Source: Altibacter sp. (lineage in GTDB: Bacteria > Bacteroidota > Bacteroidia > Flavobacteriales > Flavobacteriaceae). Taken from it: a stretch of 58,420 nucleotides of DNA. Below, one piece after another: positions 1 through 58,420 of this stretch. A program made the position numbers and the translations under genes. The stretch is from positions 1 through 58,420 of the forward strand of contig NZTP01000053.1 in NCBI GenBank assembly GCA_002696485.1. The letters run 5' to 3'. The notes beneath the pieces are model-generated. The model was not told the origin of the DNA. It made no database searches and was given only the letters and a program-made list of their open reading frames with translations. Each line of letters starts with the position of its first letter. Within the stretch, counting starts at the first letter, position 1.

Positions 1-1030
1 TAATGTTCCCAGTTACGTCTGTTGTACGCACGTAGAACTGTGGACGGTAGTTATTGTGGAATGGAGTGTGACGTCCACCTTCTTCTTTCTTAAGTACGTA
101 AACCTCGGCTTTAAATTTAGCGTGTGGAGTTACAGATCCAGGCTTACAGATTACCATACCTCTAGAGATTTGGCTTTTCTCAATACCTCGTAAAAGGATA
201 CCCGCATTATCTCCAGCCTCACCTCTGTCAAGGATTTGACGGAACATTTCAATTCCAGTGATGGTAGAAGTTAACTTTTCAGCACCCATACCGATGATCT
301 CTACAGGATCTCCGGTGTTTGCTACTCCTGTTTCAATACGTCCAGTAGCAACAGTACCACGACCTGTAATAGAGAATACATCTTCTATAGGCATCAAGAA
401 TGGCTTGTCGATCTCACGCGTTGGCTCTTCGATCCAAGTATCAACAGCTTCCATCAACTGTAATACTGTATCAACCCACTTTTGCTCTCCGTTCAAAGCA
501 CCTAATGCAGAACCAGCGATCACAGGACCATTGTCTCCATCATACTCGTAGAAAGAAAGTAGATCTCTAATCTCCATCTCAACTAATTCCAAAAGCTCCT
601 CATCGTCTACCATATCCACTTTGTTCATGAATACAACGATACGAGGAATACCAACCTGACGTCCTAAAAGGATGTGCTCACGTGTTTGCGGCATAGGACC
701 ATCGGTAGCAGCAACTACCAAGATAGCTCCGTCCATTTGAGCAGCACCGGTAACCATGTTCTTTACGTAATCCGCGTGACCAGGACAGTCAACGTGTGCG
801 TAGTGACGATTTGCTGTTTGATACTCTACGTGTGAAGAGTTAATTGTAATACCTCTTTCTTTTTCTTCAGGAGCGTTATCAATTTGATCAAAAGATCGAG
901 CTTCTGAATAACCAGCATCTGCCATTACTTTTGTAATCGCAGCAGTTAAGGTTGTTTTACCGTGATCTACGTGTCCAATAGTCCCTACGTTTAAGTGGGG
1001 TTTGGACCGATCGTATGTTGCTTTTGCCAT
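1..1030 (-). CDS. tuf: Elongation factor Tu, 3'-truncated by window edge
   Basis: GTP-dependent carrier of aminoacyl-tRNA to the ribosomal A site. The reverse strand starts [20 protein letters not shown] and continues into the G1 motif [10 protein letters not shown]3 DCPGHA and G4 NKVD follow in order. About 343 of the usual roughly 395 residues are present, and the C-terminal part of domain 3 lies left of position 1. The gene follows four tRNA genes on the same strand with no promoter seen between them, so it is probably cotranscribed with them, as in the classical thrU-tyrU-glyT-thrT-tufB operon of E. coli. Identification is certain from the motifs. Confidence 0.98.
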
Positions 1031-1084
1031 TTTGTATTAATTTAATCTTAGTTATATAATAGTGTTCAATTTTGTACTACGTTG

Positions 1085-1156
1085 AGCCAATGATGAGATT
1101 TGAACTCATGACCTCTTCCTTACCAAGGAAACGCTCTACCCCTGAGCTACACCGGC
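1085..1156 (-). tRNA. tRNA-Thr (anticodon GGT)
   Basis: A cloverleaf can be folded by eye: acceptor stem GCCGGTG/CATTGGC, anticodon loop TTGGTAA closed by TTTCC/GGAAG, and T-arm with GTTCAAAT. The discriminator is T and no CCA is encoded. It is the last tRNA before tuf. Confidence 0.95.
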
Positions 1157-1203
1157 AAAAATGATTTACGATTGCCGATTTATGACCTGCCTTCCGGCAA
1201 GCA

Positions 1204-1222
1204 GGTTTACGATTCGTAAACC
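1204..1222. repeat. Perfect palindrome in tRNA spacer
   Basis: The arms GGTTTACGA and TCGTAAACC flank a single base. The palindrome lies in the spacer between tRNA-Gly and tRNA-Thr(GGT) and would form a hairpin in the precursor RNA. A second imperfect inverted repeat (ACCTGCCTTCCGGCAAGCAGGT region, 1189-1207) precedes it. A role in processing is only an inference. Confidence 0.6.
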
Positions 1223-1247
1223 GCATACCGTAACTCGTAAATTATAG

Positions 1248-1320
1248 AGCGGGAGACCGGGTTCGAACCGGCGACATTCAGCTTGGAAGGCTGACGCTCT
1301 ACCAACTGAGCTACTCCCGC
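1248..1320 (-). tRNA. tRNA-Gly (anticodon TCC)
   Basis: The acceptor stem is GCGGGAG/CTCCCGC, the D-loop contains AGTTGGTA, the anticodon loop is CTTCCAA between TCAGC and GCTGA, and the T-loop is GTTCGAAC. Discriminator T; CCA is not encoded. Second from last in the tRNA-tuf operon. Confidence 0.95.
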
Positions 1321-1365
1321 ATTTATCTGAATTTATTTCAGAATGGTATTGTCAAAATTTCAAAG

Positions 1366-1445
1366 TGGATTACTCGCTTTACTCGTGATCCGTTCAGGGG
1401 GACCCTGGATTACTCGCTTTGCTCGTGATCCGTTCAGGGGGACCC
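1366..1445. repeat. Tandem 40-bp duplication in tRNA spacer
   Basis: Two head-to-tail 40-bp units (1366-1405 and 1406-1445) differ at one base (A at 1381, G at 1421). Each contains two short inverted repeats, GGATTAC/GTGATCC and CAGGG/CCCTG, so each unit could fold into two hairpins in the polycistronic tRNA precursor. The spacer separates tRNA-Tyr from tRNA-Gly. No coding potential is apparent. Confidence 0.85.
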
Positions 1446-1512
1446 TGAACAAACATTTTTTCTCAAATTCTTAAGAAAGCGAGCTTTCTACGAATTTTTA
1501 AAAAAATGTTTG

Positions 1513-1594
<82 letters not shown>

Positions 1595-1632
1595 AAACCC
1601 TTTATTTTTAAAGAACTTTCTCTTTTTCAGAG

Positions 1633-1706
1633 AGCCGATGGAGGGACTCGAACCCACGACCTGCTGATTACAAATCAGCTGCTCTAGCCAGCTGAGCTAC
1701 ATCGGC
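1633..1706 (-). tRNA. tRNA-Thr (anticodon TGT)
   Basis: The acceptor is GCCGATG/CATCGGC with discriminator T, the anticodon loop TTTGTAA sits between GCTGA and TCAGC, and the T-arm contains GGGTTCGAGTCCC. It is the first tRNA of the operon, about 45 nt downstream of the start predicted from the promoter at 1757-1785. Confidence 0.96.
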
Positions 1707-1728
1707 TTTTGAACGACTTTTTAGCCAT

Positions 1729-1755
1729 AAAAAAGTCCGCTATTTCTAACGGACT
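1729..1755 (-). terminator. Terminator-like hairpin in front of the tRNA operon
   Basis: On the minus strand the arms AGTCCG and CGGACT are followed by six T residues. It lies downstream of hpf, but also immediately downstream of the tRNA-operon promoter box (1757-1764), so every transcript from that promoter would begin with it. It may be the hpf terminator placed over the start site, or a 5' leader attenuator. Confidence 0.6.
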
Positions 1756-1756
1756 G

Positions 1757-1785
1757 CAAATGTATAGAATTTATTTTTTCTACAA
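1757..1785 (-). promoter_or_regulatory. Promoter of tRNA-Thr-Tyr-Gly-Thr-tuf operon
   Basis: Minus-strand TTG (1783-1785), an 18-bp spacer and TACATTTG (1757-1764) match the Bacteroidota consensus TTG-N17 to N21-TAnnTTTG. The predicted start is near 1753. Confidence 0.75.
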
Positions 1786-1806
1786 AACTTTTTTTAAAAA
1801 ATAATC

Positions 1807-2109
1807 TTATAAATACGCTCTTTGTTTATGCTTGCGTTTTTTAAGCTGACGCTCCAACGAATGAATGCATTCGTCGGCACCTACTTCAAAGGTTCTCGCT
1901 TCCTTTTTAACGATAAGATCGTCACCGGGAACACTGAGCAAAATCTCAACGATTTTGTTTTGCTTTTCACTGGTCTTCTGAACTTTTAAAAATACATCTG
2001 CGAATACAATCTTGTCATAGAACTGCTCCAGCTTGTTTAGCTTCCGTTCTATAAAATGGATCAATTTTACATCGGCTACGAAATTGGGAGTTTGCACATT
2101 TACCTTCAT
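1807..2109 (-). CDS. hpf: Ribosome hibernation promoting factor, short form
   Basis: Small cytoplasmic protein of the HPF/RaiA (S30EA) family that binds the decoding centre of idle ribosomes. The 100 residues match short HPF: an N-terminal beta strand (MKVNVQTPNF), then helix FIERKLNKLEQFYD, strands with SEKQNKIVEILLSV, and a second helix EVGADECIHSLERQLKK. It lacks the C-terminal dimerisation domain of long HPF. It sits 24 bp downstream of xerC and upstream of the tRNA-tuf promoter, so it may share the xerC transcript. Confidence 0.88.
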   Translation of the reverse strand: MKVNVQTPNFVADVKLIHFIERKLNKLEQFYDKIVFADVFLKVQKTSEKQNKIVEILLSVPGDDLIVKKEARTFEVGADECIHSLERQLKKRKHKQRAYL

Positions 2110-2133
2110 ACGCGATAGAATTAAAATTCGTAC

Positions 2134-3024
2134 TTAATTTGAATTTCGGGGATGCGAGTTTTTATACACTTCTTTGAGTGTCGCAATACTGTTATGTGTG
2201 TAAACTTGTGTAGCGGCTAAACTCGAATGCCCAAGCAGTTCTTTGACTGCGTTTAAATCTGCTCCTTCATTTAAAAGATGTGTCGCAAAAGAATGCCGCA
2301 ATATATGAGGACTCTTTTTTACTTTTTCTGAAGCCATACTAAAGTAACTATTTATAATTCTGTAAACAAGCGTTTCATATATTTTAACGCCTTTGGCAGA
2401 TAGGAAAAGATATTCCGGATCTACAATGTGTTCTAATTGCTCTCGATACTCAAGGTATTTTGACAGCGTTAAACATACCGAAGGCAATAACGGTATGATG
2501 CGTTCTTTGTTCCTCTTACCCAAAACTTTAAGGGTTTTTTCGCTTTGAGATATATTTTTTAGTTTGAGGTGCACCAATTCGGTTCGACGCATGCCGGTTG
2601 AATAGAACAATTCGACCATAAGCTTATTTCGAACCCCTTCAAAATCATTAGCGCCTTCTAAGTTATCCAGAACCTGTGTCACTTCTTTTTCTGAAAAGGG
2701 CACCTGTAGCTTCTTACTTGTTTTTAATGCACGATGTTTCAGAAGAGGATTGATATCAATCTGCTTGGTCTTCAGTAAAAATTTATAGTACGTTCTCAAA
2801 GAGGAAACCTTTCTGTTTACACTTCGGTTTGAGATGCCTGCATCGACCAAGGATACGATCCAACTACGAATCACAGCATAATTCACATCCTTAATAGTTG
2901 TGTAGCTAAATTCTTTTTCAGCAAACGCCAAAAAACACTCAAGATCGTTCTTATAAGCCACTACCGTATTGGCGGCATACTTTTTTTCTAAGGTCAAGTA
3001 ATCGATAAAATCTGAAAACGGCAT
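2134..3024 (-). CDS. xerC: Tyrosine recombinase XerC/XerD family
   Basis: Site-specific recombinase expected to resolve chromosome dimers at dif. The 296 residues comprise an N-terminal SAM-like core-binding domain (about 1-90) and a catalytic domain with the full residue set: Arg146 in TGMRRTEL, Lys170, His240 and Arg243 in HILRHSFATHL, His266 in LLGHSSL and Tyr275 in VYTH. Length is normal for Xer proteins. It has no arm-binding domain, unlike the phage-type integrase at 56790-58106, which supports a housekeeping role. XerC rather than XerD is the usual assignment for this context, but the two are hard to separate by eye. Confidence 0.9.
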   Translation of the reverse strand: MPFSDFIDYLTLEKKYAANTVVAYKNDLECFLAFAEKEFSYTTIKDVNYAVIRSWIVSLVDAGISNRSVNRKVSSLRTYYKFLLKTKQIDINPLLKHRALKTSKKLQVPFSEKEVTQVLDNLEGANDFEGVRNKLMVELFYSTGMRRTELVHLKLKNISQSEKTLKVLGKRNKERIIPLLPSVCLTLSKYLEYREQLEHIVDPEYLFLSAKGVKIYETLVYRIINSYFSMASEKVKKSPHILRHSFATHLLNEGADLNAVKELLGHSSLAATQVYTHNSIATLKEVYKNSHPRNSN

Positions 3025-3098
3025 TTTGATGACTCGCTATTGGTTATGGATAGTTCATAATTTTTGTAAGATACAAATTTGAATACATACCGTACTGC

Positions 3099-3133
3099 AA
3101 AAAAAAAGATCCGTTAGGTTGCTAACGGATCTT
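3099..3133 (-). terminator. rpsU terminator
   Basis: A strong hairpin, AGATCCGTTAG/CTAACGGATCT, with a short loop is followed on the minus strand by a run of nine T. It lies 27 bp past the rpsU stop codon. Confidence 0.85.
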
Positions 3134-3159
3134 ACTTTTATGAAAGGAACGGAATGAGT

Positions 3160-3354
3160 CTAGATCTCCTCCGCGTCTCTTAGTCCTTGAATATATTGTG
3201 CTTTTTGAATTTGCGCTCTACGCTCTACTGAGGGTTTTGTGAACGCTTGACGCTTACGCAATTGGCGCATCGTCCCTGTACGGTCAAATTTACGCTTAAA
3301 TCTCTTTAGCGCTCTATCGATATTTTCTCCGTCTTTTACTGGTATTATTAACAT
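3160..3354 (-). CDS. rpsU: Small ribosomal subunit protein bS21
   Basis: bS21 of the 30S platform; 64 residues starting MLIIPVKDGENIDRALKRFK and rich in Lys/Arg. The ATG at 3354 is chosen over an in-frame upstream ATG at 3387 because it gives the family N-terminus and is preceded at the right distance by a strong Shine-Dalgarno (3361-3370). In Bacteroidota the anti-SD of 16S rRNA is held by a pocket that includes bS21, and rpsU is known to be an exceptional gene with a strong SD in this group, which allows autogenous control. The gene has its own promoter and terminator. Confidence 0.96.
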   Translation of the reverse strand: MLIIPVKDGENIDRALKRFKRKFDRTGTMRQLRKRQAFTKPSVERRAQIQKAQYIQGLRDAEEI

Positions 3355-3360
3355 AGTGTC

Positions 3361-3413
3361 ATCACCTCCTCTCTTTTGGAGGGGCAAAATTAAACATATT
3401 TTTTTAGTTACAA
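3361..3413 (-). promoter_or_regulatory. rpsU promoter and extended Shine-Dalgarno leader
   Basis: On the minus strand TTG (3411-3413), an 18-bp spacer and TAATTTTG (3385-3392) form the promoter, which predicts a leader of only about 25 nt. The leader contains AGGAGGTGAT (3361-3370), an extended complement of the 16S 3' end, 10 nt before the ATG. Just upstream is CCTCC (3378-3382), which could pair with the SD, but the predicted start falls inside it, so the hairpin may be partial or absent in the RNA. Confidence 0.8.
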
Positions 3414-3441
3414 CCTATATTGTATTGAATTTTTAATAAAA

Positions 3442-4869
3442 TTATTGCTTGAACAAGGTTGCTCTTTTGCTTAGGTCCTGAATTAGCTTCTGCTCTTCTT
3501 CGCTTTCCAATAGCACATTATAGTTTTTCCAGAACTCCTTGTTATAGGGTCGGGAGGTAAAGATGTCCTGCGACCAATCTCTTTGAAGTGCCTCAAAAAC
3601 AAATTCGGGATCTTGTATGATCTTTGTGAAGACAATTTCCTGAATTGTATAATAATATTGCTCATCCTTGCTCTTTCCGGATTCTTCCAGATTTTTTTCC
3701 TGATCGGAAGATCGATCCCCTACATTCACTAATTTTGGTGTTTCGTAATATACATAGCTAGCATACATTTTATCGTTGTACTCCAGATAGGTCATCACCA
3801 ATTTATGATTTGTTTGTGTGTCAAAAAGGCTTTTGCTCCGTGCTTTTTGAGCAGGCGAAGCCGCTACGAGTTCGTATTCTATTTTCTTAAAGGCATAATT
3901 ATCCCAATATATGTACAACCATCCTTTGGGTTCGTATCCTTCATTGTAGATGTTTCGTGTGTTGAGCCCTACATACTCCTTTCCCTTGGAGATCTTGATC
4001 TTATACAATTTTCTACCATCATCTACCAAGATGGTATCCACCTCAAATTGATGCATTTCTAATAGATTATCTCCAAAAAGCGCATTTCTTACTGTAGCAT
4101 TCCGTAAGAAATTAAGGCGTCCTTGAAAAAGATTATCCAGTCCATTCACACGTCTGTCGTTCCACTTAATAGCTTCTATTAGGGATGCCGTTTCGATGGT
4201 ATCACGCCGAAGCTGCTTTGATTTAAGGTCGATGTAGGGTGGGTGGTTTTTGAGGTAAGACGTATAGGTATACAGACTGTCGACCTCCCTAAGGTCATAA
4301 CTCTTTCTAATTTCATCTACATTGATCTTAAGATGCTCTTCCGCCCTCGAAGCATATCCCGAATCGTACATTGTAATGGCGCTCTCTATAAGCCATTTGT
4401 ATTCCTTTTTATTACGCTCTTTATGTCGCAGAAACCCTTTTTGTATATAGGGAGTACTCGGTAGGTTTCGCGATAATCTTTCGATAGCCTTTTGCACCAC
4501 GCCATTACCGGTCGTGGGCCTTGGATCTGCCACGAGAATCACTTCGTCCAAAGAAGCCACATCTTCTGTGAGGAATATATCCATACTTGGATCAAATGCA
4601 TTGATCACCGTTTCATAGCTCTTGTAACCAATGGACGAGACCACCAAGGTGTCCTGCACATGTTCTTGCGGAACTACCAAAAGAAATTTCCCATCCACAT
4701 TACTTACGGTCCCAATGGTCGTATTCTTAATATATATACTCGCATTTTCGATAGGCAGATAGGTAGCAAAATCAACAACTTTGCTTTCAATATCAATTTG
4801 CGCCATGACACTTGTGGATACGCAAAAAATAAGTATAGCGCTAATGTGTTTAAAAAAGGAATTTCTCAT
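3442..4869 (-). CDS. CarboxypepD_reg-like envelope protein (DUF5686-like)
   Basis: Exported protein of unknown function. A signal peptide is evident (MRNSFFKHISAILIF to VMAQ). Residues about 25-110 read as a carboxypeptidase-regulatory-like beta-sandwich (IESKVVDFATYLPIENASIY, VDGKFLL, SSIGYKSYE), the domain that starts many Bacteroidota outer-membrane proteins. The remaining 370 residues resemble the long C-terminal part of DUF5686-type proteins but do not reach a recognisable barrel. An ATG 15 bp further upstream is in frame; the shorter form is preferred because it gives a cleaner signal peptide. No operon partner is apparent. Confidence 0.7.
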   Translation of the reverse strand: MRNSFFKHISAILIFCVSTSVMAQIDIESKVVDFATYLPIENASIYIKNTTIGTVSNVDGKFLLVVPQEHVQDTLVVSSIGYKSYETVINAFDPSMDIFLTEDVASLDEVILVADPRPTTGNGVVQKAIERLSRNLPSTPYIQKGFLRHKERNKKEYKWLIESAITMYDSGYASRAEEHLKINVDEIRKSYDLREVDSLYTYTSYLKNHPPYIDLKSKQLRRDTIETASLIEAIKWNDRRVNGLDNLFQGRLNFLRNATVRNALFGDNLLEMHQFEVDTILVDDGRKLYKIKISKGKEYVGLNTRNIYNEGYEPKGWLYIYWDNYAFKKIEYELVAASPAQKARSKSLFDTQTNHKLVMTYLEYNDKMYASYVYYETPKLVNVGDRSSDQEKNLEESGKSKDEQYYYTIQEIVFTKIIQDPEFVFEALQRDWSQDIFTSRPYNKEFWKNYNVLLESEEEQKLIQDLSKRATLFKQ

Positions 4870-4941
4870 TCTATAGTTCTCCAAAGATTATAACATACCA
4901 CAACCTGACACAAGGAGTGCAAGATCACTCATTGTTATAGC

Positions 4942-6108
4942 TTAAGTGGCTTTCTTATATGCTTTACCGTCGATCACCATCTTTGCGATGATCTCTTTCA
5001 ATATCTCTGAAGTTCCTCCTCCAATGGGTCCCAACCTACTGTCTCGAAAAAGTCTGGCCAGCGGATACTCTTCCATATATCCATATCCCCCTAAGAATTG
5101 AAGGCATTCGTACATGACCTCATCAGAAACCTTGGTGGAAATCAATTTTGACATGGTAGCCTCTTTGACCACGTATTCTCCATCATTTAAACGTTTGGTT
5201 GTAACATAATTAAAGGTCTTACACACTTCCACTTCGGTAGTGAGTTGTGCGACCCGATGACGTAAGGCCTGAAATTTAGAAATACTCTTTCCAAAGGCCA
5301 TACGATCCTTCATGTATTGAATTGTGTATTCCAATGCAAACTCGCTTCTGGCATGGGCGTTGATTCCCATGATCAATCGTTCCAGCGCAAAATGCTGCAT
5401 GATATATGGAAAACCTTGGTTCTCTTCTCCCATCAAATTTTCAGCAGGAATCTTCACATTGTCAAATGCAATCTCACCTGTATCACTGGCGCGCCATCCT
5501 AATTTATCCAATTTGGTGGCAGAAATTCCATCCACATCCCTATCCACAACAAAAATACTAATCCCCTTATTACCAAGTTCGGGTTTGGTCTTAGCCGCTA
5601 CGATCAAATAGTCGCTGTACACTCCGTTGGTAATGAATGTTTTAGATCCGTTCAAGAGGTAATAATCACCCTTCTTTACCGCAGTACTTCGCATACCGGA
5701 AACATCGCTTCCGCCAAAAGGCTCTGTGATACAAAGACAGCCTATCTTCTCGCCGGTAATGCTGGGCGCTAGATACTTTTCTTTCTGTTCATGACTTCCT
5801 TCCTTGTTCAAATGCGTCATGGCCAAGTAGGCATGAGCCCACATGGCAGCAGCAAATCCACCGCTATTGATCTTTTGCAGTTCTTCTAAAAAAATTACCG
5901 TGTAGAACAGGTCGAGATTCATGCCTCCATACGCTTCGGGGTAGTTGATGCCAAAATAACCCATGGCTCCAAACTTTTCCCAAATGAAGCGTTCTATATG
6001 CCCTGTTTTTTCCCACTTTTCAATATGGGGTACTACCTCTTTTTGTAAAAAATCCTGAAAACTTTTTCTGAAAAAATCGTGCTCTTCTGTGAAGTACATC
6101 TTACTCAT
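4942..6108 (-). CDS. Acyl-CoA dehydrogenase
   Basis: FAD-dependent alpha,beta-dehydrogenation of an acyl-CoA, passing electrons to ETF. Domain order is standard: N-terminal helices (FTEEHDFFRKSFQDFL), middle beta domain with CITEPFGGSDVSGM and GSKTFITNG, then the C-terminal helical domain with RDSRLGPIGGGTSEILKEII. The position that holds the catalytic Glu in medium-chain enzymes (YEGT) is Gly here; the base is probably the Glu of ALERLIMG, as in isovaleryl-CoA and long-chain dehydrogenases. The reading frame extends to an ATG at 6159 overlapping the upstream ComEA-like gene; the start at 6108 (MSKMYFTEEH) fits the family better. Confidence 0.9.
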   Translation of the reverse strand: MSKMYFTEEHDFFRKSFQDFLQKEVVPHIEKWEKTGHIERFIWEKFGAMGYFGINYPEAYGGMNLDLFYTVIFLEELQKINSGGFAAAMWAHAYLAMTHLNKEGSHEQKEKYLAPSITGEKIGCLCITEPFGGSDVSGMRSTAVKKGDYYLLNGSKTFITNGVYSDYLIVAAKTKPELGNKGISIFVVDRDVDGISATKLDKLGWRASDTGEIAFDNVKIPAENLMGEENQGFPYIMQHFALERLIMGINAHARSEFALEYTIQYMKDRMAFGKSISKFQALRHRVAQLTTEVEVCKTFNYVTTKRLNDGEYVVKEATMSKLISTKVSDEVMYECLQFLGGYGYMEEYPLARLFRDSRLGPIGGGTSEILKEIIAKMVIDGKAYKKAT

Positions 6109-6151
6109 ATAAGCTGTTTTGGGTTTAGGGATAAGGACGTGTAGGTCCGCT

Positions 6152-7024
6152 TTAGTCAACGGACAAATATAACTGAATTAGCTGTAACTTGTGGACTGAT
6201 AGTCCTTCTATTTTCTCCAATTCTGAAAAATCTGAAATGCGTTCTCGCAATTTTCGATATTCCCAGATGCGTTTTGCCAATTCGAAAGAAATGCCCGGAA
6301 TCGTTGCTATATCTGAAGCTGAAGCCGTATTGAGATCCATCTTCGTAACCAACCTGGGCGATTTCACGGTGAATTGATCCAACACCCTCTTGATCACCAT
6401 GCTATCGAGACCATACACATTATGCAGTTCTATATCATCTGCGAAACCTCCAAGCTTCTCTCTGTAAGATATGATGCGTTTGGATAGGGCTTCTCCAATA
6501 CCATATACTTCTTGCAATTGGGCGGCGGAAGCCTCATTTAAATCGACCTTTTGCGCAAAGGGTTTTGGTGTGTTGTAGGCTGCTTTTTTTTTAGAGGCAG
6601 ATTTTGGATTGGTCACCCAATCCGGGAATTTAAAATAGGGTTGTATGACGTCCAATAACGAATCTGATACCTTCGTCACCCGCTGAAAATCGGTTGCAGA
6701 ATTGATCCATTGATCCTTCTCCCGAAACAATTTAAGTCGATCGAATTCTTGAGGCGTCATTCCCAATAAGTATGCCTTATGATCGGTTATAAAATTTGGA
6801 TTGAAGGGATACAGTTTCGGCTTTCTACGTTCCAGTTCGACGGTTCGCAAGGAATCCAGTTCCTTTTGCAGTTGCAGTATTTCAGCAGAAGAAACATCCA
6901 AGTGTGTCTTTTCCGAAGTTTCCAAAAAATAATAAGCGGCCATCACTCCAACGATCAAGCTCACCAAAAGCAAAATCCCACTTCGCTCCTGTTTTGAAAA
7001 CGTAAAGTGGGATCTTAACTTCAT
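6152..7024 (-). CDS. ComEA-like helix-hairpin-helix protein
   Basis: 290 residues with one N-terminal membrane segment (SGILLLVSLIVGVMAAYYF) and at least two helix-hairpin-helix units: VDLNEASAAQLQEVYGIGEALSKRII and MDLNTASASDIATIPGISFELAKRI, both of the ComEA type that binds duplex DNA without sequence specificity. A first degenerate HhH precedes them (YLLGMTPQEFDRLKLF). The likely location is the inner membrane facing the periplasm. A role in DNA uptake is possible but unproven; many Bacteroidota carry such a protein without known competence. It ends just inside the longest reading frame of the acyl-CoA dehydrogenase. Confidence 0.82.
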   Translation of the reverse strand: MKLRSHFTFSKQERSGILLLVSLIVGVMAAYYFLETSEKTHLDVSSAEILQLQKELDSLRTVELERRKPKLYPFNPNFITDHKAYLLGMTPQEFDRLKLFREKDQWINSATDFQRVTKVSDSLLDVIQPYFKFPDWVTNPKSASKKKAAYNTPKPFAQKVDLNEASAAQLQEVYGIGEALSKRIISYREKLGGFADDIELHNVYGLDSMVIKRVLDQFTVKSPRLVTKMDLNTASASDIATIPGISFELAKRIWEYRKLRERISDFSELEKIEGLSVHKLQLIQLYLSVD

Positions 7025-7038
7025 ATTATTTTGTATGA

Positions 7039-8664
7039 TTACATATGTTTTCTCAAATCTTCAGCACCATCGTCTATCGCTTCTGCTTTCTTACGAATAG
7101 CATTCATATAGCGGTTCAGTTCTTTTCGAACTACCGGAGTTAACAAGACAACCCCAATGATGTTTGGCACTACCATGGCAAAGATCATCGCATCTGAAAA
7201 GTCGATCACGGCTCCCAAACTAATAGAGGCACCAACCACCACAAAGAACAAGAACAAAACTTTATACACAAGGTCGGTAACACGCCCTCTTCCGAAGAGA
7301 TACTTCCAGCCCTGCATGCCATAATACGACCATGAGATCATAGTCGAGAACGCGAATAATATTACCGCGACGGTAAGTATGATCGAGAAATGCGGTATAA
7401 CACTGTCAAAGGCAACAGCAGTTATTTCCACACCCTCATTGATAGGCGTTCCATATTCCATAAAGCCCCCGTCAAAGTTGGTGATAATGATGACCAACGC
7501 TGTCATGGTACAAATCACAACCGTGTCTACAAACGGCTCTAACAACGCCACAATACCTTCACTGGCAGGATATTTTGTTCTTACCGCAGAGTGCGCAATC
7601 GCAGCCGATCCAACCCCGGCCTCGTTAGAGAACGCACCACGACGTATCCCCTGAATCATCACCCCAATTAGACCCCCTGCAATTCCGAGCCCGGAAAAGG
7701 CTCCCGTGAAGATCAGGCTAAACGCATCATCGATAAGTGTAAAATTAGCACCCAAAATAATGAGGGCTGCCAATACGTAGATCCCGGCCATGAAAGGAAC
7801 AACCTTTTCGGTTACTTTTGCGATTCGTTTGATACCGCCTATGATTACAACAGCTACCAGAATTGCCATAACAATTCCAAAATACATCCCGCCATTGGCA
7901 TTCTCTATTTCGAACAATTTGATGAACTGTGCCGCTGCCTGATTGGCTTGAAACATGTTCCCTCCTCCAAACGATCCACCAATCACGAAGATAGCAAACA
8001 GGATTGCGAGAATTTTACCTAACATTCCGGCTCCTTTCTCACGAAGGCCTTTTGTTAGGTAATACATAGGCCCTCCATAAACCGTTCCGTCCGGTCCTAC
8101 ATCACGGTATTTTACCCCTAGGGTACATTCGGCAAACTTAGAAGCCATCCCCAGTAAACCTGCGAGAATCATCCAAAAGGTTGCTCCGGGTCCTCCAATT
8201 GATAAAGCCACAGCAACTCCGGCAATATTACCAAGTCCTACCGTTGCAGATAGGGCTGCTGTCAAGGCCTGAAAGTGGGAAACCTCACCGTCGGCACTAT
8301 CGTCGCGAATGGTTTCAATGATATTCTCTCCTTCATTTTCGGTCACATCGCCATAGAGCGTATCTACACCGTGTTTTTCGATGTCCTCGTATTTTCCTCG
8401 AACAACTTTGATCGCCGTACCAAATCCGGTAAAATTGATCAGTTTGAAATAGATAGTAAAATAGACCGCACCCCCAATAAGTACAATAAGCACCCATGGA
8501 ATCTTGAATTCTTCAGAAAAAGGTATTTCGTAGAAAATCCCTTGTACGAACCAACCTGTATAATCTCGAAAAGTAGCATCTATCTTTTCGGAGGTACTTG
8601 GTTCTTGAGCAAAGGATAAAAGTGGGGTTAGTATTGTAAAAAGGGAAAGAAGAAGTTTCTTCAT
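7039..8664 (-). CDS. AGCS-family Na+/alanine (amino acid) symporter
   Basis: Inner-membrane sodium-coupled amino acid carrier with about ten to eleven membrane segments. Family motifs include LSATVGLGNIAGVAVALSIG and GAFSNEAGVGSAAIAHSA. Two additions are visible: an N-terminal cleavable-looking signal (MKKLLLSLFTILTPLLSFAQ), and an acidic loop of about 45 residues between the first membrane segment and the core (KYEDIEKHGVDTLYGDVTEN). Both make the protein (541 aa) longer than the usual 450-480. Substrate specificity (Ala, Gly) is inferred from the family only. Confidence 0.9.
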   Translation of the reverse strand: MKKLLLSLFTILTPLLSFAQEPSTSEKIDATFRDYTGWFVQGIFYEIPFSEEFKIPWVLIVLIGGAVYFTIYFKLINFTGFGTAIKVVRGKYEDIEKHGVDTLYGDVTENEGENIIETIRDDSADGEVSHFQALTAALSATVGLGNIAGVAVALSIGGPGATFWMILAGLLGMASKFAECTLGVKYRDVGPDGTVYGGPMYYLTKGLREKGAGMLGKILAILFAIFVIGGSFGGGNMFQANQAAAQFIKLFEIENANGGMYFGIVMAILVAVVIIGGIKRIAKVTEKVVPFMAGIYVLAALIILGANFTLIDDAFSLIFTGAFSGLGIAGGLIGVMIQGIRRGAFSNEAGVGSAAIAHSAVRTKYPASEGIVALLEPFVDTVVICTMTALVIIITNFDGGFMEYGTPINEGVEITAVAFDSVIPHFSIILTVAVILFAFSTMISWSYYGMQGWKYLFGRGRVTDLVYKVLFLFFVVVGASISLGAVIDFSDAMIFAMVVPNIIGVVLLTPVVRKELNRYMNAIRKKAEAIDDGAEDLRKHM

Positions 8665-8758
8665 AATGGGTTTTTTAGTGAGACTATTTTTAAGCTAAGC
8701 AAGATGCTAAAAAAAAACACGAATTCAAATTTTTGGGTGGATAATTGTTAACGAAATC

Positions 8759-9769
8759 TTAAACGTTATATAATTGTTTTAAATTATCTATTTGGTTGGG
8801 CCTACCAATGAGGATGAGCTTGGAATTCTTTTTAATGATGAGTGAGGGTTCCGGGTTCACTATATATTCCCCTTGGGGCGATTTGTACCCTATTATCGAG
8901 CAGCCTGTTTTTTTGCGTACATCCAGTTCGCTAATGGATTGTTCCACCCCGTCGGGGCACATTTTTTCGAAGGGGATTTGCTCAACATTCATACTGTCTT
9001 GTTCTCCTGAAACAGATAAGTTATCGAGAAACTCGATTAAATCCGGTACAACTACTAAGGATGCCATGTGATCGCCTCCAATGCGATCGGGCATAATGAT
9101 GTTATCGGCTCCCGCCAATTTCAATTTCTTGTAGCTTGTTTCTTCAGTCGCACGACTTATGATCTTTAGTCTGTGATTCATTTGGCGCGCAGACAAGACA
9201 ATAAAAAGATTATCGGCATCACCGGGAAGCGCACAGATAAGCGTTTTGGCCCGTTCGACACCGGCACGGATCAAGACCTCGTCTTCAATAGCATTGCCAT
9301 TTACAAACAAGTATTCCTCATCTCTGTGCCGTTCGACGATACCTTCATCCCACTCTATAACAACAAACTGTTGATCATAGGCTAATAATTTTTGCGCAGC
9401 CTGTTTTCCGTTTCTTCCAAAACCACAAATGATCACGTGATCACGTAATGCTTTAATTTGTTTCTCCACTTTTTTCTGTCTTAAATTACCAATGTTGTTC
9501 TTACTGAGAATGTATTCAGAAATAACCGTAATCGCATAACCAACAATAAAGATACTTGAAATTATAAGGGCTGAAGTAAAAATCTTTTCGGCCGGACTTA
9601 GGGGGTGTAATTCACCAAACCCTACCGTAGTAATGGTGATGATGGTCATATACATGGCATCGATCCATTCGTAATTGAAGAAGAACCGAAAGCCAAAGAT
9701 CCCCGCAAACACCACCGTGATGAGCAGTACCAATGCCCCCGCTATCTTAGATTGAAATAACTTTATCAT
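8759..9769 (-). CDS. MthK-like K+ channel with RCK (TrkA) domains
   Basis: Two membrane segments flank a pore loop with the K+ selectivity filter TITTVGFGE. A TrkA-N Rossmann domain follows (VIICGFGRNGKQAAQKL, acidic residue in VVIEWDE), then a TrkA-C domain (about 250-336, ending KLILIGRPNQIDNLKQL). This order is that of ligand-gated channels such as MthK and Kch. The start codon overlaps the stop of the PspC gene by 4 bp, so the two are translationally coupled. Confidence 0.9.
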   Translation of the reverse strand: MIKLFQSKIAGALVLLITVVFAGIFGFRFFFNYEWIDAMYMTIITITTVGFGELHPLSPAEKIFTSALIISSIFIVGYAITVISEYILSKNNIGNLRQKKVEKQIKALRDHVIICGFGRNGKQAAQKLLAYDQQFVVIEWDEGIVERHRDEEYLFVNGNAIEDEVLIRAGVERAKTLICALPGDADNLFIVLSARQMNHRLKIISRATEETSYKKLKLAGADNIIMPDRIGGDHMASLVVVPDLIEFLDNLSVSGEQDSMNVEQIPFEKMCPDGVEQSISELDVRKKTGCSIIGYKSPQGEYIVNPEPSLIIKKNSKLILIGRPNQIDNLKQLYNV

Positions 9770-9996
9770 AGATCAAACACCGATGTTCGTTTGGTAAATA
9801 ACAAATCTTTCAGTTTCAGTAAGAACGCAATGGTAAGGTAGATGGCAAACCCTACTCCCATGGTGGCAAAAGAAACATAGATAAAGAAGAGCCGCACACT
9901 TTTAGCACGCATTCCCAAGCGGTCGGCTAGTCGGGAACATACATAGAACCCTCGCTTTTCAAAATAATGTCTAATTCTGTACACCAGTTGTAACAT
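9766..9996 (-). CDS. PspC domain small membrane protein
   Basis: 76 residues. The pattern FEKRGFYVCSRLADRLGMRAKSVRLFFIYVSF followed by a hydrophobic helix (MGVGFAIYLTIAFLLKL) is the PspC domain, found in phage-shock and envelope-stress systems. It is shorter than many PspC proteins. It is coupled to the K+ channel gene downstream; a link between membrane stress and K+ flux is an inference from this coupling. Confidence 0.82.
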   Translation of the reverse strand: MLQLVYRIRHYFEKRGFYVCSRLADRLGMRAKSVRLFFIYVSFATMGVGFAIYLTIAFLLKLKDLLFTKRTSVFDL

Positions 9997-10027
9997 GTAT
10001 GCAAATTACAATTTTTACCGAATACTA

Positions 10028-11302
10028 TTAGGTTCTTTTTAACATTGCGTTGCCTATTTCGCAGTTCAAACAACGACGCGTATCGCAATAGAATTCCTTA
10101 AGCTGAAGCAGCGCCTGACTCTCAAATGCAGAAGTAGCAGTCACGCCCAGTTCTTGAAATTTTTTTATCGTGGAGTTTGCTTCAGGAGGGAGTGCCAAGG
10201 CCCATTGTAGGGTTTCTTCGGAAGCGTGATTCCCTAAAGATCGAAAGTAAGCAAACCGCATAGGAAGCACCGTATTCAGGACTAAAAGGTCAATAAATTT
10301 TCCGGTTAGCTGTGTATTCCGCTCTTTGGAACGCGAGGTAAATGTATAATGTGTTTTCCAGAATTCGCTTGTTTCAACAGTAAACAGTCGGTATAGATCG
10401 GGCATCTCTCGAACCGTGATTACTTTCGAAAACAAGTGGCTGTGGGTTACGTACAAAGCGGCTACCTGTGCCAAACGAATGGTTGGAAAATTAGAAGGTC
10501 GTAATCTGAAGAATTTAGGAGGAATGATCCCATCACCCGACAGATGATATTTATGTTTAATGTACCGGTGTGTACCTTGTAGCTCTTTAAAATAAGGGGC
10601 CTCAGCAACGATATCGAGCAAACCGGCCTGACCCAGCAACAAAGCTTCCAGCGATACTAAGTGATCGCTGCATTTTTGAACTAAAGAGAACGAGACGGAC
10701 TGTGCAATACTCAAAAAAGCGGGACCATTTACTTTCAATCCAAAGTTCTTGCACAACATTTCAAATAACAGAGCTTCCCAATGGTTGTTCAATTGTGAGG
10801 CCCGCGTTGCTAAAAAGCGCGCCTTTTTCTCCAAGCGCTCAACATAAAGACGTTCCAACCAATGCGCATAGGTAAAGGTGTCGATGGGAGGCATCGACTG
10901 TTCGCAAGGAATCCATTTTGTCTCGGCCGAAAAAAGTTTTTCGTAAGTCCTCAGTATCTGCTTTGGAATGCGGTTCTTTAATTCCAGTGTGGGAATGCAG
11001 GTAGTGTCTTTTCGCAATACTTCGGAAGTGTGTTCCCATACAACATGGAGGATCACCGAATCGTAAGCTGTGTCTGTATGGTGTTGATGCAAATACCATT
11101 GTGATGACGCTATATGAAGCTCCACATTCCCTGCCCACAACTGACCCTCGATCACGATCTGCGCATTGAAAAAATCGGGACCCGAATCGTGGTTATGGCT
11201 CCCCGGTGCTATAATTTGTAACGACTGACCTTGGGCGGTCTTCAAATTGTGGTTGTCAAATTTCTGAAACTGCCACACATAATGCAGGAATTCTTCTTTC
11301 AT
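10028..11302 (-). CDS. DUF2851 family protein
   Basis: Cytosolic protein of unknown biochemical role, typical of Bacteroidota. The N-terminal half has the signature GSHNHDSGPDFFNAQIVI and WAGNVELHIASSQW, then HTDTAYDSVILHVVW. The C-terminus has a small Cys cluster (CDTRRCLNCEIG) that could bind metal. Length 424 is normal for the family. No signal peptide and no obvious partners; PspC lies downstream on the same strand. Confidence 0.82.
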   Translation of the reverse strand: MKEEFLHYVWQFQKFDNHNLKTAQGQSLQIIAPGSHNHDSGPDFFNAQIVIEGQLWAGNVELHIASSQWYLHQHHTDTAYDSVILHVVWEHTSEVLRKDTTCIPTLELKNRIPKQILRTYEKLFSAETKWIPCEQSMPPIDTFTYAHWLERLYVERLEKKARFLATRASQLNNHWEALLFEMLCKNFGLKVNGPAFLSIAQSVSFSLVQKCSDHLVSLEALLLGQAGLLDIVAEAPYFKELQGTHRYIKHKYHLSGDGIIPPKFFRLRPSNFPTIRLAQVAALYVTHSHLFSKVITVREMPDLYRLFTVETSEFWKTHYTFTSRSKERNTQLTGKFIDLLVLNTVLPMRFAYFRSLGNHASEETLQWALALPPEANSTIKKFQELGVTATSAFESQALLQLKEFYCDTRRCLNCEIGNAMLKRT

Positions 11303-11341
11303 GAATCCGGAATTAAGGTGGGGAGTTGAAGTAAGAGTATA

Positions 11342-11701
11342 TTATTTTTCTTCGGTAGGAGCCGAAGATGTCTGTGAATCTTCAGAGATCGTATCGGAAA
11401 AGAGGATTCGATTCCATTTGTACAATCTGCGTTTCAAAATGATAAAACGAACGATCCCAATAGTCAAGAAAACCACACACACAACAAGCGCAACATAACC
11501 CAACCAGTGGATGCTCTCAAAATCTTTTAATTGCAAGAGCGCCAATCCACCCAACAACAGGTACAACGATGCTCTTATATATGCCAATAAGGTACGTTCG
11601 TTAGCAAGTTTTGTTCGCTCAAGCGCAAGAATTTCCCGGGTATTTACCGGTACCGGTTTGGTACGCAAAAACCGAAACAATCGCTGTGCTTGTGTTTTCA
11701 T
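11342..11701 (-). CDS. DUF202 (YidH-like) membrane protein
   Basis: 119 residues with the DUF202 signature LALERTKLANERTLLAYIRASLYLLLGG, then three membrane helices (YLLLGGLALLQL, WLGYVALVVCVVFLTIGIVRFII) and a Ser/Thr/Glu-rich tail. Function unknown. It ends 40 bp before the DUF2851 start on the same strand. Confidence 0.82.
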   Translation of the reverse strand: MKTQAQRLFRFLRTKPVPVNTREILALERTKLANERTLLAYIRASLYLLLGGLALLQLKDFESIHWLGYVALVVCVVFLTIGIVRFIILKRRLYKWNRILFSDTISEDSQTSSAPTEEK

Positions 11702-11718
11702 TCCCCTAAAAATAAAAA

Positions 11719-11741
11719 ATCCTGCTTAGAAAAGCAGGATT
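11719..11741. terminator. Terminator between cysteine synthase and DUF202 genes
   Basis: AATCCTGCTT/AAGCAGGATT with a 4-nt loop, followed on the minus strand by a T-rich tract. It lies just past the cysteine synthase stop codon. Confidence 0.8.
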
Positions 11742-11765
11742 CTGTTTTATAAAATTCATGAATGC

Positions 11766-12746
11766 TTACTCGAGGTATCCCATCTTTTTCATCCAATCAT
11801 TGTTGAACATCTTTCCCACATACCTGCTCCCGTGGTCGTGAAAAAGCACAACTACCACATCGTTCTTGGTAAAATGTTCTTTCAATTGCAACACACCCTT
11901 CATCGCCGCTCCGGCCGAATTTCCTAAGAACATCCCTTCTTCACGCGCCAGTTTTTGAGTATAGACCGCTGCATCCTTATCGGTTACCTTCGTAAACCCA
12001 TCGATAATGTCAAAATTCACATTCTTTGGTAGGATGTCTTCCCCGATGCCTTCTGTGACATACGGGTAGATCTCATTCTCGTCGAAGATTCCTGTCTCGT
12101 GGTATTTCTTAAAGACACTACCGTAGGTATCGATTCCCCACACTTTAATGTTTGGATTTTGTTCTTTTAGATATTTTCCTACTCCGCTAATGGTACCTCC
12201 GGTACCTACCCCAACTACAAAATGTGTGATCTTTCCGTTAGTTTGTCGCCAGATCTCCGGTCCGGTACTTTCGTAATGGGCTTTGGTATTGCTAAGATTG
12301 TCATACTGATTCACGTACCAGCTGTTGGGCGTTTCATCAGCAAGTCGTTTGGAAGTAGAATAATAAGAGCGGGGATCTGTAGGTGCCACATCGGTAGGGC
12401 AAACTATAACTTCGCTACCTACGGCACGCAGGATATCCATCTTTTCCTTGCTTTGTTTATCGCTCATCACGCAAACCATTTTATAGCCTTTTACAATAGC
12501 AGCCAAAGCTAGTCCCATGCCTGTATTCCCGCTGGTGCCCTCAATGATGGTCCCTCCGGGTTTGAGTCGGCCGTCGGCTTCAGCGTCCTCGATCATCTTC
12601 ACAGCCATGCGATCCTTGACCGAATTGCCCGGGTTGAAGGTCTCGTATTTGGCCAGCACCAGAGCCGGGATCTCCTCGGCAAGTTTGTTGATCTTTACCA
12701 AGGGGGTATTCCCAATGGTCTCTAATATATTCTTTGCGTATTCCAT
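11766..12746 (-). CDS. cysM: PLP-dependent cysteine synthase
   Basis: Fold-type II PLP enzyme that makes cysteine from O-acetylserine (or a close beta-replacement). Visible motifs are the PLP lysine in NPGNSVKDRMA, the substrate loop EGTSGNTGMGLA and the phosphate-binding loop GVGTGGTISG. The 326 residues run from MEYAKNILETIGNTPLVKI; an in-frame ATG at 12800 lies at the promoter box itself and is rejected. The C-terminal extension HDHGSRYVGKMFNNDWM resembles the catalytic domain of cystathionine beta-synthase-type proteins, so CBS-like activity is an alternative. Confidence 0.9.
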   Translation of the reverse strand: MEYAKNILETIGNTPLVKINKLAEEIPALVLAKYETFNPGNSVKDRMAVKMIEDAEADGRLKPGGTIIEGTSGNTGMGLALAAIVKGYKMVCVMSDKQSKEKMDILRAVGSEVIVCPTDVAPTDPRSYYSTSKRLADETPNSWYVNQYDNLSNTKAHYESTGPEIWRQTNGKITHFVVGVGTGGTISGVGKYLKEQNPNIKVWGIDTYGSVFKKYHETGIFDENEIYPYVTEGIGEDILPKNVNFDIIDGFTKVTDKDAAVYTQKLAREEGMFLGNSAGAAMKGVLQLKEHFTKNDVVVVLFHDHGSRYVGKMFNNDWMKKMGYLE

Positions 12747-12797
12747 TTTATTTTCTTGATAAGAGCCACTTTTTACTCCTTTTGGAGATTGCGGCTG

Positions 12798-12828
12798 CAA
12801 AGGTATGATTTAGGCAGTAACGCTGCAA
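12798..12828 (-). promoter_or_regulatory. Cysteine synthase promoter
   Basis: Minus-strand TTG (12826-12828), 20-bp spacer, TACCTTTG (12798-12805). The start would be near 12794, giving a leader of about 48 nt. Confidence 0.75.
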
Positions 12829-12836
12829 GCATTTGC

Positions 12837-12954
12837 GTTAGGGATTGAAGCGTCATCCTCGAGGTGTCTGCCGGCGGCAGTGCACTGAGAGATACAGCGG
12901 AAAGCCCGGGCCTTGAGCATGGCGTTGTGCGACATGCGAATGAGGCAACGCCCC
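12837..12954 (+). repeat. Dispersed structured repeat, copy 1
   Basis: Starts GTTAGGGATTGAAG, contains GATACAGCGGAAAGCCCG (12891-12908) and ends GGCAACGCCCC, with GC-rich inverted repeats between. Related copies are at 43786-43895 (minus) and 52416-52514 (plus). The GTTAGGGA end is 8 bp from the TTG of the cysteine synthase promoter; the other end stops 1 bp before the stop codon of the ABC permease gene. Non-coding. Confidence 0.7.
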
Positions 12955-12955
12955 A

Positions 12956-14191
12956 CTATTCAAAACGGATCGCCTTTACCGGCGAAATCTTTGCGATAAT
13001 GTAGGACGGGATAAGGAGCATAAACAAACACAATACAAAGGTCCCGGCGTTTAGCGCAAGTATGTATCCCAGATCCAAATAAACCGGAGCTTCGGTAACG
13101 TAATAGGTGTCAGGATCTAAGGGGAATAGTTTGAACTGTTGTTGGGTGAACAACAATCCTAAGCCAATCAAGTTCCCCCAAAAAAGTCCTACGCCAATGA
13201 GGTACATAGCGTTATAGATAAAGACCTTGCGGATGCTCCAATCACTGCTGCCCAGCGCTTTCAAGATACCTATCATTTGTGTTCGTTCCAGAATTAAGAC
13301 CAGCAAGGCCGTGATCATATTGATCCCCGCCACCAGGATCATAATCCCTATAATGAGAGCGATGTTAAAATCGAACAGGTCGAGCCACTCAAAGATAGAA
13401 CCGTACTTATCACGTATGGTCTGGGTGTCCAACGTACTGGACGTTTGATTGTATACGGCGTTTCCAACAGGAATTATGTTATCAAAGTCCTCAACAAATA
13501 CCTCAAATGCCCCTATCTGGTCATCTTCCCATTTATTAAGGCGTTGTATGTGGCGTATATCTGCCATGACGAATTGTTCGTCGAATTGCTGAAATCCACT
13601 GTTGTAGATCCCCACGATATCGAACCCTCTGCTACGAGGTGCCTTGGAGGTGTCGTCGTTGAGGAAAAAAGTAACGATCTTATCTCCTAACTGTAATTGA
13701 AGTCGATTTGCCAAGTATTCCGAGATCATTACTTCGGCGTTCAATCCATTCGAATAATTTGGCAGTCTTCCCTCCTGCAAAAAATCTGTAAAGTATTTCC
13801 AATTATAGTCGGGCCCCACCCCTTTAACCACCACGCCTTCGAAATCGGTTTCGGTGCGGATCACACCGCCTTTGGATGCTGTCACCTGAATATGGTCAAT
13901 CCCTTCGACGCCGGTGAAATTAGGGTAGAAATCTTGATTCTTCGAGATAGGAATCTGCGAATCGTTGGACATGTTGGTGTCGAAGTTGGTTATGATGATA
14001 TCACCATTGAAAGCAGACACCTTTTCACGGATCTTTTTTTGAAGTCCGACACCCGTGGCAATGGAAATCAACATCATTACAATTCCTAATGCGATCGCCG
14101 TAATAGCAATTTTTATTATTGGTGCCGAAATACTACTTTTATAGTCTTTGGCTGCAATGATGCGCCGAGCGATAAAGAATTCGAAATTCAC
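12956..14191 (-). CDS. LolC/LolE-like ABC transporter permease (FtsX domain)
   Basis: 411 residues: an N-terminal membrane helix (IIKIAITAIALGIVMMLISIATG), a periplasmic MacB-PCD-like domain (about 50-250), then three helices, with the FtsX-type segment ILERTQMIGILKALGSSDWSIRKVF between the first two. This topology is that of LolC/E, which extract lipoproteins from the inner membrane, but MacB-type exporters are an alternative and no ATPase gene adjoins. The start is GTG (14189-14191). Only 9 bp separate it from the divergent start codon of the NamZ-like gene. Confidence 0.85.
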   Translation of the reverse strand: MNFEFFIARRIIAAKDYKSSISAPIIKIAITAIALGIVMMLISIATGVGLQKKIREKVSAFNGDIIITNFDTNMSNDSQIPISKNQDFYPNFTGVEGIDHIQVTASKGGVIRTETDFEGVVVKGVGPDYNWKYFTDFLQEGRLPNYSNGLNAEVMISEYLANRLQLQLGDKIVTFFLNDDTSKAPRSRGFDIVGIYNSGFQQFDEQFVMADIRHIQRLNKWEDDQIGAFEVFVEDFDNIIPVGNAVYNQTSSTLDTQTIRDKYGSIFEWLDLFDFNIALIIGIMILVAGINMITALLVLILERTQMIGILKALGSSDWSIRKVFIYNAMYLIGVGLFWGNLIGLGLLFTQQQFKLFPLDPDTYYVTEAPVYLDLGYILALNAGTFVLCLFMLLIPSYIIAKISPVKAIRFE

Positions 14192-14200
14192 AGGAATACT

Positions 14201-15499
14201 ATGCGATTAACTTTTTTCAAAAATACATTTTTCTTATGGCTTCTGGTTTCTTTTTCCTGCGGAAGTCAGAATACCGAAGAAAAGCCGAATGCTTCGGGCG
14301 ACCCGGTCCAAAACGGGAAAGAAGACATTATAATCCACGATACGGTAAAAGTATCTGATTTTTCTGCCAATACAGTGATCGTGGGCGCCGATAACCCGGA
14401 AGCTTATCTTACGCTTTTATCGGGTAAAAAAATAGGCATCGTCGCGAACCAAACCTCTAACCTCTATACACATTCATCACTTAAAAATCTACCCGATCCT
14501 GACAAAGGGCTCCATTTGGTAGATTTTTTAACCTACCATAAGATCGATATACAAAAGGTATTTGCGCCCGAGCATGGGTTTCGCGGAACTGCGGATGCCG
14601 GGGAATTGGTAAAGGATGGTGTCGACCAGCGCACCGGAATTCCCATCATTTCCTTATATGGTGCAAATAAAAAACCATCACAAAAGCAGCTAGAGGGGAT
14701 TGAGCTTATGGTGTTTGATATCCAAGATGTAGGTGCACGTTTTTATACCTATATTTCGACACTTCATTACGTAATGGAAGCCTGTGCCGAAGCCAATATT
14801 CCCTTGATAGTTCTCGACAGACCCAATCCTAATGGTCATTATATCGACGGTCCCATTCTTGAGAAAGAACATGCAAGCTTTGTGGGCATGCACCCGGTAC
14901 CGGTGGTGCACGGCATGACCATAGGTGAATATGCGCAAATGATCAACGGAGAAGGCTGGCTGTCTAATAATTTACAATGTAGGATAACGGTCATTCCGAT
15001 GCGCAATTATACCCATGAAACCGCGTATTCACTACCTGTAAAACCTTCTCCAAACCTGCCTAACGACACAGCCATTAACCTGTATCCCAGTCTATGTTTC
15101 TTTGAAGGAACGCCTTTAAGTGCAGGCAGAGGAACTAGTATGCAATTTCAAGTATTTGGAGCCCCCGAGCTTCCAAGTACGTATTTTCCGTTTCAGTTCA
15201 CGCCACAACCCAATGAGGGAGCGAAACATCCTAAATTCGAAGGACAGGTTTGCAACGGAGTTGACCTTCGGAAGCATCCAAGAGTCGACAAACTCAATTT
15301 AGAATGGTTGATAGAGGCATATGCTGCCTATGGAAACAAAAAAGAATTTTTTACAGATTTTTTCACCAAACTAGCGGGAACTAAAAAACTTCAGCGACAG
15401 ATCGAACAAGGATATACGTATTCTGAAATTCGCGCAACTTGGCTGGACCCTTTAGCAGCTTATGACAAAATGCGACAAAAATACATGCGCTATCCTTGA
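14201..15499 (+). CDS. namZ: NamZ-like exo-beta-N-acetylmuramidase (DUF1343) lipoprotein
   Basis: DUF1343 proteins include NamZ, which removes terminal N-acetylmuramic acid from peptidoglycan fragments and serves cell-wall recycling. Signs: lipobox LVSFSC after a hydrophobic signal (Cys about residue 20), then GKKIGIVANQTSN, the motif FAPEHGFRG, and LDRPNPNGHYIDGPILE, all family hallmarks. The mature protein is a probable outer-membrane lipoprotein of normal length (432 aa). The gene is divergent from the LolC/E-like permease with almost no spacer. Confidence 0.85.
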   Translation: MRLTFFKNTFFLWLLVSFSCGSQNTEEKPNASGDPVQNGKEDIIIHDTVKVSDFSANTVIVGADNPEAYLTLLSGKKIGIVANQTSNLYTHSSLKNLPDPDKGLHLVDFLTYHKIDIQKVFAPEHGFRGTADAGELVKDGVDQRTGIPIISLYGANKKPSQKQLEGIELMVFDIQDVGARFYTYISTLHYVMEACAEANIPLIVLDRPNPNGHYIDGPILEKEHASFVGMHPVPVVHGMTIGEYAQMINGEGWLSNNLQCRITVIPMRNYTHETAYSLPVKPSPNLPNDTAINLYPSLCFFEGTPLSAGRGTSMQFQVFGAPELPSTYFPFQFTPQPNEGAKHPKFEGQVCNGVDLRKHPRVDKLNLEWLIEAYAAYGNKKEFFTDFFTKLAGTKKLQRQIEQGYTYSEIRATWLDPLAAYDKMRQKYMRYP

Positions 15500-15502
15500 T
15501 CC

Positions 15503-15994
15503 CTAAGGAAGTCGTTTTTTCATTTCCTCAACGATATTAAAAGCTGCAGGACAAATCGCTACATTTTTCAAGGTAAGATTGGATATTTGCTGAAATTTCT
15601 TCCGGTCGGTATGAGGAAACTCTCTACAAGCCTTGGGACGCACCTCATAAATACTACAATAATTATCTGCTCCTAAGAAGGTGCAGGGAACTTGTTGCAA
15701 TACATAATCGTCCTCTTCATCCACCCGCAGATAGGTTTCAATGAAGTGTTGTGGTTTCATTCGGAAGTGTTTGGCGATACGCTCAATATCCTTAGGAGTG
15801 AACAGCGGTCCCGTGGTCTTACAACAATTTGCACACTGCAAACAATCGGTGCGTTCAAATTCGGCTTCGTGAAGTGAAACCATAAGCTCATCCAACTTTT
15901 TGGGCGGTTTTTTCTTCAGTTTAGTGAAGAATTTTTTGTTCTCGTTATGCGTATCTTTGGCGCGTTGCGGGAGTTGTTTTAGGATATCTTCCAT
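15503..15994 (-). CDS. YkgJ family cysteine cluster protein
   Basis: 163 residues with the zinc or iron-sulfur cluster pattern CLQCANCCKTTGP, then CTFLGADNYCSIYEVRPKACREFP and a last Cys in AICPAAF. This eight-Cys arrangement defines the YkgJ (CxxCxxCC) family, whose function is unknown. The gene converges with namZ, stop codons 3 bp apart, and is divergent from the methyltransferase with a 27-bp gap. Confidence 0.88.
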   Translation of the reverse strand: MEDILKQLPQRAKDTHNENKKFFTKLKKKPPKKLDELMVSLHEAEFERTDCLQCANCCKTTGPLFTPKDIERIAKHFRMKPQHFIETYLRVDEEDDYVLQQVPCTFLGADNYCSIYEVRPKACREFPHTDRKKFQQISNLTLKNVAICPAAFNIVEEMKKRLP

Positions 15995-16021
15995 AGCGGT
16001 TCAAAAATACAACAATCTAAC

Positions 16022-16741
16022 ATGAAAGATGTTCTAGGCACTGCCTTATTAGATTATTACCACGGAAACTACAGTGAAGATATCATCACCGAAACAAATA
16101 TAAGTGAGGAAGATGTCTTGCCGCTGCCATATCTCTTTCGTTCTTTTTCTGAAATGCCCCTTATTGAACAAACAGCTTTAAAGGCTGCCAAGGGCAGGGT
16201 CTTGGATATTGGGTGTGGTTCCGGAAGCCATTCACTTTACTTACAGCAACAAAACCATAAAGTGACGGCCATAGACGTTTCCGAAGGAGCCGTTACCGTA
16301 AGTCGCTTGCGAGGAGTTCACCATGTGGTGCACACTTCCCTGCTTCAGTTTGAAGGACCTACTTTTGATACGCTGTTGCTGCTAATGAATGGTAGCGGTA
16401 TTTTCGGCACCTTATTTCATGTTTCGCAATACCTTCAGCATTTAAAATCACTCTTGGCTCCCGGCGGACAGATCCTTATCGATTCCAGCGACCTTCAATA
16501 TATGTACGACGCAGGTGAGGATGGCGGGATCTGGGTTCCCGGCACTCATTATTACGGCGAACTGGAATTTACCATGCGCTATAAAGGCGAAACCAGTGAA
16601 TGGTTTGATTGGTTGTATCTGGATGAAGAACTTTTTGAAGAGGCCTGTATTTCGAACGGTCTACACTTCGAGATCGTTGCAAGAGGAGAACACTACGATT
16701 ATTTGGCCCGCCTTACTACTGTGGAACATAGCCGGCCTTGA
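16022..16741 (+). CDS. Class I SAM-dependent methyltransferase
   Basis: 239 residues. SAM-binding motif I reads VLDIGCGSGSHSLYL, motif II acidic residue in VTAIDVSEGA, and the motif III region LLAPGGQILIDSSD. The N-terminal 60 residues are a cap (LLDYYHGNYSEDIITETN). Substrate unknown. The 3' end overlaps the 3' end of the convergent DUF2059 gene by 26 bp. Confidence 0.87.
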   Translation: MKDVLGTALLDYYHGNYSEDIITETNISEEDVLPLPYLFRSFSEMPLIEQTALKAAKGRVLDIGCGSGSHSLYLQQQNHKVTAIDVSEGAVTVSRLRGVHHVVHTSLLQFEGPTFDTLLLLMNGSGIFGTLFHVSQYLQHLKSLLAPGGQILIDSSDLQYMYDAGEDGGIWVPGTHYYGELEFTMRYKGETSEWFDWLYLDEELFEEACISNGLHFEIVARGEHYDYLARLTTVEHSRP

Positions 16742-17252
16742 CAAGCGCACTCATCTTTTTAGCAAAGAGATCACGGCTCCAGTGTTTGCGAATTTCTAAA
16801 AGATCTTTTGAAAGTAGCTGCTGTCGGGCCTCGAGTTTTATCCAAAGGTCGGTTTGAAAAAATTGCGTGATTATTTCTGCTTCCTTTTCTGAAAGTGGGA
16901 CCTTTTGGACAAACCGTTTCTGTGCGGCTTCTGTACCATAAAAAGCAATCATTTGCTGAATTTCCTGTTGGGTGAAATGCTTCCGATAGGCGAAGGTAGA
17001 AAAAGTGACCAACGCTTGAATCGCTTCCGACTTATCCTCTTGAAGTTGTTCCCAAAAAGCGTCCGGAACATTGGCTGTGCTAAATTGCTGCTGCAACGAA
17101 TTGAACATCGTGTCATACGATTCTTCACGTTGAAGATTGGTACCATTATTGTTCAGTAATTCGACAATGTCCTTTTGAAAAGTATCCACTTGTGCGTTTG
17201 CTGAAAAACAAATCACACAAAAAAGCGTTAAAAACAAAGAGTGGATTTTCAT
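16716..17252 (-). CDS. DUF2059 family exported protein
   Basis: 178 residues with signal peptide (MKIHSLFLTLFCVICFSANA) and the DUF2059 pattern FRKHFTQQEIQQMIAFYGTE-like (here YRKHFTQQEIQQMIAFY) followed by a helical tail. Periplasmic, function unknown. It is divergent from the metalloprotease gene (47 bp between starts) and convergent with the methyltransferase. Confidence 0.72.
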   Translation of the reverse strand: MKIHSLFLTLFCVICFSANAQVDTFQKDIVELLNNNGTNLQREESYDTMFNSLQQQFSTANVPDAFWEQLQEDKSEAIQALVTFSTFAYRKHFTQQEIQQMIAFYGTEAAQKRFVQKVPLSEKEAEIITQFFQTDLWIKLEARQQLLSKDLLEIRKHWSRDLFAKKMSALVKAGYVPQ

Positions 17253-17299
17253 AGGATTCTCTAATAGATTATGTTTGCTAAAAGTACAAAAAAATAGAT

Positions 17300-18082
17300 A
17301 TGCGTTTTACCCCCTATACCCCTTTGCTTTATGTGTTCTTAGCGCTTGGACTCCTTAGTTGTAAGAGTGATGATGAGGCGCCTCAAATTGAAGATTTCAA
17401 AGCAGAAAATAGAAAACCACTAGGAGTTTCGGCAGAGGACCTGCTTAGTGACGATATATACGGAACACTCAAGATAGAGCTGGTCTTTAATGAAATTTAT
17501 CGCCCCAGCAATACCGCTATCGCTGAACTTCAAGACTTTTTGGAAGCCCGTTTGAATAAACCCGGGGGTATTTCCATCGTGCAAACAAACGTCGACCTAG
17601 CTGAAGGAGCTCCTTTTACAATTCAAGAGATTAGGGATATTGAGGATGAGAACAGAACGATCTATACGGAAGGGGATACCATGGCAGTCTATATTTTTTT
17701 TGCGAACGGATCATCATCCAACGATACGCAAACGACCGTTACCTTGGGAACCGCGTATCAAAACACGTCTATTGTTATCTACGAAAAGACCTTACGAGAC
17801 CTGGTGTTCAATAACCCTACCATCGATCTAGCTACCTTAGAGTCTACTACCATTCAACACGAACTTGGACATATACTCGGTCTGGTAAACCTTCAAAATG
17901 ACGATATCCATACCGATCATGAAGACCCTTCCAATTCTAAGCACTGTGTTGTTGAAGAATGTCTTATGTATTTTGAAAGCAATAACGGTCGCGCGATCGT
18001 CGCTCGTTTTAACCAACGCAACAGTGTTCCCGCTTTGGACCCGCTATGTATCGCAGACCTCCAAGCCAAAGGCGGGAAGTGA
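17300..18082 (+). CDS. Putative zinc metalloprotease lipoprotein
   Basis: 260 residues with a lipobox (LGLLSC, Cys about 21). The zinc motif HELGHILGLVN (about residues 189-199) fits HExxHxxGxxH-type metzincins, with the third-ligand position replaced by Asn in this segment. HTDHEDPSNSKHCVVEECLMYF follows and resembles the Met-turn region with additional His ligands. A TATGTTTG promoter box lies at 17270-17277. Surface-anchored protease is the best guess; the substrate is unknown. Confidence 0.75.
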   Translation: MRFTPYTPLLYVFLALGLLSCKSDDEAPQIEDFKAENRKPLGVSAEDLLSDDIYGTLKIELVFNEIYRPSNTAIAELQDFLEARLNKPGGISIVQTNVDLAEGAPFTIQEIRDIEDENRTIYTEGDTMAVYIFFANGSSSNDTQTTVTLGTAYQNTSIVIYEKTLRDLVFNNPTIDLATLESTTIQHELGHILGLVNLQNDDIHTDHEDPSNSKHCVVEECLMYFESNNGRAIVARFNQRNSVPALDPLCIADLQAKGGK

Positions 18083-18086
18083 AAGG

Positions 18087-18128
18087 GGTTTAAGGTTTAA
18101 GGTTTAAGGTTTAAGGTTTAAGGTTTAA
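18087..18128. repeat. Six tandem copies of GGTTTAA
   Basis: Six perfect head-to-tail heptamers starting 4 bp after the metalloprotease stop codon, between convergent genes. Such a microsatellite is prone to slippage. No terminator hairpin is evident in this 68-bp gap. Confidence 0.95.
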
Positions 18129-18150
18129 AATATATTTTTTTATATCTATT

Positions 18151-19785
18151 TTACATCTGGCTTTCATACACTTTTTTACCGTTGATGAATGTTGCATTCA
18201 CTTTTACTTTTGGGATGCTGTCTGCCGGGATGGTCATGATATCTGCATCCAATACGGTAAAATCTGCATATTTCCCAAGTTCAATACTCCCTTTTTCGGA
18301 TTCTTCAAAGTTGGAATAGGCAGCCCAAAGAGTCATTCCTTTTAAGGTCTGCTCGCGGGTTAGGGCTTCTTCCATGCGATAGCCATTCTCGGGAAAATGC
18401 TTCAGGTCCTTTCGCGCAACGGCCGCATAGAACGTATACATCGGGTTCACTCTTTCTACCGGAAAATCGGTACCTAAGGCAATGGTACCCGATTGCTCTA
18501 AGAGCGATTTATATGCATACGCTCCTTTTATACGCTCCGGCCCTACCCTGTCTTCGGCCCAATACATATCGCTTGTAGCGTGGGTGGGCTGTATGGAGGG
18601 AATGATCTTTTCAGAAAAATAAGCATAGTCGGAAGGGGTGACGATCTGTGCATGTTCTACCTTCCAGCGAGGATCCTTTTGGTCTTTGAGTGCTTCAGTA
18701 TAGACACGTAACACCGAAACATTTGCCGAATCGCCGATCGCATGTGTATTCATTTGAAAACCTGCAGCCGCGATTCGATCGGCTAAAGTGCGCAACTGTG
18801 CTTCATTAGTGATCACCAATCCGTAATGTCCCGGCTGATCACTATAGGGCTCACGCATGGCTGCACCACGTGAACCTAAAGCGCCATCGCCATAAACTTT
18901 AACAGAGCGTACGTTCAATCGGTCGGTTTTAAATTTTCCGGCAGACAAATAATGATCCATGGAAGGGGTACCTGCACTCACCATCGCATACACACGCAAC
19001 TGCATGGTACCGGCTTTCTGTAGGCTGTCGATCGTTTCAATGACCTCCCTTGACAAACCGGCATCGTTAACCGTAGTAAGCCCCATTTCCAAACACAATT
19101 GTTGTGCGTCCAGTAAGGCTTCGGCGATATCTTGTTTTGTAAGCTTCGGAAACGTAGCACTCACGAGTTGCATCGCGCCATCGATCAATACGCCGGTAGG
19201 TTCACCATCTTTAACGATCACTTCACCCCCCGGGACCTTAGTTGTCGCTGTGATCCCGGCAAGTTCCAATGCTTTTTTGTTTACCAACATGGCGTGACCG
19301 TCGATACGTCTTAGGGACACAGGCGTGTTTGGAAACAAAGAATCCAACTTTTCTCGCGTAGGAAACTCCTTAATGTCCCAATCGTTTTGATCCCAACCTC
19401 GCCCGATTATATAGGCTTTGTTGTGTTTCTTCTGAAAAGCCACCACCCGCTCCACTACTTCGTCGAAACTTTTTGTATCCACTAAATCCACATCCTGAAG
19501 ATTCAGTCCCAGACCGAAGAGATGCGCATGTGCATCGATCAATCCCGGAACGATGGTCTTACCTTTAGCATCAAAGGATTCTTTAAAATTATACTTCAGT
19601 TCCAATTCGGGTTTTAATCCAATTTCGAGGATCTTTCCATCCTTTACCACAAATGCCGCAGCCTTTTCAAAACCATTGTTCACAGTATATATGTTGGCAT
19701 TCTTTACCAGTAAATCGGCAGTCATTTTTTCAGGAGCACAAGAAATACATACAAGCAGGAAGCTGAAATAGAGAAAATGTTTCAT
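18151..19785 (-). CDS. YtcJ-like amidohydrolase, lipoprotein
   Basis: 544 residues of the amidohydrolase superfamily. The metal site shows as PGLIDAHAHLFG, the carboxylated-Lys/His regions include KVEHAQIV and MNTHAIGDSAN, and the final Asp is in ALGTDFPVE. The C-terminus KYADFTVLDADIM closes the composite beta-sandwich. The N-terminus has a lipobox-like LVCISC, so the enzyme is probably periplasmic or outer-membrane anchored. YtcJ/exoenzyme-like proteins of this type hydrolyse N-acyl or amide bonds; the substrate here is unknown. Confidence 0.87.
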   Translation of the reverse strand: MKHFLYFSFLLVCISCAPEKMTADLLVKNANIYTVNNGFEKAAAFVVKDGKILEIGLKPELELKYNFKESFDAKGKTIVPGLIDAHAHLFGLGLNLQDVDLVDTKSFDEVVERVVAFQKKHNKAYIIGRGWDQNDWDIKEFPTREKLDSLFPNTPVSLRRIDGHAMLVNKKALELAGITATTKVPGGEVIVKDGEPTGVLIDGAMQLVSATFPKLTKQDIAEALLDAQQLCLEMGLTTVNDAGLSREVIETIDSLQKAGTMQLRVYAMVSAGTPSMDHYLSAGKFKTDRLNVRSVKVYGDGALGSRGAAMREPYSDQPGHYGLVITNEAQLRTLADRIAAAGFQMNTHAIGDSANVSVLRVYTEALKDQKDPRWKVEHAQIVTPSDYAYFSEKIIPSIQPTHATSDMYWAEDRVGPERIKGAYAYKSLLEQSGTIALGTDFPVERVNPMYTFYAAVARKDLKHFPENGYRMEEALTREQTLKGMTLWAAYSNFEESEKGSIELGKYADFTVLDADIMTIPADSIPKVKVNATFINGKKVYESQM

Positions 19786-19807
19786 TGGGTTGGGTTTTCA
19801 GTAAAAA

Positions 19808-19842
19808 TAAAAAAAGCATCCAGATAAAACCGGATGCTTTTA
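19808..19842 (-). terminator. Terminator of the barrel/TPR operon
   Basis: Minus strand AAAAGCATCCGG/CTGGATGCTTTT stem with a T-rich tail, 25 bp past the stop codon of the barrel gene. Confidence 0.82.
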
Positions 19843-19867
19843 ATAAATAAATTATTTGGATGCCTCT

Positions 19868-21601
19868 CTACCAGTCGAATTTATAAGTTGCTCCCAACAA
19901 GCCTTGGATACCCTGTACGGGATAGTTATACCACTTCTCATAATTATCGCTAAGCAGATTGCTCCCTTTAACAAAAATGGCCAAACGTTCGTTCACGCGA
20001 TACCCTACATGAACATTGGCATCCAGATAGCCTTCTAGGGTGACCTCGGTTGGGAAAGGATCGACCAAAGGGCTGTAGGCAATGATACGGTCCATACGTT
20101 CTCCTATATAGAACAGGGAGGCCCCACCGTAAATTTCTTCGGTGATATTGAAATTGGAAAAGAGGGTCGCTTTTAGGTCGGGTAAATTCCAAGGTTGGGC
20201 TTCGTTGGTCGTCGTATAACTTAAGTATTCACCACTAATCCCCAACGTAAACACATCGGACATTTCTACTTTTAATTCTCCGAAAATCGATAATGTATTC
20301 ACATCGTCGTAGACCACCTGAAAAGAATTTCCGTATTGATATGCTTCTGTGGGCGCCACATCATTTAAAGGATTCATAACAAACAGGGCTTTATCATCTT
20401 CCTTACCATACGCAGCTCGCAGATTGTATCCCACCGAATTGGATAATTTCCCTTTTAATCCTCCAAAAGCATTGTAAAGTTGCTGTGTAGGCATCACTTG
20501 CAAGGTTGGAGAGACAAACGGGTTTTGTTCTTTAAACAAGTAGTAGCTGTTTTGTTGCAAACCACCTTCGGCCCCTCCATACGCAATAAGCAATTCATCG
20601 ACCAATCTGTAGGATACATTGATTCTAGGAGCAATGGAAAAGTTAGTATCACTGTTCTCGGTATCCAAGCTTGCATAGGCTGCAACACCTAATGATAGCG
20701 TAAGATCGGTATCAACATACACCAAAGAAGGCGCTATTCCCGCATTGAGGAAACTGTATTTAATTGGCATTTCAGCAAAATAATTACGTTCGAAGCTACC
20801 CGATAGGTAATCCACATCACCCTCAACAGTAAGAGTGAAATCGGTGAGGGGAAAAGAAAATTCCGGTTGCGCTCTTAGATTGAATTCAGAAGAACCATAG
20901 GCATCACCCAAATATCGGATTTTAGCAGAAAGTCCTTCAAACATAGATTCATCTAAACTTATGTTTCCACCAACATAGCCATTAAAATACGTCTGTTGTG
21001 GATCGAATGCGGCAATGAATTCGTCGGGAGCGGTATCAAAACTTTCCGGGAGTCCGTACCAATTGAAGAGCTGATGTTGCAATCCGGCTTCCAACGTATA
21101 AGAAGCATCACGTTGTCTGCTGGTATAATGGCCATCCAAACGGGTGTCGTAGTATTTGTTCTCCAAACGAACGCCATCGATATCGCCTTGTGAAGAATTA
21201 TGTCTGAAAAAGAAGCCGGCGTTATCGGTCCTGCTTATTTCAAAATTACTGTACAATTCACCAAGGATGCTGGTGTAGTTACCAAATCCCAAAGTGGCAT
21301 AATTATCATATAATTTGATGGGCTTTGCTTTTTCAACCGTTGTAGCCTTCCCTTTAGCCGGTGTAAAGGTAGATGCTACCGGAACGGAAAAAATCGTGTA
21401 GACGACTTCCTTCTTCTGTGTTGTAACAGAGTCGTTTAGAACGGGGGTCTCCTTTACTTTGAAAGCATCTGAAATTGTGGGCGTATAAGGTTTTACGATG
21501 TTCACTACTTCGGTTCCCAAATTGTCCTCTTGTGCGAATAACAGGACCGGGAAGATTATAAGTAGCAATAAAAGATGTGAGGCTATGCGTTTCTTTGACA
21601 T
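19868..21601 (-). CDS. Outer-membrane beta-barrel (TonB-receptor-like, no plug)
   Basis: 577 residues with a signal peptide (ending VLLFAQ). A Pro-rich N-terminal segment (VVNIVKPYTPTISDAFKVK) is followed by about 480 residues of alternating aromatic beta strands and a terminal strand ending in an aromatic residue (LLGATYKFDW). No plug domain or TonB box is seen, although such proteins are often named TonB-dependent receptors. The gene lies 30 bp downstream of the large TPR protein, and the pair recurs across Bacteroidota; a joint role in envelope assembly or transport is inferred. Confidence 0.78.
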   Translation of the reverse strand: MSKKRIASHLLLLLIIFPVLLFAQEDNLGTEVVNIVKPYTPTISDAFKVKETPVLNDSVTTQKKEVVYTIFSVPVASTFTPAKGKATTVEKAKPIKLYDNYATLGFGNYTSILGELYSNFEISRTDNAGFFFRHNSSQGDIDGVRLENKYYDTRLDGHYTSRQRDASYTLEAGLQHQLFNWYGLPESFDTAPDEFIAAFDPQQTYFNGYVGGNISLDESMFEGLSAKIRYLGDAYGSSEFNLRAQPEFSFPLTDFTLTVEGDVDYLSGSFERNYFAEMPIKYSFLNAGIAPSLVYVDTDLTLSLGVAAYASLDTENSDTNFSIAPRINVSYRLVDELLIAYGGAEGGLQQNSYYLFKEQNPFVSPTLQVMPTQQLYNAFGGLKGKLSNSVGYNLRAAYGKEDDKALFVMNPLNDVAPTEAYQYGNSFQVVYDDVNTLSIFGELKVEMSDVFTLGISGEYLSYTTTNEAQPWNLPDLKATLFSNFNITEEIYGGASLFYIGERMDRIIAYSPLVDPFPTEVTLEGYLDANVHVGYRVNERLAIFVKGSNLLSDNYEKWYNYPVQGIQGLLGATYKFDW

Positions 21602-21631
21602 GTGAATAGGTATGTTGTTAGTGAAATGGGC

Positions 21632-24600
21632 TTAGTTTCCGTTGGTTTCAACCGATGCGTTGGTCTTGGCCTCGGCCGCTTTTATCACGGTCAACTCGGC
21701 TTTGGCCTCCTCGACCACGTCGGTAAATTCTGCAAAATTCTTGATGACGCTCTCCAAAATATAAGTCGCCTGATATGCATCGTCCAATGCGTAGAAGTTC
21801 TTGGCCATAAGCACGAGCCCCTTTGCACCAAAATACTTGTAACCGCTATATTCTTTGGCAAGTTTTTGAACTGCCGTATTTGAAGCCTCGAACATTCCAT
21901 CCTTATTCTTAAAATAAGCATCGTGGTACAGCGCTTCGGCCGCCAATTGGCCGGTAGCGATCTTAGCCACTTCGGCATAGGCAGCACGTGCTTTGGCTTC
22001 GTTATTGGTCTTCATGGCTGCACGGGCAATAATAACTTGTGCATCACTTTTAATGGCGTTATCGATCTTTGCATTCTGAAGCACTTTTTCAGCATACGTC
22101 ACCGCTTCGGCGTATTGTTTCAGTTCGTAGCTGGCCTTCATGCTATTGGTTTGAGCAAAGATGATATTCTGCGGAAAATCTGCTTCCACCTCTAAACGCT
22201 TGAGATACGTTATGGCATTTTCATAGTCCTTCTTCGCGAGATAGGCTTCAGAAATACGTGCCAACGCCTGTTCTGTAAATTCGCTTCGCTCCTTCCCAAC
22301 GACAAAGGCGTAATGTGAGATCGCCTTTTCCGAAGCATTTTCAGCAAAATACAACTGACCCAGATAAAAATGAGCCTGCAGAGCATGTCGGCCATTGGGG
22401 AACTGATCCAAATACCCTTCAAATCGTGTTATAGCCACTTTGGGTTTGTTCTCCAGGTATGGTTGTTCTGCTGCCAGATAGGTAGCGTCGTCGACCTCGG
22501 CATCTTCGATCTCCACAAAGTCTAAGGTGCTTACCCACGCCGCATAAGCGTCCACCTTCCCTTGATCGATATAAATAATTTTCGCAGAGGCAACAGCCTG
22601 CAGTGCTTCGGGCGTGGAAGGATACTCCTTTGCAACTCGTTTAAATAAGGCCAGCGCCTCATTACTCTTCCCCGTATTGTCGAATATCAATGCTTTTTTA
22701 AGCAGTGCGCGTGCCACAAAACTACTCTTTGGCAGCTCCTGAATAAGTTTGTCGTATGCAGCGATGGCATCGTTAGTATTTTCCTGTGCCACATAGGTAT
22801 TACCCAACTCGTACAAAGCATCATCCCGATACACCGAGCGAGGGTACTTGACAACAAATTCCTGAAGTCCGTCGATCTTGCTTTGGGTGCGATCCACAAA
22901 ACCAAAACTAATCGCCTTTTGAAAGGCCGCATAGTCCTCGTCTGCGGTCCCCAAACGAATCGCTTCATTGTAATTCTCCATCGCCGGCCAGTACTGGCTT
23001 GTCACAAAGTAGCTATCCCCCAAACGCAGGAAAGCATCCTTCTTCCGGGCACCTTCGGCGGTAGACGATGCAACATAGTCTTTAAAATTGGTGATCGCTT
23101 CGGGATACTGTTTGAGTTTGAAATTGGCATACGCAAGGTTGTATTTGCTGTGCTGCATTTCTGAAGTACGGGACGCACTTGGTAATTGCATAAATTGTTT
23201 ATAACCTATGAGCGCTTCTTCAAAATTAGTAAGTTGGTAGTCGCTCTCGGCATTCCAAAACGTAGCTTTCGCAGTATATATGGGATCGCGAGGTTCATTT
23301 AATGAGAGGTTAAAGAAATTTTTAGCTTCGGTATAGTTCCCTTCGTTGTACAACTCAGTACCACGGAAGAACGCCACCTTTTGATAGGCTACTTTATTTT
23401 CGAACGACTTATTGTTCTCCAGCAGTTCCATGGCGGCCTTGTAGTTTCTTGATGTAATGTAAGAATTGATAAGCAGGTCCTTGAGTTCTTCGTTGTTCTT
23501 ATTGTTGGGATATGTCTCTATAAAGGAAAGAAGCACTTGTGGGGCACTTTTATAACTATTTCCTATTTCATAGCTCAATTTCGCGTAATTGAGCCAAGCA
23601 TCTTCACGGATCTCTTCAGAATAGTCCATCTCTGAAGCATTTTTAAATGCATTGAGAGCCTGCTGTTTCTGACCAAGCTTCAAATAACTTTCCGCCAAGT
23701 GGTAATATGCGTTCTGAGCTACCGCATTCTTCCCATCAATGATCTTGTTGAATTCGTTAATGGCATTTTGATAGTCTCCTTGTTTATAATAGGCGTAGCC
23801 TAACTGGTAGTAATCTGTATTATTCCACTTGCCGCGTTTCCCTTTGTATTCTTTTAAGTATGGAATCGCCTCTGCATACTGTTCGAGATTGAAATAACTC
23901 TCCCCAATGATCTTAGAAAGCTCACTCTTCTCCTGCGGATTTGAATTATCGTATTGTTCCTTGCCCATGTCAATAGCCTTTTGAAACTTCCCGAGTTTAA
24001 AGTTCATATCGGCTTGATAATACGATAAGCCCTCGGCATAGCGCTCTTCATCCTTAACCTCTTCAAAAAGTTCATTTGCCTCTTCGTAATCGTCCCCTTC
24101 GTAGGCAATAAAACCCAAATAGTATTTGGCCTGTGCTCCGTATTTTTCGGAAGTGCTTACTCTGTTGAAATATTTCTTGGCTTCGCTGTACCTTTTATTC
24201 TGAAAGTATGCATAGCCATTATTAAAGTAGAACTTATCGCGTTCGCTTCTGGGAACGCCGGCTTCGTCTACTTTATCGTACCATTTTCGGGCATACGAGT
24301 ATTTTCCGTTCTCAAAATAATAATTGGCCACATTGATATAGGCATCGTTACGTTTAATACTGGTTGGATATTCCTCCACAAACTCCTCCATTAATGCATC
24401 TGCATCTTGTTGATTGAGCCGTACGGCACAATTGGCAATATAGTAAGCACAGTCGCCTTCAATAGTTTCGTCCTGTGCCGAAGCCTTCACCTTAGAAAAG
24501 AGGCTTTGCGCAGCTAAAAACTGATTGTTATTGTACAGTTCTACCGCCTTGTTGAAATCGACCAACTCGTTGGTGAAAACCGCGGTTTGTTGTGCTTGAA

Positions 24601-24652
24601 AAGTTAAGGTCGTAAGTAGGAAAAGTGTTGGGATTATGAGGTTTTTCAGCAT
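21632..24652 (-). CDS. Large periplasmic TPR protein
   Basis: 1006 residues, signal peptide at the N-terminus (IPTLFLLTTLTFQAQ), then essentially continuous tetratricopeptide and Sel1/YbgF-like repeats (for example AYFQNKRYSEAKKYFNRV, YYKQGDYQNAINEFNKII, YELGNTYVAQENTNDAIAAY) to the C-terminus. It should form an extended alpha-solenoid scaffold in the periplasm. It is first in an operon with the barrel at 19868-21601, which makes an outer-membrane complex likely. Transcription probably starts at the promoter at 24677-24705. Confidence 0.86.
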   Translation of the reverse strand: MLKNLIIPTLFLLTTLTFQAQQTAVFTNELVDFNKAVELYNNNQFLAAQSLFSKVKASAQDETIEGDCAYYIANCAVRLNQQDADALMEEFVEEYPTSIKRNDAYINVANYYFENGKYSYARKWYDKVDEAGVPRSERDKFYFNNGYAYFQNKRYSEAKKYFNRVSTSEKYGAQAKYYLGFIAYEGDDYEEANELFEEVKDEERYAEGLSYYQADMNFKLGKFQKAIDMGKEQYDNSNPQEKSELSKIIGESYFNLEQYAEAIPYLKEYKGKRGKWNNTDYYQLGYAYYKQGDYQNAINEFNKIIDGKNAVAQNAYYHLAESYLKLGQKQQALNAFKNASEMDYSEEIREDAWLNYAKLSYEIGNSYKSAPQVLLSFIETYPNNKNNEELKDLLINSYITSRNYKAAMELLENNKSFENKVAYQKVAFFRGTELYNEGNYTEAKNFFNLSLNEPRDPIYTAKATFWNAESDYQLTNFEEALIGYKQFMQLPSASRTSEMQHSKYNLAYANFKLKQYPEAITNFKDYVASSTAEGARKKDAFLRLGDSYFVTSQYWPAMENYNEAIRLGTADEDYAAFQKAISFGFVDRTQSKIDGLQEFVVKYPRSVYRDDALYELGNTYVAQENTNDAIAAYDKLIQELPKSSFVARALLKKALIFDNTGKSNEALALFKRVAKEYPSTPEALQAVASAKIIYIDQGKVDAYAAWVSTLDFVEIEDAEVDDATYLAAEQPYLENKPKVAITRFEGYLDQFPNGRHALQAHFYLGQLYFAENASEKAISHYAFVVGKERSEFTEQALARISEAYLAKKDYENAITYLKRLEVEADFPQNIIFAQTNSMKASYELKQYAEAVTYAEKVLQNAKIDNAIKSDAQVIIARAAMKTNNEAKARAAYAEVAKIATGQLAAEALYHDAYFKNKDGMFEASNTAVQKLAKEYSGYKYFGAKGLVLMAKNFYALDDAYQATYILESVIKNFAEFTDVVEEAKAELTVIKAAEAKTNASVETNGN

Positions 24653-24676
24653 ATTAGTATGTTTTTTTTGCTTCTG

Positions 24677-24705
24677 TAAAGATACATCTTCGCACTTTGC
24701 AGCAA
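24677..24705 (-). promoter_or_regulatory. Promoter of the TPR/barrel operon
   Basis: Minus-strand TTG (24703-24705), 18-bp spacer, TATCTTTA (24677-24684), one mismatch from TAnnTTTG. The rest of the 277-bp intergenic gap to 24930 is AT-rich. It holds an SD-like AAGGAGAT about 65 bp before the next ATG, too far to act on it. Confidence 0.55.
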
Positions 24706-24929
24706 AGAAGGTCTGTTCAAGTTTTTAACATTTAAATCAACAATAGAGCCAAAGAAAAAAAATGAGTATCGTTGCACCATTTATTTTTTCACAGAGACTT
24801 CTTGGGCACCTTACAATTGTGTTAATAACGCAACAATTTTGTGATAAGTATGTTTTATAAGAAGGAGATCTCACTTTCCTAAAAAAGCAGTACTTTTAAA
24901 CCACTATCGATCTTTCAAAAGTTCACTTC

Positions 24930-25394
24930 ATGAAAAATATACTACTTATCGGCCTTCTACTTTTGAGCACAGTACTATTTGCACAACGCAATCCGTTTAA
25001 TAACCTTACCGAAAAAAACGGGAAAATTGGTATAGGGACTGAGACACCGGATGAACTTCTCACGGTAAAAGGAAAGATCCACACTCAAGAAGTACTGGTA
25101 GATCTTGATGGCGCTGTTGCGCCTGATTATGTTTTTGAAGCCTATTTTAACGGAATTTCTCTGTTGGCTCCCGACTATACTTTTCCTTCCTTGCAGGAAA
25201 TTGCCAAATACATAGAAGTAAATCACCATCTTCCGGGAGTGCCCAGTGCCGAAGAGATGGAAAAAAACGGAATGTCGCTGAAGGAAATGAATCTATTGTT
25301 GCTTCAGAAACTAGAAGAGCTTACACTTTACACCTTGGAACAACAAAAAGAAATCGACGAATTAAAAGAAAAACTTTCCAGCATTCGTAACTAA
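24930..25394 (+). CDS. Exported coiled-coil protein of tail-fibre-like type
   Basis: 154 residues with signal peptide (MKNILLIGLLLLSTVLFAQ). The middle reads GKIGIGTETPDELLTVKGKI, a beta-repeat common to phage-tail-fibre and Bacteroidota surface proteins, then YIEVNHHLPGVPSAEEM, and a C-terminal coiled coil (LLQKLEELTLYTLEQQKEIDELKEKL). The same architecture ends many gliding-related or S74-type proteins in this phylum, but no peptidase motif is seen. Function unknown. Confidence 0.7.
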   Translation: MKNILLIGLLLLSTVLFAQRNPFNNLTEKNGKIGIGTETPDELLTVKGKIHTQEVLVDLDGAVAPDYVFEAYFNGISLLAPDYTFPSLQEIAKYIEVNHHLPGVPSAEEMEKNGMSLKEMNLLLLQKLEELTLYTLEQQKEIDELKEKLSSIRN

Positions 25395-25428
25395 ATTTAT
25401 TTAGATATTTTTGCTAAAAAATTCCGCT

Positions 25429-26112
25429 ATGTCGCAACCTGTATTGTTCTTAAAGGACGCCTCGATCTTCCAAAGAGAGAATCTTATACTTTCTGATGTA
25501 AATGTAACCGTTGAAAAAGGAGAATTTGTATACCTTATTGGTAAAACAGGAACGGGAAAAAGTAGCTTTATGAAAACCCTCTATGGCGATCTTCCTTTAC
25601 AAAAAGGAGAAGGTGCCATTGTGGGATACGATTTACCCAGCTTAAAGGAAAAGGACATTCCTTTTTTAAGAAGAAAGTTGGGCGTTGTTTTTCAAGATTT
25701 CAAGCTCCTGAACGATCGCACTGTACGGGACAATCTATGGTTCGTACTAACGGCTACAGGTTGGAAGGACAAGGTAGCCATGGAGACTAGGATCAATGAC
25801 GTTTTGGACAAAGTAGGAATGAAAACAAAAGCGTTCAAATTTCCATATCAATTATCGGGCGGTGAACAACAAAGGGTGGCTATTGCAAGAGCCTTATTGA
25901 ACGACCCGGAGCTAATTTTGGCAGACGAACCTACCGGAAATTTAGACCCACAGACCAGTGTGGAGGTCATGGAAGTGTTACAGGAGATCAACAAGAACGG
26001 CAATACGATCTTAATGGCGACACACGACTACGCATTGCTATTAAAGTATCCCTCAAAAACCTTAAAATGCGACGAAAGTCAGATCTTCGAAGTGGTTCAA
26101 AAGACAGTATAG
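25429..26112 (+). CDS. ftsE: Cell division ATP-binding protein FtsE
   Basis: ABC ATPase that pairs with FtsX to drive peptidoglycan hydrolases at the septum. Walker A GKTGTGKSS, signature LSGGEQQRVAIARAL, Walker B LILADEPTGNLD and the switch His in MATHDYALL are all present. The 227-residue length fits FtsE. The start MSQPVLF is preferred over an upstream ATG at 25411 because a TATTTTTG promoter box occupies 25406-25413. FtsX is not adjacent, a common arrangement in this phylum. Confidence 0.9.
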   Translation: MSQPVLFLKDASIFQRENLILSDVNVTVEKGEFVYLIGKTGTGKSSFMKTLYGDLPLQKGEGAIVGYDLPSLKEKDIPFLRRKLGVVFQDFKLLNDRTVRDNLWFVLTATGWKDKVAMETRINDVLDKVGMKTKAFKFPYQLSGGEQQRVAIARALLNDPELILADEPTGNLDPQTSVEVMEVLQEINKNGNTILMATHDYALLLKYPSKTLKCDESQIFEVVQKTV

Positions 26113-26113
26113 C

Positions 26114-27742
26114 CTAGTCTTCCCGAAGCTCAAGATCGCATTCTTTTTCAAGTGAATGGTCGATCTTTAATTGGATATTCCCTTCCTTATTGGGTCGTAA
26201 GACTGTATTTGTTCCAACTACTATCCTATTCTTTGCTGTAAGTCTAAGCTGCGCACTTTCGGTGAAGGACTGTTTTTGGATGTGTACGGCTTCTGAGAAC
26301 GCCCTTACCTGAAATTTCCATCGTGAGAAATGCTGGTCGCTGATCACGGCAATAGCATCTTCAGTATAGAGATCGTACAGTAATTTTATCGCTTTACCCG
26401 TGTTAAGGATCCCGGCTCCATACAATCCCTTAAATCGCTTGTTGGCTTCAATATGATCAATATTGGTGGATGATAATTTCAAAATAGGTTCAATTTCTTC
26501 AACGGGCAAACAAGGATTTAAAGACAACATCAATCCAATAGTGCCCGAGACAAATGGCGTTGCTGTTGAAGTCGCTTCAGAACCAACGTATTCTATGACA
26601 CCTTCATAGGCATACTTTGGTAGTCGGAATACCCCCATGGTTGGTGCTAAGAGGTCTACTTCGGCATTTAAGGTTGCAACACCAAGATCATAAATAATTG
26701 GGTCTTCAAATTGCTGTTTATTTTTAAACCCTAAGGTGCGACCAAGGTACCCCCGAATATTCTCGGCATAAGGGTTGCCATTTTTTTCATACTTAATATT
26801 ATCTTTTGGAGTTGCATGTTTATACATAACGGAAGAAACCGATATTACATGCTCATACGAGGCAGGGTAATACAATTTCACACCTTTCGTCTTGGAAAAA
26901 TCCCTGTTACCTGCACCTGCAACGATAATTGTTCCATTTTCGAACATGCGCTTAATTGTTTGCTCTCCGTTTTCAGAATAATAAGAACCCGCCCAACTGC
27001 AATTAATGACACGTGCTCCTGCATTTGAAAGTTCTTCTAATTCTCCAAAATTTCTGAAGTCCCCATAATTGGTAGCGTAGATACTACAGTCGTAACAAAC
27101 CCCAGGGACACCATAGGCATTATCCCCTTGTCCTGCTGCTATGGAAGACACTCCGGTACCATGTCCGTTAACAGGCATGGAAGTCCGAAAGACTTTTACC
27201 TTCCCTTTGAATTCTGCGTTGGTCGTATCGACAGTAGCGTCTGAAATTCCAATGACTGTTTTTCGAGAGCCTGTTGTATAGTACCACGCTTGTGGCAGTC
27301 CCAAAAAATCTAAATAGTCCAAGAGCACCGGCAACCCCTTATTCTGGGCTATAGTGCTCGTAAGTCCGTAATCATTTGGCTCAAAGATCTTACGATCTTC
27401 AATTGGAATACTTTTACCATCCTCGAACAGGTGAGAAGCATGCAGCAGTAGACTATCTAACAATCCTTCCGGTTCAGCGATTACAAAGAATGTGCGATTT
27501 CTATTCAAAGAATTTGCGTTCCTGGCAGTTTTTTTAAAGGTTGAAATAGTGAATTCATTAAAGATTCCAGATAATTTAGCATCGTTACCCTTATATCGCA
27601 ATTCGTCCTTTTGCTTGACCATCTCCGGCGAAGTAAGTGAATCCTTGGCAACTATGTAAAACCATGAAGTTTCTTGTGCCTCCATTGTTTTCGCAGTACA
27701 GAACAGAATGCATACTATGAATAATAAGCGGTTACACGACAT
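26114..27742 (-). CDS. S8 family serine peptidase (subtilase)
   Basis: Secreted subtilisin-like protease. Catalytic Asp in IGISDATVDTT, His in GHGTGVSSIAAG, oxyanion Asn in IVAGAGNRD and Ser in TSTATPFVSG (the usual TSMATPHVSG with changes around the nucleophile). The ATG at 27742 gives a normal signal peptide (CNRLLFIVCILFCTAKTMEA); an in-frame ATG at 27772 would add ten polar residues. There is no sorting domain at the C-terminus. The gene converges with ftsE, 1 bp between the two stop codons. Confidence 0.9.
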   Translation of the reverse strand: MSCNRLLFIVCILFCTAKTMEAQETSWFYIVAKDSLTSPEMVKQKDELRYKGNDAKLSGIFNEFTISTFKKTARNANSLNRNRTFFVIAEPEGLLDSLLLHASHLFEDGKSIPIEDRKIFEPNDYGLTSTIAQNKGLPVLLDYLDFLGLPQAWYYTTGSRKTVIGISDATVDTTNAEFKGKVKVFRTSMPVNGHGTGVSSIAAGQGDNAYGVPGVCYDCSIYATNYGDFRNFGELEELSNAGARVINCSWAGSYYSENGEQTIKRMFENGTIIVAGAGNRDFSKTKGVKLYYPASYEHVISVSSVMYKHATPKDNIKYEKNGNPYAENIRGYLGRTLGFKNKQQFEDPIIYDLGVATLNAEVDLLAPTMGVFRLPKYAYEGVIEYVGSEATSTATPFVSGTIGLMLSLNPCLPVEEIEPILKLSSTNIDHIEANKRFKGLYGAGILNTGKAIKLLYDLYTEDAIAVISDQHFSRWKFQVRAFSEAVHIQKQSFTESAQLRLTAKNRIVVGTNTVLRPNKEGNIQLKIDHSLEKECDLELRED

Positions 27743-27835
27743 TTTTTTATCAAATAGATTATTAGAGTCCAAGGTACTTAATTTTCAAAAACTATATACT
27801 GTTAGTCTATAAATTGTAAATTAGCGCGATCGCAT

Positions 27836-28726
27836 ATGATTTCTATAGTAATCCCTACATATAATTACAATTGTTATCCTTTGGTGTCCATGCTGGGCTC
27901 ACAAGTGGCAGACACCGAGGTATCTTATGAGATACTCGTTATGGACGATGCTTCTCCCTTTCCTAGCATTCAAAATAAGGAAATCGCCTCGTTACCTTTC
28001 TCAAAATACATAGTACTTGAATCCAATCTTGGGCGTACAGCCGTACGCCAATTATTGGCAGAAAAAGCCAAGTATGATACGCTCCTATTCTTGGATGCCG
28101 ATGTGATGCCGCAACGACCTGATTTTATAAATACCTATCTTGAGCATACGCCTGCCCATGGGATAGTTTTTGGCGGAATTGCATATACCGAAGAAGCACC
28201 GGAACCCCAAAAAATGCTTCGCTGGAAATATGGACATGCACGCGAAAGCCTTTCGGTTAAGGCGCGTAAAGAAAACCCATACGAAACAGTAAATTCGGGG
28301 TGCTTTTTGGTTGCGAAAGATGTATTTATTTCAGTGAATAGACTACTGCAAGAGCAATCGTATGGTATGGATCTTCTTTTCAAACAATTGTTAAAAGAGC
28401 ATGATATCCCTGTAACTCATATTGACAATCCGGTATATCATCTTGGCTTGGAAGTGAATAGTGTCTTTTTAACAAAAGCGCTGCAAGCTTTAGAAACCAC
28501 TGTATCGTTGGAAGAAAAAGGATCATTAAAAAATAACAATCGAGCCCTTCAAAAAAGCTATCTTACCCTAAAGAGATGGGGGTTGGTGTCCGTATTTCAG
28601 AAGAGTATTTCTTTTTTTTCAGAAAAAATGGTTGCCAATTTCAATTCGGTCAACCCTAACCTGTTTTGGTTCGACCTTTATCGACTACACCATTATATTG
28701 ATCTAAAATCGAGATATCGTGCCTAA
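27836..28726 (+). CDS. Glycosyltransferase family 2
   Basis: GT-A fold sugar transferase. The N-terminus SIVIPTYNYN, the nucleotide-binding acid in ILVMDDASPF and the DXD-like LLFLDADVMP are visible. 296 residues, cytosolic, with no transmembrane helix. It is translationally coupled to the next glycosyltransferase (8-bp overlap) and opens the surface-polysaccharide locus. Donor and acceptor unknown. Confidence 0.88.
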   Translation: MISIVIPTYNYNCYPLVSMLGSQVADTEVSYEILVMDDASPFPSIQNKEIASLPFSKYIVLESNLGRTAVRQLLAEKAKYDTLLFLDADVMPQRPDFINTYLEHTPAHGIVFGGIAYTEEAPEPQKMLRWKYGHARESLSVKARKENPYETVNSGCFLVAKDVFISVNRLLQEQSYGMDLLFKQLLKEHDIPVTHIDNPVYHLGLEVNSVFLTKALQALETTVSLEEKGSLKNNNRALQKSYLTLKRWGLVSVFQKSISFFSEKMVANFNSVNPNLFWFDLYRLHHYIDLKSRYRA

Positions 28727-29666
28727 GTTCTCAGTCATCATACCATTATATAATAAAGAGCGTGATATAGAAAAAACGCTTCGGAGTGTTTTTTTACAAA
28801 GTGAACCAGATTTTGAACTGCTACTTGTAAACGACGGATCTACCGATGGCAGTGAGGCCATTGTTACCGGCTATAAAGATTCGCGGATTCGATATTTCAG
28901 TAAAGCCAACGAAGGAGTTGCACGCACCCGCAACTTTGGTGTTGAAAAAGCCAGCGCGGCACATATCGCTTTTCTGGATGCCGACGACTATTGGCATCCC
29001 AATCATCTCGAGAACTTAAACAGTTTGATAGAAGATTTTCCTCAGGCGCTTTGGTATGCCACCGCTTATGAGAAAAAACACAATCGCACTTTGATCACCC
29101 CTATGATCTCTCCTATCTTGGACCCTTCTCTAAAATGGCAAGGGCCTGTTGACAATTATTTCAAATACAGTTTAATAGACGCGTTGGCATGGACTTCTGC
29201 TGTTTGCTTCAAAAAAACCTTTTTTGAGGAACTGAATGGATTCGACCCAACAATCACACACGGTGCCGGCGAAGATACCGATTTATGGATACGGGCAGCT
29301 TTACGATCGCCTTTGGTCTTTTCAACAAAAATTACGGCGCGTCATAATTTGGACGGGAGCAACCGTATTTCGAATCTTCCCACACGCACTAGAAATTATA
29401 TGGATCCGGCTGTCTATGAAGATAAAGCAGCACAAGATCCCTATCTGAAAAGGTATCTCGACTTGAACAGATACAGTTTTGCCATCCAGCACAGATTGGC
29501 CGGTGACGAGTTGTCCTTTAAAAAATATGTTGAAGGATTAAACAGTAATAACCTTACGGCACGTCAGCGCTATTTACTGAAACAGCCTAAAACCATGTTG
29601 CGTTTGCTGATAAAGAGTAAAGCTTTTGCAGAAGGTCTAGGACTTCGATTGACTTCCTTTAAATAG
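28719..29666 (+). CDS. Glycosyltransferase family 2
   Basis: 315 residues starting with GTG (28719) inside the end of the preceding gene. Motifs: FSVIIPLYNKERDIEKTLRS, LLLVNDGSTDGSEAI, IAFLDADDYWHPNHL (DXD) and the acceptor-side GAGEDTDLWIRA (ED motif). Probably adds a sugar during repeat-unit assembly. The 3' end overlaps the convergent fdtA-like gene by 30 bp. Confidence 0.88.
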   Translation: MPKFSVIIPLYNKERDIEKTLRSVFLQSEPDFELLLVNDGSTDGSEAIVTGYKDSRIRYFSKANEGVARTRNFGVEKASAAHIAFLDADDYWHPNHLENLNSLIEDFPQALWYATAYEKKHNRTLITPMISPILDPSLKWQGPVDNYFKYSLIDALAWTSAVCFKKTFFEELNGFDPTITHGAGEDTDLWIRAALRSPLVFSTKITARHNLDGSNRISNLPTRTRNYMDPAVYEDKAAQDPYLKRYLDLNRYSFAIQHRLAGDELSFKKYVEGLNSNNLTARQRYLLKQPKTMLRLLIKSKAFAEGLGLRLTSFK

Positions 29667-30068
29667 CTGAAAAGAATCGTACGAACGAATATAGTCTGAT
29701 TCTAAAAATTCACCAGAAGAGATTACCAGGCAAATAGCTCCAGAGGAGAAGTTTTGTAATTCCCGCCATATACCTTTTGGAATAAGAAGCCCCTTATAAG
29801 GCTGGTTAAGCGTAAATGTTTTTTTATGGGACCCGTCATCCAAGATCACGTCAAAACTGCCACTAATAGGAATCAAAAACTCCAATTGCTCCTTGTGCGC
29901 ATGTCCGCCACGGGTCGAACCGCTGGGAACGTCGTACAGATAGTATACTCGTTTAATAGCATAGGGAAGCACGTCCTTTTCGATGACCGATAGATTTCCA
30001 CGGCCTTCCGGATCGATGATCTTGGGTATATTTAGTAAAGTGATGTCATGGACGCTTTTATAATTCAT
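29637..30068 (-). CDS. fdtA: FdtA/WxcM-like sugar 3,4-ketoisomerase
   Basis: Cupin enzyme that converts dTDP-4-keto-6-deoxyglucose to the 3-keto isomer before transamination. 143 residues with the family signature GRGNLSVIEKDVLPYAIKRV, the catalytic GGHAHKEQLEFLIPISG and a closing beta strand with LLIPKGIWRE. The frame is open to 30284, but the ATG at 30068 gives the family N-terminus (MNYKSVHDITLL). It overlaps the 3' end of the upstream glycosyltransferase gene by 11 bp. FdtA (galacto product) and QdtA (gluco product) cannot be told apart by eye. Confidence 0.85.
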   Translation of the reverse strand: MNYKSVHDITLLNIPKIIDPEGRGNLSVIEKDVLPYAIKRVYYLYDVPSGSTRGGHAHKEQLEFLIPISGSFDVILDDGSHKKTFTLNQPYKGLLIPKGIWRELQNFSSGAICLVISSGEFLESDYIRSYDSFQLFKGSQSKS

Positions 30069-31173
30069 CTTGTAATAGTTGGTCCCATTTAGCCGCAATT
30101 TGGTCTTTTGAAAAAGCTTGAACCGTTTCCTTTGCCCGGGATTTACAATGCAAATATAATGATTCATCGAAGCACATTCGAGAAATTGCCTGTGCAAATA
30201 AAGCCGTCTCTCTTTTTGGCACGAGCAAACCGTTTTCTTCATGGCGCACAATTTCTGAAGGGCCGGACATAATATCCAGAGCAATTACCGGAACACCAAC
30301 ACTAAGTGATTCTACCAAAACCATTGGAAAACCCTCAAATTTACTAGTAAGGGTAACCGCATGGGCATGCTTAATAAACGTAAAAGGAACTTTGGTAAAT
30401 GGTAAGAATACTATGTGTGAACCCCCCTTCATTTCCACTGCCTTTTGTTGTAGCATTTCTTTATCCCGACCATCACCCATAATCACTAAATACCAGTCCT
30501 TTTTGTATGCTTCAGAAAGGGAAAATGCCTCTATTAAAAGCGAGAAATCCTTCACCGAATCTTCAATACGTCCATAGCTAAGCAGGTATTTCTTGTCTTG
30601 AAGGATAGTCGGAAGTTTGTCAAGAGCAGCATTCCAATCGGGATCGAATGCATTGTGGATAACCTTACAATTTCGGATGTTATAAACTTTAGTAATATGT
30701 TTGCAAATGGTCGAAGAAACACCGACGGTCAACAAATTACGATTGTAAATCTCTGCCGCTTTTCCCGGGTATTCGGTAAGGTACAAATTGGGATTGGCAC
30801 TATGTACTACATAGCACAGTCTTTCACCTTTATACACATATTTAGTATAAAAGACCTCCCTACGGTAATCGTTCTTTCCCCTGTGATCTATAATTAGGTC
30901 GAAACGCTCTTTACGCAGGTAACGCCGTAATCTTCGTATACGTAAAAATCTTCTAAGCGTAGTCTCCTTCGTATTCTTAAAGAGGCCTAAATTGAAAAGC
31001 TTTCCGTTGTACGGATAGTCTATTGCATTGTTCAAGATCGCAATGTGAACGTCGTGTCCATATTCAGAAAGCATTTCAGAAAGCATGGCACAAGATCGTT
31101 CTGCACCCCCTCCCGCCAAGGATATGGAAACGAGACACACTTTAAATTTGCGTTGAGGGGGGTGCTGCGTCAT
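30058..31173 (-). CDS. Glycosyltransferase family 4
   Basis: GT-B enzyme, 371 residues. The N-terminal acceptor domain begins VCLVSISLAGGGAERSCAML; the C-terminal donor domain has LLSYGRIEDSVKDFSLLIEAF, GDGRDKEML and the retaining GT4 motif KFEGFPMVLVESLSVGVPVIA. Cytosolic or peripheral membrane. It is cotranscribed with fdtA and divergent from the GT at 31223. Confidence 0.9.
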   Translation of the reverse strand: MTQHPPQRKFKVCLVSISLAGGGAERSCAMLSEMLSEYGHDVHIAILNNAIDYPYNGKLFNLGLFKNTKETTLRRFLRIRRLRRYLRKERFDLIIDHRGKNDYRREVFYTKYVYKGERLCYVVHSANPNLYLTEYPGKAAEIYNRNLLTVGVSSTICKHITKVYNIRNCKVIHNAFDPDWNAALDKLPTILQDKKYLLSYGRIEDSVKDFSLLIEAFSLSEAYKKDWYLVIMGDGRDKEMLQQKAVEMKGGSHIVFLPFTKVPFTFIKHAHAVTLTSKFEGFPMVLVESLSVGVPVIALDIMSGPSEIVRHEENGLLVPKRETALFAQAISRMCFDESLYLHCKSRAKETVQAFSKDQIAAKWDQLLQDEL

Positions 31174-31222
31174 TAAGAAATGGTATTTTTGATGCGGTTA
31201 ATAAGATCAAATATACCTAAAA

Positions 31223-32377
31223 ATGAAGATACTCTTAGTAGGTGAATACAGTCGCCTTCATAATTCATTAAAGGAAGGTTTGCTTGCGTTAGGTCACGAG
31301 GTAACCCTTATTTCTACAGGAGATCATTTTAAGGGATACCCATCAGACATTCTATTAAAGCGCCCGTTCAACACCGGGTTACTGCGAAAGATGAAGATAG
31401 GAATCTACCGTATTTTCGGGACCGATATTACCTCGTTGAGTGTAAAATACCAGTTCTTCAAAAATAAAGAAAGACTAAAAGGTTTTGACGTTGTACAGCT
31501 TATCAATGAGAGTCCGTTCGATGCGATGCCACGCCACGAAATAGTGATGATTCGCTTCTTGAAAGCGCATAATAATTCACTTTTTTTACTCTCCTGCGGA
31601 AACGATTACCTTCAGGTACAGTATCTTTTGAAAAACACAAACAAGTATTCGATTCTAAAGGAGTATCTTTCAAACGAAGTTCCGGCGCAAGTATATGAAT
31701 ATGTCTTGAAATATGTGACACCATCCTTTCAACAGCTTCACGAATGTGTGTTTAAACATATAGAAGGCGTGATCGCTTCCGATCTGGATTACCACATCCC
31801 GCTGAAGGACCATCCCAATTATTTAGGGCTTATTCCCAACCCTATCAATACAGATACTATCACCCCGATTGAACCGGAAATCCATGAAAAAATCATTATC
31901 TTTTTAGGGATCAATCGAAAGAATTATCACACCAAAGGAATTAAATATTTCGAAGAAGCAATAGCAATTCTTGAACAGAACTATGGGGATGAGATTCAAA
32001 TTTCCATCGCCGAGAATTTACCTTACAATGTTTATATAAACACTTACAATAAAGCCCATATTGTCTTTGACCAAGTACTGAGTATGGATCAAGGATACAA
32101 TGCCCTGGAAGCCATGGCTAAGGGGAAAGTGGTGTTTACCGGGGCAGAAGATGAATTCTTAACCAAATATAATCTTCAGGAAGATGAGGTTTGCATCAAT
32201 GCGTTGCCTGATGCAGAAGCCATTGTAAGTAAAGTAATCTATTTATTAAATAACAAGAACAAGATCAAGGAAATTGGCAACAATGCTCGTTTGTTTATTG
32301 AGAGAGAACATGATTATAAAACTATTTCCAAAAGGTTTGTTGCCATTTGGAAAAATGAAGTCACACCTAAAGGATAG
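31223..32377 (+). CDS. Glycosyltransferase, GT4-like
   Basis: 384 residues. MKILLVGEYSRLHNSLKEGL and ALGHEVTLIS indicate the N-terminal Rossmann of a GT-B enzyme; the C-terminal half has IIFLGINRKNYHTKGIKYF and DQGYNALEAMAKGKVVFTG, a variant of the GT4 donor-site motif. It lacks the usual EFG(L)xxLE wording, so the family is less certain. It is followed by a 152-bp gap with a TAGATTTG promoter box (32456-32463) for the next gene. Confidence 0.75.
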   Translation: MKILLVGEYSRLHNSLKEGLLALGHEVTLISTGDHFKGYPSDILLKRPFNTGLLRKMKIGIYRIFGTDITSLSVKYQFFKNKERLKGFDVVQLINESPFDAMPRHEIVMIRFLKAHNNSLFLLSCGNDYLQVQYLLKNTNKYSILKEYLSNEVPAQVYEYVLKYVTPSFQQLHECVFKHIEGVIASDLDYHIPLKDHPNYLGLIPNPINTDTITPIEPEIHEKIIIFLGINRKNYHTKGIKYFEEAIAILEQNYGDEIQISIAENLPYNVYINTYNKAHIVFDQVLSMDQGYNALEAMAKGKVVFTGAEDEFLTKYNLQEDEVCINALPDAEAIVSKVIYLLNNKNKIKEIGNNARLFIEREHDYKTISKRFVAIWKNEVTPKG

Positions 32378-32529
32378 CGTACATTTCTCTTTTTAAAGAA
32401 CATCATATACTTTAAAAAAGACAAAAAATAAAATAACAAATCCTTTAACTCTATGTAGATTTGCTGAGGGTAAGAATTCCCAATTGGAGATCGAAAGAAG
32501 CCTGAGACTCTTTAAATTCGGATTTTAGT

Positions 32530-33066
32530 ATGAATACAAATATTATTTCATCAGATTTCAAAAATGGTGAAAATTTTAAGATAGGTCACTTTTGCGTCAT
32601 TGAAGAAGGCGTGGAAGTTGGAAATAATGTTTCGATCGCGAATTATACTATTTTGCACAAAGGTGTTAAGATTGGAGATAATACAGTTATTGGTAGTTAC
32701 TGCGAAATTGATGCCGGTTGTGACATACGAAGACATGTAACGGTACAAGGCAGGATACGCATGGGAAGCGGTTGTTTAGTAGAGGATAACGTTACCATTA
32801 AATACGGCACCATACTTACCTCCAATGTACTTTTAAAAGAAAATTGTTTTTTGGGTCCTAACGTGATTACATTGGGTTCTACACATAAACGTGTAACAGT
32901 GCACGGGACGATCATTGGCAATAACACATACATAGGTGCAGGCACCAAAATAGCGGGTGGTATTATCATTGGAAGTGATCTCACCGTTGGCGCCTTGAGT
33001 TTTGTAAATAAAAATGTTGACGAGAAAGGAGTCTATGCCGGTACTCCCATTAGAAAGCTTCGTTAG
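32530..33066 (+). CDS. Hexapeptide-repeat acyltransferase (FdtC/QdtC-like)
   Basis: 178 residues forming a left-handed beta-helix: repeats such as VEVGNNVSIANYTILHKGVKIGDNTVIGSY and IGNNTYIGAGTKIAGGIIIG, then the terminal VYAGTPIRKLR. It fits the N-acyltransferases that act on dTDP-3-amino-3,6-dideoxyhexoses (FdtC/QdtC). The presence of FdtA- and FdtB-like genes in the locus supports this, but a serine-acetyltransferase-type role on another sugar is possible. Confidence 0.8.
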   Translation: MNTNIISSDFKNGENFKIGHFCVIEEGVEVGNNVSIANYTILHKGVKIGDNTVIGSYCEIDAGCDIRRHVTVQGRIRMGSGCLVEDNVTIKYGTILTSNVLLKENCFLGPNVITLGSTHKRVTVHGTIIGNNTYIGAGTKIAGGIIIGSDLTVGALSFVNKNVDEKGVYAGTPIRKLR

Positions 33067-33841
33067 CGTGCTCGTTTGATCTGCTTTTTTTTCTCCAAAG
33101 CATCTTTATATCGAGCAGCGTTTCTTTTTCTCCCTCCCAATCACGCGCATAATTGGTTTTAATAAGTTTGGCCGGAATTCCCCCCAATAAAATATAGTTG
33201 CCCAATGATGTGTAATCTTTGTTGCACAAAGAGTTAGACGCGATGACACAGTGGTCCGGCGTTTTTGTATGAGGCATTATCGTGATCCTGTTAGAAAAGG
33301 AATTATAATTCCCAATCGTAATCGGGCCGCTCATGGGATAGTATTCACCCGTCTCGGTATTCATCATTGGATGTGCAGTAGTATCCATAATTTGAGATTC
33401 AAATCCAATTCCTGCCCAATCACCAAGAACGATTTTTTCTGTACACATCATTTTTACATTCGTCGCCAGACACCCCATATGACCAAATTCGCAATAGGCT
33501 CCTTCCCGTATCAATACCGTGCAATCCTTGCCAAAATGCGCATGCCCCTTGAACACCCACGTACCTTGTAAAGAAAGTTCTGCAGTGCCTTTGCGCGTTG
33601 TAGGAAATTCAAAGGATTGCCCGAATCCTATCATTCCTCTTTCAATAGGCGCATCAATTCTTACTACACCTTTTAGGTTGGTAAATTTTATGGGCCCGTA
33701 GAAGATAACCGGTAGCTTTTTTGCGGTTTTCCAAGGAAACATCTTCATATTGAAGTATAAGGTTTTATACCAGTTTATAGACCAATACAGGTGTAGCCTT
33801 TTTTTATACTTCTTATATATTTTCCTTATCGATCCTATCAT
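33050..33841 (-). CDS. Hexapeptide-type O-acyltransferase
   Basis: 263 residues with an N-terminal basic helical region and a short left-handed beta-helix. The catalytic-type His appears in MDTTAHPMMN, with GPITIGNYNSFSNRITIMP and LGGIPAKLI at the end, as in capsule and O-antigen O-acetyltransferases. It is last in the minus-strand operon; its start overlaps the flippase stop by 4 bp and its 3' end overlaps the convergent acyltransferase by 17 bp. Confidence 0.78.
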   Translation of the reverse strand: MIGSIRKIYKKYKKRLHLYWSINWYKTLYFNMKMFPWKTAKKLPVIFYGPIKFTNLKGVVRIDAPIERGMIGFGQSFEFPTTRKGTAELSLQGTWVFKGHAHFGKDCTVLIREGAYCEFGHMGCLATNVKMMCTEKIVLGDWAGIGFESQIMDTTAHPMMNTETGEYYPMSGPITIGNYNSFSNRITIMPHTKTPDHCVIASNSLCNKDYTSLGNYILLGGIPAKLIKTNYARDWEGEKETLLDIKMLWRKKSRSNEHANEAF

Positions 33842-35322
33842 TTTTTTCGTTTCAGAAATTTAGAAAACAGTTCTTTAATGTCCAGTTTTTTATCTAACTG
33901 AATATAAGAAAACACTGTTGCTAGTACAATGACTAACGACATTAGAGCATATTTTATTAAGGGATATTCTATAAATGTTAAAAAGAAAGCAGCTATACAT
34001 AACGCAATGCATACGATAAATATAGGGTAAAAGCTCCTATCAAAATAAAAATTGTATCTGTACTTTATAATGACTCTTACAAGTACAAAATGAAATATAT
34101 AGTAAATTAAAAAGCTTATACCCAAACCTTCCAATCCTCCGTAATAGTATCCCAGTATATTCCCCAAGAGTAAAAATGTATTAAAAGCTACGCTTGTCTT
34201 GATAAATAGTTTCGAGTCACCTTTGGCAATGATCACATAACCCATAGAAAACGATACTGCTTTAAAGATCATACCTAAAATTCCCCAACTCACAAAAGCC
34301 ACAATGGGGGTGAATGCCTTTGAGTATAACAACACTATTATGTAGGGTGCCAGTGTGAGAAAAACAACGATGATGGGGGTTATGATCAAAATCGCAATAA
34401 AGGCCTGTTCAAATACCGTCTTTTGTACCGCGTCAATTTTGTCGCTTATTGCAGCCAAACGCGGATAATAATCGGTTGCCATGGCTGTAAATATTAATCC
34501 TACATACGAATTAAGGATCACATAACCGGCATTATAAAGACCCACTTCATCAATACCTCCCTCGCTATTGATATAGACCTGTACAAGATACGCAACCCCA
34601 AGCGTGATCATATTGCTAAGGCTCAACATAACTCCTAAGCGTATCATCTCCTTACCTTCTAAAAAGGCTTCTTTAGAAGTGAGTTTTCCTTCTTTAACAC
34701 CTTCCTTTCGTGAAAAATAGACGGTAAACAATAAACTTATTAAAGCAGCTATGATGATCGCCGGTACAATGGCATCTAGTCTGAAATAGTAATAGAGCGG
34801 CAGCGTGATAACCAACCCCAAGAAATTACCGATGAGATTTGCTTTGGCCAAGCGTTGCAGTTTTCTCAGACCTTGTAATACTGCTAGTTCGGCGGTGGTA
34901 AGTTGATTAAACAAAAGAGCAAGAGACAACCACACAAAAGCATAGGTATATCCACTATTTCCAAAAGCAAACTCACTTAGGAATGGGGCTGTTATAATCA
35001 TAAGCAATGCGCCTATGACACCCGTAAACCAAACCAGTCTTCGCAGTATTCTAATGGTTCTAAATGTCTTCTGAAGGTCATTATCGCCGTCCACAAATGA
35101 AATATCCTTTACGGCGCTTTGCCCCAAACCGGCATTGGTGAGTCCGTTTACAAAGTGTAATGTAGAATTCAACAAACTGGCAATTCCCATCCCGGTAGGT
35201 CCAATAAGCAACGCGATAGCCTTAGAACGAATAACGGCGATCACGATGGAAAAGACCTGTACGCCTCCGAACAAGGAGGTGGCTTTTAACACTTGACGGT
35301 ATGATGTTTTAGGATCAAGCAT
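33838..35322 (-). CDS. Wzx-type polysaccharide flippase (second of pair)
   Basis: Polytopic inner-membrane protein of 494 residues with about 12-14 helices, starting SLFGGVQVFSIVIAVIRSKAIALLIG, typical of oligosaccharide flippases that move undecaprenyl-PP-linked units across the membrane (LLIGPTGMGIASLLNS is a common Wzx/MATE-type segment). It overlaps the first flippase gene by 8 bp. Confidence 0.85.
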   Translation of the reverse strand: MLDPKTSYRQVLKATSLFGGVQVFSIVIAVIRSKAIALLIGPTGMGIASLLNSTLHFVNGLTNAGLGQSAVKDISFVDGDNDLQKTFRTIRILRRLVWFTGVIGALLMIITAPFLSEFAFGNSGYTYAFVWLSLALLFNQLTTAELAVLQGLRKLQRLAKANLIGNFLGLVITLPLYYYFRLDAIVPAIIIAALISLLFTVYFSRKEGVKEGKLTSKEAFLEGKEMIRLGVMLSLSNMITLGVAYLVQVYINSEGGIDEVGLYNAGYVILNSYVGLIFTAMATDYYPRLAAISDKIDAVQKTVFEQAFIAILIITPIIVVFLTLAPYIIVLLYSKAFTPIVAFVSWGILGMIFKAVSFSMGYVIIAKGDSKLFIKTSVAFNTFLLLGNILGYYYGGLEGLGISFLIYYIFHFVLVRVIIKYRYNFYFDRSFYPIFIVCIALCIAAFFLTFIEYPLIKYALMSLVIVLATVFSYIQLDKKLDIKELFSKFLKRKK

Positions 35323-36619
35323 CTGAAGGATTTGTGGTATTTCGTTTCTGTTTCTTAAAGTAGCGCAATACTAAGAACAACACTACCATAAGGTAGACAA
35401 TATACCGAAGAAAGTGTGCCATAACAACGCCTTCCACACCATAAATATCCACAAGATAGTAGGATAATCCATAAAAAAGCCCCAAGGAAATCAATTCAGA
35501 AAAAATAAAGCTCCTCACCAATTTCTTTGCTAAGAATTGATGCAGGAGCACCAAGGATGCCAATCGTAAGAAATCCCCTAGTAATTGCCATTTGAATAGC
35601 GGTGCCATTTCGGTAAAATCCGGGTAGATCAACAGAATAATGTAATCCCGAAGCAGGTAGATAACGACCATTCCTATCCCAAAAAGCGGCAAAAGTGTTT
35701 TATAGATAGTTATCAATTCGTGCTTAAAAGCTTTTTCGGTTGTGATGCTGGCAAATTTGGGAAGCACATACAAGGTAAACAGACCCCCTGAGAATACCAT
35801 ATAGTTCTTTGAAATGAAGGTCATGGCGGTCCAAATACCGGCATCGGCCTCCGTGATCCTTGTCATAATCATAGTACGAATGTCCAACTCCACATAATTC
35901 AACAGAACAGAAGAAAAGAAAGACATGAGCGAAAATGCCAATAAGCCTTTCCCAAAGGAGGTCATGATGCGAAGCTTCGAGAATTGAATGTACTCTTTTA
36001 AGGTTTTTGTAAAGATTACAAGCAATACCGTTAGCTGAATTAACGGCGTAAGGGCGATGGCAAGAAGGGCACCATCGATATTGTATTCATACAAAAAAAA
36101 GATCATTAAGACCGCGCTAGCTAAGTAGCCAAAAAGATCGATCTTAGCATACTTCTTATACATGGACAATCCGTTCACAACCCCTGTAAATATCCTGTGA
36201 ATGCTTATTACAGGTACTAACACCGCCAGTATTTTAATAAGGTAGGCATAGTCTGTTGAAGTAAAAAGGCGCTCACTTATGGGATTTGCACCGAAAAAGA
36301 GGAGCAGTGCGGTCACAACGGTCCCAATCAGGACAAACAATAATGAGGTAGAAAACAATTTTTGCAACTGCTCACTATCTTCTTTATATTCTGCCACATA
36401 TTTTACTACCCCGCTAAAAATACCGAAAGAGGCAAGGGAGGTTAGCAGTTGCGTCAAATTTCGTAGTTGTCCTATTTTCGAGATACCTTCCTCCCCTACC
36501 AAAATTGCCAAGAGGCGTTGGATAAAAAAAGAGACGACCAGTCGAATTCCAATAACCAGGGAATTCAAAGATGTGATCTTCAAAAGCAGGTTATCACGTA
36601 TAAAGGCGGGAATTCTCAA
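35315..36619 (-). CDS. Wzx/WzxE-like O-antigen translocase (first of pair)
   Basis: 434 residues, about 12 membrane segments. The N-terminal half (QRLLAILVGEEGISKIGQLR, FGIFSGVVKYVAEYKED) resembles WzxE-type lipid III flippases, which work beside a DegT-family aminotransferase in enterobacterial common antigen loci. Here too it follows an aminotransferase gene directly (stop and start adjoin). Two flippase genes in a row is unusual; they may serve two different glycans or act as a pair. Confidence 0.83.
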   Translation of the reverse strand: MRIPAFIRDNLLLKITSLNSLVIGIRLVVSFFIQRLLAILVGEEGISKIGQLRNLTQLLTSLASFGIFSGVVKYVAEYKEDSEQLQKLFSTSLLFVLIGTVVTALLLFFGANPISERLFTSTDYAYLIKILAVLVPVISIHRIFTGVVNGLSMYKKYAKIDLFGYLASAVLMIFFLYEYNIDGALLAIALTPLIQLTVLLVIFTKTLKEYIQFSKLRIMTSFGKGLLAFSLMSFFSSVLLNYVELDIRTMIMTRITEADAGIWTAMTFISKNYMVFSGGLFTLYVLPKFASITTEKAFKHELITIYKTLLPLFGIGMVVIYLLRDYIILLIYPDFTEMAPLFKWQLLGDFLRLASLVLLHQFLAKKLVRSFIFSELISLGLFYGLSYYLVDIYGVEGVVMAHFLRYIVYLMVVLFLVLRYFKKQKRNTTNPSDA

Positions 36620-37720
36620 TTAATAGGAGTTTAAAGCCGAAATTACTTTGGTTACTTCGTCGTGAGTCAAAACAGGACTCATAGGAATACTTACCACTTC
36701 GCGATGAATCTGTTCGGTCACGGGGAAGGAACAGTTCGAAAATTCTTGGAGGGCTTTTTGATGATGCGGAGGAATCGGATAATGTATAAGTGTCCCGATC
36801 TGCTGCGCTTTCATATACTGCATAAAATCTTCCCTATTCGCTACCCTCACAACAAAAAGGTGAAATATATGATCTTCTGTTCCACTATAGTACGGCAAAT
36901 GAATCTTTTTATTTTTCACTTCGGAAAGATACCGGTTCGCAATACCGCGTCTTCGTTCATTATCCTGTTGCAAATCAGGAAGTTTGCAGCCTAGGAACAC
37001 GGCCTGCATTTCGTCCAATCGCGAATTAAAACCCTTCACCTCGTTGACATATTTAGAAGACGCCCCGTAATTCCGAAGCTTTTTTAGTACGACTGCCAAT
37101 GCTTCATCATTGGTTGTTACGGCACCTCCGTCCCCAAGTGCCCCTAAATTCTTGGTAGGATAAAAGCTAAAACCCGCGGCATCTCCCAAATTTCCGGCGA
37201 GAATTCCCTCCTTGTTTTTTGCTCCATGAGCCTGCGCCGCATCTTCTATGACCAACAGGTCGTATTGTTTAGCCAGACTATTTATTTCGCGCATAGGGGC
37301 CAACTGTCCATAGAGGTGTACAGGCATAATTCCTCGCGTCTTGTTAGAAACAGATGCTTGCAATCGCTCCATGTTAAAATTGAACAGTTGTGGTTCGGCT
37401 TCTACCAACACCGGCTTTAATTCCGCCTGATAGATCGCCAAAATGGTAGCAATGTATGTATTGGAAGCCACTAATATCTCATCTCCCTTCTTTAGTGCAC
37501 CCAACTGCTTGTATCCTTCCAAAATTAATCGAAGCGCTTCCAGACCATTGCCTACACCAATACAATACTGAGCGCCGCAGTATGCAGCAAATTCCTTTTC
37601 AAAAGCTTCGAGTTCCTTGCCGAGAATATAGTGTCCCGATGCCAAGAAATCGTGAAACTTTTGGTTGAAGTCCTTGTGAAACCGAGCATTGATCTTATGG
37701 AGGTCTAAAAATGGGATCAT
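36620..37720 (-). CDS. fdtB: DegT/DnrJ/EryC1-type sugar aminotransferase (FdtB-like)
   Basis: PLP enzyme that transaminates the 3-keto sugar made by FdtA. 366 residues: [13 protein letters not shown], substrate loop [22 protein letters not shown], the PLP-binding Asp/His in [11 protein letters not shown], and the internal aldimine Lys in [15 protein letters not shown]. FdtB and QdtB match this pattern best. The gene overlaps the FemAB-like gene by 4 bp and abuts the flippase gene. Confidence 0.88.
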
Positions 37721-38688
37721 AGTATGGGAAGTGTTAGATCTTTTGCGCTTGTGACATCCAAAACGTAATTATCGGCCGTAAATGTACGTGCTCCACAGCT
37801 TTCTTTCCAAAACAACAAGCCGCTGTTTAAGAGCGCTCCATTTTCTTCACTCGAGGTATTAAAATCAAAATACCATTTATCATCCCTAAATGTATTCACT
37901 ATGAAATCATACAAGAGGTCTAAACTTCCGAAAGCATTTTTATCTGTATTTGCTGAAACGTATTGGGGATGGATGGTAGTTTTCGTTAAAAATACCGTAG
38001 TTCCTGCAACGATCTTTGCTCCTTTATACACATTTACCTGCTGAATGTGTTGAGGAAAGCTCTTGGCCAATAATTGCATCTCTTCGAGTGTGTGAACAGG
38101 AGTCACGTTGTATTTGTCATGTAAGTTAGGAATGAGAATCTCATTCCAGAATCCTTCAAAATTAGTGTCTACCGAAACCGTAAGCCCGTTTCTCACCGCC
38201 TTATTGATCCCTTCCCTTCTGTTTTTCTGAAATTTTACTTTATTTCGGTAATCGATCACCATTAGTGCATCTCTTTTTAACAGTGTCGCATTCAACCGAA
38301 ACATAAAATACGTAAGTTCGTCTGAAGGCATCGAATTATAGAAGGATGGGATGACACGCATATCCAGATAGTGCACGCCTTCAGAATAAAGAAAGCCTAA
38401 GAGCACTTTGAATGCTTCAAAGGCATCCAATAATTTTGCATTCTCCTGAAGGACAAAGCTACCGTACGTTAGGCCCTGATGAGAATAAACGACATCCCCG
38501 ACGATATTGGCCGGCAGAACGGCAAACAGGGAGTCATTCTTATAGACCATCAACGAAAAATCCGTGAACCGATCTTTGTGGTAGTCCATAAAATCGCGTT
38601 CAAACAAGAACGTGGCATTTTTAGCCGACCGAATAAATTCGTCCCAGTTTTGTTTCTTTTGTTCCGAATATTTCTCTACCGTGTAAAT
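37717..38688 (-). CDS. FemAB/GNAT-like acyltransferase with apparent ATT start
   Basis: The protein resembles FemAB-type GNAT enzymes found in surface-glycan loci ([15 protein letters not shown]-like N-terminus, [47 protein letters not shown]). The first normal start is TTG at 38607, but homologous-looking sequence ([26 protein letters not shown]) continues in frame up to an ATT codon at 38686-38688, 3 bp after the upstream stop codon; there is no ATG, GTG or TTG between. A full-length protein of 323 residues would need initiation at ATT. It probably acylates the amino sugar or an envelope substrate; the function is inferred. Confidence 0.7.
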
Positions 38689-38691
38689 AGG

Positions 38692-40179
38692 TTATATTTT
38701 TTTAAAAACAATTGTTCCTTCTGAATCAATATACGAATATACCCCTTTTGGTGCACCTTCGTTAATAATCACAAAGCTTTCATCCTCCTGTAAATAGTTC
38801 AAGTAATTCTCATTGTCTGTTAAATAGGAAAACAAATATCTAAAAAGGTTCACAGGAGTTTTCAATTGAGAATCGAACTTAGGCACATCATTGTTTGGCC
38901 AATGAATGGATAACTGACTCGTAAAAATAGAATAAATAAGGTCTCTGTCCTGTGTTTTTGAATAGATCTGGTTGGTATATTCCATACCTACAAATCCTCC
39001 GTGATCTGCCATGATCATCACCAATGCCTCCGGGTCCTTGTCCAAAATAATATCGATGGTTTTCGTAAGCATCCCGTTTGCGTTCTTCAAGCTTTCCTCC
39101 CATAAATCGCGTTCGCCTTCCACCCCTTTAGAATCGGCTTTACGACCATGAATATGACCCGGATTAAAGATCTCAATAAAAAAGAACTTCGGCTTTTCCT
39201 GATCCGTCTGTAAAGCTTTAGTTAACGGCTCGTGAATATCCTGTCGAACGCCTAATCCTGTGCCTATATAGGAAATATCCTTATAATTGAAGTTTGTGTA
39301 ATCATATCCTATCTCGGGTCTATTTAAAAGCAAATAAGGCATTTCTGCTATAAAGTGCGTTTTATACTCATTTTGCTTAAAAATATTGAGCACGGCATTG
39401 TTCGAAATGATCACATTTCGGGCATTGACCGCTTCACTAAAACTCACGCCTCTGTTAAAATAGTGATGCTTCATGACAAACGTGGCACTATTTGAAGATA
39501 AGGTAGAAGGATAATTGCTTCGGAAATTTGGATAGTTCTTAAAACCGTTTGAAAGGAGATACAATTCAAATTCGCTGTTGTCGATGTTGTAATATCCCTT
39601 ATCAATCTCTGAAAAATTCGCATATCCATCCGGTTGAATGAAATACACATTAGGTCGCTTGGTAAATATAGCCTCTTCGATGGCATCCGGTTGTTCCATC
39701 CATTCTTTCGAATAGTTTAGCTGCGAGATAACTGTTGGGACCAAGGTAAATGTAGCAACGATAGCAAGTAGCAACTGTAATACCATAACTTTTTTAAGAT
39801 GCCTATACAGAAAATATGAGAACAAGGCAGCTATCACAAAGATGCCTAGTGTCATTTTTTTTTGTAATCCTGCATAGATGCAAACTTTCAGTAAAAACAG
39901 AAAAACAAAAACATTCAAAAAAGGAAGGAGGTATTTTTGCCATTTTAGCGGCACAAAACGCTTCGATAGCTTATGAGCTAACCAAAAACCAATAATAGGT
40001 ACCAATAAAAAGAAAAGTGTAAAATACCCAACATGTCCCCAGGTATTAATAAGCGTATAGTTATTGGTGAAGTAGAAAAAGACGGGATATAGACCGGCAG
40101 CAAGGGCTGCCAGTACCGGGAATTCCCTGGAGTCGGTCAAAAACTTTTGTAAGAAGTTCTGCTTCTTTCTTGTCGCCAT
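38692..40179 (-). CDS. Sulfatase-like membrane hydrolase/transferase
   Basis: 495 residues. About five N-terminal membrane helices (to residue 155) precede a periplasmic domain of the alkaline-phosphatase superfamily. Metal-site residues include Asp in FIQPDGYAN, Ser/Thr in YPSTLSSNSA (nucleophile region), NPGHIHG and the ADHGG motif in MIMADHGGF. The topology recalls phosphoethanolamine or phosphoglycerol transferases. Likely decorates the polysaccharide at the membrane. Its start codon abuts the stop of the methyltransferase gene. Confidence 0.82.
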   Translation of the reverse strand: MATRKKQNFLQKFLTDSREFPVLAALAAGLYPVFFYFTNNYTLINTWGHVGYFTLFFLLVPIIGFWLAHKLSKRFVPLKWQKYLLPFLNVFVFLFLLKVCIYAGLQKKMTLGIFVIAALFSYFLYRHLKKVMVLQLLLAIVATFTLVPTVISQLNYSKEWMEQPDAIEEAIFTKRPNVYFIQPDGYANFSEIDKGYYNIDNSEFELYLLSNGFKNYPNFRSNYPSTLSSNSATFVMKHHYFNRGVSFSEAVNARNVIISNNAVLNIFKQNEYKTHFIAEMPYLLLNRPEIGYDYTNFNYKDISYIGTGLGVRQDIHEPLTKALQTDQEKPKFFFIEIFNPGHIHGRKADSKGVEGERDLWEESLKNANGMLTKTIDIILDKDPEALVMIMADHGGFVGMEYTNQIYSKTQDRDLIYSIFTSQLSIHWPNNDVPKFDSQLKTPVNLFRYLFSYLTDNENYLNYLQEDESFVIINEGAPKGVYSYIDSEGTIVFKKI

Positions 40180-41562
40180 TTACGTTGCTTTAAACAAATA
40201 CAAGATACGCTTTGTTCCGGCTACGGCTTCTTTTTTCTCAAGCTGAAAGTATCGCGCATATCCGGCTTCAAAATTGCTTTCGTTATAGAAATCGAAATGA
40301 TTGATAAATTCCCGCTTCCGTACCAGCAATGACTCCACCCAAGAATCTTCCCGAGTGGGGAATTCTACGATAAGGTGTGTAGAGAACTTGGCAAAGAATT
40401 CAGCCGATTTCTCAAAAGGGACATTCCCGGAAAGGGTGATATGGTGTATCAGTGCCAGGGCCATGGTCACATCCGGCCGAAAATCCTTCAACCGCTCTAA
40501 CAGTGAACCGCGCTCCGTATTGTTGAATCCAATACCGGGTGCCGGCTGCAATACATCACAAACAAAAGGCAGCATGTTCTCTTCTTTGTTTCGCTGTACT
40601 TGCTTGTAATTGTGGTCCACGGCATTGCTGTCAATATCGGTCACGATCACCTGAGGCACCGTGTCTGTAATGGTTCTTGCAAAAGTGCCGTCATTCCCTC
40701 CAACGTCAATTAGGCGTTGTGGTTGTAACGGCAGTACCCATTCCCGTATCAATTGTTTCTTGGCCTCGAAGGCAATGGCATCGTAATTTGTCTTCGTATA
40801 ATAATCGCCCCATTCGGAAGCTTCTTTCACTTCCAGTTTCTTGATGTAGTCAAAAAGACTCTCCAAAATATTCTCCTGCGACTTCTTGGATAGGGAAGCT
40901 ATCTTGGTCTCTGCTTTGTAGTCTTCACTGTGCTTACGTTCCATCTTTGCTAAAAGGTGGATGTTGGTGAAAACAGTAGAGCTCAATTTACTCTTCCCGG
41001 GAAGCAAAGAAGCGATAAGGGACACAGGGATACCATCTATATGGGTCTGCATCATTTTAAAAACCTCGGTGCCGTAGTATTTTGCCAACACCAAGGGTCC
41101 AAAAAAATGAGTTATGAATTGCTTATAGGCACGCCAAGGCGTGTTCTCTTCATAAAAATCAAACGAAAGCGTGTCTATAAAAATGGGTTTCCCTTTGTGA
41201 AAAGTAACGTTATATGCTGAAGCATCCTTCAGAATAAATCCTTTAGAGAGTGCATACTTCTGAAGCTTCAGTGTATGCAACGCTGCATGTTTGTACATAC
41301 TGAAACTCCACTCATACGGGTTCGTGATGAAAGGGATGGTTTCCGGAGTGATAACAATTCCGTCTTCAGATACATGGGTTTCGGTATGCGGAATTAGCAA
41401 CGCTTTCTTGAAAAGTGCATTGAAAAACCCACTGTCGGTTAATGCCCGGTACTGCGGAAAATAAATAGGGTTGATATGTCTTCTCAGCTGCTCTCCATCA
41501 TGGAACATATAACCGGAAGGATCTCTAAAGGAAGCCTGATGTAGATTGTTAGTGTTTTTTGT
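40180..41562 (-). CDS. NoeA-like SAM methyltransferase
   Basis: 460 residues. The N-terminal 270 residues (FRDPSGYMFHDGEQLRRHIN, LQKYALSKGFILKDASAYNV, KPIFIDTLSFDF) are the fold seen in nodulation protein NoeA-type proteins. The C-terminal domain has the SAM motif LIDVGGNDGTFAR and IVTDIDSNAVD. Probably O-methylates a glycan. The ATG at 41562 is chosen over 41592 because the overlap with the preceding gene is smaller (14 bp) and the family N-terminus begins near it. Confidence 0.8.
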   Translation of the reverse strand, partial: TKNTNNLHQASFRDPSGYMFHDGEQLRRHINPIYFPQYRALTDSGFFNALFKKALLIPHTETHVSEDGIVITPETIPFITNPYEWSFSMYKHAALHTLKLQKYALSKGFILKDASAYNVTFHKGKPIFIDTLSFDFYEENTPWRAYKQFITHFFGPLVLAKYYGTEVFKMMQTHIDGIPVSLIASLLPGKSKLSSTVFTNIHLLAKMERKHSEDYKAETKIASLSKKSQENILESLFDYIKKLEVKEASEWGDYYTKTNYDAIAFEAKKQLIREWVLPLQPQRLIDVGGNDGTFARTITDTVPQVIVTDIDSNAVDHNYKQVQRNKEENMLPFVCDVLQPAPGIGFNNTERGSLLERLKDFRPDVTMALALIHHITLSGNVPFEKSAEFFAKFSTHLIVEFPTREDSWVESLLVRKREFINHFDFYNESNFEAGYARYFQLEKKEAVAGTKRILYLFKAT

Positions 41563-41752
41563 CATGTAGATCGGTGTCTTTTTCATCAACATCGATGGAG
41601 TCGTACGTATCGTCTTCCTCTTTCAGCAATCCAAAAAAAGCCTTCACCTTATACATCACATTCTTCGAAAATAAAATCACTCCGGCCGCTACAGCAACAA
41701 TGGCTTGAACGATCATCGCTCCTAATCCCGGATCGAAATACAGAAAATTCAT
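41549..41752 (-). CDS. Small single-pass membrane protein
   Basis: 67 residues: MNFLYFDPGLGAMIVQAIVA, a membrane helix to about residue 30, a basic stretch (KNVMYKVKAFF), then an acidic tail (EEDDTYDSIDVDEKDTD). The FDPGLG motif with one helix is frequent in short proteins next to NoeA/sulfatase-like genes of surface-glycan loci. Probably an accessory of the membrane enzymes downstream. First gene of the 8-gene minus-strand operon. Confidence 0.7.
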   Translation of the reverse strand: MNFLYFDPGLGAMIVQAIVAVAAGVILFSKNVMYKVKAFFGLLKEEDDTYDSIDVDEKDTDLHDKKH

Positions 41753-41845
41753 ATCAATTCGTACTTAAATTTGCTCGGTTTCTCACCTTGAGGTTACAAA
41801 TAAACTAAAAAACGGTCAGTTTATTGGAACAAAACCCTACATTAT

Positions 41846-43639
41846 TTACAGCTTGTTTCGCTTTCTGTCGGTCTCCTTTAAATAGATCTTTCGCAAACGC
41901 AAGTGATTTGGTGTCACCTCTACGTATTCATCTTTTTGGATGTACTCCAATGCCTCTTCCAAAGAGAACTTGATTGCAGGAACGATTCGCGCCTTATCAT
42001 CGGCTCCCGAAGAACGAACGTTCGAAAGTTTTTTGGTCTTGGTGATGTTCACTGTCATATCATCCTGACGTGTATTCTCACCGATTACCTGTCCTTCATA
42101 AATATCTTCGTTAGGATGTACAAAGAAACGGCCTCTGTCCTGTAACTTATCAATAGAATAAGGAATCGCCGAACCATTTTCCATAGAGACCAAACTTCCG
42201 TTCTGACGCTCGGGAATGCCTCCTTTAAGCGGCTGATATTCAAGAAAACGGTGAGTCATGATGGCTTCCCCTGCTGTGGCGGTCAATAACTGATTTCGCA
42301 ATCCAATGATACCTCGTGAAGGTATGGTGAATTTACATATCATACGATCGCCTTTTGCTTCCATACTCAACATTTCTCCTTTTCTCAAGGTTACCATGTC
42401 GATAGCACGTCCACTAACGGTTTCCGGAAGGTCAATGGTCATCTCTTCCACCGGCTCACATTTCACTCCGTCGATCTCTTTAATAATTACTTGTGGCTGC
42501 CCAATTTGCAGTTCATATCCCTCACGACGCATGGTCTCGATCAATACCGACAAATGCAATACCCCCCGACCAAATACCATGAATTTATCGGCACTGTCCG
42601 TAGGTTGCATACGCAAGGCTAAATTCTTCTCGAGTTCACGTTCCAAACGCTCTTTAATATGACGAGAGGTCACAAATTTTCCATCCTTTCCGAAGAAAGG
42701 AGAATCGTTAATGGTAAATAACATACTCATGGTAGGCTCATCGATGGCGATGGTCTTCAATGCCTCCGGATTCTCAATATCGGCCACAGTATCCCCAATT
42801 TCAAATCCTTCCAATCCTACCAGCGCGCAAATGTCACCGGCTTGAACTTCCGAAACTTTCTTTCGTCCCAAACCTTCGAACGTATGAAGTTCTTTAATTT
42901 TCGATTTGGTAGTAGACCCATCGCGTTTTACGAGAGTTACCTGCATATTTTCTTTTAACACACCGCGCTGTAACCGACCAATCGCAATTCGTCCGGTAAA
43001 CGATGAATAATCTAAAGAGGTAATAAGCATCTGTACACTGCCCTCTTCGACCTTAGGCGAAGGAATGTGTTCCAAAACCATATCCAATAAAGGCTCTATA
43101 GAATCTGTTTGGTGCTTCCAGTCGTCACTCATCCAGTTCTGCTTGGCAGAACCATACACCGTTGGGAAATCCAGCTGCCATTCTTCAGCACCCAATTCGA
43201 ACATGAGGTCAAACACAGACTCATGTACCTCATCTGGAGTACAATTCTCTTTGTCCACTTTATTGATCACCACACAGGGTTTCAAACCAAGATCGATCGC
43301 TTTTTGAAGTACAAATCGTGTTTGTGGCATAGGTCCTTCGAACGCATCCACCAACAACAGTACGCCATCGGCCATGTTCAATACACGCTCTACCTCACCT
43401 CCAAAGTCGGCGTGACCGGGCGTATCGATAATATTTATCTTGGTATCCTTATACACGACCGAAACGTTCTTGGAAGTGATCGTGATCCCGCGCTCTCGCT
43501 CCAGATCGTTATTGTCCAAAATAAGTTCGCCGGTATTTTCGTTCTCACGAAACAGGCTACAATGGTGCATGATCTTATCTACCAAGGTCGTTTTTCCATG
43601 GTCAACGTGTGCAATAATGGCGATATTTTTAATATTCAT
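41846..43639 (-). CDS. typA: Ribosome-associated GTPase TypA/BipA
   Basis: Translational GTPase of 597 residues that acts in 50S assembly and stress growth. G motifs: [32 protein letters not shown] and [11 protein letters not shown]-like domains II and III follow, and the C-terminal domain unique to BipA is present ([33 protein letters not shown]). Length is normal. A clear promoter precedes it (43732-43760), and the leader has a small A/T-rich hairpin. Confidence 0.96.
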
Positions 43640-43731
43640 AGCAGGTGCCCGCTGTTGCGGGTAATGGTTTTAGATACAGTGTTTTATCAAAAAAAGCAAC
43701 CGCTTTTTTACCCCCTCTCGGTAAGGCGGTG

Positions 43732-43760
43732 CAAAAGTAGTGTTTCTTAATCGATTACAA
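43732..43760 (-). promoter_or_regulatory. typA promoter
   Basis: Minus-strand TTG (43758-43760), 18-bp spacer, TACTTTTG (43732-43739). The leader of about 90 nt contains CACCGCC and, further down, AAAAAAGC-GGTT-GCTTTTTTT (43689-43709), which looks like a weak terminator hairpin. Confidence 0.75.
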
Positions 43761-43785
43761 TGTAAGAAAGCGTTAATTCTTTTTT

Positions 43786-43895
43786 GGGCGTTCCCTCCAT
43801 CGCTAAGGCGAAGAAGGGTCGGGCTTTCGGCTGTATCCCCCAAGCCGGTTGGGGGGATGCCGCCTCAACAAGCCCGCCTTTGGCGGGTCCCTAAC
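43786..43895 (-). repeat. Dispersed structured repeat, copy 2
   Basis: Read on the minus strand it starts GTTAGGGA, has GC-rich inverted repeats (CCCGCC/GGCGGG and CCCCCCAA/TTGGGGG), then GATACAGCCGAAAGCCCG (43820-43837) and ends GGGAACGCCC. Its GTTAGGGA end faces the kdsA promoter box 25 bp away. Non-coding; the open frame that runs through it into kdsA is not used. Confidence 0.7.
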
Positions 43896-43920
43896 GCAAC
43901 TCACCACGAAGTTATTTTAC

Positions 43921-43928
43921 TATCTTTG
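43921..43928 (+). promoter_or_regulatory. kdsA -7 promoter box
   Basis: TATCTTTG 19 bp upstream of the kdsA ATG matches TAnnTTTG. No clear TTG is found at the expected distance. A start close to 43932 would give a leader of about 16 nt. Confidence 0.55.
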
Positions 43929-43947
43929 CATCCTTAATACACAGCAA

Positions 43948-44766
43948 ATGAATCTTGACCACATCCCAAAAATAAAACACACCCAATCCAATAATTTTTT
44001 CTTACTCGCAGGTCCCTGCGCCATTGAAGGAGAGGATATGGCCATGCGTATCGCCGAAACCATCGTTAACATTACCTCCAAATTGGAAATTCCGTATGTG
44101 TTCAAAGGGAGCTTTAAGAAAGCGAACCGCAGCAGAATCGATAGTTTTACGGGGATTGGTGATGAGAAAGCGCTTAAAATCTTGGAAAAAGTCTCTAAAG
44201 AATTTGATATCCCTACCGTGACCGATATCCATGAAGTGTCCGATGCTGCAATGGCCGCCCAGTATGTAGATGTATTGCAGATCCCTGCTTTTTTGGTGCG
44301 TCAAACCGATCTTGTTGTAGCAGCTGCCGAAACAGGAAAGGTGGTAAATTTAAAGAAAGGACAGTTCATGAGTCCTGAAAGTATGAAGCATGCGGTGACT
44401 AAAGTGACAGACTGCAACAATTCACAGGTAATGATCACCGATCGTGGGACCATGTTCGGATATCAAGATATGATCGTGGATTTTCGAGGAATTCCCACTA
44501 TGAAAGCCTATGCACCTGTGGTATTGGATGTCACCCACAGCTTGCAACAGCCCAACCAGAGCGTAGGAGTAACAGGAGGACGCCCTGAAATGATCAGCAC
44601 CATTGCCAGAGCAGGTATTGCTACCGGAGTCGACGGGCTGTTCATTGAAACACACTTCGATCCCGCCAATGCAAAAAGTGACGGCGCCAATATGTTGGAC
44701 CTCAACAAACTGCAAAAGCTACTTACCGATCTTGTTGCGATCCGTAAAACGATCAATCATTTATAG
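43948..44766 (+). CDS. kdsA: 3-deoxy-8-phosphooctulonate synthase
   Basis: Condenses phosphoenolpyruvate with arabinose-5-phosphate to make KDO-8-phosphate for lipid A core. 272 residues from MNLDHIPKIKH; motifs FFLLAGPCAIEGEDMAM, YVFKGSFKKANRSRIDSFTG, LQIPAFLVRQTDLV, KKGQFMSPE and DRGTMFGYQDMIVDFR are diagnostic. An in-frame upstream start at 43849 lies in the dispersed repeat and upstream of the promoter box, so it is rejected. Tail-to-tail overlap of 10 bp with the DUF1801 gene. Confidence 0.96.
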   Translation: MNLDHIPKIKHTQSNNFFLLAGPCAIEGEDMAMRIAETIVNITSKLEIPYVFKGSFKKANRSRIDSFTGIGDEKALKILEKVSKEFDIPTVTDIHEVSDAAMAAQYVDVLQIPAFLVRQTDLVVAAAETGKVVNLKKGQFMSPESMKHAVTKVTDCNNSQVMITDRGTMFGYQDMIVDFRGIPTMKAYAPVVLDVTHSLQQPNQSVGVTGGRPEMISTIARAGIATGVDGLFIETHFDPANAKSDGANMLDLNKLQKLLTDLVAIRKTINHL

Positions 44767-45131
44767 ATAGGAAGCGCCCGCAAGGCGTAGGCTTCTTGAA
44801 GCAGATCGACCAAAACTCCATCATCTATATCTTCCAAAGCGAAATAACGTAGCGACTTCATGTGTTTCCGATTTTCTGAAACGAGCACATCGAGGTGTTT
44901 TGTGAGATGAGCACCCCGGGTAAAACAAAGATCCACATACTTTTTCGACTGATTCAGATAGCAAAACATATTCTTGCCGGACAAGTAGTAGAACGGTAGG
45001 TGCCACTTGAATTTTAAATCTGCTTCAGGGATGGTGGTTTCTATTACCAATTGTAGATGAAGCATGATAGCACGATACGGTTCTTCTTTGGAAAGTATAT
45101 AGGCTTCGGCTGGATTCATTCTCAAATTCAA
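44757..45131 (-). CDS. DUF1801 domain protein
   Basis: 124 residues of the YdhG-like DUF1801 fold (related to frataxin-like/MmcQ-type small domains): YRAIMLHLQLVIETTIPEADLKFKWHLPFYYLSGKNMFCYL and KYVDLCFTRGAHL are characteristic. Function unknown; probably cytosolic. The start could be the next Met four codons in. It is followed upstream by a hairpin (GAAAAGCC/GGCTTTTC, 45161-45193) and then the small-RNA-like array. Confidence 0.8.
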   Translation of the reverse strand: MNLRMNPAEAYILSKEEPYRAIMLHLQLVIETTIPEADLKFKWHLPFYYLSGKNMFCYLNQSKKYVDLCFTRGAHLTKHLDVLVSENRKHMKSLRYFALEDIDDGVLVDLLQEAYALRALPIYK

Positions 45132-45160
45132 ATATTCATACTCCTAAAATACAAATAAAT

Positions 45161-45193
45161 GAAAAGCCCATCAATGTCATGAACAGGCTTTTC
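45161..45193. terminator. Hairpin GAAAAGCC/GGCTTTTC
   Basis: Perfect 8-bp stem with a 17-nt loop between the DUF1801 start and the small-RNA array. The T-run is inside the stem on both strands, so it may act as a weak bidirectional terminator that stops read-through from the array. Confidence 0.45.
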
Positions 45194-45228
45194 AAATGTT
45201 TTGAATTTGGCTACATTCAAATAACATC

Positions 45229-45300
45229 GTAAAAAAGGGCTACTCAAGATAGAGTAGCCCTTTTTACAATCGCTTTTTTTAACTCCCCAATTAATTAAGC
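45229..45300 (-). ncRNA. Small RNA-like unit 1
   Basis: Minus-strand unit. Predicted start near 45300; conserved element TTAATTGGGGAGTTAA (45279-45294), which folds as UUAAU/GUUAA with loop UGGGGA; then a terminator GGGCTACTC/GAGTAGCCC with T-run (45231-45265). The flanks CGATTGTAAAAA and TTTTTTACGAT extend the stem. No open frame of note. Same layout as units 2 and 3. Confidence 0.6.
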
Positions 45301-45304
45301 TATA

Positions 45305-45335
45305 CAAAGATGGGAATTAGATGAAGGGCACACAA
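45305..45335 (-). promoter_or_regulatory. Promoter of unit 1
   Basis: Minus-strand TTG (45333-45335), 20-bp spacer, CATCTTTG (45305-45312). A GG-T5-CC dyad (acAGGGTTTTTCC on the plus strand, 45356-45369) lies 21 bp further upstream. Confidence 0.65.
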
Positions 45336-45387
45336 GAGGGTTAAGACCCTTTTTAAACAGGGTTTTTCCCCTTTATTCAGTATGTAT

Positions 45388-45508
45388 CGTAAAAAAAAAG
45401 TTGCTCAGACGAGCAACTTTTTACAATCGTATTTTATTAACTCCCCAATTAATGCAATAACGATTCTTTACGCAAATACTATGGTTAGATAGATTGGTCT
45501 CTAATGAA
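45388..45508 (-). ncRNA. Small RNA-like unit 2
   Basis: Minus-strand unit, longest of the three (about 120 nt). Conserved element TTAATTGGGGAGTTAA at 45437-45452, then CGATTGTAAAAA and a terminator GTTGCTC/GAGCAAC with a run of nine T (45391-45425). About 50 nt of unrelated leader precede the conserved element. No open frame shared with the other units. Confidence 0.6.
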
Positions 45509-45511
45509 AAT

Positions 45512-45543
45512 CAAAGATGCAACGAAAATGAGATATGAGGCAA
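45512..45543 (-). promoter_or_regulatory. Promoter of unit 2
   Basis: Minus-strand TTG (45541-45543), 21-bp spacer, CATCTTTG (45512-45519). Two GG-N-TTTTT-CC dyads lie next to it and upstream: AACAGGGTTTTTCC (45542-45555, overlapping the TTG) and AAGGATTTTTCC (45567-45578). Confidence 0.6.
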
Positions 45544-45595
45544 CAGGGTTTTTCCTGTTTTCTACTAAGGATTTTTCCTTTTTACGAGCAAGTGA

Positions 45596-45669
45596 AATAA
45601 AAAAAGGCTGCCTTAACAGCACAGCCCTCTTTCATAGTTGCTATTATTAACTCCTCAATTAATTAAGCT
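45596..45669 (-). ncRNA. Small RNA-like unit 3
   Basis: Minus-strand unit. Conserved element TTAATTGAGGAGTTAA (45647-45662; one base differs from units 1 and 2 and lies in the loop), then a terminator GGCTG/CAGCC with T-run (45598-45630). A 17-codon frame exists here only, so it is probably chance. Confidence 0.58.
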
Positions 45670-45672
45670 TTA

Positions 45673-45703
45673 CAAAGATGCAAATTGACCACGGACAACA
45701 CAA
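45673..45703 (-). promoter_or_regulatory. Promoter of unit 3
   Basis: Minus-strand TTG (45701-45703), 20-bp spacer, CATCTTTG (45673-45680), the same box as units 1 and 2. AACAGGTTTTCC (45725-45736) lies 22 bp further upstream. Confidence 0.65.
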
Positions 45704-45809
45704 GAGGAAAACCCCCCATTTTTCAACAGGTTTTCCACTAATAATTTCTAAAAACATCCTCATCTAAAAATTAACATAACTTTATTTTGCCAAATCAAAC
45801 AATATACTT

Positions 45810-45828
45810 TACTTTGTTTTTCAAAGTA
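45810..45828. promoter_or_regulatory. Operator-like dyad, copy 1
   Basis: TACTTTG-N5-CAAAGTA followed by CTTTATT and the ATG of the membrane-protein gene (45836). It overlaps the probable promoter box TTACTTTG, which has TTG 19 bp upstream (45787-45789). An almost identical site precedes the Coq4-like gene. Likely bound by the winged-helix protein encoded at 46446. Confidence 0.65.
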
Positions 45829-45835
45829 CTTTATT

Positions 45836-46444
45836 ATGAGTGAGCAGGATTATCTAAAAGACATCTCCGAGATCAAGGATCTCATGAACCGTTCGTCCCG
45901 ATTTATTTCACTTAGCGGTCTATCGGGTATCTTCGCCGGCCTGTATGCCATTACGGGTGCCATTATCGCCTATGTGTTTATCTTTCCTGAACCCGGAGAA
46001 CACTTGTATCTTCATAGTATCGATTTTAAACTACTACTAGTACTACTGGCATCTGTAGCTATTTTGAGTATCGTTACGGCTTACCTGCTTACTTCGCGAA
46101 AGGCCAAAAGAGAAAAGGTTAAGGTTTGGGATGCCACTACACGCAGACTCTTGCTCAACTTTCTAATACCATTGGTCACCGGGGGTATATACATATTGAT
46201 AAAATTGAACAGTCAGCACTATGGACTTACTGCCGCGCTCATGCTCATCTTCTACGGACTCGCCTTGGTGAATGCGTCAAAATACACCATTGGAAATGTA
46301 AAGTATTTAGGATATGCCCAAATCGTGCTTGGGCTAATTTGTGCGGCACTTCCGGGCTATGGCTTTTGGTTCTGGCTATTGGGATTTGGTGTATTTCACA
46401 TTATCTACGGAAGCATAATGTATCTGCAAGAAAAAAAGAGATAA
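45836..46444 (+). CDS. Six-helix integral membrane protein of the creD cluster
   Basis: 202 residues, about six membrane helices (for example GIFAGLYAITGAIIAYVFIF, LLLVLLASVAILSIVTAYLL, YGFWFWLLGFGVFHIIYGSI). The N-terminus EQDYLKDISEIKDLMNRSSRFISLSG is typical of proteins encoded just before HTH_34 regulators and creD in Flavobacteriia. Function unknown; a sensor or modulator for the regulator is an inference. Stop and the next GTG start are 1 bp apart. Confidence 0.75.
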   Translation: MSEQDYLKDISEIKDLMNRSSRFISLSGLSGIFAGLYAITGAIIAYVFIFPEPGEHLYLHSIDFKLLLVLLASVAILSIVTAYLLTSRKAKREKVKVWDATTRRLLLNFLIPLVTGGIYILIKLNSQHYGLTAALMLIFYGLALVNASKYTIGNVKYLGYAQIVLGLICAALPGYGFWFWLLGFGVFHIIYGSIMYLQEKKR

Positions 46445-46445
46445 G

Positions 46446-46736
46446 GTGGGAATTATCGATAACATCAATAAACTGTTTGATCATAGAATCCGTCTCGGGA
46501 TCATGTCCATCCTTATGGTAAATGAAGATGCCGATTTTAATAGATTGAAGGAACTATTGGATCTCACCGACGGGAATCTGGCAAGTCATATTAAGGCGTT
46601 GGAACAAGCCGCATATATCTTGGTCGAGAAACAATTCGTAGGTAGAAAACCAAATACTCGTTATCGTGCAACTCCCTTGGGAAAAGCTGAATTTAAAAAG
46701 CATATTGAAGCGCTTGAAAAATTGATCAAGAAATAA
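46446..46736 (+). CDS. Winged-helix transcriptional regulator (HTH_34 type)
   Basis: 96 residues starting at GTG: HRIRLGIMSILMVNEDADFNRLKELLDLTDGNLASHIKALE is the winged-helix domain, with wing KQFVGRKPNTRYRATPLGKAEF. Such MarR/ArsR-like proteins bind dyad operators as dimers. The two TACTTTG-N5-CAAAGTA sites at the starts of this cluster's two transcription units make autoregulation and control of the Coq4-like and creD genes likely. The inducer is unknown. Confidence 0.85.
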   Translation: MGIIDNINKLFDHRIRLGIMSILMVNEDADFNRLKELLDLTDGNLASHIKALEQAAYILVEKQFVGRKPNTRYRATPLGKAEFKKHIEALEKLIKK

Positions 46737-46755
46737 TCAAAAAAATTTATTTATT

Positions 46756-46774
46756 TACTTTGAATTACAAAGTA
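46756..46774. promoter_or_regulatory. Operator-like dyad, copy 2
   Basis: TACTTTG-AATTA-CAAAGTA, followed by CTTTATG, where the ATG of the Coq4-like gene begins 4 bp downstream. The dyad and its 3' flank match copy 1 (45810-45828). It overlaps the promoter box TTACTTTG (46755-46762), so binding would block transcription. Confidence 0.65.
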
Positions 46775-46778
46775 CTTT

Positions 46779-47306
46779 ATGAAAAAACAAAGAAAAAAAT
46801 TAATCCATTGGTTGTTTAAAAAGACCCAGCTGCTCTATTGCCGCTTTAAAAAGAAAGCACCATGGAATATTACAACCCTACAGTTGTTACAACTGCCCAC
46901 AACAACATTTGGGCACCATTTAGGCAGCTTTTTATTTAAAAATGGTTTTGAATTGCTCCCTAAAGTAGAACGTCATGATGCCTATCACGTACTTACGGGC
47001 TATAGTACGCGTGTAGAAGATGAGATCGCGTTGCAATTTCTTTGCTTCGGAAACGGGAAACGAACGCCCTACTTACTTGGTGTTCTCATAGTAGGCTCGC
47101 TCCTACTTCCCGAATATGCCGGCTATTATCGTGACTCCTTCAGAATAGGTAAACAGCTTAACCCTTTTCATCACTACGACTACAAATTGCTTCTGAAGCA
47201 ATCCTTTACCGACTTTAAAAATTCGATTTTTTCAGAAGAACAACGTCAAAAATTAGAACTATTACAAAAAAGGCACACATACATTCATTTATCTAACACT
47301 CATTAA
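46779..47306 (+). CDS. Coq4-like protein
   Basis: 175 residues. RHDAYHVLTGYSTRVEDE contains HDxxH-x11-E, the metal-binding signature of Coq4, the ubiquinone-biosynthesis protein that handles the C1 position of the quinone ring. The helical remainder (FLCFGNGKRTPYLLGVLIVGSLL) also fits. Bacteroidota normally make menaquinone, so the role here must differ or be unknown. It has its own operator and is followed 2 bp later by creD. Confidence 0.75.
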   Translation: MKKQRKKLIHWLFKKTQLLYCRFKKKAPWNITTLQLLQLPTTTFGHHLGSFLFKNGFELLPKVERHDAYHVLTGYSTRVEDEIALQFLCFGNGKRTPYLLGVLIVGSLLLPEYAGYYRDSFRIGKQLNPFHHYDYKLLLKQSFTDFKNSIFSEEQRQKLELLQKRHTYIHLSNTH

Positions 47307-47308
47307 TT

Positions 47309-48655
47309 ATGGAACAAAAAAGAAATAAATTTGGGAATTGGCTGCGAAACTCCATCACAGCACGCATGCTTATTGTGGGTTTTTTACTGCTTATTCTCCT
47401 TATTCCTCTGGAGTTTGTAAAGTCGCTCATCACCGAACGATCCTTTAGACAATCCGAGGTAGTTAGGGAGATCAATAGCAAATGGGGTAATGAGGTACTG
47501 CTCTCCGGACCGGTACTAAAAATCCCTTACAACACCTATAAGGAAGAGAAAATCTTTATCGAGAAAACAAAGACATACGAAACCAAGACCGAGGTCATTG
47601 TAAAAAATGCTTATCTACTTCCCGATCTCTTACATATACGCTCTACGGTAGATTCTAAACCACTTAAGAGAGGCATCTATGAATCGGTGGTGTACACAGC
47701 CAATATTTCAGCCAACGGTACTTTCCCGGCCATTGACCTGTCGGCTCAGGATATCGCTAAGGAGGATATTCTCTGGGAGAAGATCACAGTAATCCTTCGC
47801 AGTTCAAACCTTAACGGTATTAGAAGCGGTTTGGAGGTACAACTGGGAGCAGAAACTGTAGCAATGAGTCCGCGATACGACCAACACTACCTCAACACTA
47901 TACAAAGTGATCCTTTAAAAACACTTACAGTAGAAAGTGCAGAACCGGTGTCTTTTTCTTTCGACCTGAAGATCAATGGAAGTGAAAGTCTCAAGTTCAT
48001 TCCCGTGGGAAAAAAAACCACTGTAAGGATGGATTCCGATTGGCATTCTCCTAGTTTTGACGGTAAGTACTTGCCGGATGATGGCACTAAAGAAATTTCG
48101 AAATCAGGGTTTTATGCCGATTGGCAGGTGTTTCAGATCAATCGCCAATTCGAACAGGAATTCTATAACGGTATGCCGGACCTTTCAGAATTTGGGTTTG
48201 GCACCAACTTTATCATTCCTGTTGATGAATATCAAAAAAGTGAACGAACCGCAAAGTATGGGTTTATGGTTATTGGACTCACCCTGCTTGTCTTTTTGTT
48301 GATCCAAATTGTAAGTAAGATCTACATTCATCCGTTTCAATATGTGATGATCGGGCTGGCCTTGGTGATGTTCTACACCTTGCTTATTTCCATTTCGGAA
48401 CACAGTAGTTTTTTAAAGGCATACGCCATTGCAGGTGCTTCGGTATTGGGACTCATTACCCTGTATTCCCGGGCGATTCTAAGCGGTTTTAAATTTCCAT
48501 TGCTAATTTGCGTCTCTCTGGCATCGCTGTATGGGTTTATTTATGTGATCATACAGTTGGAAAGCTATGCGTTGTTGGTAGGAAGTATTGGCTTGTTTGT
48601 GATCTTAGCCATAATCATGTTCGCCTCCCGAAAAATTGATTGGGGAAACGACTAA
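47309..48655 (+). CDS. creD: Cell envelope integrity protein CreD
   Basis: Inner-membrane protein of 448 residues: one N-terminal helix (RMLIVGFLLLILLIPLEFVK), a large periplasmic domain (about 45-310) containing DLSAQDIAKEDILWEKI and SFDLKINGSESLKFIPVG, and a C-terminal block of about five helices. CreD responds to the CreBC system and beta-lactam stress in proteobacteria. In Bacteroidota it is found next to HTH_34 regulators as here. Probably cotranscribed with the Coq4-like gene; a terminator follows at 48667. Confidence 0.88.
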   Translation: MEQKRNKFGNWLRNSITARMLIVGFLLLILLIPLEFVKSLITERSFRQSEVVREINSKWGNEVLLSGPVLKIPYNTYKEEKIFIEKTKTYETKTEVIVKNAYLLPDLLHIRSTVDSKPLKRGIYESVVYTANISANGTFPAIDLSAQDIAKEDILWEKITVILRSSNLNGIRSGLEVQLGAETVAMSPRYDQHYLNTIQSDPLKTLTVESAEPVSFSFDLKINGSESLKFIPVGKKTTVRMDSDWHSPSFDGKYLPDDGTKEISKSGFYADWQVFQINRQFEQEFYNGMPDLSEFGFGTNFIIPVDEYQKSERTAKYGFMVIGLTLLVFLLIQIVSKIYIHPFQYVMIGLALVMFYTLLISISEHSSFLKAYAIAGASVLGLITLYSRAILSGFKFPLLICVSLASLYGFIYVIIQLESYALLVGSIGLFVILAIIMFASRKIDWGND

Positions 48656-48666
48656 GCTAGAAATTG

Positions 48667-48708
48667 GAAGCACGAAATTTTCAACGTAGTTTCGTGCTTC
48701 TATTTTTT
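48667..48708 (+). terminator. Terminator of the creD operon
   Basis: GAAGCACGAAA/TTTCGTGCTTC stem with T-rich tail, 12 bp past the creD stop codon. Confidence 0.85.
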
Positions 48709-48743
48709 GATTTTCAATGTTACCTTGAACTTTTAATGGATCC

Positions 48744-49115
48744 ATGACCTTCAGTAAAAAATATCTGGTGCTTTTCTTATCCCTTTTAGCTGTTGAGATC
48801 TGCATCGCTGTATTCACTTTTCATTGGTTTATACGTGGTTTTCTAGGTGATGTTTTGGTGATCCTACTTATCTATTGTTTTGTACGGATCTTTCTCAAAG
48901 GTTCTGCTTTCAAGATTGCTTTGACTACGCTTGTATTCGCAATAGGTGTGGAACTATTGCAATGGATCGATTTCACAGAAAAATTAAACATAACATCTCC
49001 GGTATTTAAAACGATGCTTGGATCGGTCTTCGATCCATGGGATATACTGGCTTATCTACTGGGTTTTTTTATCGTTGTTATTTCTGAAAAAAGTTTTTTG
49101 AAATTTACGAAATAA
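48744..49115 (+). CDS. DUF2809 membrane protein
   Basis: 123 residues, four hydrophobic helices, with FHWFIRGFLGDVLVILLIYCF and GVELLQWIDFTEKL, the pattern of DUF2809. The C-terminus includes SVFDPWDILAYLLGF. VanZ-like architecture is related. Function unknown. Independent of the creD operon because of the intervening terminator. Confidence 0.8.
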   Translation: MTFSKKYLVLFLSLLAVEICIAVFTFHWFIRGFLGDVLVILLIYCFVRIFLKGSAFKIALTTLVFAIGVELLQWIDFTEKLNITSPVFKTMLGSVFDPWDILAYLLGFFIVVISEKSFLKFTK

Positions 49116-49157
49116 CAGTATTTTGCAGTCTCCCCTGTTTGATTATTGATAAATCCT

Positions 49158-51131
49158 ATGATGCCTCTTAAAAATTCTTTTGTTCTATCCTTCGTACTTA
49201 TTATAACTTTTTCTATAACCGCACAAGAGCGAAAAAAAGGATTTTTCGGCCAACCCACAGCTCAAGAGCATGCCATGCTTACCTATGACAAAGATCCCGA
49301 AGCAACAGCAGTTATCTTATTTGAAAGTGGAAAGAACTCATTTGAAATGGTGGACAATAGACTCACCCTTATCAAGGAAGTGTACCGAAAAATAAAGGTG
49401 TTAAATGCACAAAAGTTTGATGGCGCAACCATAGAAATACCATGGTATGCCAATAAATCCTCTAAGGAGCGGGTTCGAAAGTTAAAGGTAATGACTCACA
49501 ATGGAGGACTACAGCGTTTTGTAAGTGAGGATAAAATATTCGAATCTGACCTTAATGAAAATTGGAATGTGACAAAATTCACCTTCCCCGATGTAAAAGA
49601 CGGTAGCATCCTTGAGTATTCCTATAGAATTGAATCTCCATTTTTTTGGGGTTTTGGTGGATGGGATTTTCAAGAGGACCTTCCAAAGATCTATAGTGAA
49701 TTTGAGTCTTCAATACCCGGAAATTTGGTTTACAAGCGTTCCTTATTCGGAACACAAGAACTCTCCTTGAACGATGTAAAAGTTAAAAAAAATTGCCTAG
49801 ACGTTCGCGGCACAGAACAAGCGGCTGCTTGTGAAGTATCTGTCTATGCCATGAAGGATATCCCCGCTCTTATAGAGGAGTCTTATATGTTGTCCTCAGA
49901 CAATTACAGGTCTCGCTTAGAATATGAATTACAGGAAATAACGGATTTCTACGGTGATACTTCCTATTACACCAAGACCTGGGACGATGTAGACAATGAG
50001 TTTAAGACAGAGAAAGATATGGGTAGACAGTTGCGATATGAAAATTATTTTCAGCAAGCTCTCCCCCAACAATTATTGGGAATCCCCGATGCGTTTGAAA
50101 GAGCAAAGGCTATTTATTATCACATTCAAGATCACTTTACTTGGAATAACAAATACAGGATGTACTCCGATGTTCGGGTTAAAGAAGCATACGAAGAACA
50201 AAAAGGAAACAATAGCGAGATTAACCTTGCCTTAATCAACGCGCTAAATGCGGCTCAGCTAAATGCAAAGATCCTACTAAGTGCTACCCGGGATACCAAG
50301 GCTCCAAATCCTTTATATCCGGTACTTACAGATTTTAATTATGTAATGGCGTATGTGAAAATTGGAGAAGTGGAATACATATTAGATGCCACCGACAAAG
50401 ACTTGAAGTTTGGAATCGTTCCTTTTAGAGCTCTTAATGACAAAGGAAGGGTGATGGATTTTGAGAATGGAAGTTTTTGGAAATCTATCGACCCTGAGCC
50501 AAAAAACTTACTGTATATTAAAGCACAGGTTTTGGTCTCTGCCGAAAATGAAGTGGTTGCCACCGTAACCGAAACCCATACAGGTTACTCTGAAATCTTT
50601 GAAAAACAAAAGTTACATAAAGGCTCACAAGCGAACTATGTGACCGAAAAAGAATCACAACTAGGAAGCATTGAAATTCGAAATCTCTCTATAAATAACG
50701 AAAAGAATCCTACTAAAGATCTTACTTTAGAATATGCCGTGACCTATGAACCCGAAATAGTTGGTGATCAAATTTACATAGACCCATTCTTTCTTCAGCC
50801 TGAGTTTAAAATAAACCCTTTTTTAGCAGAAAATCGTAGCTTTCCTATTGATTTTGGCTATCCTAGAAGCATTCATTATGCCTTGGCGATCACAATAGAA
50901 AAGGGTTTTAAAATAGAACGACTTCCGGAGAATAAAAGTTTCAAACTCCCTGAAGACATAGGGAACGGTACAATGCTTTTTTCTCAAAACGATAATACAG
51001 TGTACCTTCGTTTTACATTTGCCGTTAATCACCAAAGTTTCATCACTGAAGCATACCCCATTTTAAAGGAGTTTTTTGGGAACGTCGTAAACCTCCAAAC
51101 AAATAGTTTTATCGTGCTTAGCAAACGCTAA
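49158..51131 (+). CDS. DUF3857 protein with degenerate transglutaminase domain
   Basis: About 657 residues with signal peptide (LSFVLIITFSITAQ). The N-terminal part (about 45-230) is DUF3857 (LIKEVYRKIKVLNAQKFDGA, FPDVKDGSILEYSYRIESPF). The middle resembles a transglutaminase core, but the usual Cys is Asn (KGNNSEINLALINAL) and the His position is Asn (DFNYVMAYV), with Asp kept in YILDATDKDL, so it is probably not catalytic. The C-terminus is beta-rich. The start could also be the next ATG 3 bp downstream. Periplasmic, function unknown. Confidence 0.82.
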   Translation: MMPLKNSFVLSFVLIITFSITAQERKKGFFGQPTAQEHAMLTYDKDPEATAVILFESGKNSFEMVDNRLTLIKEVYRKIKVLNAQKFDGATIEIPWYANKSSKERVRKLKVMTHNGGLQRFVSEDKIFESDLNENWNVTKFTFPDVKDGSILEYSYRIESPFFWGFGGWDFQEDLPKIYSEFESSIPGNLVYKRSLFGTQELSLNDVKVKKNCLDVRGTEQAAACEVSVYAMKDIPALIEESYMLSSDNYRSRLEYELQEITDFYGDTSYYTKTWDDVDNEFKTEKDMGRQLRYENYFQQALPQQLLGIPDAFERAKAIYYHIQDHFTWNNKYRMYSDVRVKEAYEEQKGNNSEINLALINALNAAQLNAKILLSATRDTKAPNPLYPVLTDFNYVMAYVKIGEVEYILDATDKDLKFGIVPFRALNDKGRVMDFENGSFWKSIDPEPKNLLYIKAQVLVSAENEVVATVTETHTGYSEIFEKQKLHKGSQANYVTEKESQLGSIEIRNLSINNEKNPTKDLTLEYAVTYEPEIVGDQIYIDPFFLQPEFKINPFLAENRSFPIDFGYPRSIHYALAITIEKGFKIERLPENKSFKLPEDIGNGTMLFSQNDNTVYLRFTFAVNHQSFITEAYPILKEFFGNVVNLQTNSFIVLSKR

Positions 51132-52342
51132 CTCACAGCATCTACATAATCCTGTAAGTAGGCGAATCGTTCGGTTAGTGTTCCTTGCGGGGTGGTCATA
51201 CGAGCACGCTCTAAAATACCTCGAGCATCCCCATTAAAGAAAGCCGGAATGACATGTTCCAAGAACATATCTCCAAATCCCTCACTGGCATCTTTCGGAA
51301 GCTCACAGGGCAAATTATCCACCGCCATCACGGTGATCGCATCAGCTGCATTAAATGTTGTTTCTTTCTCGGTTTGTGGATCGTAACCGTAGAATGGCTC
51401 TGCGATGGTAGAAGCGCGAATGGTACTTGCTACAGGACCATCAATATCACAGGAGATATCGGCTATGAGCCGTATCTTAAAGTCAGGATGTCTTGCGTCT
51501 TCACGTGTAAACAGATATGGAGCTCCATTGCCGTAAAAATGTCCGGCAATGAACATGTCACTTACCTTGGCATACCGCATAAAATCACTTTCATAACCTG
51601 AAGGATCCTTATAGAATTCACTTTTAGATCCTTTTGTTCCGTCGGATCGCTTGTTATATTCCATGACATCAATGAGGCAGTAGACGGGTTCGTCAAAGGA
51701 CTTTGAAAGATATTTTGCATCGCTTACTTCACGTATTTTGAGATGATCCAAGATCTCTTTCGCTCCTTTAGCAACCTTTCCCGTTCCCGACAGAATGATT
51801 TTTAGATTAGGAAGTTGGATGGTATCCAGTGCCGCCTTTACCGCTTCCAAGTCGGGCAGGGTTTCTACTTTGGGAAGTGAGAACAAGCCGTCCCGTAATC
51901 CGAGTGCCCGAAAACCGTTATAGGCTCCTACCAGCCCGGCATAACGCCCAAACCCTATTAGCCGAGCACCTGTCTTTCTTACAATGGTCTCATGATCATA
52001 AAGTTCAATTCTCTTATCCAGTATCGCTTTTAAAAGCTTTCGATTATAGGGTTGTTTTTTTATGGTATGGCTGAAGAAGAAGTATTTTTTATTGGGAATA
52101 AGCGCATCGACAGGGACTTCCTTAACGCCCAACATGACATCTGCTTCGGAAATATCTTCCTTGACCTCGAAACCGGCTTTACGATAGGCTTCGTCAGGAA
52201 AAATGCGAACCTCTGAAGCTTCAACAATGAGTTTAGCGTCTGGAAATTCCTGTATGACTTCCTGACTCTTTTGGGGTGAAAAAACGACACGCCTGTCAGG
52301 CGGATTCTTTCGTTCTTTGATGATAGCAAAGGTTATAGGCAT
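51128..52342 (-). CDS. Alanine dehydrogenase / LOR-SDH-like NAD(P) oxidoreductase
   Basis: About 404 residues starting MPITFAIIKERKNPPDRRV, the N-terminal substrate domain of the alanine dehydrogenase/lysine-oxoglutarate reductase family (AlaDh_PNT_N). A Rossmann-type segment LKIILSGTGKVAKGAKEIL and C-terminal FFNGDARGILERAR follow. Saccharopine-type lysine metabolism or a related amino acid oxidation is likely. The ATG at 52360 is an alternative start. Its stop overlaps the convergent DUF3857 gene by 4 bp. Confidence 0.82.
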   Translation of the reverse strand: MPITFAIIKERKNPPDRRVVFSPQKSQEVIQEFPDAKLIVEASEVRIFPDEAYRKAGFEVKEDISEADVMLGVKEVPVDALIPNKKYFFFSHTIKKQPYNRKLLKAILDKRIELYDHETIVRKTGARLIGFGRYAGLVGAYNGFRALGLRDGLFSLPKVETLPDLEAVKAALDTIQLPNLKIILSGTGKVAKGAKEILDHLKIREVSDAKYLSKSFDEPVYCLIDVMEYNKRSDGTKGSKSEFYKDPSGYESDFMRYAKVSDMFIAGHFYGNGAPYLFTREDARHPDFKIRLIADISCDIDGPVASTIRASTIAEPFYGYDPQTEKETTFNAADAITVMAVDNLPCELPKDASEGFGDMFLEHVIPAFFNGDARGILERARMTTPQGTLTERFAYLQDYVDAVS

Positions 52343-52374
52343 TTGGAATACTTTTTGCATGTTAAATAGGGTCG

Positions 52375-52402
52375 CAAAGATAGTGATTTTAGTGTATCTT
52401 TG
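52375..52402. promoter_or_regulatory. Back-to-back promoter boxes (CAAAGATA-N12-TATCTTTG)
   Basis: Minus-strand TATCTTTG (52375-52382) faces the LOR-like gene; plus-strand TATCTTTG (52395-52402) faces the dispersed repeat and ssrA. They form an 8-bp inverted repeat with a 12-bp spacer. Neither has a clear TTG at the expected distance. Confidence 0.55.
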
Positions 52403-52415
52403 CCTTCCATTTCGG

Positions 52416-52514
52416 GTAGGGATTGAGGTAAGTTACCCCGCCTTAGCTCGCTTCGGCGGGCAGGCGTGTAACACCGAAAGCCCGGTCGCGTTGCAACAGC
52501 AACGGGAACCCGCC
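52416..52514 (+). repeat. Dispersed structured repeat, copy 3
   Basis: Starts GTAGGGATTGAGG, contains CCCCGCC/GGCGGGC-type stems and ACCGAAAGCCCG (52473-52484), and ends GGGAACCCGCC. It lies directly between the plus-strand TATCTTTG box and ssrA. Its 3' stem-loop (CGTTGC/GCAACG) includes a TTG (52491-52493) that may serve the ssrA promoter. Confidence 0.65.
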
Positions 52515-52534
52515 AAATGATCTTTGAAAAAAAT

Positions 52535-52931
52535 GGGGCCGACTGGTTTTGACAGCGGGTCTAATGGTACTATAAGCATGTCGAGCGCTGGGAAATAGCT
52601 CGTAAATCTCATTTTTCACACTTTTTAAACGGCGAGAATAACTACGCCCTAGCTGCATAATCCGAATTATAGTAGGATAATGCCTCGGTCCGCAAGGCGG
52701 ACAAGCAGGAAGTCACTCGAAGGCCTTGGTTTACGGCGTTCGATCTAGTGGCTTCGTAAAAGTAGACCTAGCTCGCGCAGGGCTTTGATGCGCTTGCGAA
52801 ACTAAAATGAAGCTAAGGGGTGCGTTGGTAGTTTTCGACCGGCAAGCCCACGAAAATCTAAATGAAAACTAAGCATGTAGAAAGTAGTAGTATTGCACGT
52901 TTGGACGAGGGTTCGACTCCCTCCGGCTCCA
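52535..52931 (+). ncRNA. ssrA: Transfer-messenger RNA
   Basis: Rescues stalled ribosomes as tRNA-Ala mimic plus mRNA. The 5' end GGGGCCGACTGGTTTTGACA and 3' end CGGCTCC close the acceptor stem (GGGGCCG/CGGCTCC); the T-arm is GGTTCGACTCC. The tag frame at 52631-52660 reads GENNYALAA and stop TAA, the Bacteroidota type. Discriminator A at 52931; CCA is not encoded. A promoter box GATCTTTG lies at 52519-52526. The 3' end is the attachment site of the element at 52910-58328, and the gene remains intact. Confidence 0.97.
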
Positions 52932-52932
52932 C
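52910..52932. repeat. attL, 3' end of ssrA
   Basis: 23-bp site starting GGTTCGACTCC and ending CGGCTCCAC; identical to attR except for two bases (positions 6 and 8). The last 15 bp are perfect. It forms part of the T-arm and acceptor stem of the tmRNA, so integration leaves ssrA functional. Confidence 0.9.
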
Positions 52933-52944
52933 AATTAATTCTTT

Positions 52945-52985
52945 AAAATGCCCTGTTTACAGCTGTTTGCAAATAGGGTGTTTTA
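52945..52985 (+). terminator. Element-encoded terminator for ssrA
   Basis: AAAATGCCCTGTTT pairs with AAATAGGGTGTTTT (two G-U pairs) around a 13-nt loop, 14 nt after the tmRNA end. It lies inside the element and would end the ssrA transcript in the lysogen-like state. Confidence 0.65.
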
Positions 52986-52990
52986 ATTTA

Positions 52991-53009
52991 TCCCGACATA
53001 TTCCCGACA
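52991..53009. promoter_or_regulatory. Left arm-type integrase sites
   Basis: Two direct copies of TCCCGACA (52991-52998 and 53002-53009) with an 11-bp period, 60 bp inside attL and directly upstream of the abiH start codon. The same pair, with the same period and orientation, lies at the right end. Confidence 0.75.
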
Positions 53010-53021
53010 ATTCTTTAATTT

Positions 53022-54134
53022 ATGGATGTAGGTATTAATAAAGTTGTTCTTATTGGTAACGGTTTTGATTTGGCACATGGTTTCCCAACTTCCTATAATC
53101 AATTCATGTTAGATTATTTGAAGAAACGTTTAATTGCTAATTGGGGCACCCAGCGAGGTAATAATGAAGAGGATATATTCAAGTTCCATTTCGAAAAAAA
53201 ATTCAGTGATGTTGCGCAAAAGGACTTGGATAACTATCACAATCTCCAAACCCTGTTAACAAACCTCAAGCGAGCAAATATATCTATTTATGGGGAAATT
53301 GATTTTGCCAATTCTCTACTAGGGGCATGTTCCAGACAGTGGGTTGATATAGAAGAAATTTATTATCGAGAACTATTAAAAATTTCTCTAATATTAAATG
53401 AAGATGAGCAATCGAAACAACTAACTAAACTGAATCAAGCCTTATTGACAATTAAAAAGGCATTGATAGAATATCTTAGTTCATTACAGTTGAACGTGGA
53501 TAATCACTCAAGACCTTTCTTAGAAATATGCCAGTTTATAGAACAACCTCTTAACAATAATTCCTTTTCCAAACATTTTAATATAAATATTGCAAAAAAT
53601 GTTCGTACAGCGAATGAAATTGAGAATATAATGCTAGTGAACTTCAATTATACTACAACACCTCAATTTTATCAAGATGCACTAGAAAACGTCAATTCAT
53701 TAAACATTCGCTCCACTAATATTCATGGTAAACTGAGTTTACAGGATGCAATATTTGGATATGGTGATGATTTTAGTGAAGAATACAAAAAATTAGAAAA
53801 TGCGAATATTGAAAGTTTATTAGTCAATATGAAAACATCATGGTATTCAAAAACTTCCCGATATCATGAATTAATCAATTTTATTAATTCTCAACCATAC
53901 CACGTTCTTATTATGGGTCATTCATGTGGCCTTTCTGATCGCACTCTATTAAATTCAATTTTTGAAAATGATAATTGTATGGATATTGAAATACTGTTTC
54001 ATGAGAAGGAGCCCGGCAATGATGATCACTTTTCTAAATCTCTAAACATCTCAAGGCATTTTTCTGATAAACAGAAATTCAGATATCGCATAATTCCCAG
54101 AGATAAATCATTTAAAATGCCACAATTTATTTAA
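53022..54134 (+). CDS. abiH: AbiH family abortive-infection protein
   Basis: 370 residues. The N-terminus VVLIGNGFDLAHGFPTSYNQFM is the hallmark of AbiH, first known from lactococcal plasmids as a phage-abortive-infection protein; the C-terminal LIMGHSCGLSDRTLL is the second conserved block. Mechanism of the family is poorly understood. It is the only gene on the plus strand of the element, lies next to attL, and starts 12 bp after the left arm sites, so integrase binding could affect its expression. No TAnnTTTG box is visible before it. Confidence 0.9.
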   Translation: MDVGINKVVLIGNGFDLAHGFPTSYNQFMLDYLKKRLIANWGTQRGNNEEDIFKFHFEKKFSDVAQKDLDNYHNLQTLLTNLKRANISIYGEIDFANSLLGACSRQWVDIEEIYYRELLKISLILNEDEQSKQLTKLNQALLTIKKALIEYLSSLQLNVDNHSRPFLEICQFIEQPLNNNSFSKHFNINIAKNVRTANEIENIMLVNFNYTTTPQFYQDALENVNSLNIRSTNIHGKLSLQDAIFGYGDDFSEEYKKLENANIESLLVNMKTSWYSKTSRYHELINFINSQPYHVLIMGHSCGLSDRTLLNSIFENDNCMDIEILFHEKEPGNDDHFSKSLNISRHFSDKQKFRYRIIPRDKSFKMPQFI

Positions 54135-54136
54135 TA

Positions 54137-54230
54137 GGATACCCCCCCTATAAAAAATTGTCTATACTAAAATACTGATTAACAGGCGATGTATCAATTA
54201 TTGAACTTTCTAACTTTTATGGGGGTATCC
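54137..54230. repeat. Inverted repeat between abiH and Rep-like gene
   Basis: GGATACCCCCCCTATAAAA (54137-54155) and TTTTATGGGGGTATCC (54215-54230) pair over 16 bp with a 3-base bulge and a 59-bp loop. It occupies the whole gap between the two convergent genes. Bidirectional terminator or replication structure. Confidence 0.7.
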
Positions 54231-54233
54231 ACC

Positions 54234-54896
54234 TTAAGAGATTTTTCTTAGGTACGGCTGAGGTAAATTATCACCCTCAATATCTTTTTTTAAATTACTT
54301 TTCCAATTACTTAAAACCTTTTCAAAGGTAGTTATTGTCATATTAGACTTGTTTAATTTTTTTTGATTGAAATAGTCAATAAAAAAACGCCATTGATCTT
54401 GTGGTAATTTATATTTCTGTTTTAATTCTACGACTTGACTAGGATAATTTCTATTTAGAAAATCGAAGTGAGTGAGTGCTCTCTCACTTTTATTATTTCC
54501 TTTATTATATTCTTTACTATTTTTATATTGGTCGTCTATGACTATGGGTGTTGGTCGTTTATGACTATGGCTATTGTCGTTTTTGACTATGGGTGTTGGT
54601 CGTTTATGACTATGGCTATTGATAAAAATTGTTCTAGGATTGTTATTCCTATAATCATATTCACAAGTAATTAATTTCTTTGTTTCAAGTGATGCTATTA
54701 TTTTAGATATACGCCCCTCAGACTTGTTAACCATTTCAGCTATTTTCTTATTTTTTGCATAGCATCCGTTTTCATTATCCAGTCCACATATTACACTTAG
54801 TACCAATATTTCCGAATCCTTCAATTTATAATTCAAATATTCCTTTGGTATCCATATACCTTTAAATTCCTTATTATAATCTTTGCTGTTATCCAT
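54234..54896 (-). CDS. HTH_36 / replication-initiator-like protein
   Basis: 220 residues. The N-terminal winged helix (FKGIWIPKEYLNYKLKDSEILVL, NKKIAEMVNKSEGRISKIIASLETKKLI) is the HTH_36 type often found in plasmid Rep and element regulators. A linker holds two copies of a 15-residue repeat (NSHSHKRPTPIV), and the C-terminus (DQWRFFIDYFNQKKLNKSNMTITTFEKVLSNWKSNL) resembles DnaD/Rep-type helical tails. It may start replication of the excised element or load helicase; this is inferred from the domain and the iteron-like DNA within the gene. Confidence 0.72.
   Translation of the reverse strand: MDNSKDYNKEFKGIWIPKEYLNYKLKDSEILVLSVICGLDNENGCYAKNKKIAEMVNKSEGRISKIIASLETKKLITCEYDYRNNNPRTIFINSHSHKRPTPIVKNDNSHSHKRPTPIVIDDQYKNSKEYNKGNNKSERALTHFDFLNRNYPSQVVELKQKYKLPQDQWRFFIDYFNQKKLNKSNMTITTFEKVLSNWKSNLKKDIEGDNLPQPYLRKIS
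54528..54618. repeat. Four iteron-like 22-23-bp tandem repeats inside the Rep-like gene
   Basis: Plus-strand copies start at 54528, 54551, 54574 and 54596 with consensus TTGGTCGTYTATGACTATGG plus three bases; the third lacks one G. Together they encode the duplicated NSHSHKRPTPIV linker on the other strand. The spacing of one to two helical turns fits Rep-binding iterons. Confidence 0.75.
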
Positions 54897-54968
54897 TGAA
54901 TAGCTATTTTTACAACTGTATCAAACTTGCCAGTTTGTACAATCATTTTGAACAAATTAGGGAGCTAT

Positions 54969-55451
54969 TTAGGCTCCCTTTTTCATTCTTAATAAGTAAG
55001 TATGTTCTTTTAGTATTGCGGTTTGCAGTTTCTTTTGCACTGGGTAAAAGTTCGGGAATATATCCAGTACAAATGTATTCCAAGTGTTTATTGACTGAGC
55101 AATAATAAAATGCTGAGGATTTTCAAAATCTTTGCCTTTGGCCGTCTTTTGATCCAGTCTTACCGGTAGTGGTAAATTACCCTCAAATACAAAAGCATTT
55201 TGAGTTTTGGCAAGGCCGGACTTATAGCACCGTTTCCAGTTGGTATCGTTTCTTAGGTATAGCCAGTATTCAAAATAACGGCTCCGGTCGTGGTAACCAT
55301 TATCCTTTTCAATACGCAATATCTTTGTAAAGAGTTTGCAGTCTTTCAGTATATCGGTATTGATTAACTCAAATTCCTTTTTCGGGTTTTCTGAACTTCC
55401 GTTTTTTAGGGCGTATATCCCTCTAAAATATCTTCTTTTGCCAGTTTGCAT
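54969..55451 (-). CDS. Uncharacterised protein, 160 aa
   Basis: No family recognised. Basic and aromatic: RYFRGIYALKNGS at the start, YFEYWLYLRNDTNWKRCYKSGLAKTQ in the middle and NTWNTFVLDIFPNFYPVQKKLQ near the end. Cytosolic, without signal or membrane segments. It starts 4 bp after the stop of the excisionase-like gene and is probably cotranscribed with it. A plus-strand hairpin AGGGAGC/GCTCCCT with T-run (54959-54981) covers its 3' end. Confidence 0.7.
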   Translation of the reverse strand: MQTGKRRYFRGIYALKNGSSENPKKEFELINTDILKDCKLFTKILRIEKDNGYHDRSRYFEYWLYLRNDTNWKRCYKSGLAKTQNAFVFEGNLPLPVRLDQKTAKGKDFENPQHFIIAQSINTWNTFVLDIFPNFYPVQKKLQTAILKEHTYLLRMKKGA

Positions 55452-55455
55452 AACT

Positions 55456-55737
55456 CTATTTATTTGAATTATACAATACCTCGTTGATCTCTTTCCGGCT
55501 GAAGTACGTCCGGTTACCTATTTTTCGATGTTTCAAAATTCCCTTATTACACCAATCGTGTAAACAAACAAAGGATATTTTTAATAGCTCACTTGTTTCT
55601 TTACGTGTTAATAGGTCGTCCGGCTCTTTTAGTTGAAAGTATTGTTTTAAATCTTCAATCTCTTTCCTTACCCCTTGTAGTATATTTTCAGTTAATTTTT
55701 CTGGGGTTGTTCCGGTTACTAAGGTGGTATTGTCCAT
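55456..55737 (-). CDS. Excisionase-like HTH_17 protein
   Basis: 93 residues. The C-terminal half (LLTRKETSELLKISFVCLHDWCNKGILKHRKIGNRTYFSRKEI) is a MerR/excisionase-type winged helix; the N-terminal half is a coiled-coil-like helix (LTENILQGVRKEIEDLKQYF). In Bacteroidota elements such proteins control excision or transfer genes. A TACATTTG box at 55761-55768 provides a promoter with TTA in place of TTG. Confidence 0.82.
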   Translation of the reverse strand: MDNTTLVTGTTPEKLTENILQGVRKEIEDLKQYFQLKEPDDLLTRKETSELLKISFVCLHDWCNKGILKHRKIGNRTYFSRKEINEVLYNSNK

Positions 55738-55814
55738 AACAAAATATTTTAATGTTTGAACAAATGTATTCCCGGTAATTACTTTTTTAACCTCCAGTTA
55801 ACTCTAATAAAACT

Positions 55815-56450
55815 CTAACTTTTGGAGGTTTCTAAATACTCATAATAAAGACTAGTTAATTTTGGTTTATGATTTTTAAAATTGGGGTGTGTATTATAAT
55901 CTGATTCGATTTTAGAAAACGTTCTATCCTTTAAACTATTCTTACAATATGATTGAACAAAGACAATGAATTTAGATTTATTAGGATAAACATGTTTACC
56001 CTCTAAAAAGAAATATAACACGGTGTACTTAATAGTAGGAATATTATTGAGTGCTGTAAAATGTTCGTCTAAATAATTAAATACCTCAAATCCTCCAGTT
56101 TTAAATACTTGTGTTATAATTTCGGGGTGTTCTTGGTCTTTAGATCGTTGAGCCCTTTTAATATTCAAATGATTAATAATAAAATCCTTTAGGGCGTTTA
56201 ACTGGTTTAAATTAAATACACTACTAACATTTTCAGCCCAATGTTCAAAAGTACTACCCGGTTGAACGTCTAATAAATGATAAATATGAATTAAACGGTT
56301 TTCTCTTTCTTGATCTATATAGACAAGAATTTCTAATAAACGTGTGCGTTTATATTCATTTATCCTTTCGGGCAATTCGGCAATCAATTTTAAATCTTCT
56401 CGCAATTCGTGCCATTGTGGTTTAGTATAGCCAGTACTCATTTTGAACAA
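55815..56450 (-). CDS. Uncharacterised helical protein, 211 aa
   Basis: No family recognised. Mostly alpha-helical and charged: ELREDLKLIAELPERINEYKRTRLLEILVYIDQERENRLIH-like N-terminal half (RteC-like helices cannot be excluded), and YFFLEGKHVYPNKSKF with KFIVFVQSYCKN toward the end. The arrangement after an integrase and the helical C-terminus recall RteC-type regulators of Bacteroides elements, but the match is weak. The start may be the Met three codons in. An inverted repeat AACCTCCA/TGGAGGTT (55789-55830) spans its stop codon. Third gene of the integrase operon. Confidence 0.68.
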   Translation of the reverse strand: MFKMSTGYTKPQWHELREDLKLIAELPERINEYKRTRLLEILVYIDQERENRLIHIYHLLDVQPGSTFEHWAENVSSVFNLNQLNALKDFIINHLNIKRAQRSKDQEHPEIITQVFKTGGFEVFNYLDEHFTALNNIPTIKYTVLYFFLEGKHVYPNKSKFIVFVQSYCKNSLKDRTFSKIESDYNTHPNFKNHKPKLTSLYYEYLETSKS

Positions 56451-56458
56451 TATTAATT

Positions 56459-56797
56459 TTAACCTTTCGTAGTCCGTTTTCTAAAATCCTTATAACTTAT
56501 AAATAACGGTTTCTTACCGGTTTCTTTTGTGATTCCGAGCATATACTCAAAACATTCTTTTTGAGTGGGGAAATAGCCTAATAAATTGAAATAGGAACTT
56601 GTAAAACTGTTAACGTTGTCCAGTTCGTTTCCAAAAGTTCTTATTTTAAAATCAAAATAGTTTAAAAACATTTTTTTGTCATTGATTTTTTTAACCTCGT
56701 TGTTGAGGTATTCAAAACATTCCTTTTTGGTTCCGTACTGAGGTAATAAAAGAAAATAGGTATAAGTAAAGCCAAAAATAGTGGTTAAATCATTCAT
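56459..56797 (-). CDS. Small protein with an internal duplication, 112 aa
   Basis: Two similar units of about 42 residues: YFLLLPQYGTKKECFEYLNN to FDFKIRT, and YFNLLGYFPTQKECFEYMLG to KDFRKRT. The shared core is xxYFxLLxxxxTxKECFEYxxx...F. No known family recognised. It overlaps the integrase stop by 8 bp, which implies translational coupling; a small regulator or accessory of the integrase is possible. Confidence 0.72.
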   Translation of the reverse strand: MNDLTTIFGFTYTYFLLLPQYGTKKECFEYLNNEVKKINDKKMFLNYFDFKIRTFGNELDNVNSFTSSYFNLLGYFPTQKECFEYMLGITKETGKKPLFISYKDFRKRTTKG

Positions 56798-58106
56798 TGG
56801 TTCCTGTTTTAATTAATTCCAGTTTTGCGGTTTTGGTCTTTTTACGTTCCTGGTCTTGCCAATAGCTATTCAATACCTCAGCGTTATCCATTGCGGTTTT
56901 GCCAATGTACTGTAAAAACATTTTTTCTGTGGTGTGGCCTGTAATAGCCATTAATACCGGAGTGGGTAATTTGCCGTAATGGTTAGTTGCAAAAGATCTC
57001 CGGCAAATATGACTACTTACCAATTCCCATTTTTCATATTCCCCCTTAACTTTCCGGTAAACTTTCGGTTTCAGTTTTTTCTTTTTAGCACCTTCAACAA
57101 GCTCTTTTAATTCAACTTCTTTACAGACTAATTTTATATAATCGTTAAACCGTTGGTCTGAAATTGGCCGGGGAAATTGGCCGTTGAGGTTGTTCAAAAT
57201 CTCAATTACTTGAGAGTGCAAAGGGAGTACAATTTTTTGTCCGGTTTTCTTGGCGGTGTATTCTATAAAGCCATTGTGTATATTTTCAACTGTAAATTTC
57301 AATAGATCACTTACCCTCGCTCCAGTCCATACGCCAATAATTAGCCAATTCCGAGCGTTTTCTAAATAGGGCGTTTTACTAAAGTCGTGTTTAAAAATAA
57401 TTTCAATTTCACCTTCAGAAAGTGTTATAAAGGTCGTGGGTTCCTTTGGTTGCCTAAATTCCTTTTTATCTATATCCTCACTAATTTTCAGTCCGTAACC
57501 TTTGGCACTTTTTACTATTGTTTTTACAAATTTCAAATAACGACCGGTTGTATTGTAACTGAGTAACTGTTTATCGTGGAGGAAATAAATAAAATCTTTG
57601 TGGAAAGCCAAATTAATATCTGTAACCTTTAATCGTTTTTTCTTATAGGCTTCAAACTCTTTTAATTTATTAACAATGGTTTGATATTTTTTTGAGGTTG
57701 CCGGAGTTACCCCAATTTTACCGTTTGACTGAATTGAGTTTTTTAAATTCTTTACAAAATAATTCCCGTAGTCAACTATATAGTTAAAATCTACATTTTC
57801 ATTTTGATTAAAAAAGCTATCTATTGAACTTTTTAGCCAATCACTATTGATTAATTGCCCGGAGGTGTAACTATCATTAAAAGCATTTAAAATATAGCTC
57901 CTTAATTCGTTGAGCTCTTTCTGTAGATTTACTTTGTCGGGAAAGTCCGCTATCTGTTTAACCAATCCTTTTTTATTGTTCCAGTACTTAGGATCAATTA
58001 AAAGCTGAGTAGATTTTGTAAAGTCGAATTTACGGCCGTGTACCAATCTCAAATGAATTGTACTGGGGTTTCCGGCTCCTTTTGTGAAGTATTTTATTGT
58101 TGCCAT
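56790..58106 (-). CDS. int: Tyrosine-type site-specific integrase
   Basis: 438 residues: N-terminal arm-DNA-binding domain (IHLRLVHGRKFDF, QLLIDPKYWNNKKG), SAM-like core-binding domain (about 105-215) and the catalytic domain with Arg264 (TGARVSDLL), Lys286/287, His366 and Arg369 (HICRRSFA), His391 (ITGHTTEKMF) and Tyr400 (LQYIGKT). All catalytic residues are present. It starts 200 bp inside attR; its promoter box TATATTTG (58132-58139) lies beside the right arm sites, so the protein may repress itself. Head of an operon with the 112-aa and 211-aa genes. Confidence 0.95.
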   Translation of the reverse strand: MATIKYFTKGAGNPSTIHLRLVHGRKFDFTKSTQLLIDPKYWNNKKGLVKQIADFPDKVNLQKELNELRSYILNAFNDSYTSGQLINSDWLKSSIDSFFNQNENVDFNYIVDYGNYFVKNLKNSIQSNGKIGVTPATSKKYQTIVNKLKEFEAYKKKRLKVTDINLAFHKDFIYFLHDKQLLSYNTTGRYLKFVKTIVKSAKGYGLKISEDIDKKEFRQPKEPTTFITLSEGEIEIIFKHDFSKTPYLENARNWLIIGVWTGARVSDLLKFTVENIHNGFIEYTAKKTGQKIVLPLHSQVIEILNNLNGQFPRPISDQRFNDYIKLVCKEVELKELVEGAKKKKLKPKVYRKVKGEYEKWELVSSHICRRSFATNHYGKLPTPVLMAITGHTTEKMFLQYIGKTAMDNAEVLNSYWQDQERKKTKTAKLELIKTGTNE

Positions 58107-58156
58107 TGGGAAATATCATTTTTGAACACTTCAAATATAACAAATGCTAATATTCT

Positions 58157-58175
58157 TCCCGACATCTTCCCGACA
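58157..58175. promoter_or_regulatory. Right arm-type integrase sites
   Basis: Two direct copies of TCCCGACA (58157-58164 and 58168-58175) with an 11-bp period, in the same orientation as the left pair, 130 bp inside attR and 18-36 bp upstream of the int promoter box. Confidence 0.75.
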
Positions 58176-58305
58176 TTTTACATATTTATACTGTCTAAGT
58201 ATTACGTATTCTAATTATAGATATTTTTCAAATACTCATAAACAGTTATAAATAAAAGGTTTTAAAGTGTTTTTAGCCATTTTAAGGAACTATCTCAATT
58301 AGATA

Positions 58306-58328
58306 GGTTCAATTCCCTCCGGCTCCAC
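58306..58328. repeat. attR
   Basis: GGTTCAATTCC...CGGCTCCAC, differing from attL at two bases. It is only the tail of the tmRNA sequence and is not a gene. The stretch between the integrase start and attR (58107-58305) holds the int promoter and arm sites and no gene. Confidence 0.9.
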
Positions 58329-58364
58329 GATCATTCACAACTGCGTTGTGATTTGAAACATAAT

Positions 58365-58402
58365 AAACCCAGCAAGTTTTCTTGACTGGGTTTTGTTGTT
58401 TT
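58365..58402 (+). terminator. Probable original ssrA terminator beyond attR
   Basis: AACCCAG-CAAG-TTTT-CTTG-A-CTGGGTT stem with one bulge, followed by a T-rich tail, 37 bp beyond attR. In an uninterrupted chromosome it would lie just past ssrA. A second small hairpin CACAAC/GTTGTG (58335-58349) precedes it. Confidence 0.65.
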
Positions 58403-58420
58403 AAAGCATGTGGCTTGAAA

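Follow-up and report, generated by a model that had tools for sequence, protein, structure and literature searches.

Three short, similar units lie head to tail on the minus strand of an Altibacter genome, and their arrangement raises the question of what is repeated there and on what it might act. We analyzed a 58,420-nucleotide stretch of contig NZTP01000053.1, hereafter the window, from a 3.02-Mb draft genome; among the matches, the nearest relative with a name is Altibacter lentus (G101), of the same genus. On one side of the units is a gene for a DUF1801 protein (44757 to 45131, minus strand), their downstream neighbor, followed by kdsA (43849 to 44766, plus strand). On the other side are divergent open reading frames: one of unknown family and an HTH_34 regulator (45836 to 46736, plus strand), a Coq4-like frame, and a frame at 47309 to 48655 that we take to be creD-like. 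These neighbors bound a conserved interval. A preliminary description of the locus, made from the sequence alone, had read the units as a family of multicopy small RNAs (sRNAs) that possibly bind a protein, an interpretation that as a whole is partly supported by the analysis reported here.

The three units were found where they had been described, and they are paralogs, each with its own promoter and terminator. Unit 1 (45230 to 45300) is a predicted sRNA of ~71 nt with a hairpin at its 5′ end and a terminator at its 3′ end. Its 16-nt core, TTAATTGGGGAGTTAA, occupies 45279 to 45294, and the arms of its terminator hairpin (45232 to 45265) are 14 nt long and 100% complementary. Unit 2 (45389 to 45507) is a predicted ~119-nt sRNA in which a leader of ~55 nt precedes the same core (45437 to 45452), closed by an outer stem AATCGT/ACGATT, and a terminator. 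Unit 3 (45599 to 45668; predicted, ~70 nt) carries a core (45647 to 45662) with the loop variant GAGG. All three lie on the minus strand, as do their cores and promoters, and each folds into a 5′ hairpin and a strong terminator (z scores of −4.7, −5.3, and −3.6 for units 1, 2, and 3). They score 89, 65.9, and 73.8 bits, respectively, against a covariance model of which they are themselves part. In the rest of the 3.02-Mb assembly, the sole further place within one mismatch of the 16-mer is TTAATTGGGCAGTTAA on contig C19, which sits within a 369-codon open frame. By a longest-ORF test, the units do not code for protein: across 98 distinct units, the longest frame in the first 80 nt averages 12 codons and reaches 26 at most.

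The promoter form that had been proposed, TTG-N20/21-CATCTTTG, is present in front of every unit. Read on the minus strand, the −7 boxes start at 45312, 45519, and 45680 (spanning 45305 to 45312, 45512 to 45519, and 45673 to 45680), with TTG at 45333 to 45335, 45541 to 45543, and 45701 to 45703 and spacers of 20, 21, and 20 nt. In Flavobacterium, the box is placed at −12 to −5 (PMC9723704). From box spacing only, units 1 and 3 are predicted to start at the G of GCTTAA, so that their ~70-nt RNAs would open directly with the hairpin, and unit 2 is predicted to start ~55 nt ahead of its core. The hairpin is closed by GCUU or GCU with AAGC or AGC in units 1 and 3 and by AAUCGU/ACGAUU in unit 2. 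The core had also been described as a hairpin with GGA always in the loop. The hairpin holds up in the predicted fold; the loop does not, because the A after the tetraloop pairs with the U preceding the loop, and the minimum-energy tetraloop is GGGG or GAGG.

A single GG-T4/5-CC dyad had been noted upstream of each TTG. It is there, but a second GG...CC dyad, ~22 bp closer, abuts the TTG in all three units, giving tandem pairs at 45338 to 45371 (45338 to 45349 and 45360 to 45371) for unit 1, 45547 to 45578 (45547 to 45555 and 45569 to 45578) for unit 2, and 45706 to 45736 (45706 to 45713 and 45729 to 45736) for unit 3. Among 31 promoters, TTG stands at a spacer of 20 to 22 in 28, and two GG-N4-7-CC dyads 19 to 24 bp apart are present in 21, versus 2 or fewer in shuffles; in the remaining ten, the dyads are mostly degenerate as judged by eye, and loci L049 and L054 have none. 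The promoters are probably of the sigma-A type, with the paired dyads, ~22 bp apart, probably serving as an activator site. Tandem dyads also occur 5′ of the type IX secretion system (T9SS) plug gene in both Altibacter genomes (loci L147 and L140) and are absent from the other 12 of the 14 plug leaders read (of 17 loci); because only two of these 14 carry them, we do not claim a T9SS regulon. The HTH_34 regulator was considered as the dyad-binding factor and is disfavored, by eye only, its own operon being preceded by a different element. This element is the inverted repeat TACTTTG-N5-CAAAGTA (45810 to 45828), which lies 5′ of the frame at 45836 and the HTH_34 and creD-like genes, is found in L131 too, and may be the operator of the regulator.

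How far does the array extend among relatives? A covariance model built from 29 units (R1) matched 26 of 299 Flavobacteriaceae genomes at an E value of ≤1e-4 and 69 of 299 at ≤0.01, its own members included, in agreement with the proposal of a family of multicopy sRNAs in which promoters and hairpin are conserved and terminators have diverged. The weaker tail is mixed, with matches that are real by position (L137 and L139) and others that resemble plain terminators (L136 and L138). At least one flanking gene, from the kdsA/DUF1801 side or the creD operon side, was detected in 25 of the 26 genomes; the exception is G273, for which the fetched locus is only 3 kb. Across the phylum, in a run under stricter filters that could miss weak relatives, R1 matched 2 of 395 genomes at ≤0.001, namely, that of the window and a second Flavobacteriaceae genome.

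Searches with simpler patterns gave a similar distribution. Of 199 family genomes, 16 contain the exact 16-mer and 54 contain it with up to one mismatch, many of the latter probably by chance, as a reversed control suggests. The preliminary description had staked its reading on conservation of the element in related genomes, and the element is conserved there. Genes for KdsA, the DUF1801 protein, a frame of the 45836 type, the HTH_34 regulator, or the creD-like protein adjoin the exact 16-mer in 15 of 16 genomes, the window included; G114 has its exact copy elsewhere (L054) and a TTAACTGGGGAGTTAA copy at the usual place (L137). The L054 copy (4980 to 5110, minus strand) is a second, nonsyntenic one near a tRNA-like stretch; by eye it lacks dyads, and its core sits between both arms of an apparent terminator. 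A promoter-plus-core scan of a collection of named genomes returned 38 stretches, 37 of them flavobacterial (Altibacter, Aequorivita, Ulvibacter, Planktosalinus, Cochleicola, Luteirhabdus, Thermobacterium, Marixanthomonas, and metagenome-assembled genomes, some filed as Flavobacterium or Zunongwangia). The other, from a Fusobacteriaceae contig without the flanking genes, is taken as chance. Flanking genes were detected at 36 of the 38, the second stretch in which they were not being L074 of Planktosalinus. Over 52 loci, some of them shortened by contig or fetch ends, one distinct unit was counted in 22, two in 16, three in 12, and four in 2. G289 has five R1 matches, two of which lie elsewhere and overlap on opposite strands.

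In a scan with Rfam 15, the family is absent, and only tRNAs and a transfer-messenger RNA (tmRNA) pass the gathering score; Flavo-1 (RF01705), which had been put forward for comparison, gave the units no match at the gathering score or at an E value of ≤10, and no other Rfam family takes them in. Most of the subthreshold sRNA matches in that scan follow the terminator. The window's tmRNA gene (tag GENNYALAA) lies at 52535 to 52934 and four tRNA genes at 1084 to 1706. As for mobile copies, two patterns had no exact match in viral contigs, and plasmids gave no blastn match. A limited literature search yielded no description of these sRNAs and none of comM being controlled by an RNA in Bacteroidota. 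The family, its place, and its conservation are established by computation, and the sRNAs look like a previously undescribed family found in one clade of Flavobacteriaceae.

Conservation within the unit points to the part that matters. From 112 covariance model matches, we omitted 11 (eight in L112 and L114, which are the same DNA as L079 and L080, and three weak ones at L086:946, window:45200 on the plus strand, and L080:4825 on the minus strand) and merged three units with identical flanks to obtain the 98 distinct units. Core positions U6, G7, G9, A11, and U14 are invariant in all 98; G8 changes to A in six, G10 and G12 to A in two, and U13 changes once, with the last two core positions varying in 17 and 16 units. 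Changes in the stem mostly keep pairing (U-G to C-G in nine units and U-G to U-A in two, with single cases of U-A to C-G or A-U). In 13 units that end in TTTT, mostly from Aequorivita, the outer two pairs do not form, and a longer outer stem is predicted instead. The terminator helix has changes on both sides at 10 of 10 pairs, and 97.4% of whole-structure cells are paired versus 86.9% in shuffles, both figures coming from an alignment that was fitted to the model and so leans toward it; that alignment (A1) omits L054 and the L057 unit at 5613, the terminators of which are unclear. When flanks were swapped among 19 clusters, the outer closing stem averaged −6.4 versus −5.0 kcal/mol, a difference reached by 10 of 5,000 permutations. 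A near-invariant core, a covarying terminator, and an outer stem together indicate selection on the unit at the RNA level, with its function most likely residing in the core sequence.

A search of six genomes for sites antisense to the whole core led to a candidate target. Two orthologous Altibacter sites begin 25 nt before the start of the gene for YifB/ComM (TIGR00368, 609 bits); whole 16-mer antisense sites as a class were not enriched over a reversed control in these genomes. In the hairpin, the loop and 3′ stem strand read GGGAGUU, the complement of which, AACUCCC, lies 20 to 32 nt before the AUG of comM (yifB). Among 24 comM leaders fetched, ACTCCC is the commonest 6-mer and is present in 20, always starting 20 to 32 nt 5′ of the start codon; in shuffled leaders ACTCCC occurs at most 2 times and the commonest 6-mer at most 13. 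The leaders are hard to align save for two blocks, a −7-like box in many of them and AACTCCC shortly after. Because the leaders are related by descent, we read this as a computationally established footprint and not as 20 independent events. The core thus appears to hold a conserved seed complementary to a conserved site in the comM mRNA leader, with four exceptions: G198, which has only AATTCCCC; G042 and G273, both Planktosalinus, which have the sRNA and a leader without the site; and G007, which has neither an R1 match nor a site and is the one genome that serves as an sRNA-lacking control. R1-bearing genomes make up 22 of the 24, and 19 of these 22 have ACTCCC; G200 has the site and lies outside the set to which R1 was applied.

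Predicted duplexes range from −11.8 to −20.9 kcal/mol with the site and from −6.1 to −8.1 kcal/mol without it. For the whole sRNA and its own comM leader, ddG is −15.3, and the GAGG variant of unit 3 pairs more weakly with its own leader (−14.0 versus −20.9). Single leaders compared with their own shuffles show a moderate edge in some genomes, with up to 16 of 200 shuffles as good. The core is too uniform to show covariation with the comM site.

It is possible, if rather improbable, that ACTCCC is a promoter or initially transcribed DNA element, or serves the comM mRNA in its own right, so that its complementarity to the sRNA is coincidental and the sRNA has its targets elsewhere. The site comes ~10 bases past the −7-like box in many leaders, and a role at the level of DNA is possible for that reason; two sRNA-bearing genomes of one genus do without the site; and over three whole genomes the counts of AACTCCCC are roughly double those of its reversed form (61/36, 75/35, and 72/36), an excess that may be plain composition. 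However, ACTCCC is absent from the leaders of two other genes, the T9SS plug gene (0 of 13, from the 13 of 17 loci read) and the array's divergent neighbor (0 of 26, these being the loci with a start pattern among 53 tried). Moreover, the site exactly complements the least variable stretch of an sRNA found in 22 of the 24 genomes, and comM was reached by the antisense search with no prior choice of gene.

A second alternative, which we consider unlikely, keeps closest to the preliminary description: the sRNAs would titrate or deliver a protein that binds the G-rich hairpin, in the manner of CsrA or RbpB, and the comM match would be incidental or the same protein would bind both. Near invariance of a core that includes the stem, the multicopy arrangement, and the resemblance to GGA motifs noted at the outset are all in keeping with such a protein. 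Yet the CsrA family (PF02599) was found in 0 of 21 genomes, with 3 of 14 control genomes positive, and RRM_1 in 0 of 1, the window's own genome (95.8% complete), so that neither a CsrA- nor an RbpB-type partner was found and the suggested CsrA-type ligand is not borne out. On the same search, a CsrA-sequestering RNA of the CsrB/RsmY type was rejected. Each RNA also offers one site and not many, and its complementarity to a conserved mRNA site is exact. We favor base pairing over protein binding because conservation enters the 3′ strand of the stem (GGGAGUU) and because this strand matches the comM leader.

Two further readings are very improbable. The G-rich loop could be a Shine-Dalgarno (SD)-like decoy that, in ribosomes without bS21, pairs with the 16S rRNA anti-SD, in analogy to the SD-bearing rpsU mRNA of Flavobacterium johnsoniae: GGGGAG or GAGGAG can pair with CUCCU, and inhibition of SD-anti-SD pairing by bS21, with an extended SD in rpsU, is reported for Flavobacteriales (PMC9976891); against this, predicted pairing with the 16S tail is weak, at −7.3 to −8.1 kcal/mol versus up to −20.9 with comM, the rare GAGG loop pairs better with this tail than the common GGGG, and the conserved UU of GGGAGUU would be without a role. 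Equally doubtful is a family like FopS and GibS that controls glycan uptake (susC) mRNAs, which would share the multiple copies, sigma-A type promoters, a 5′ region plus terminator, and, for FopS, GUUAAUAAAAG, but the matches to FopS (RF04319; 17.4 and 21.5 bits) fall below the gathering score of 56, 0 of 21 relatives exceed it, the FopS consensus has a different seed without GGGGAG, and no RRM protein was found in the window's genome.

Our preferred reading, held with moderate confidence, is that these are tandem, trans-acting, base-pairing sRNAs that silence comM, so that ComM is made when the sRNAs are off. Transcription and the direction of the effect, repression, are what we infer here. 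Each copy would be transcribed from its own sigma-A type promoter, preceded by the two dyads, to give a short RNA with a weak 5′ hairpin that displays the G-rich loop and, at the other end, a terminator conserved in shape only. The loop would contact 5′-AACUCCC-3′ near the start of the comM mRNA, after which the 3′ strand of the stem would zip onto it. Pairing would then block translation or destabilize the mRNA, and since the site is 20 to 32 nt before the AUG, a translation block seems likeliest; activation of comM or protection of its mRNA is possible instead. ComM, the branch migration helicase of natural transformation, would be made only while the sRNAs are off, with a presumed consequence for transformation. 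Several copies may serve dose or separate timing, as was proposed for the multicopy FopS (PMC11697453). More tentatively, the array could be a dedicated RNA switch for transformation in Bacteroidota, in which dose-graded tandem copies driven through the dyads shut off comM translation, presumably independently of RocR; we put this at somewhat less than an even prospect.

Evidence from other bacteria bears on what such silencing could mean. A paper on the branch migration helicases of transformation calls ComM the canonical helicase of this kind in Gram-negative bacteria (PMC11612176). Natural competence in Flavobacteriaceae is known from Riemerella, and in Riemerella anatipestifer YifB insertion mutants are reported to transform at 1.3e-7 and 2.3e-7 versus 5.5e-5; the same source states that F. 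johnsoniae has homologs and gave no transformation under the conditions tried there (PMC8459023). If our reading is true, a conserved sRNA directed against comM would help to account for when flavobacterial cells can integrate DNA, and it would offer a handle on the genetic tractability of marine flavobacteria. It would also point to more than one origin of comM silencing by RNA and would add multicopy base-pairing sRNAs with a seed in the hairpin loop to Bacteroidota, a phylum described as being without the classical chaperones (PMC11697453).

The nearest functional parallel, by description and not by sequence, is RocR of Legionella pneumophila, a terminator-bearing small RNA for which posttranscriptional repression of DNA uptake genes, comM included, is described (PMC7811196; PMC9674577); with its chaperone RocC it represses comEC, comEA, comFC, and comM (PMC7811196). 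The chromosomally encoded RocR has a partner of the ProQ/FinO type and acts on several com targets, whereas in the Altibacter family only comM is supported, the copies number one to four in tandem, and the seed lies in a hairpin loop; repression was shown for RocR and is proposed for the Altibacter family. Multicopy sRNAs of the Qrr type exemplify the principle of a shared seed, and both they and LhrC differ from the Altibacter family in phylum, targets, and chaperones. LhrC1-7, named in PMC11697453, are alike in being paralogous sRNA copies. FopS (RF04319) and GibS (RF04182) of Bacteroides are likewise Bacteroidota sRNAs with terminators that pair near start codons, FopS being multicopy (PMC11697453); they differ in their seed, in scores for the Altibacter units below the gathering score (21.5 of 56 for FopS and 27.1 of 115 for GibS), and in their partner RbpB, an RRM protein of a family not found in the window's genome. 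Rfp18 of Flavobacterium psychrophilum, also compared by description, is a conserved flavobacterial sRNA with predicted mRNA pairing, but it is reported to pair through its third stem-loop and with metalloprotease mRNAs (PMC9723704).

Are there targets besides comM? We surveyed the surroundings of AACTCCCC sites in G101 (57 of 61 sites), G264 (69 of 72), and G078 (17 of 75 fetched). The uncounted sites are, in G101, two sRNA units, the site at 727043 (fetched earlier as L185), and one too near the end of its locus and, in G264, two further sRNA units and a repeat whose flanks are identical. Start-proximal sites in sense versus antisense orientation numbered 12 versus 7 in G101, 5 versus 8 in G264, and 3 versus 2 in G078, which is not clearly an enrichment. 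When the start-proximal sense frames of G101 (13) and G264 (5), counted by a slightly laxer rule than the 12 and 5 above, were compared by blastp (E value of ≤1e-3), comM was the only homologous pair. In the window, a secondary candidate AACTCCCC site (11320 to 11327, minus strand) begins 25 nt ahead of the start codon (ATG, 11302) of a DUF2851 gene (10028 to 11302, minus strand), and it is at the same place in Altibacter lentus (L331). Other start-proximal sites, each in one genome, precede radC, an M23-like gene, and genes for other secreted proteins; along with the DUF2851 gene, these are weak candidates. The gene radC, which is linked to transformation, has its site in Altibacter lentus (L337) and is the sole other transformation-linked gene with one; comEC, dprA, and comF were not recognized among the sense AACTCCCC rows, which are only partly annotated.

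Interruptions of comM were seen in several of the genomes. The gene is a known insertion target in Acinetobacter (PMC11472951). In three sRNA-bearing genomes, it is split by ~33, 20, and 12 kb (G039:C36:364416-397271, G063:C24:72940-92530, and G090:C1:141849-153524; loci L221 to L227). In G188 it is in two pieces on different contigs, and in the window's own genome it lies at contig ends. Between the comM pieces in G039 itself lies a gene with TTAACTCCCC 30 nt before its start (L188:675-705), a layout like that of comM; the first 232 amino acids of this gene's product match no Pfam family.
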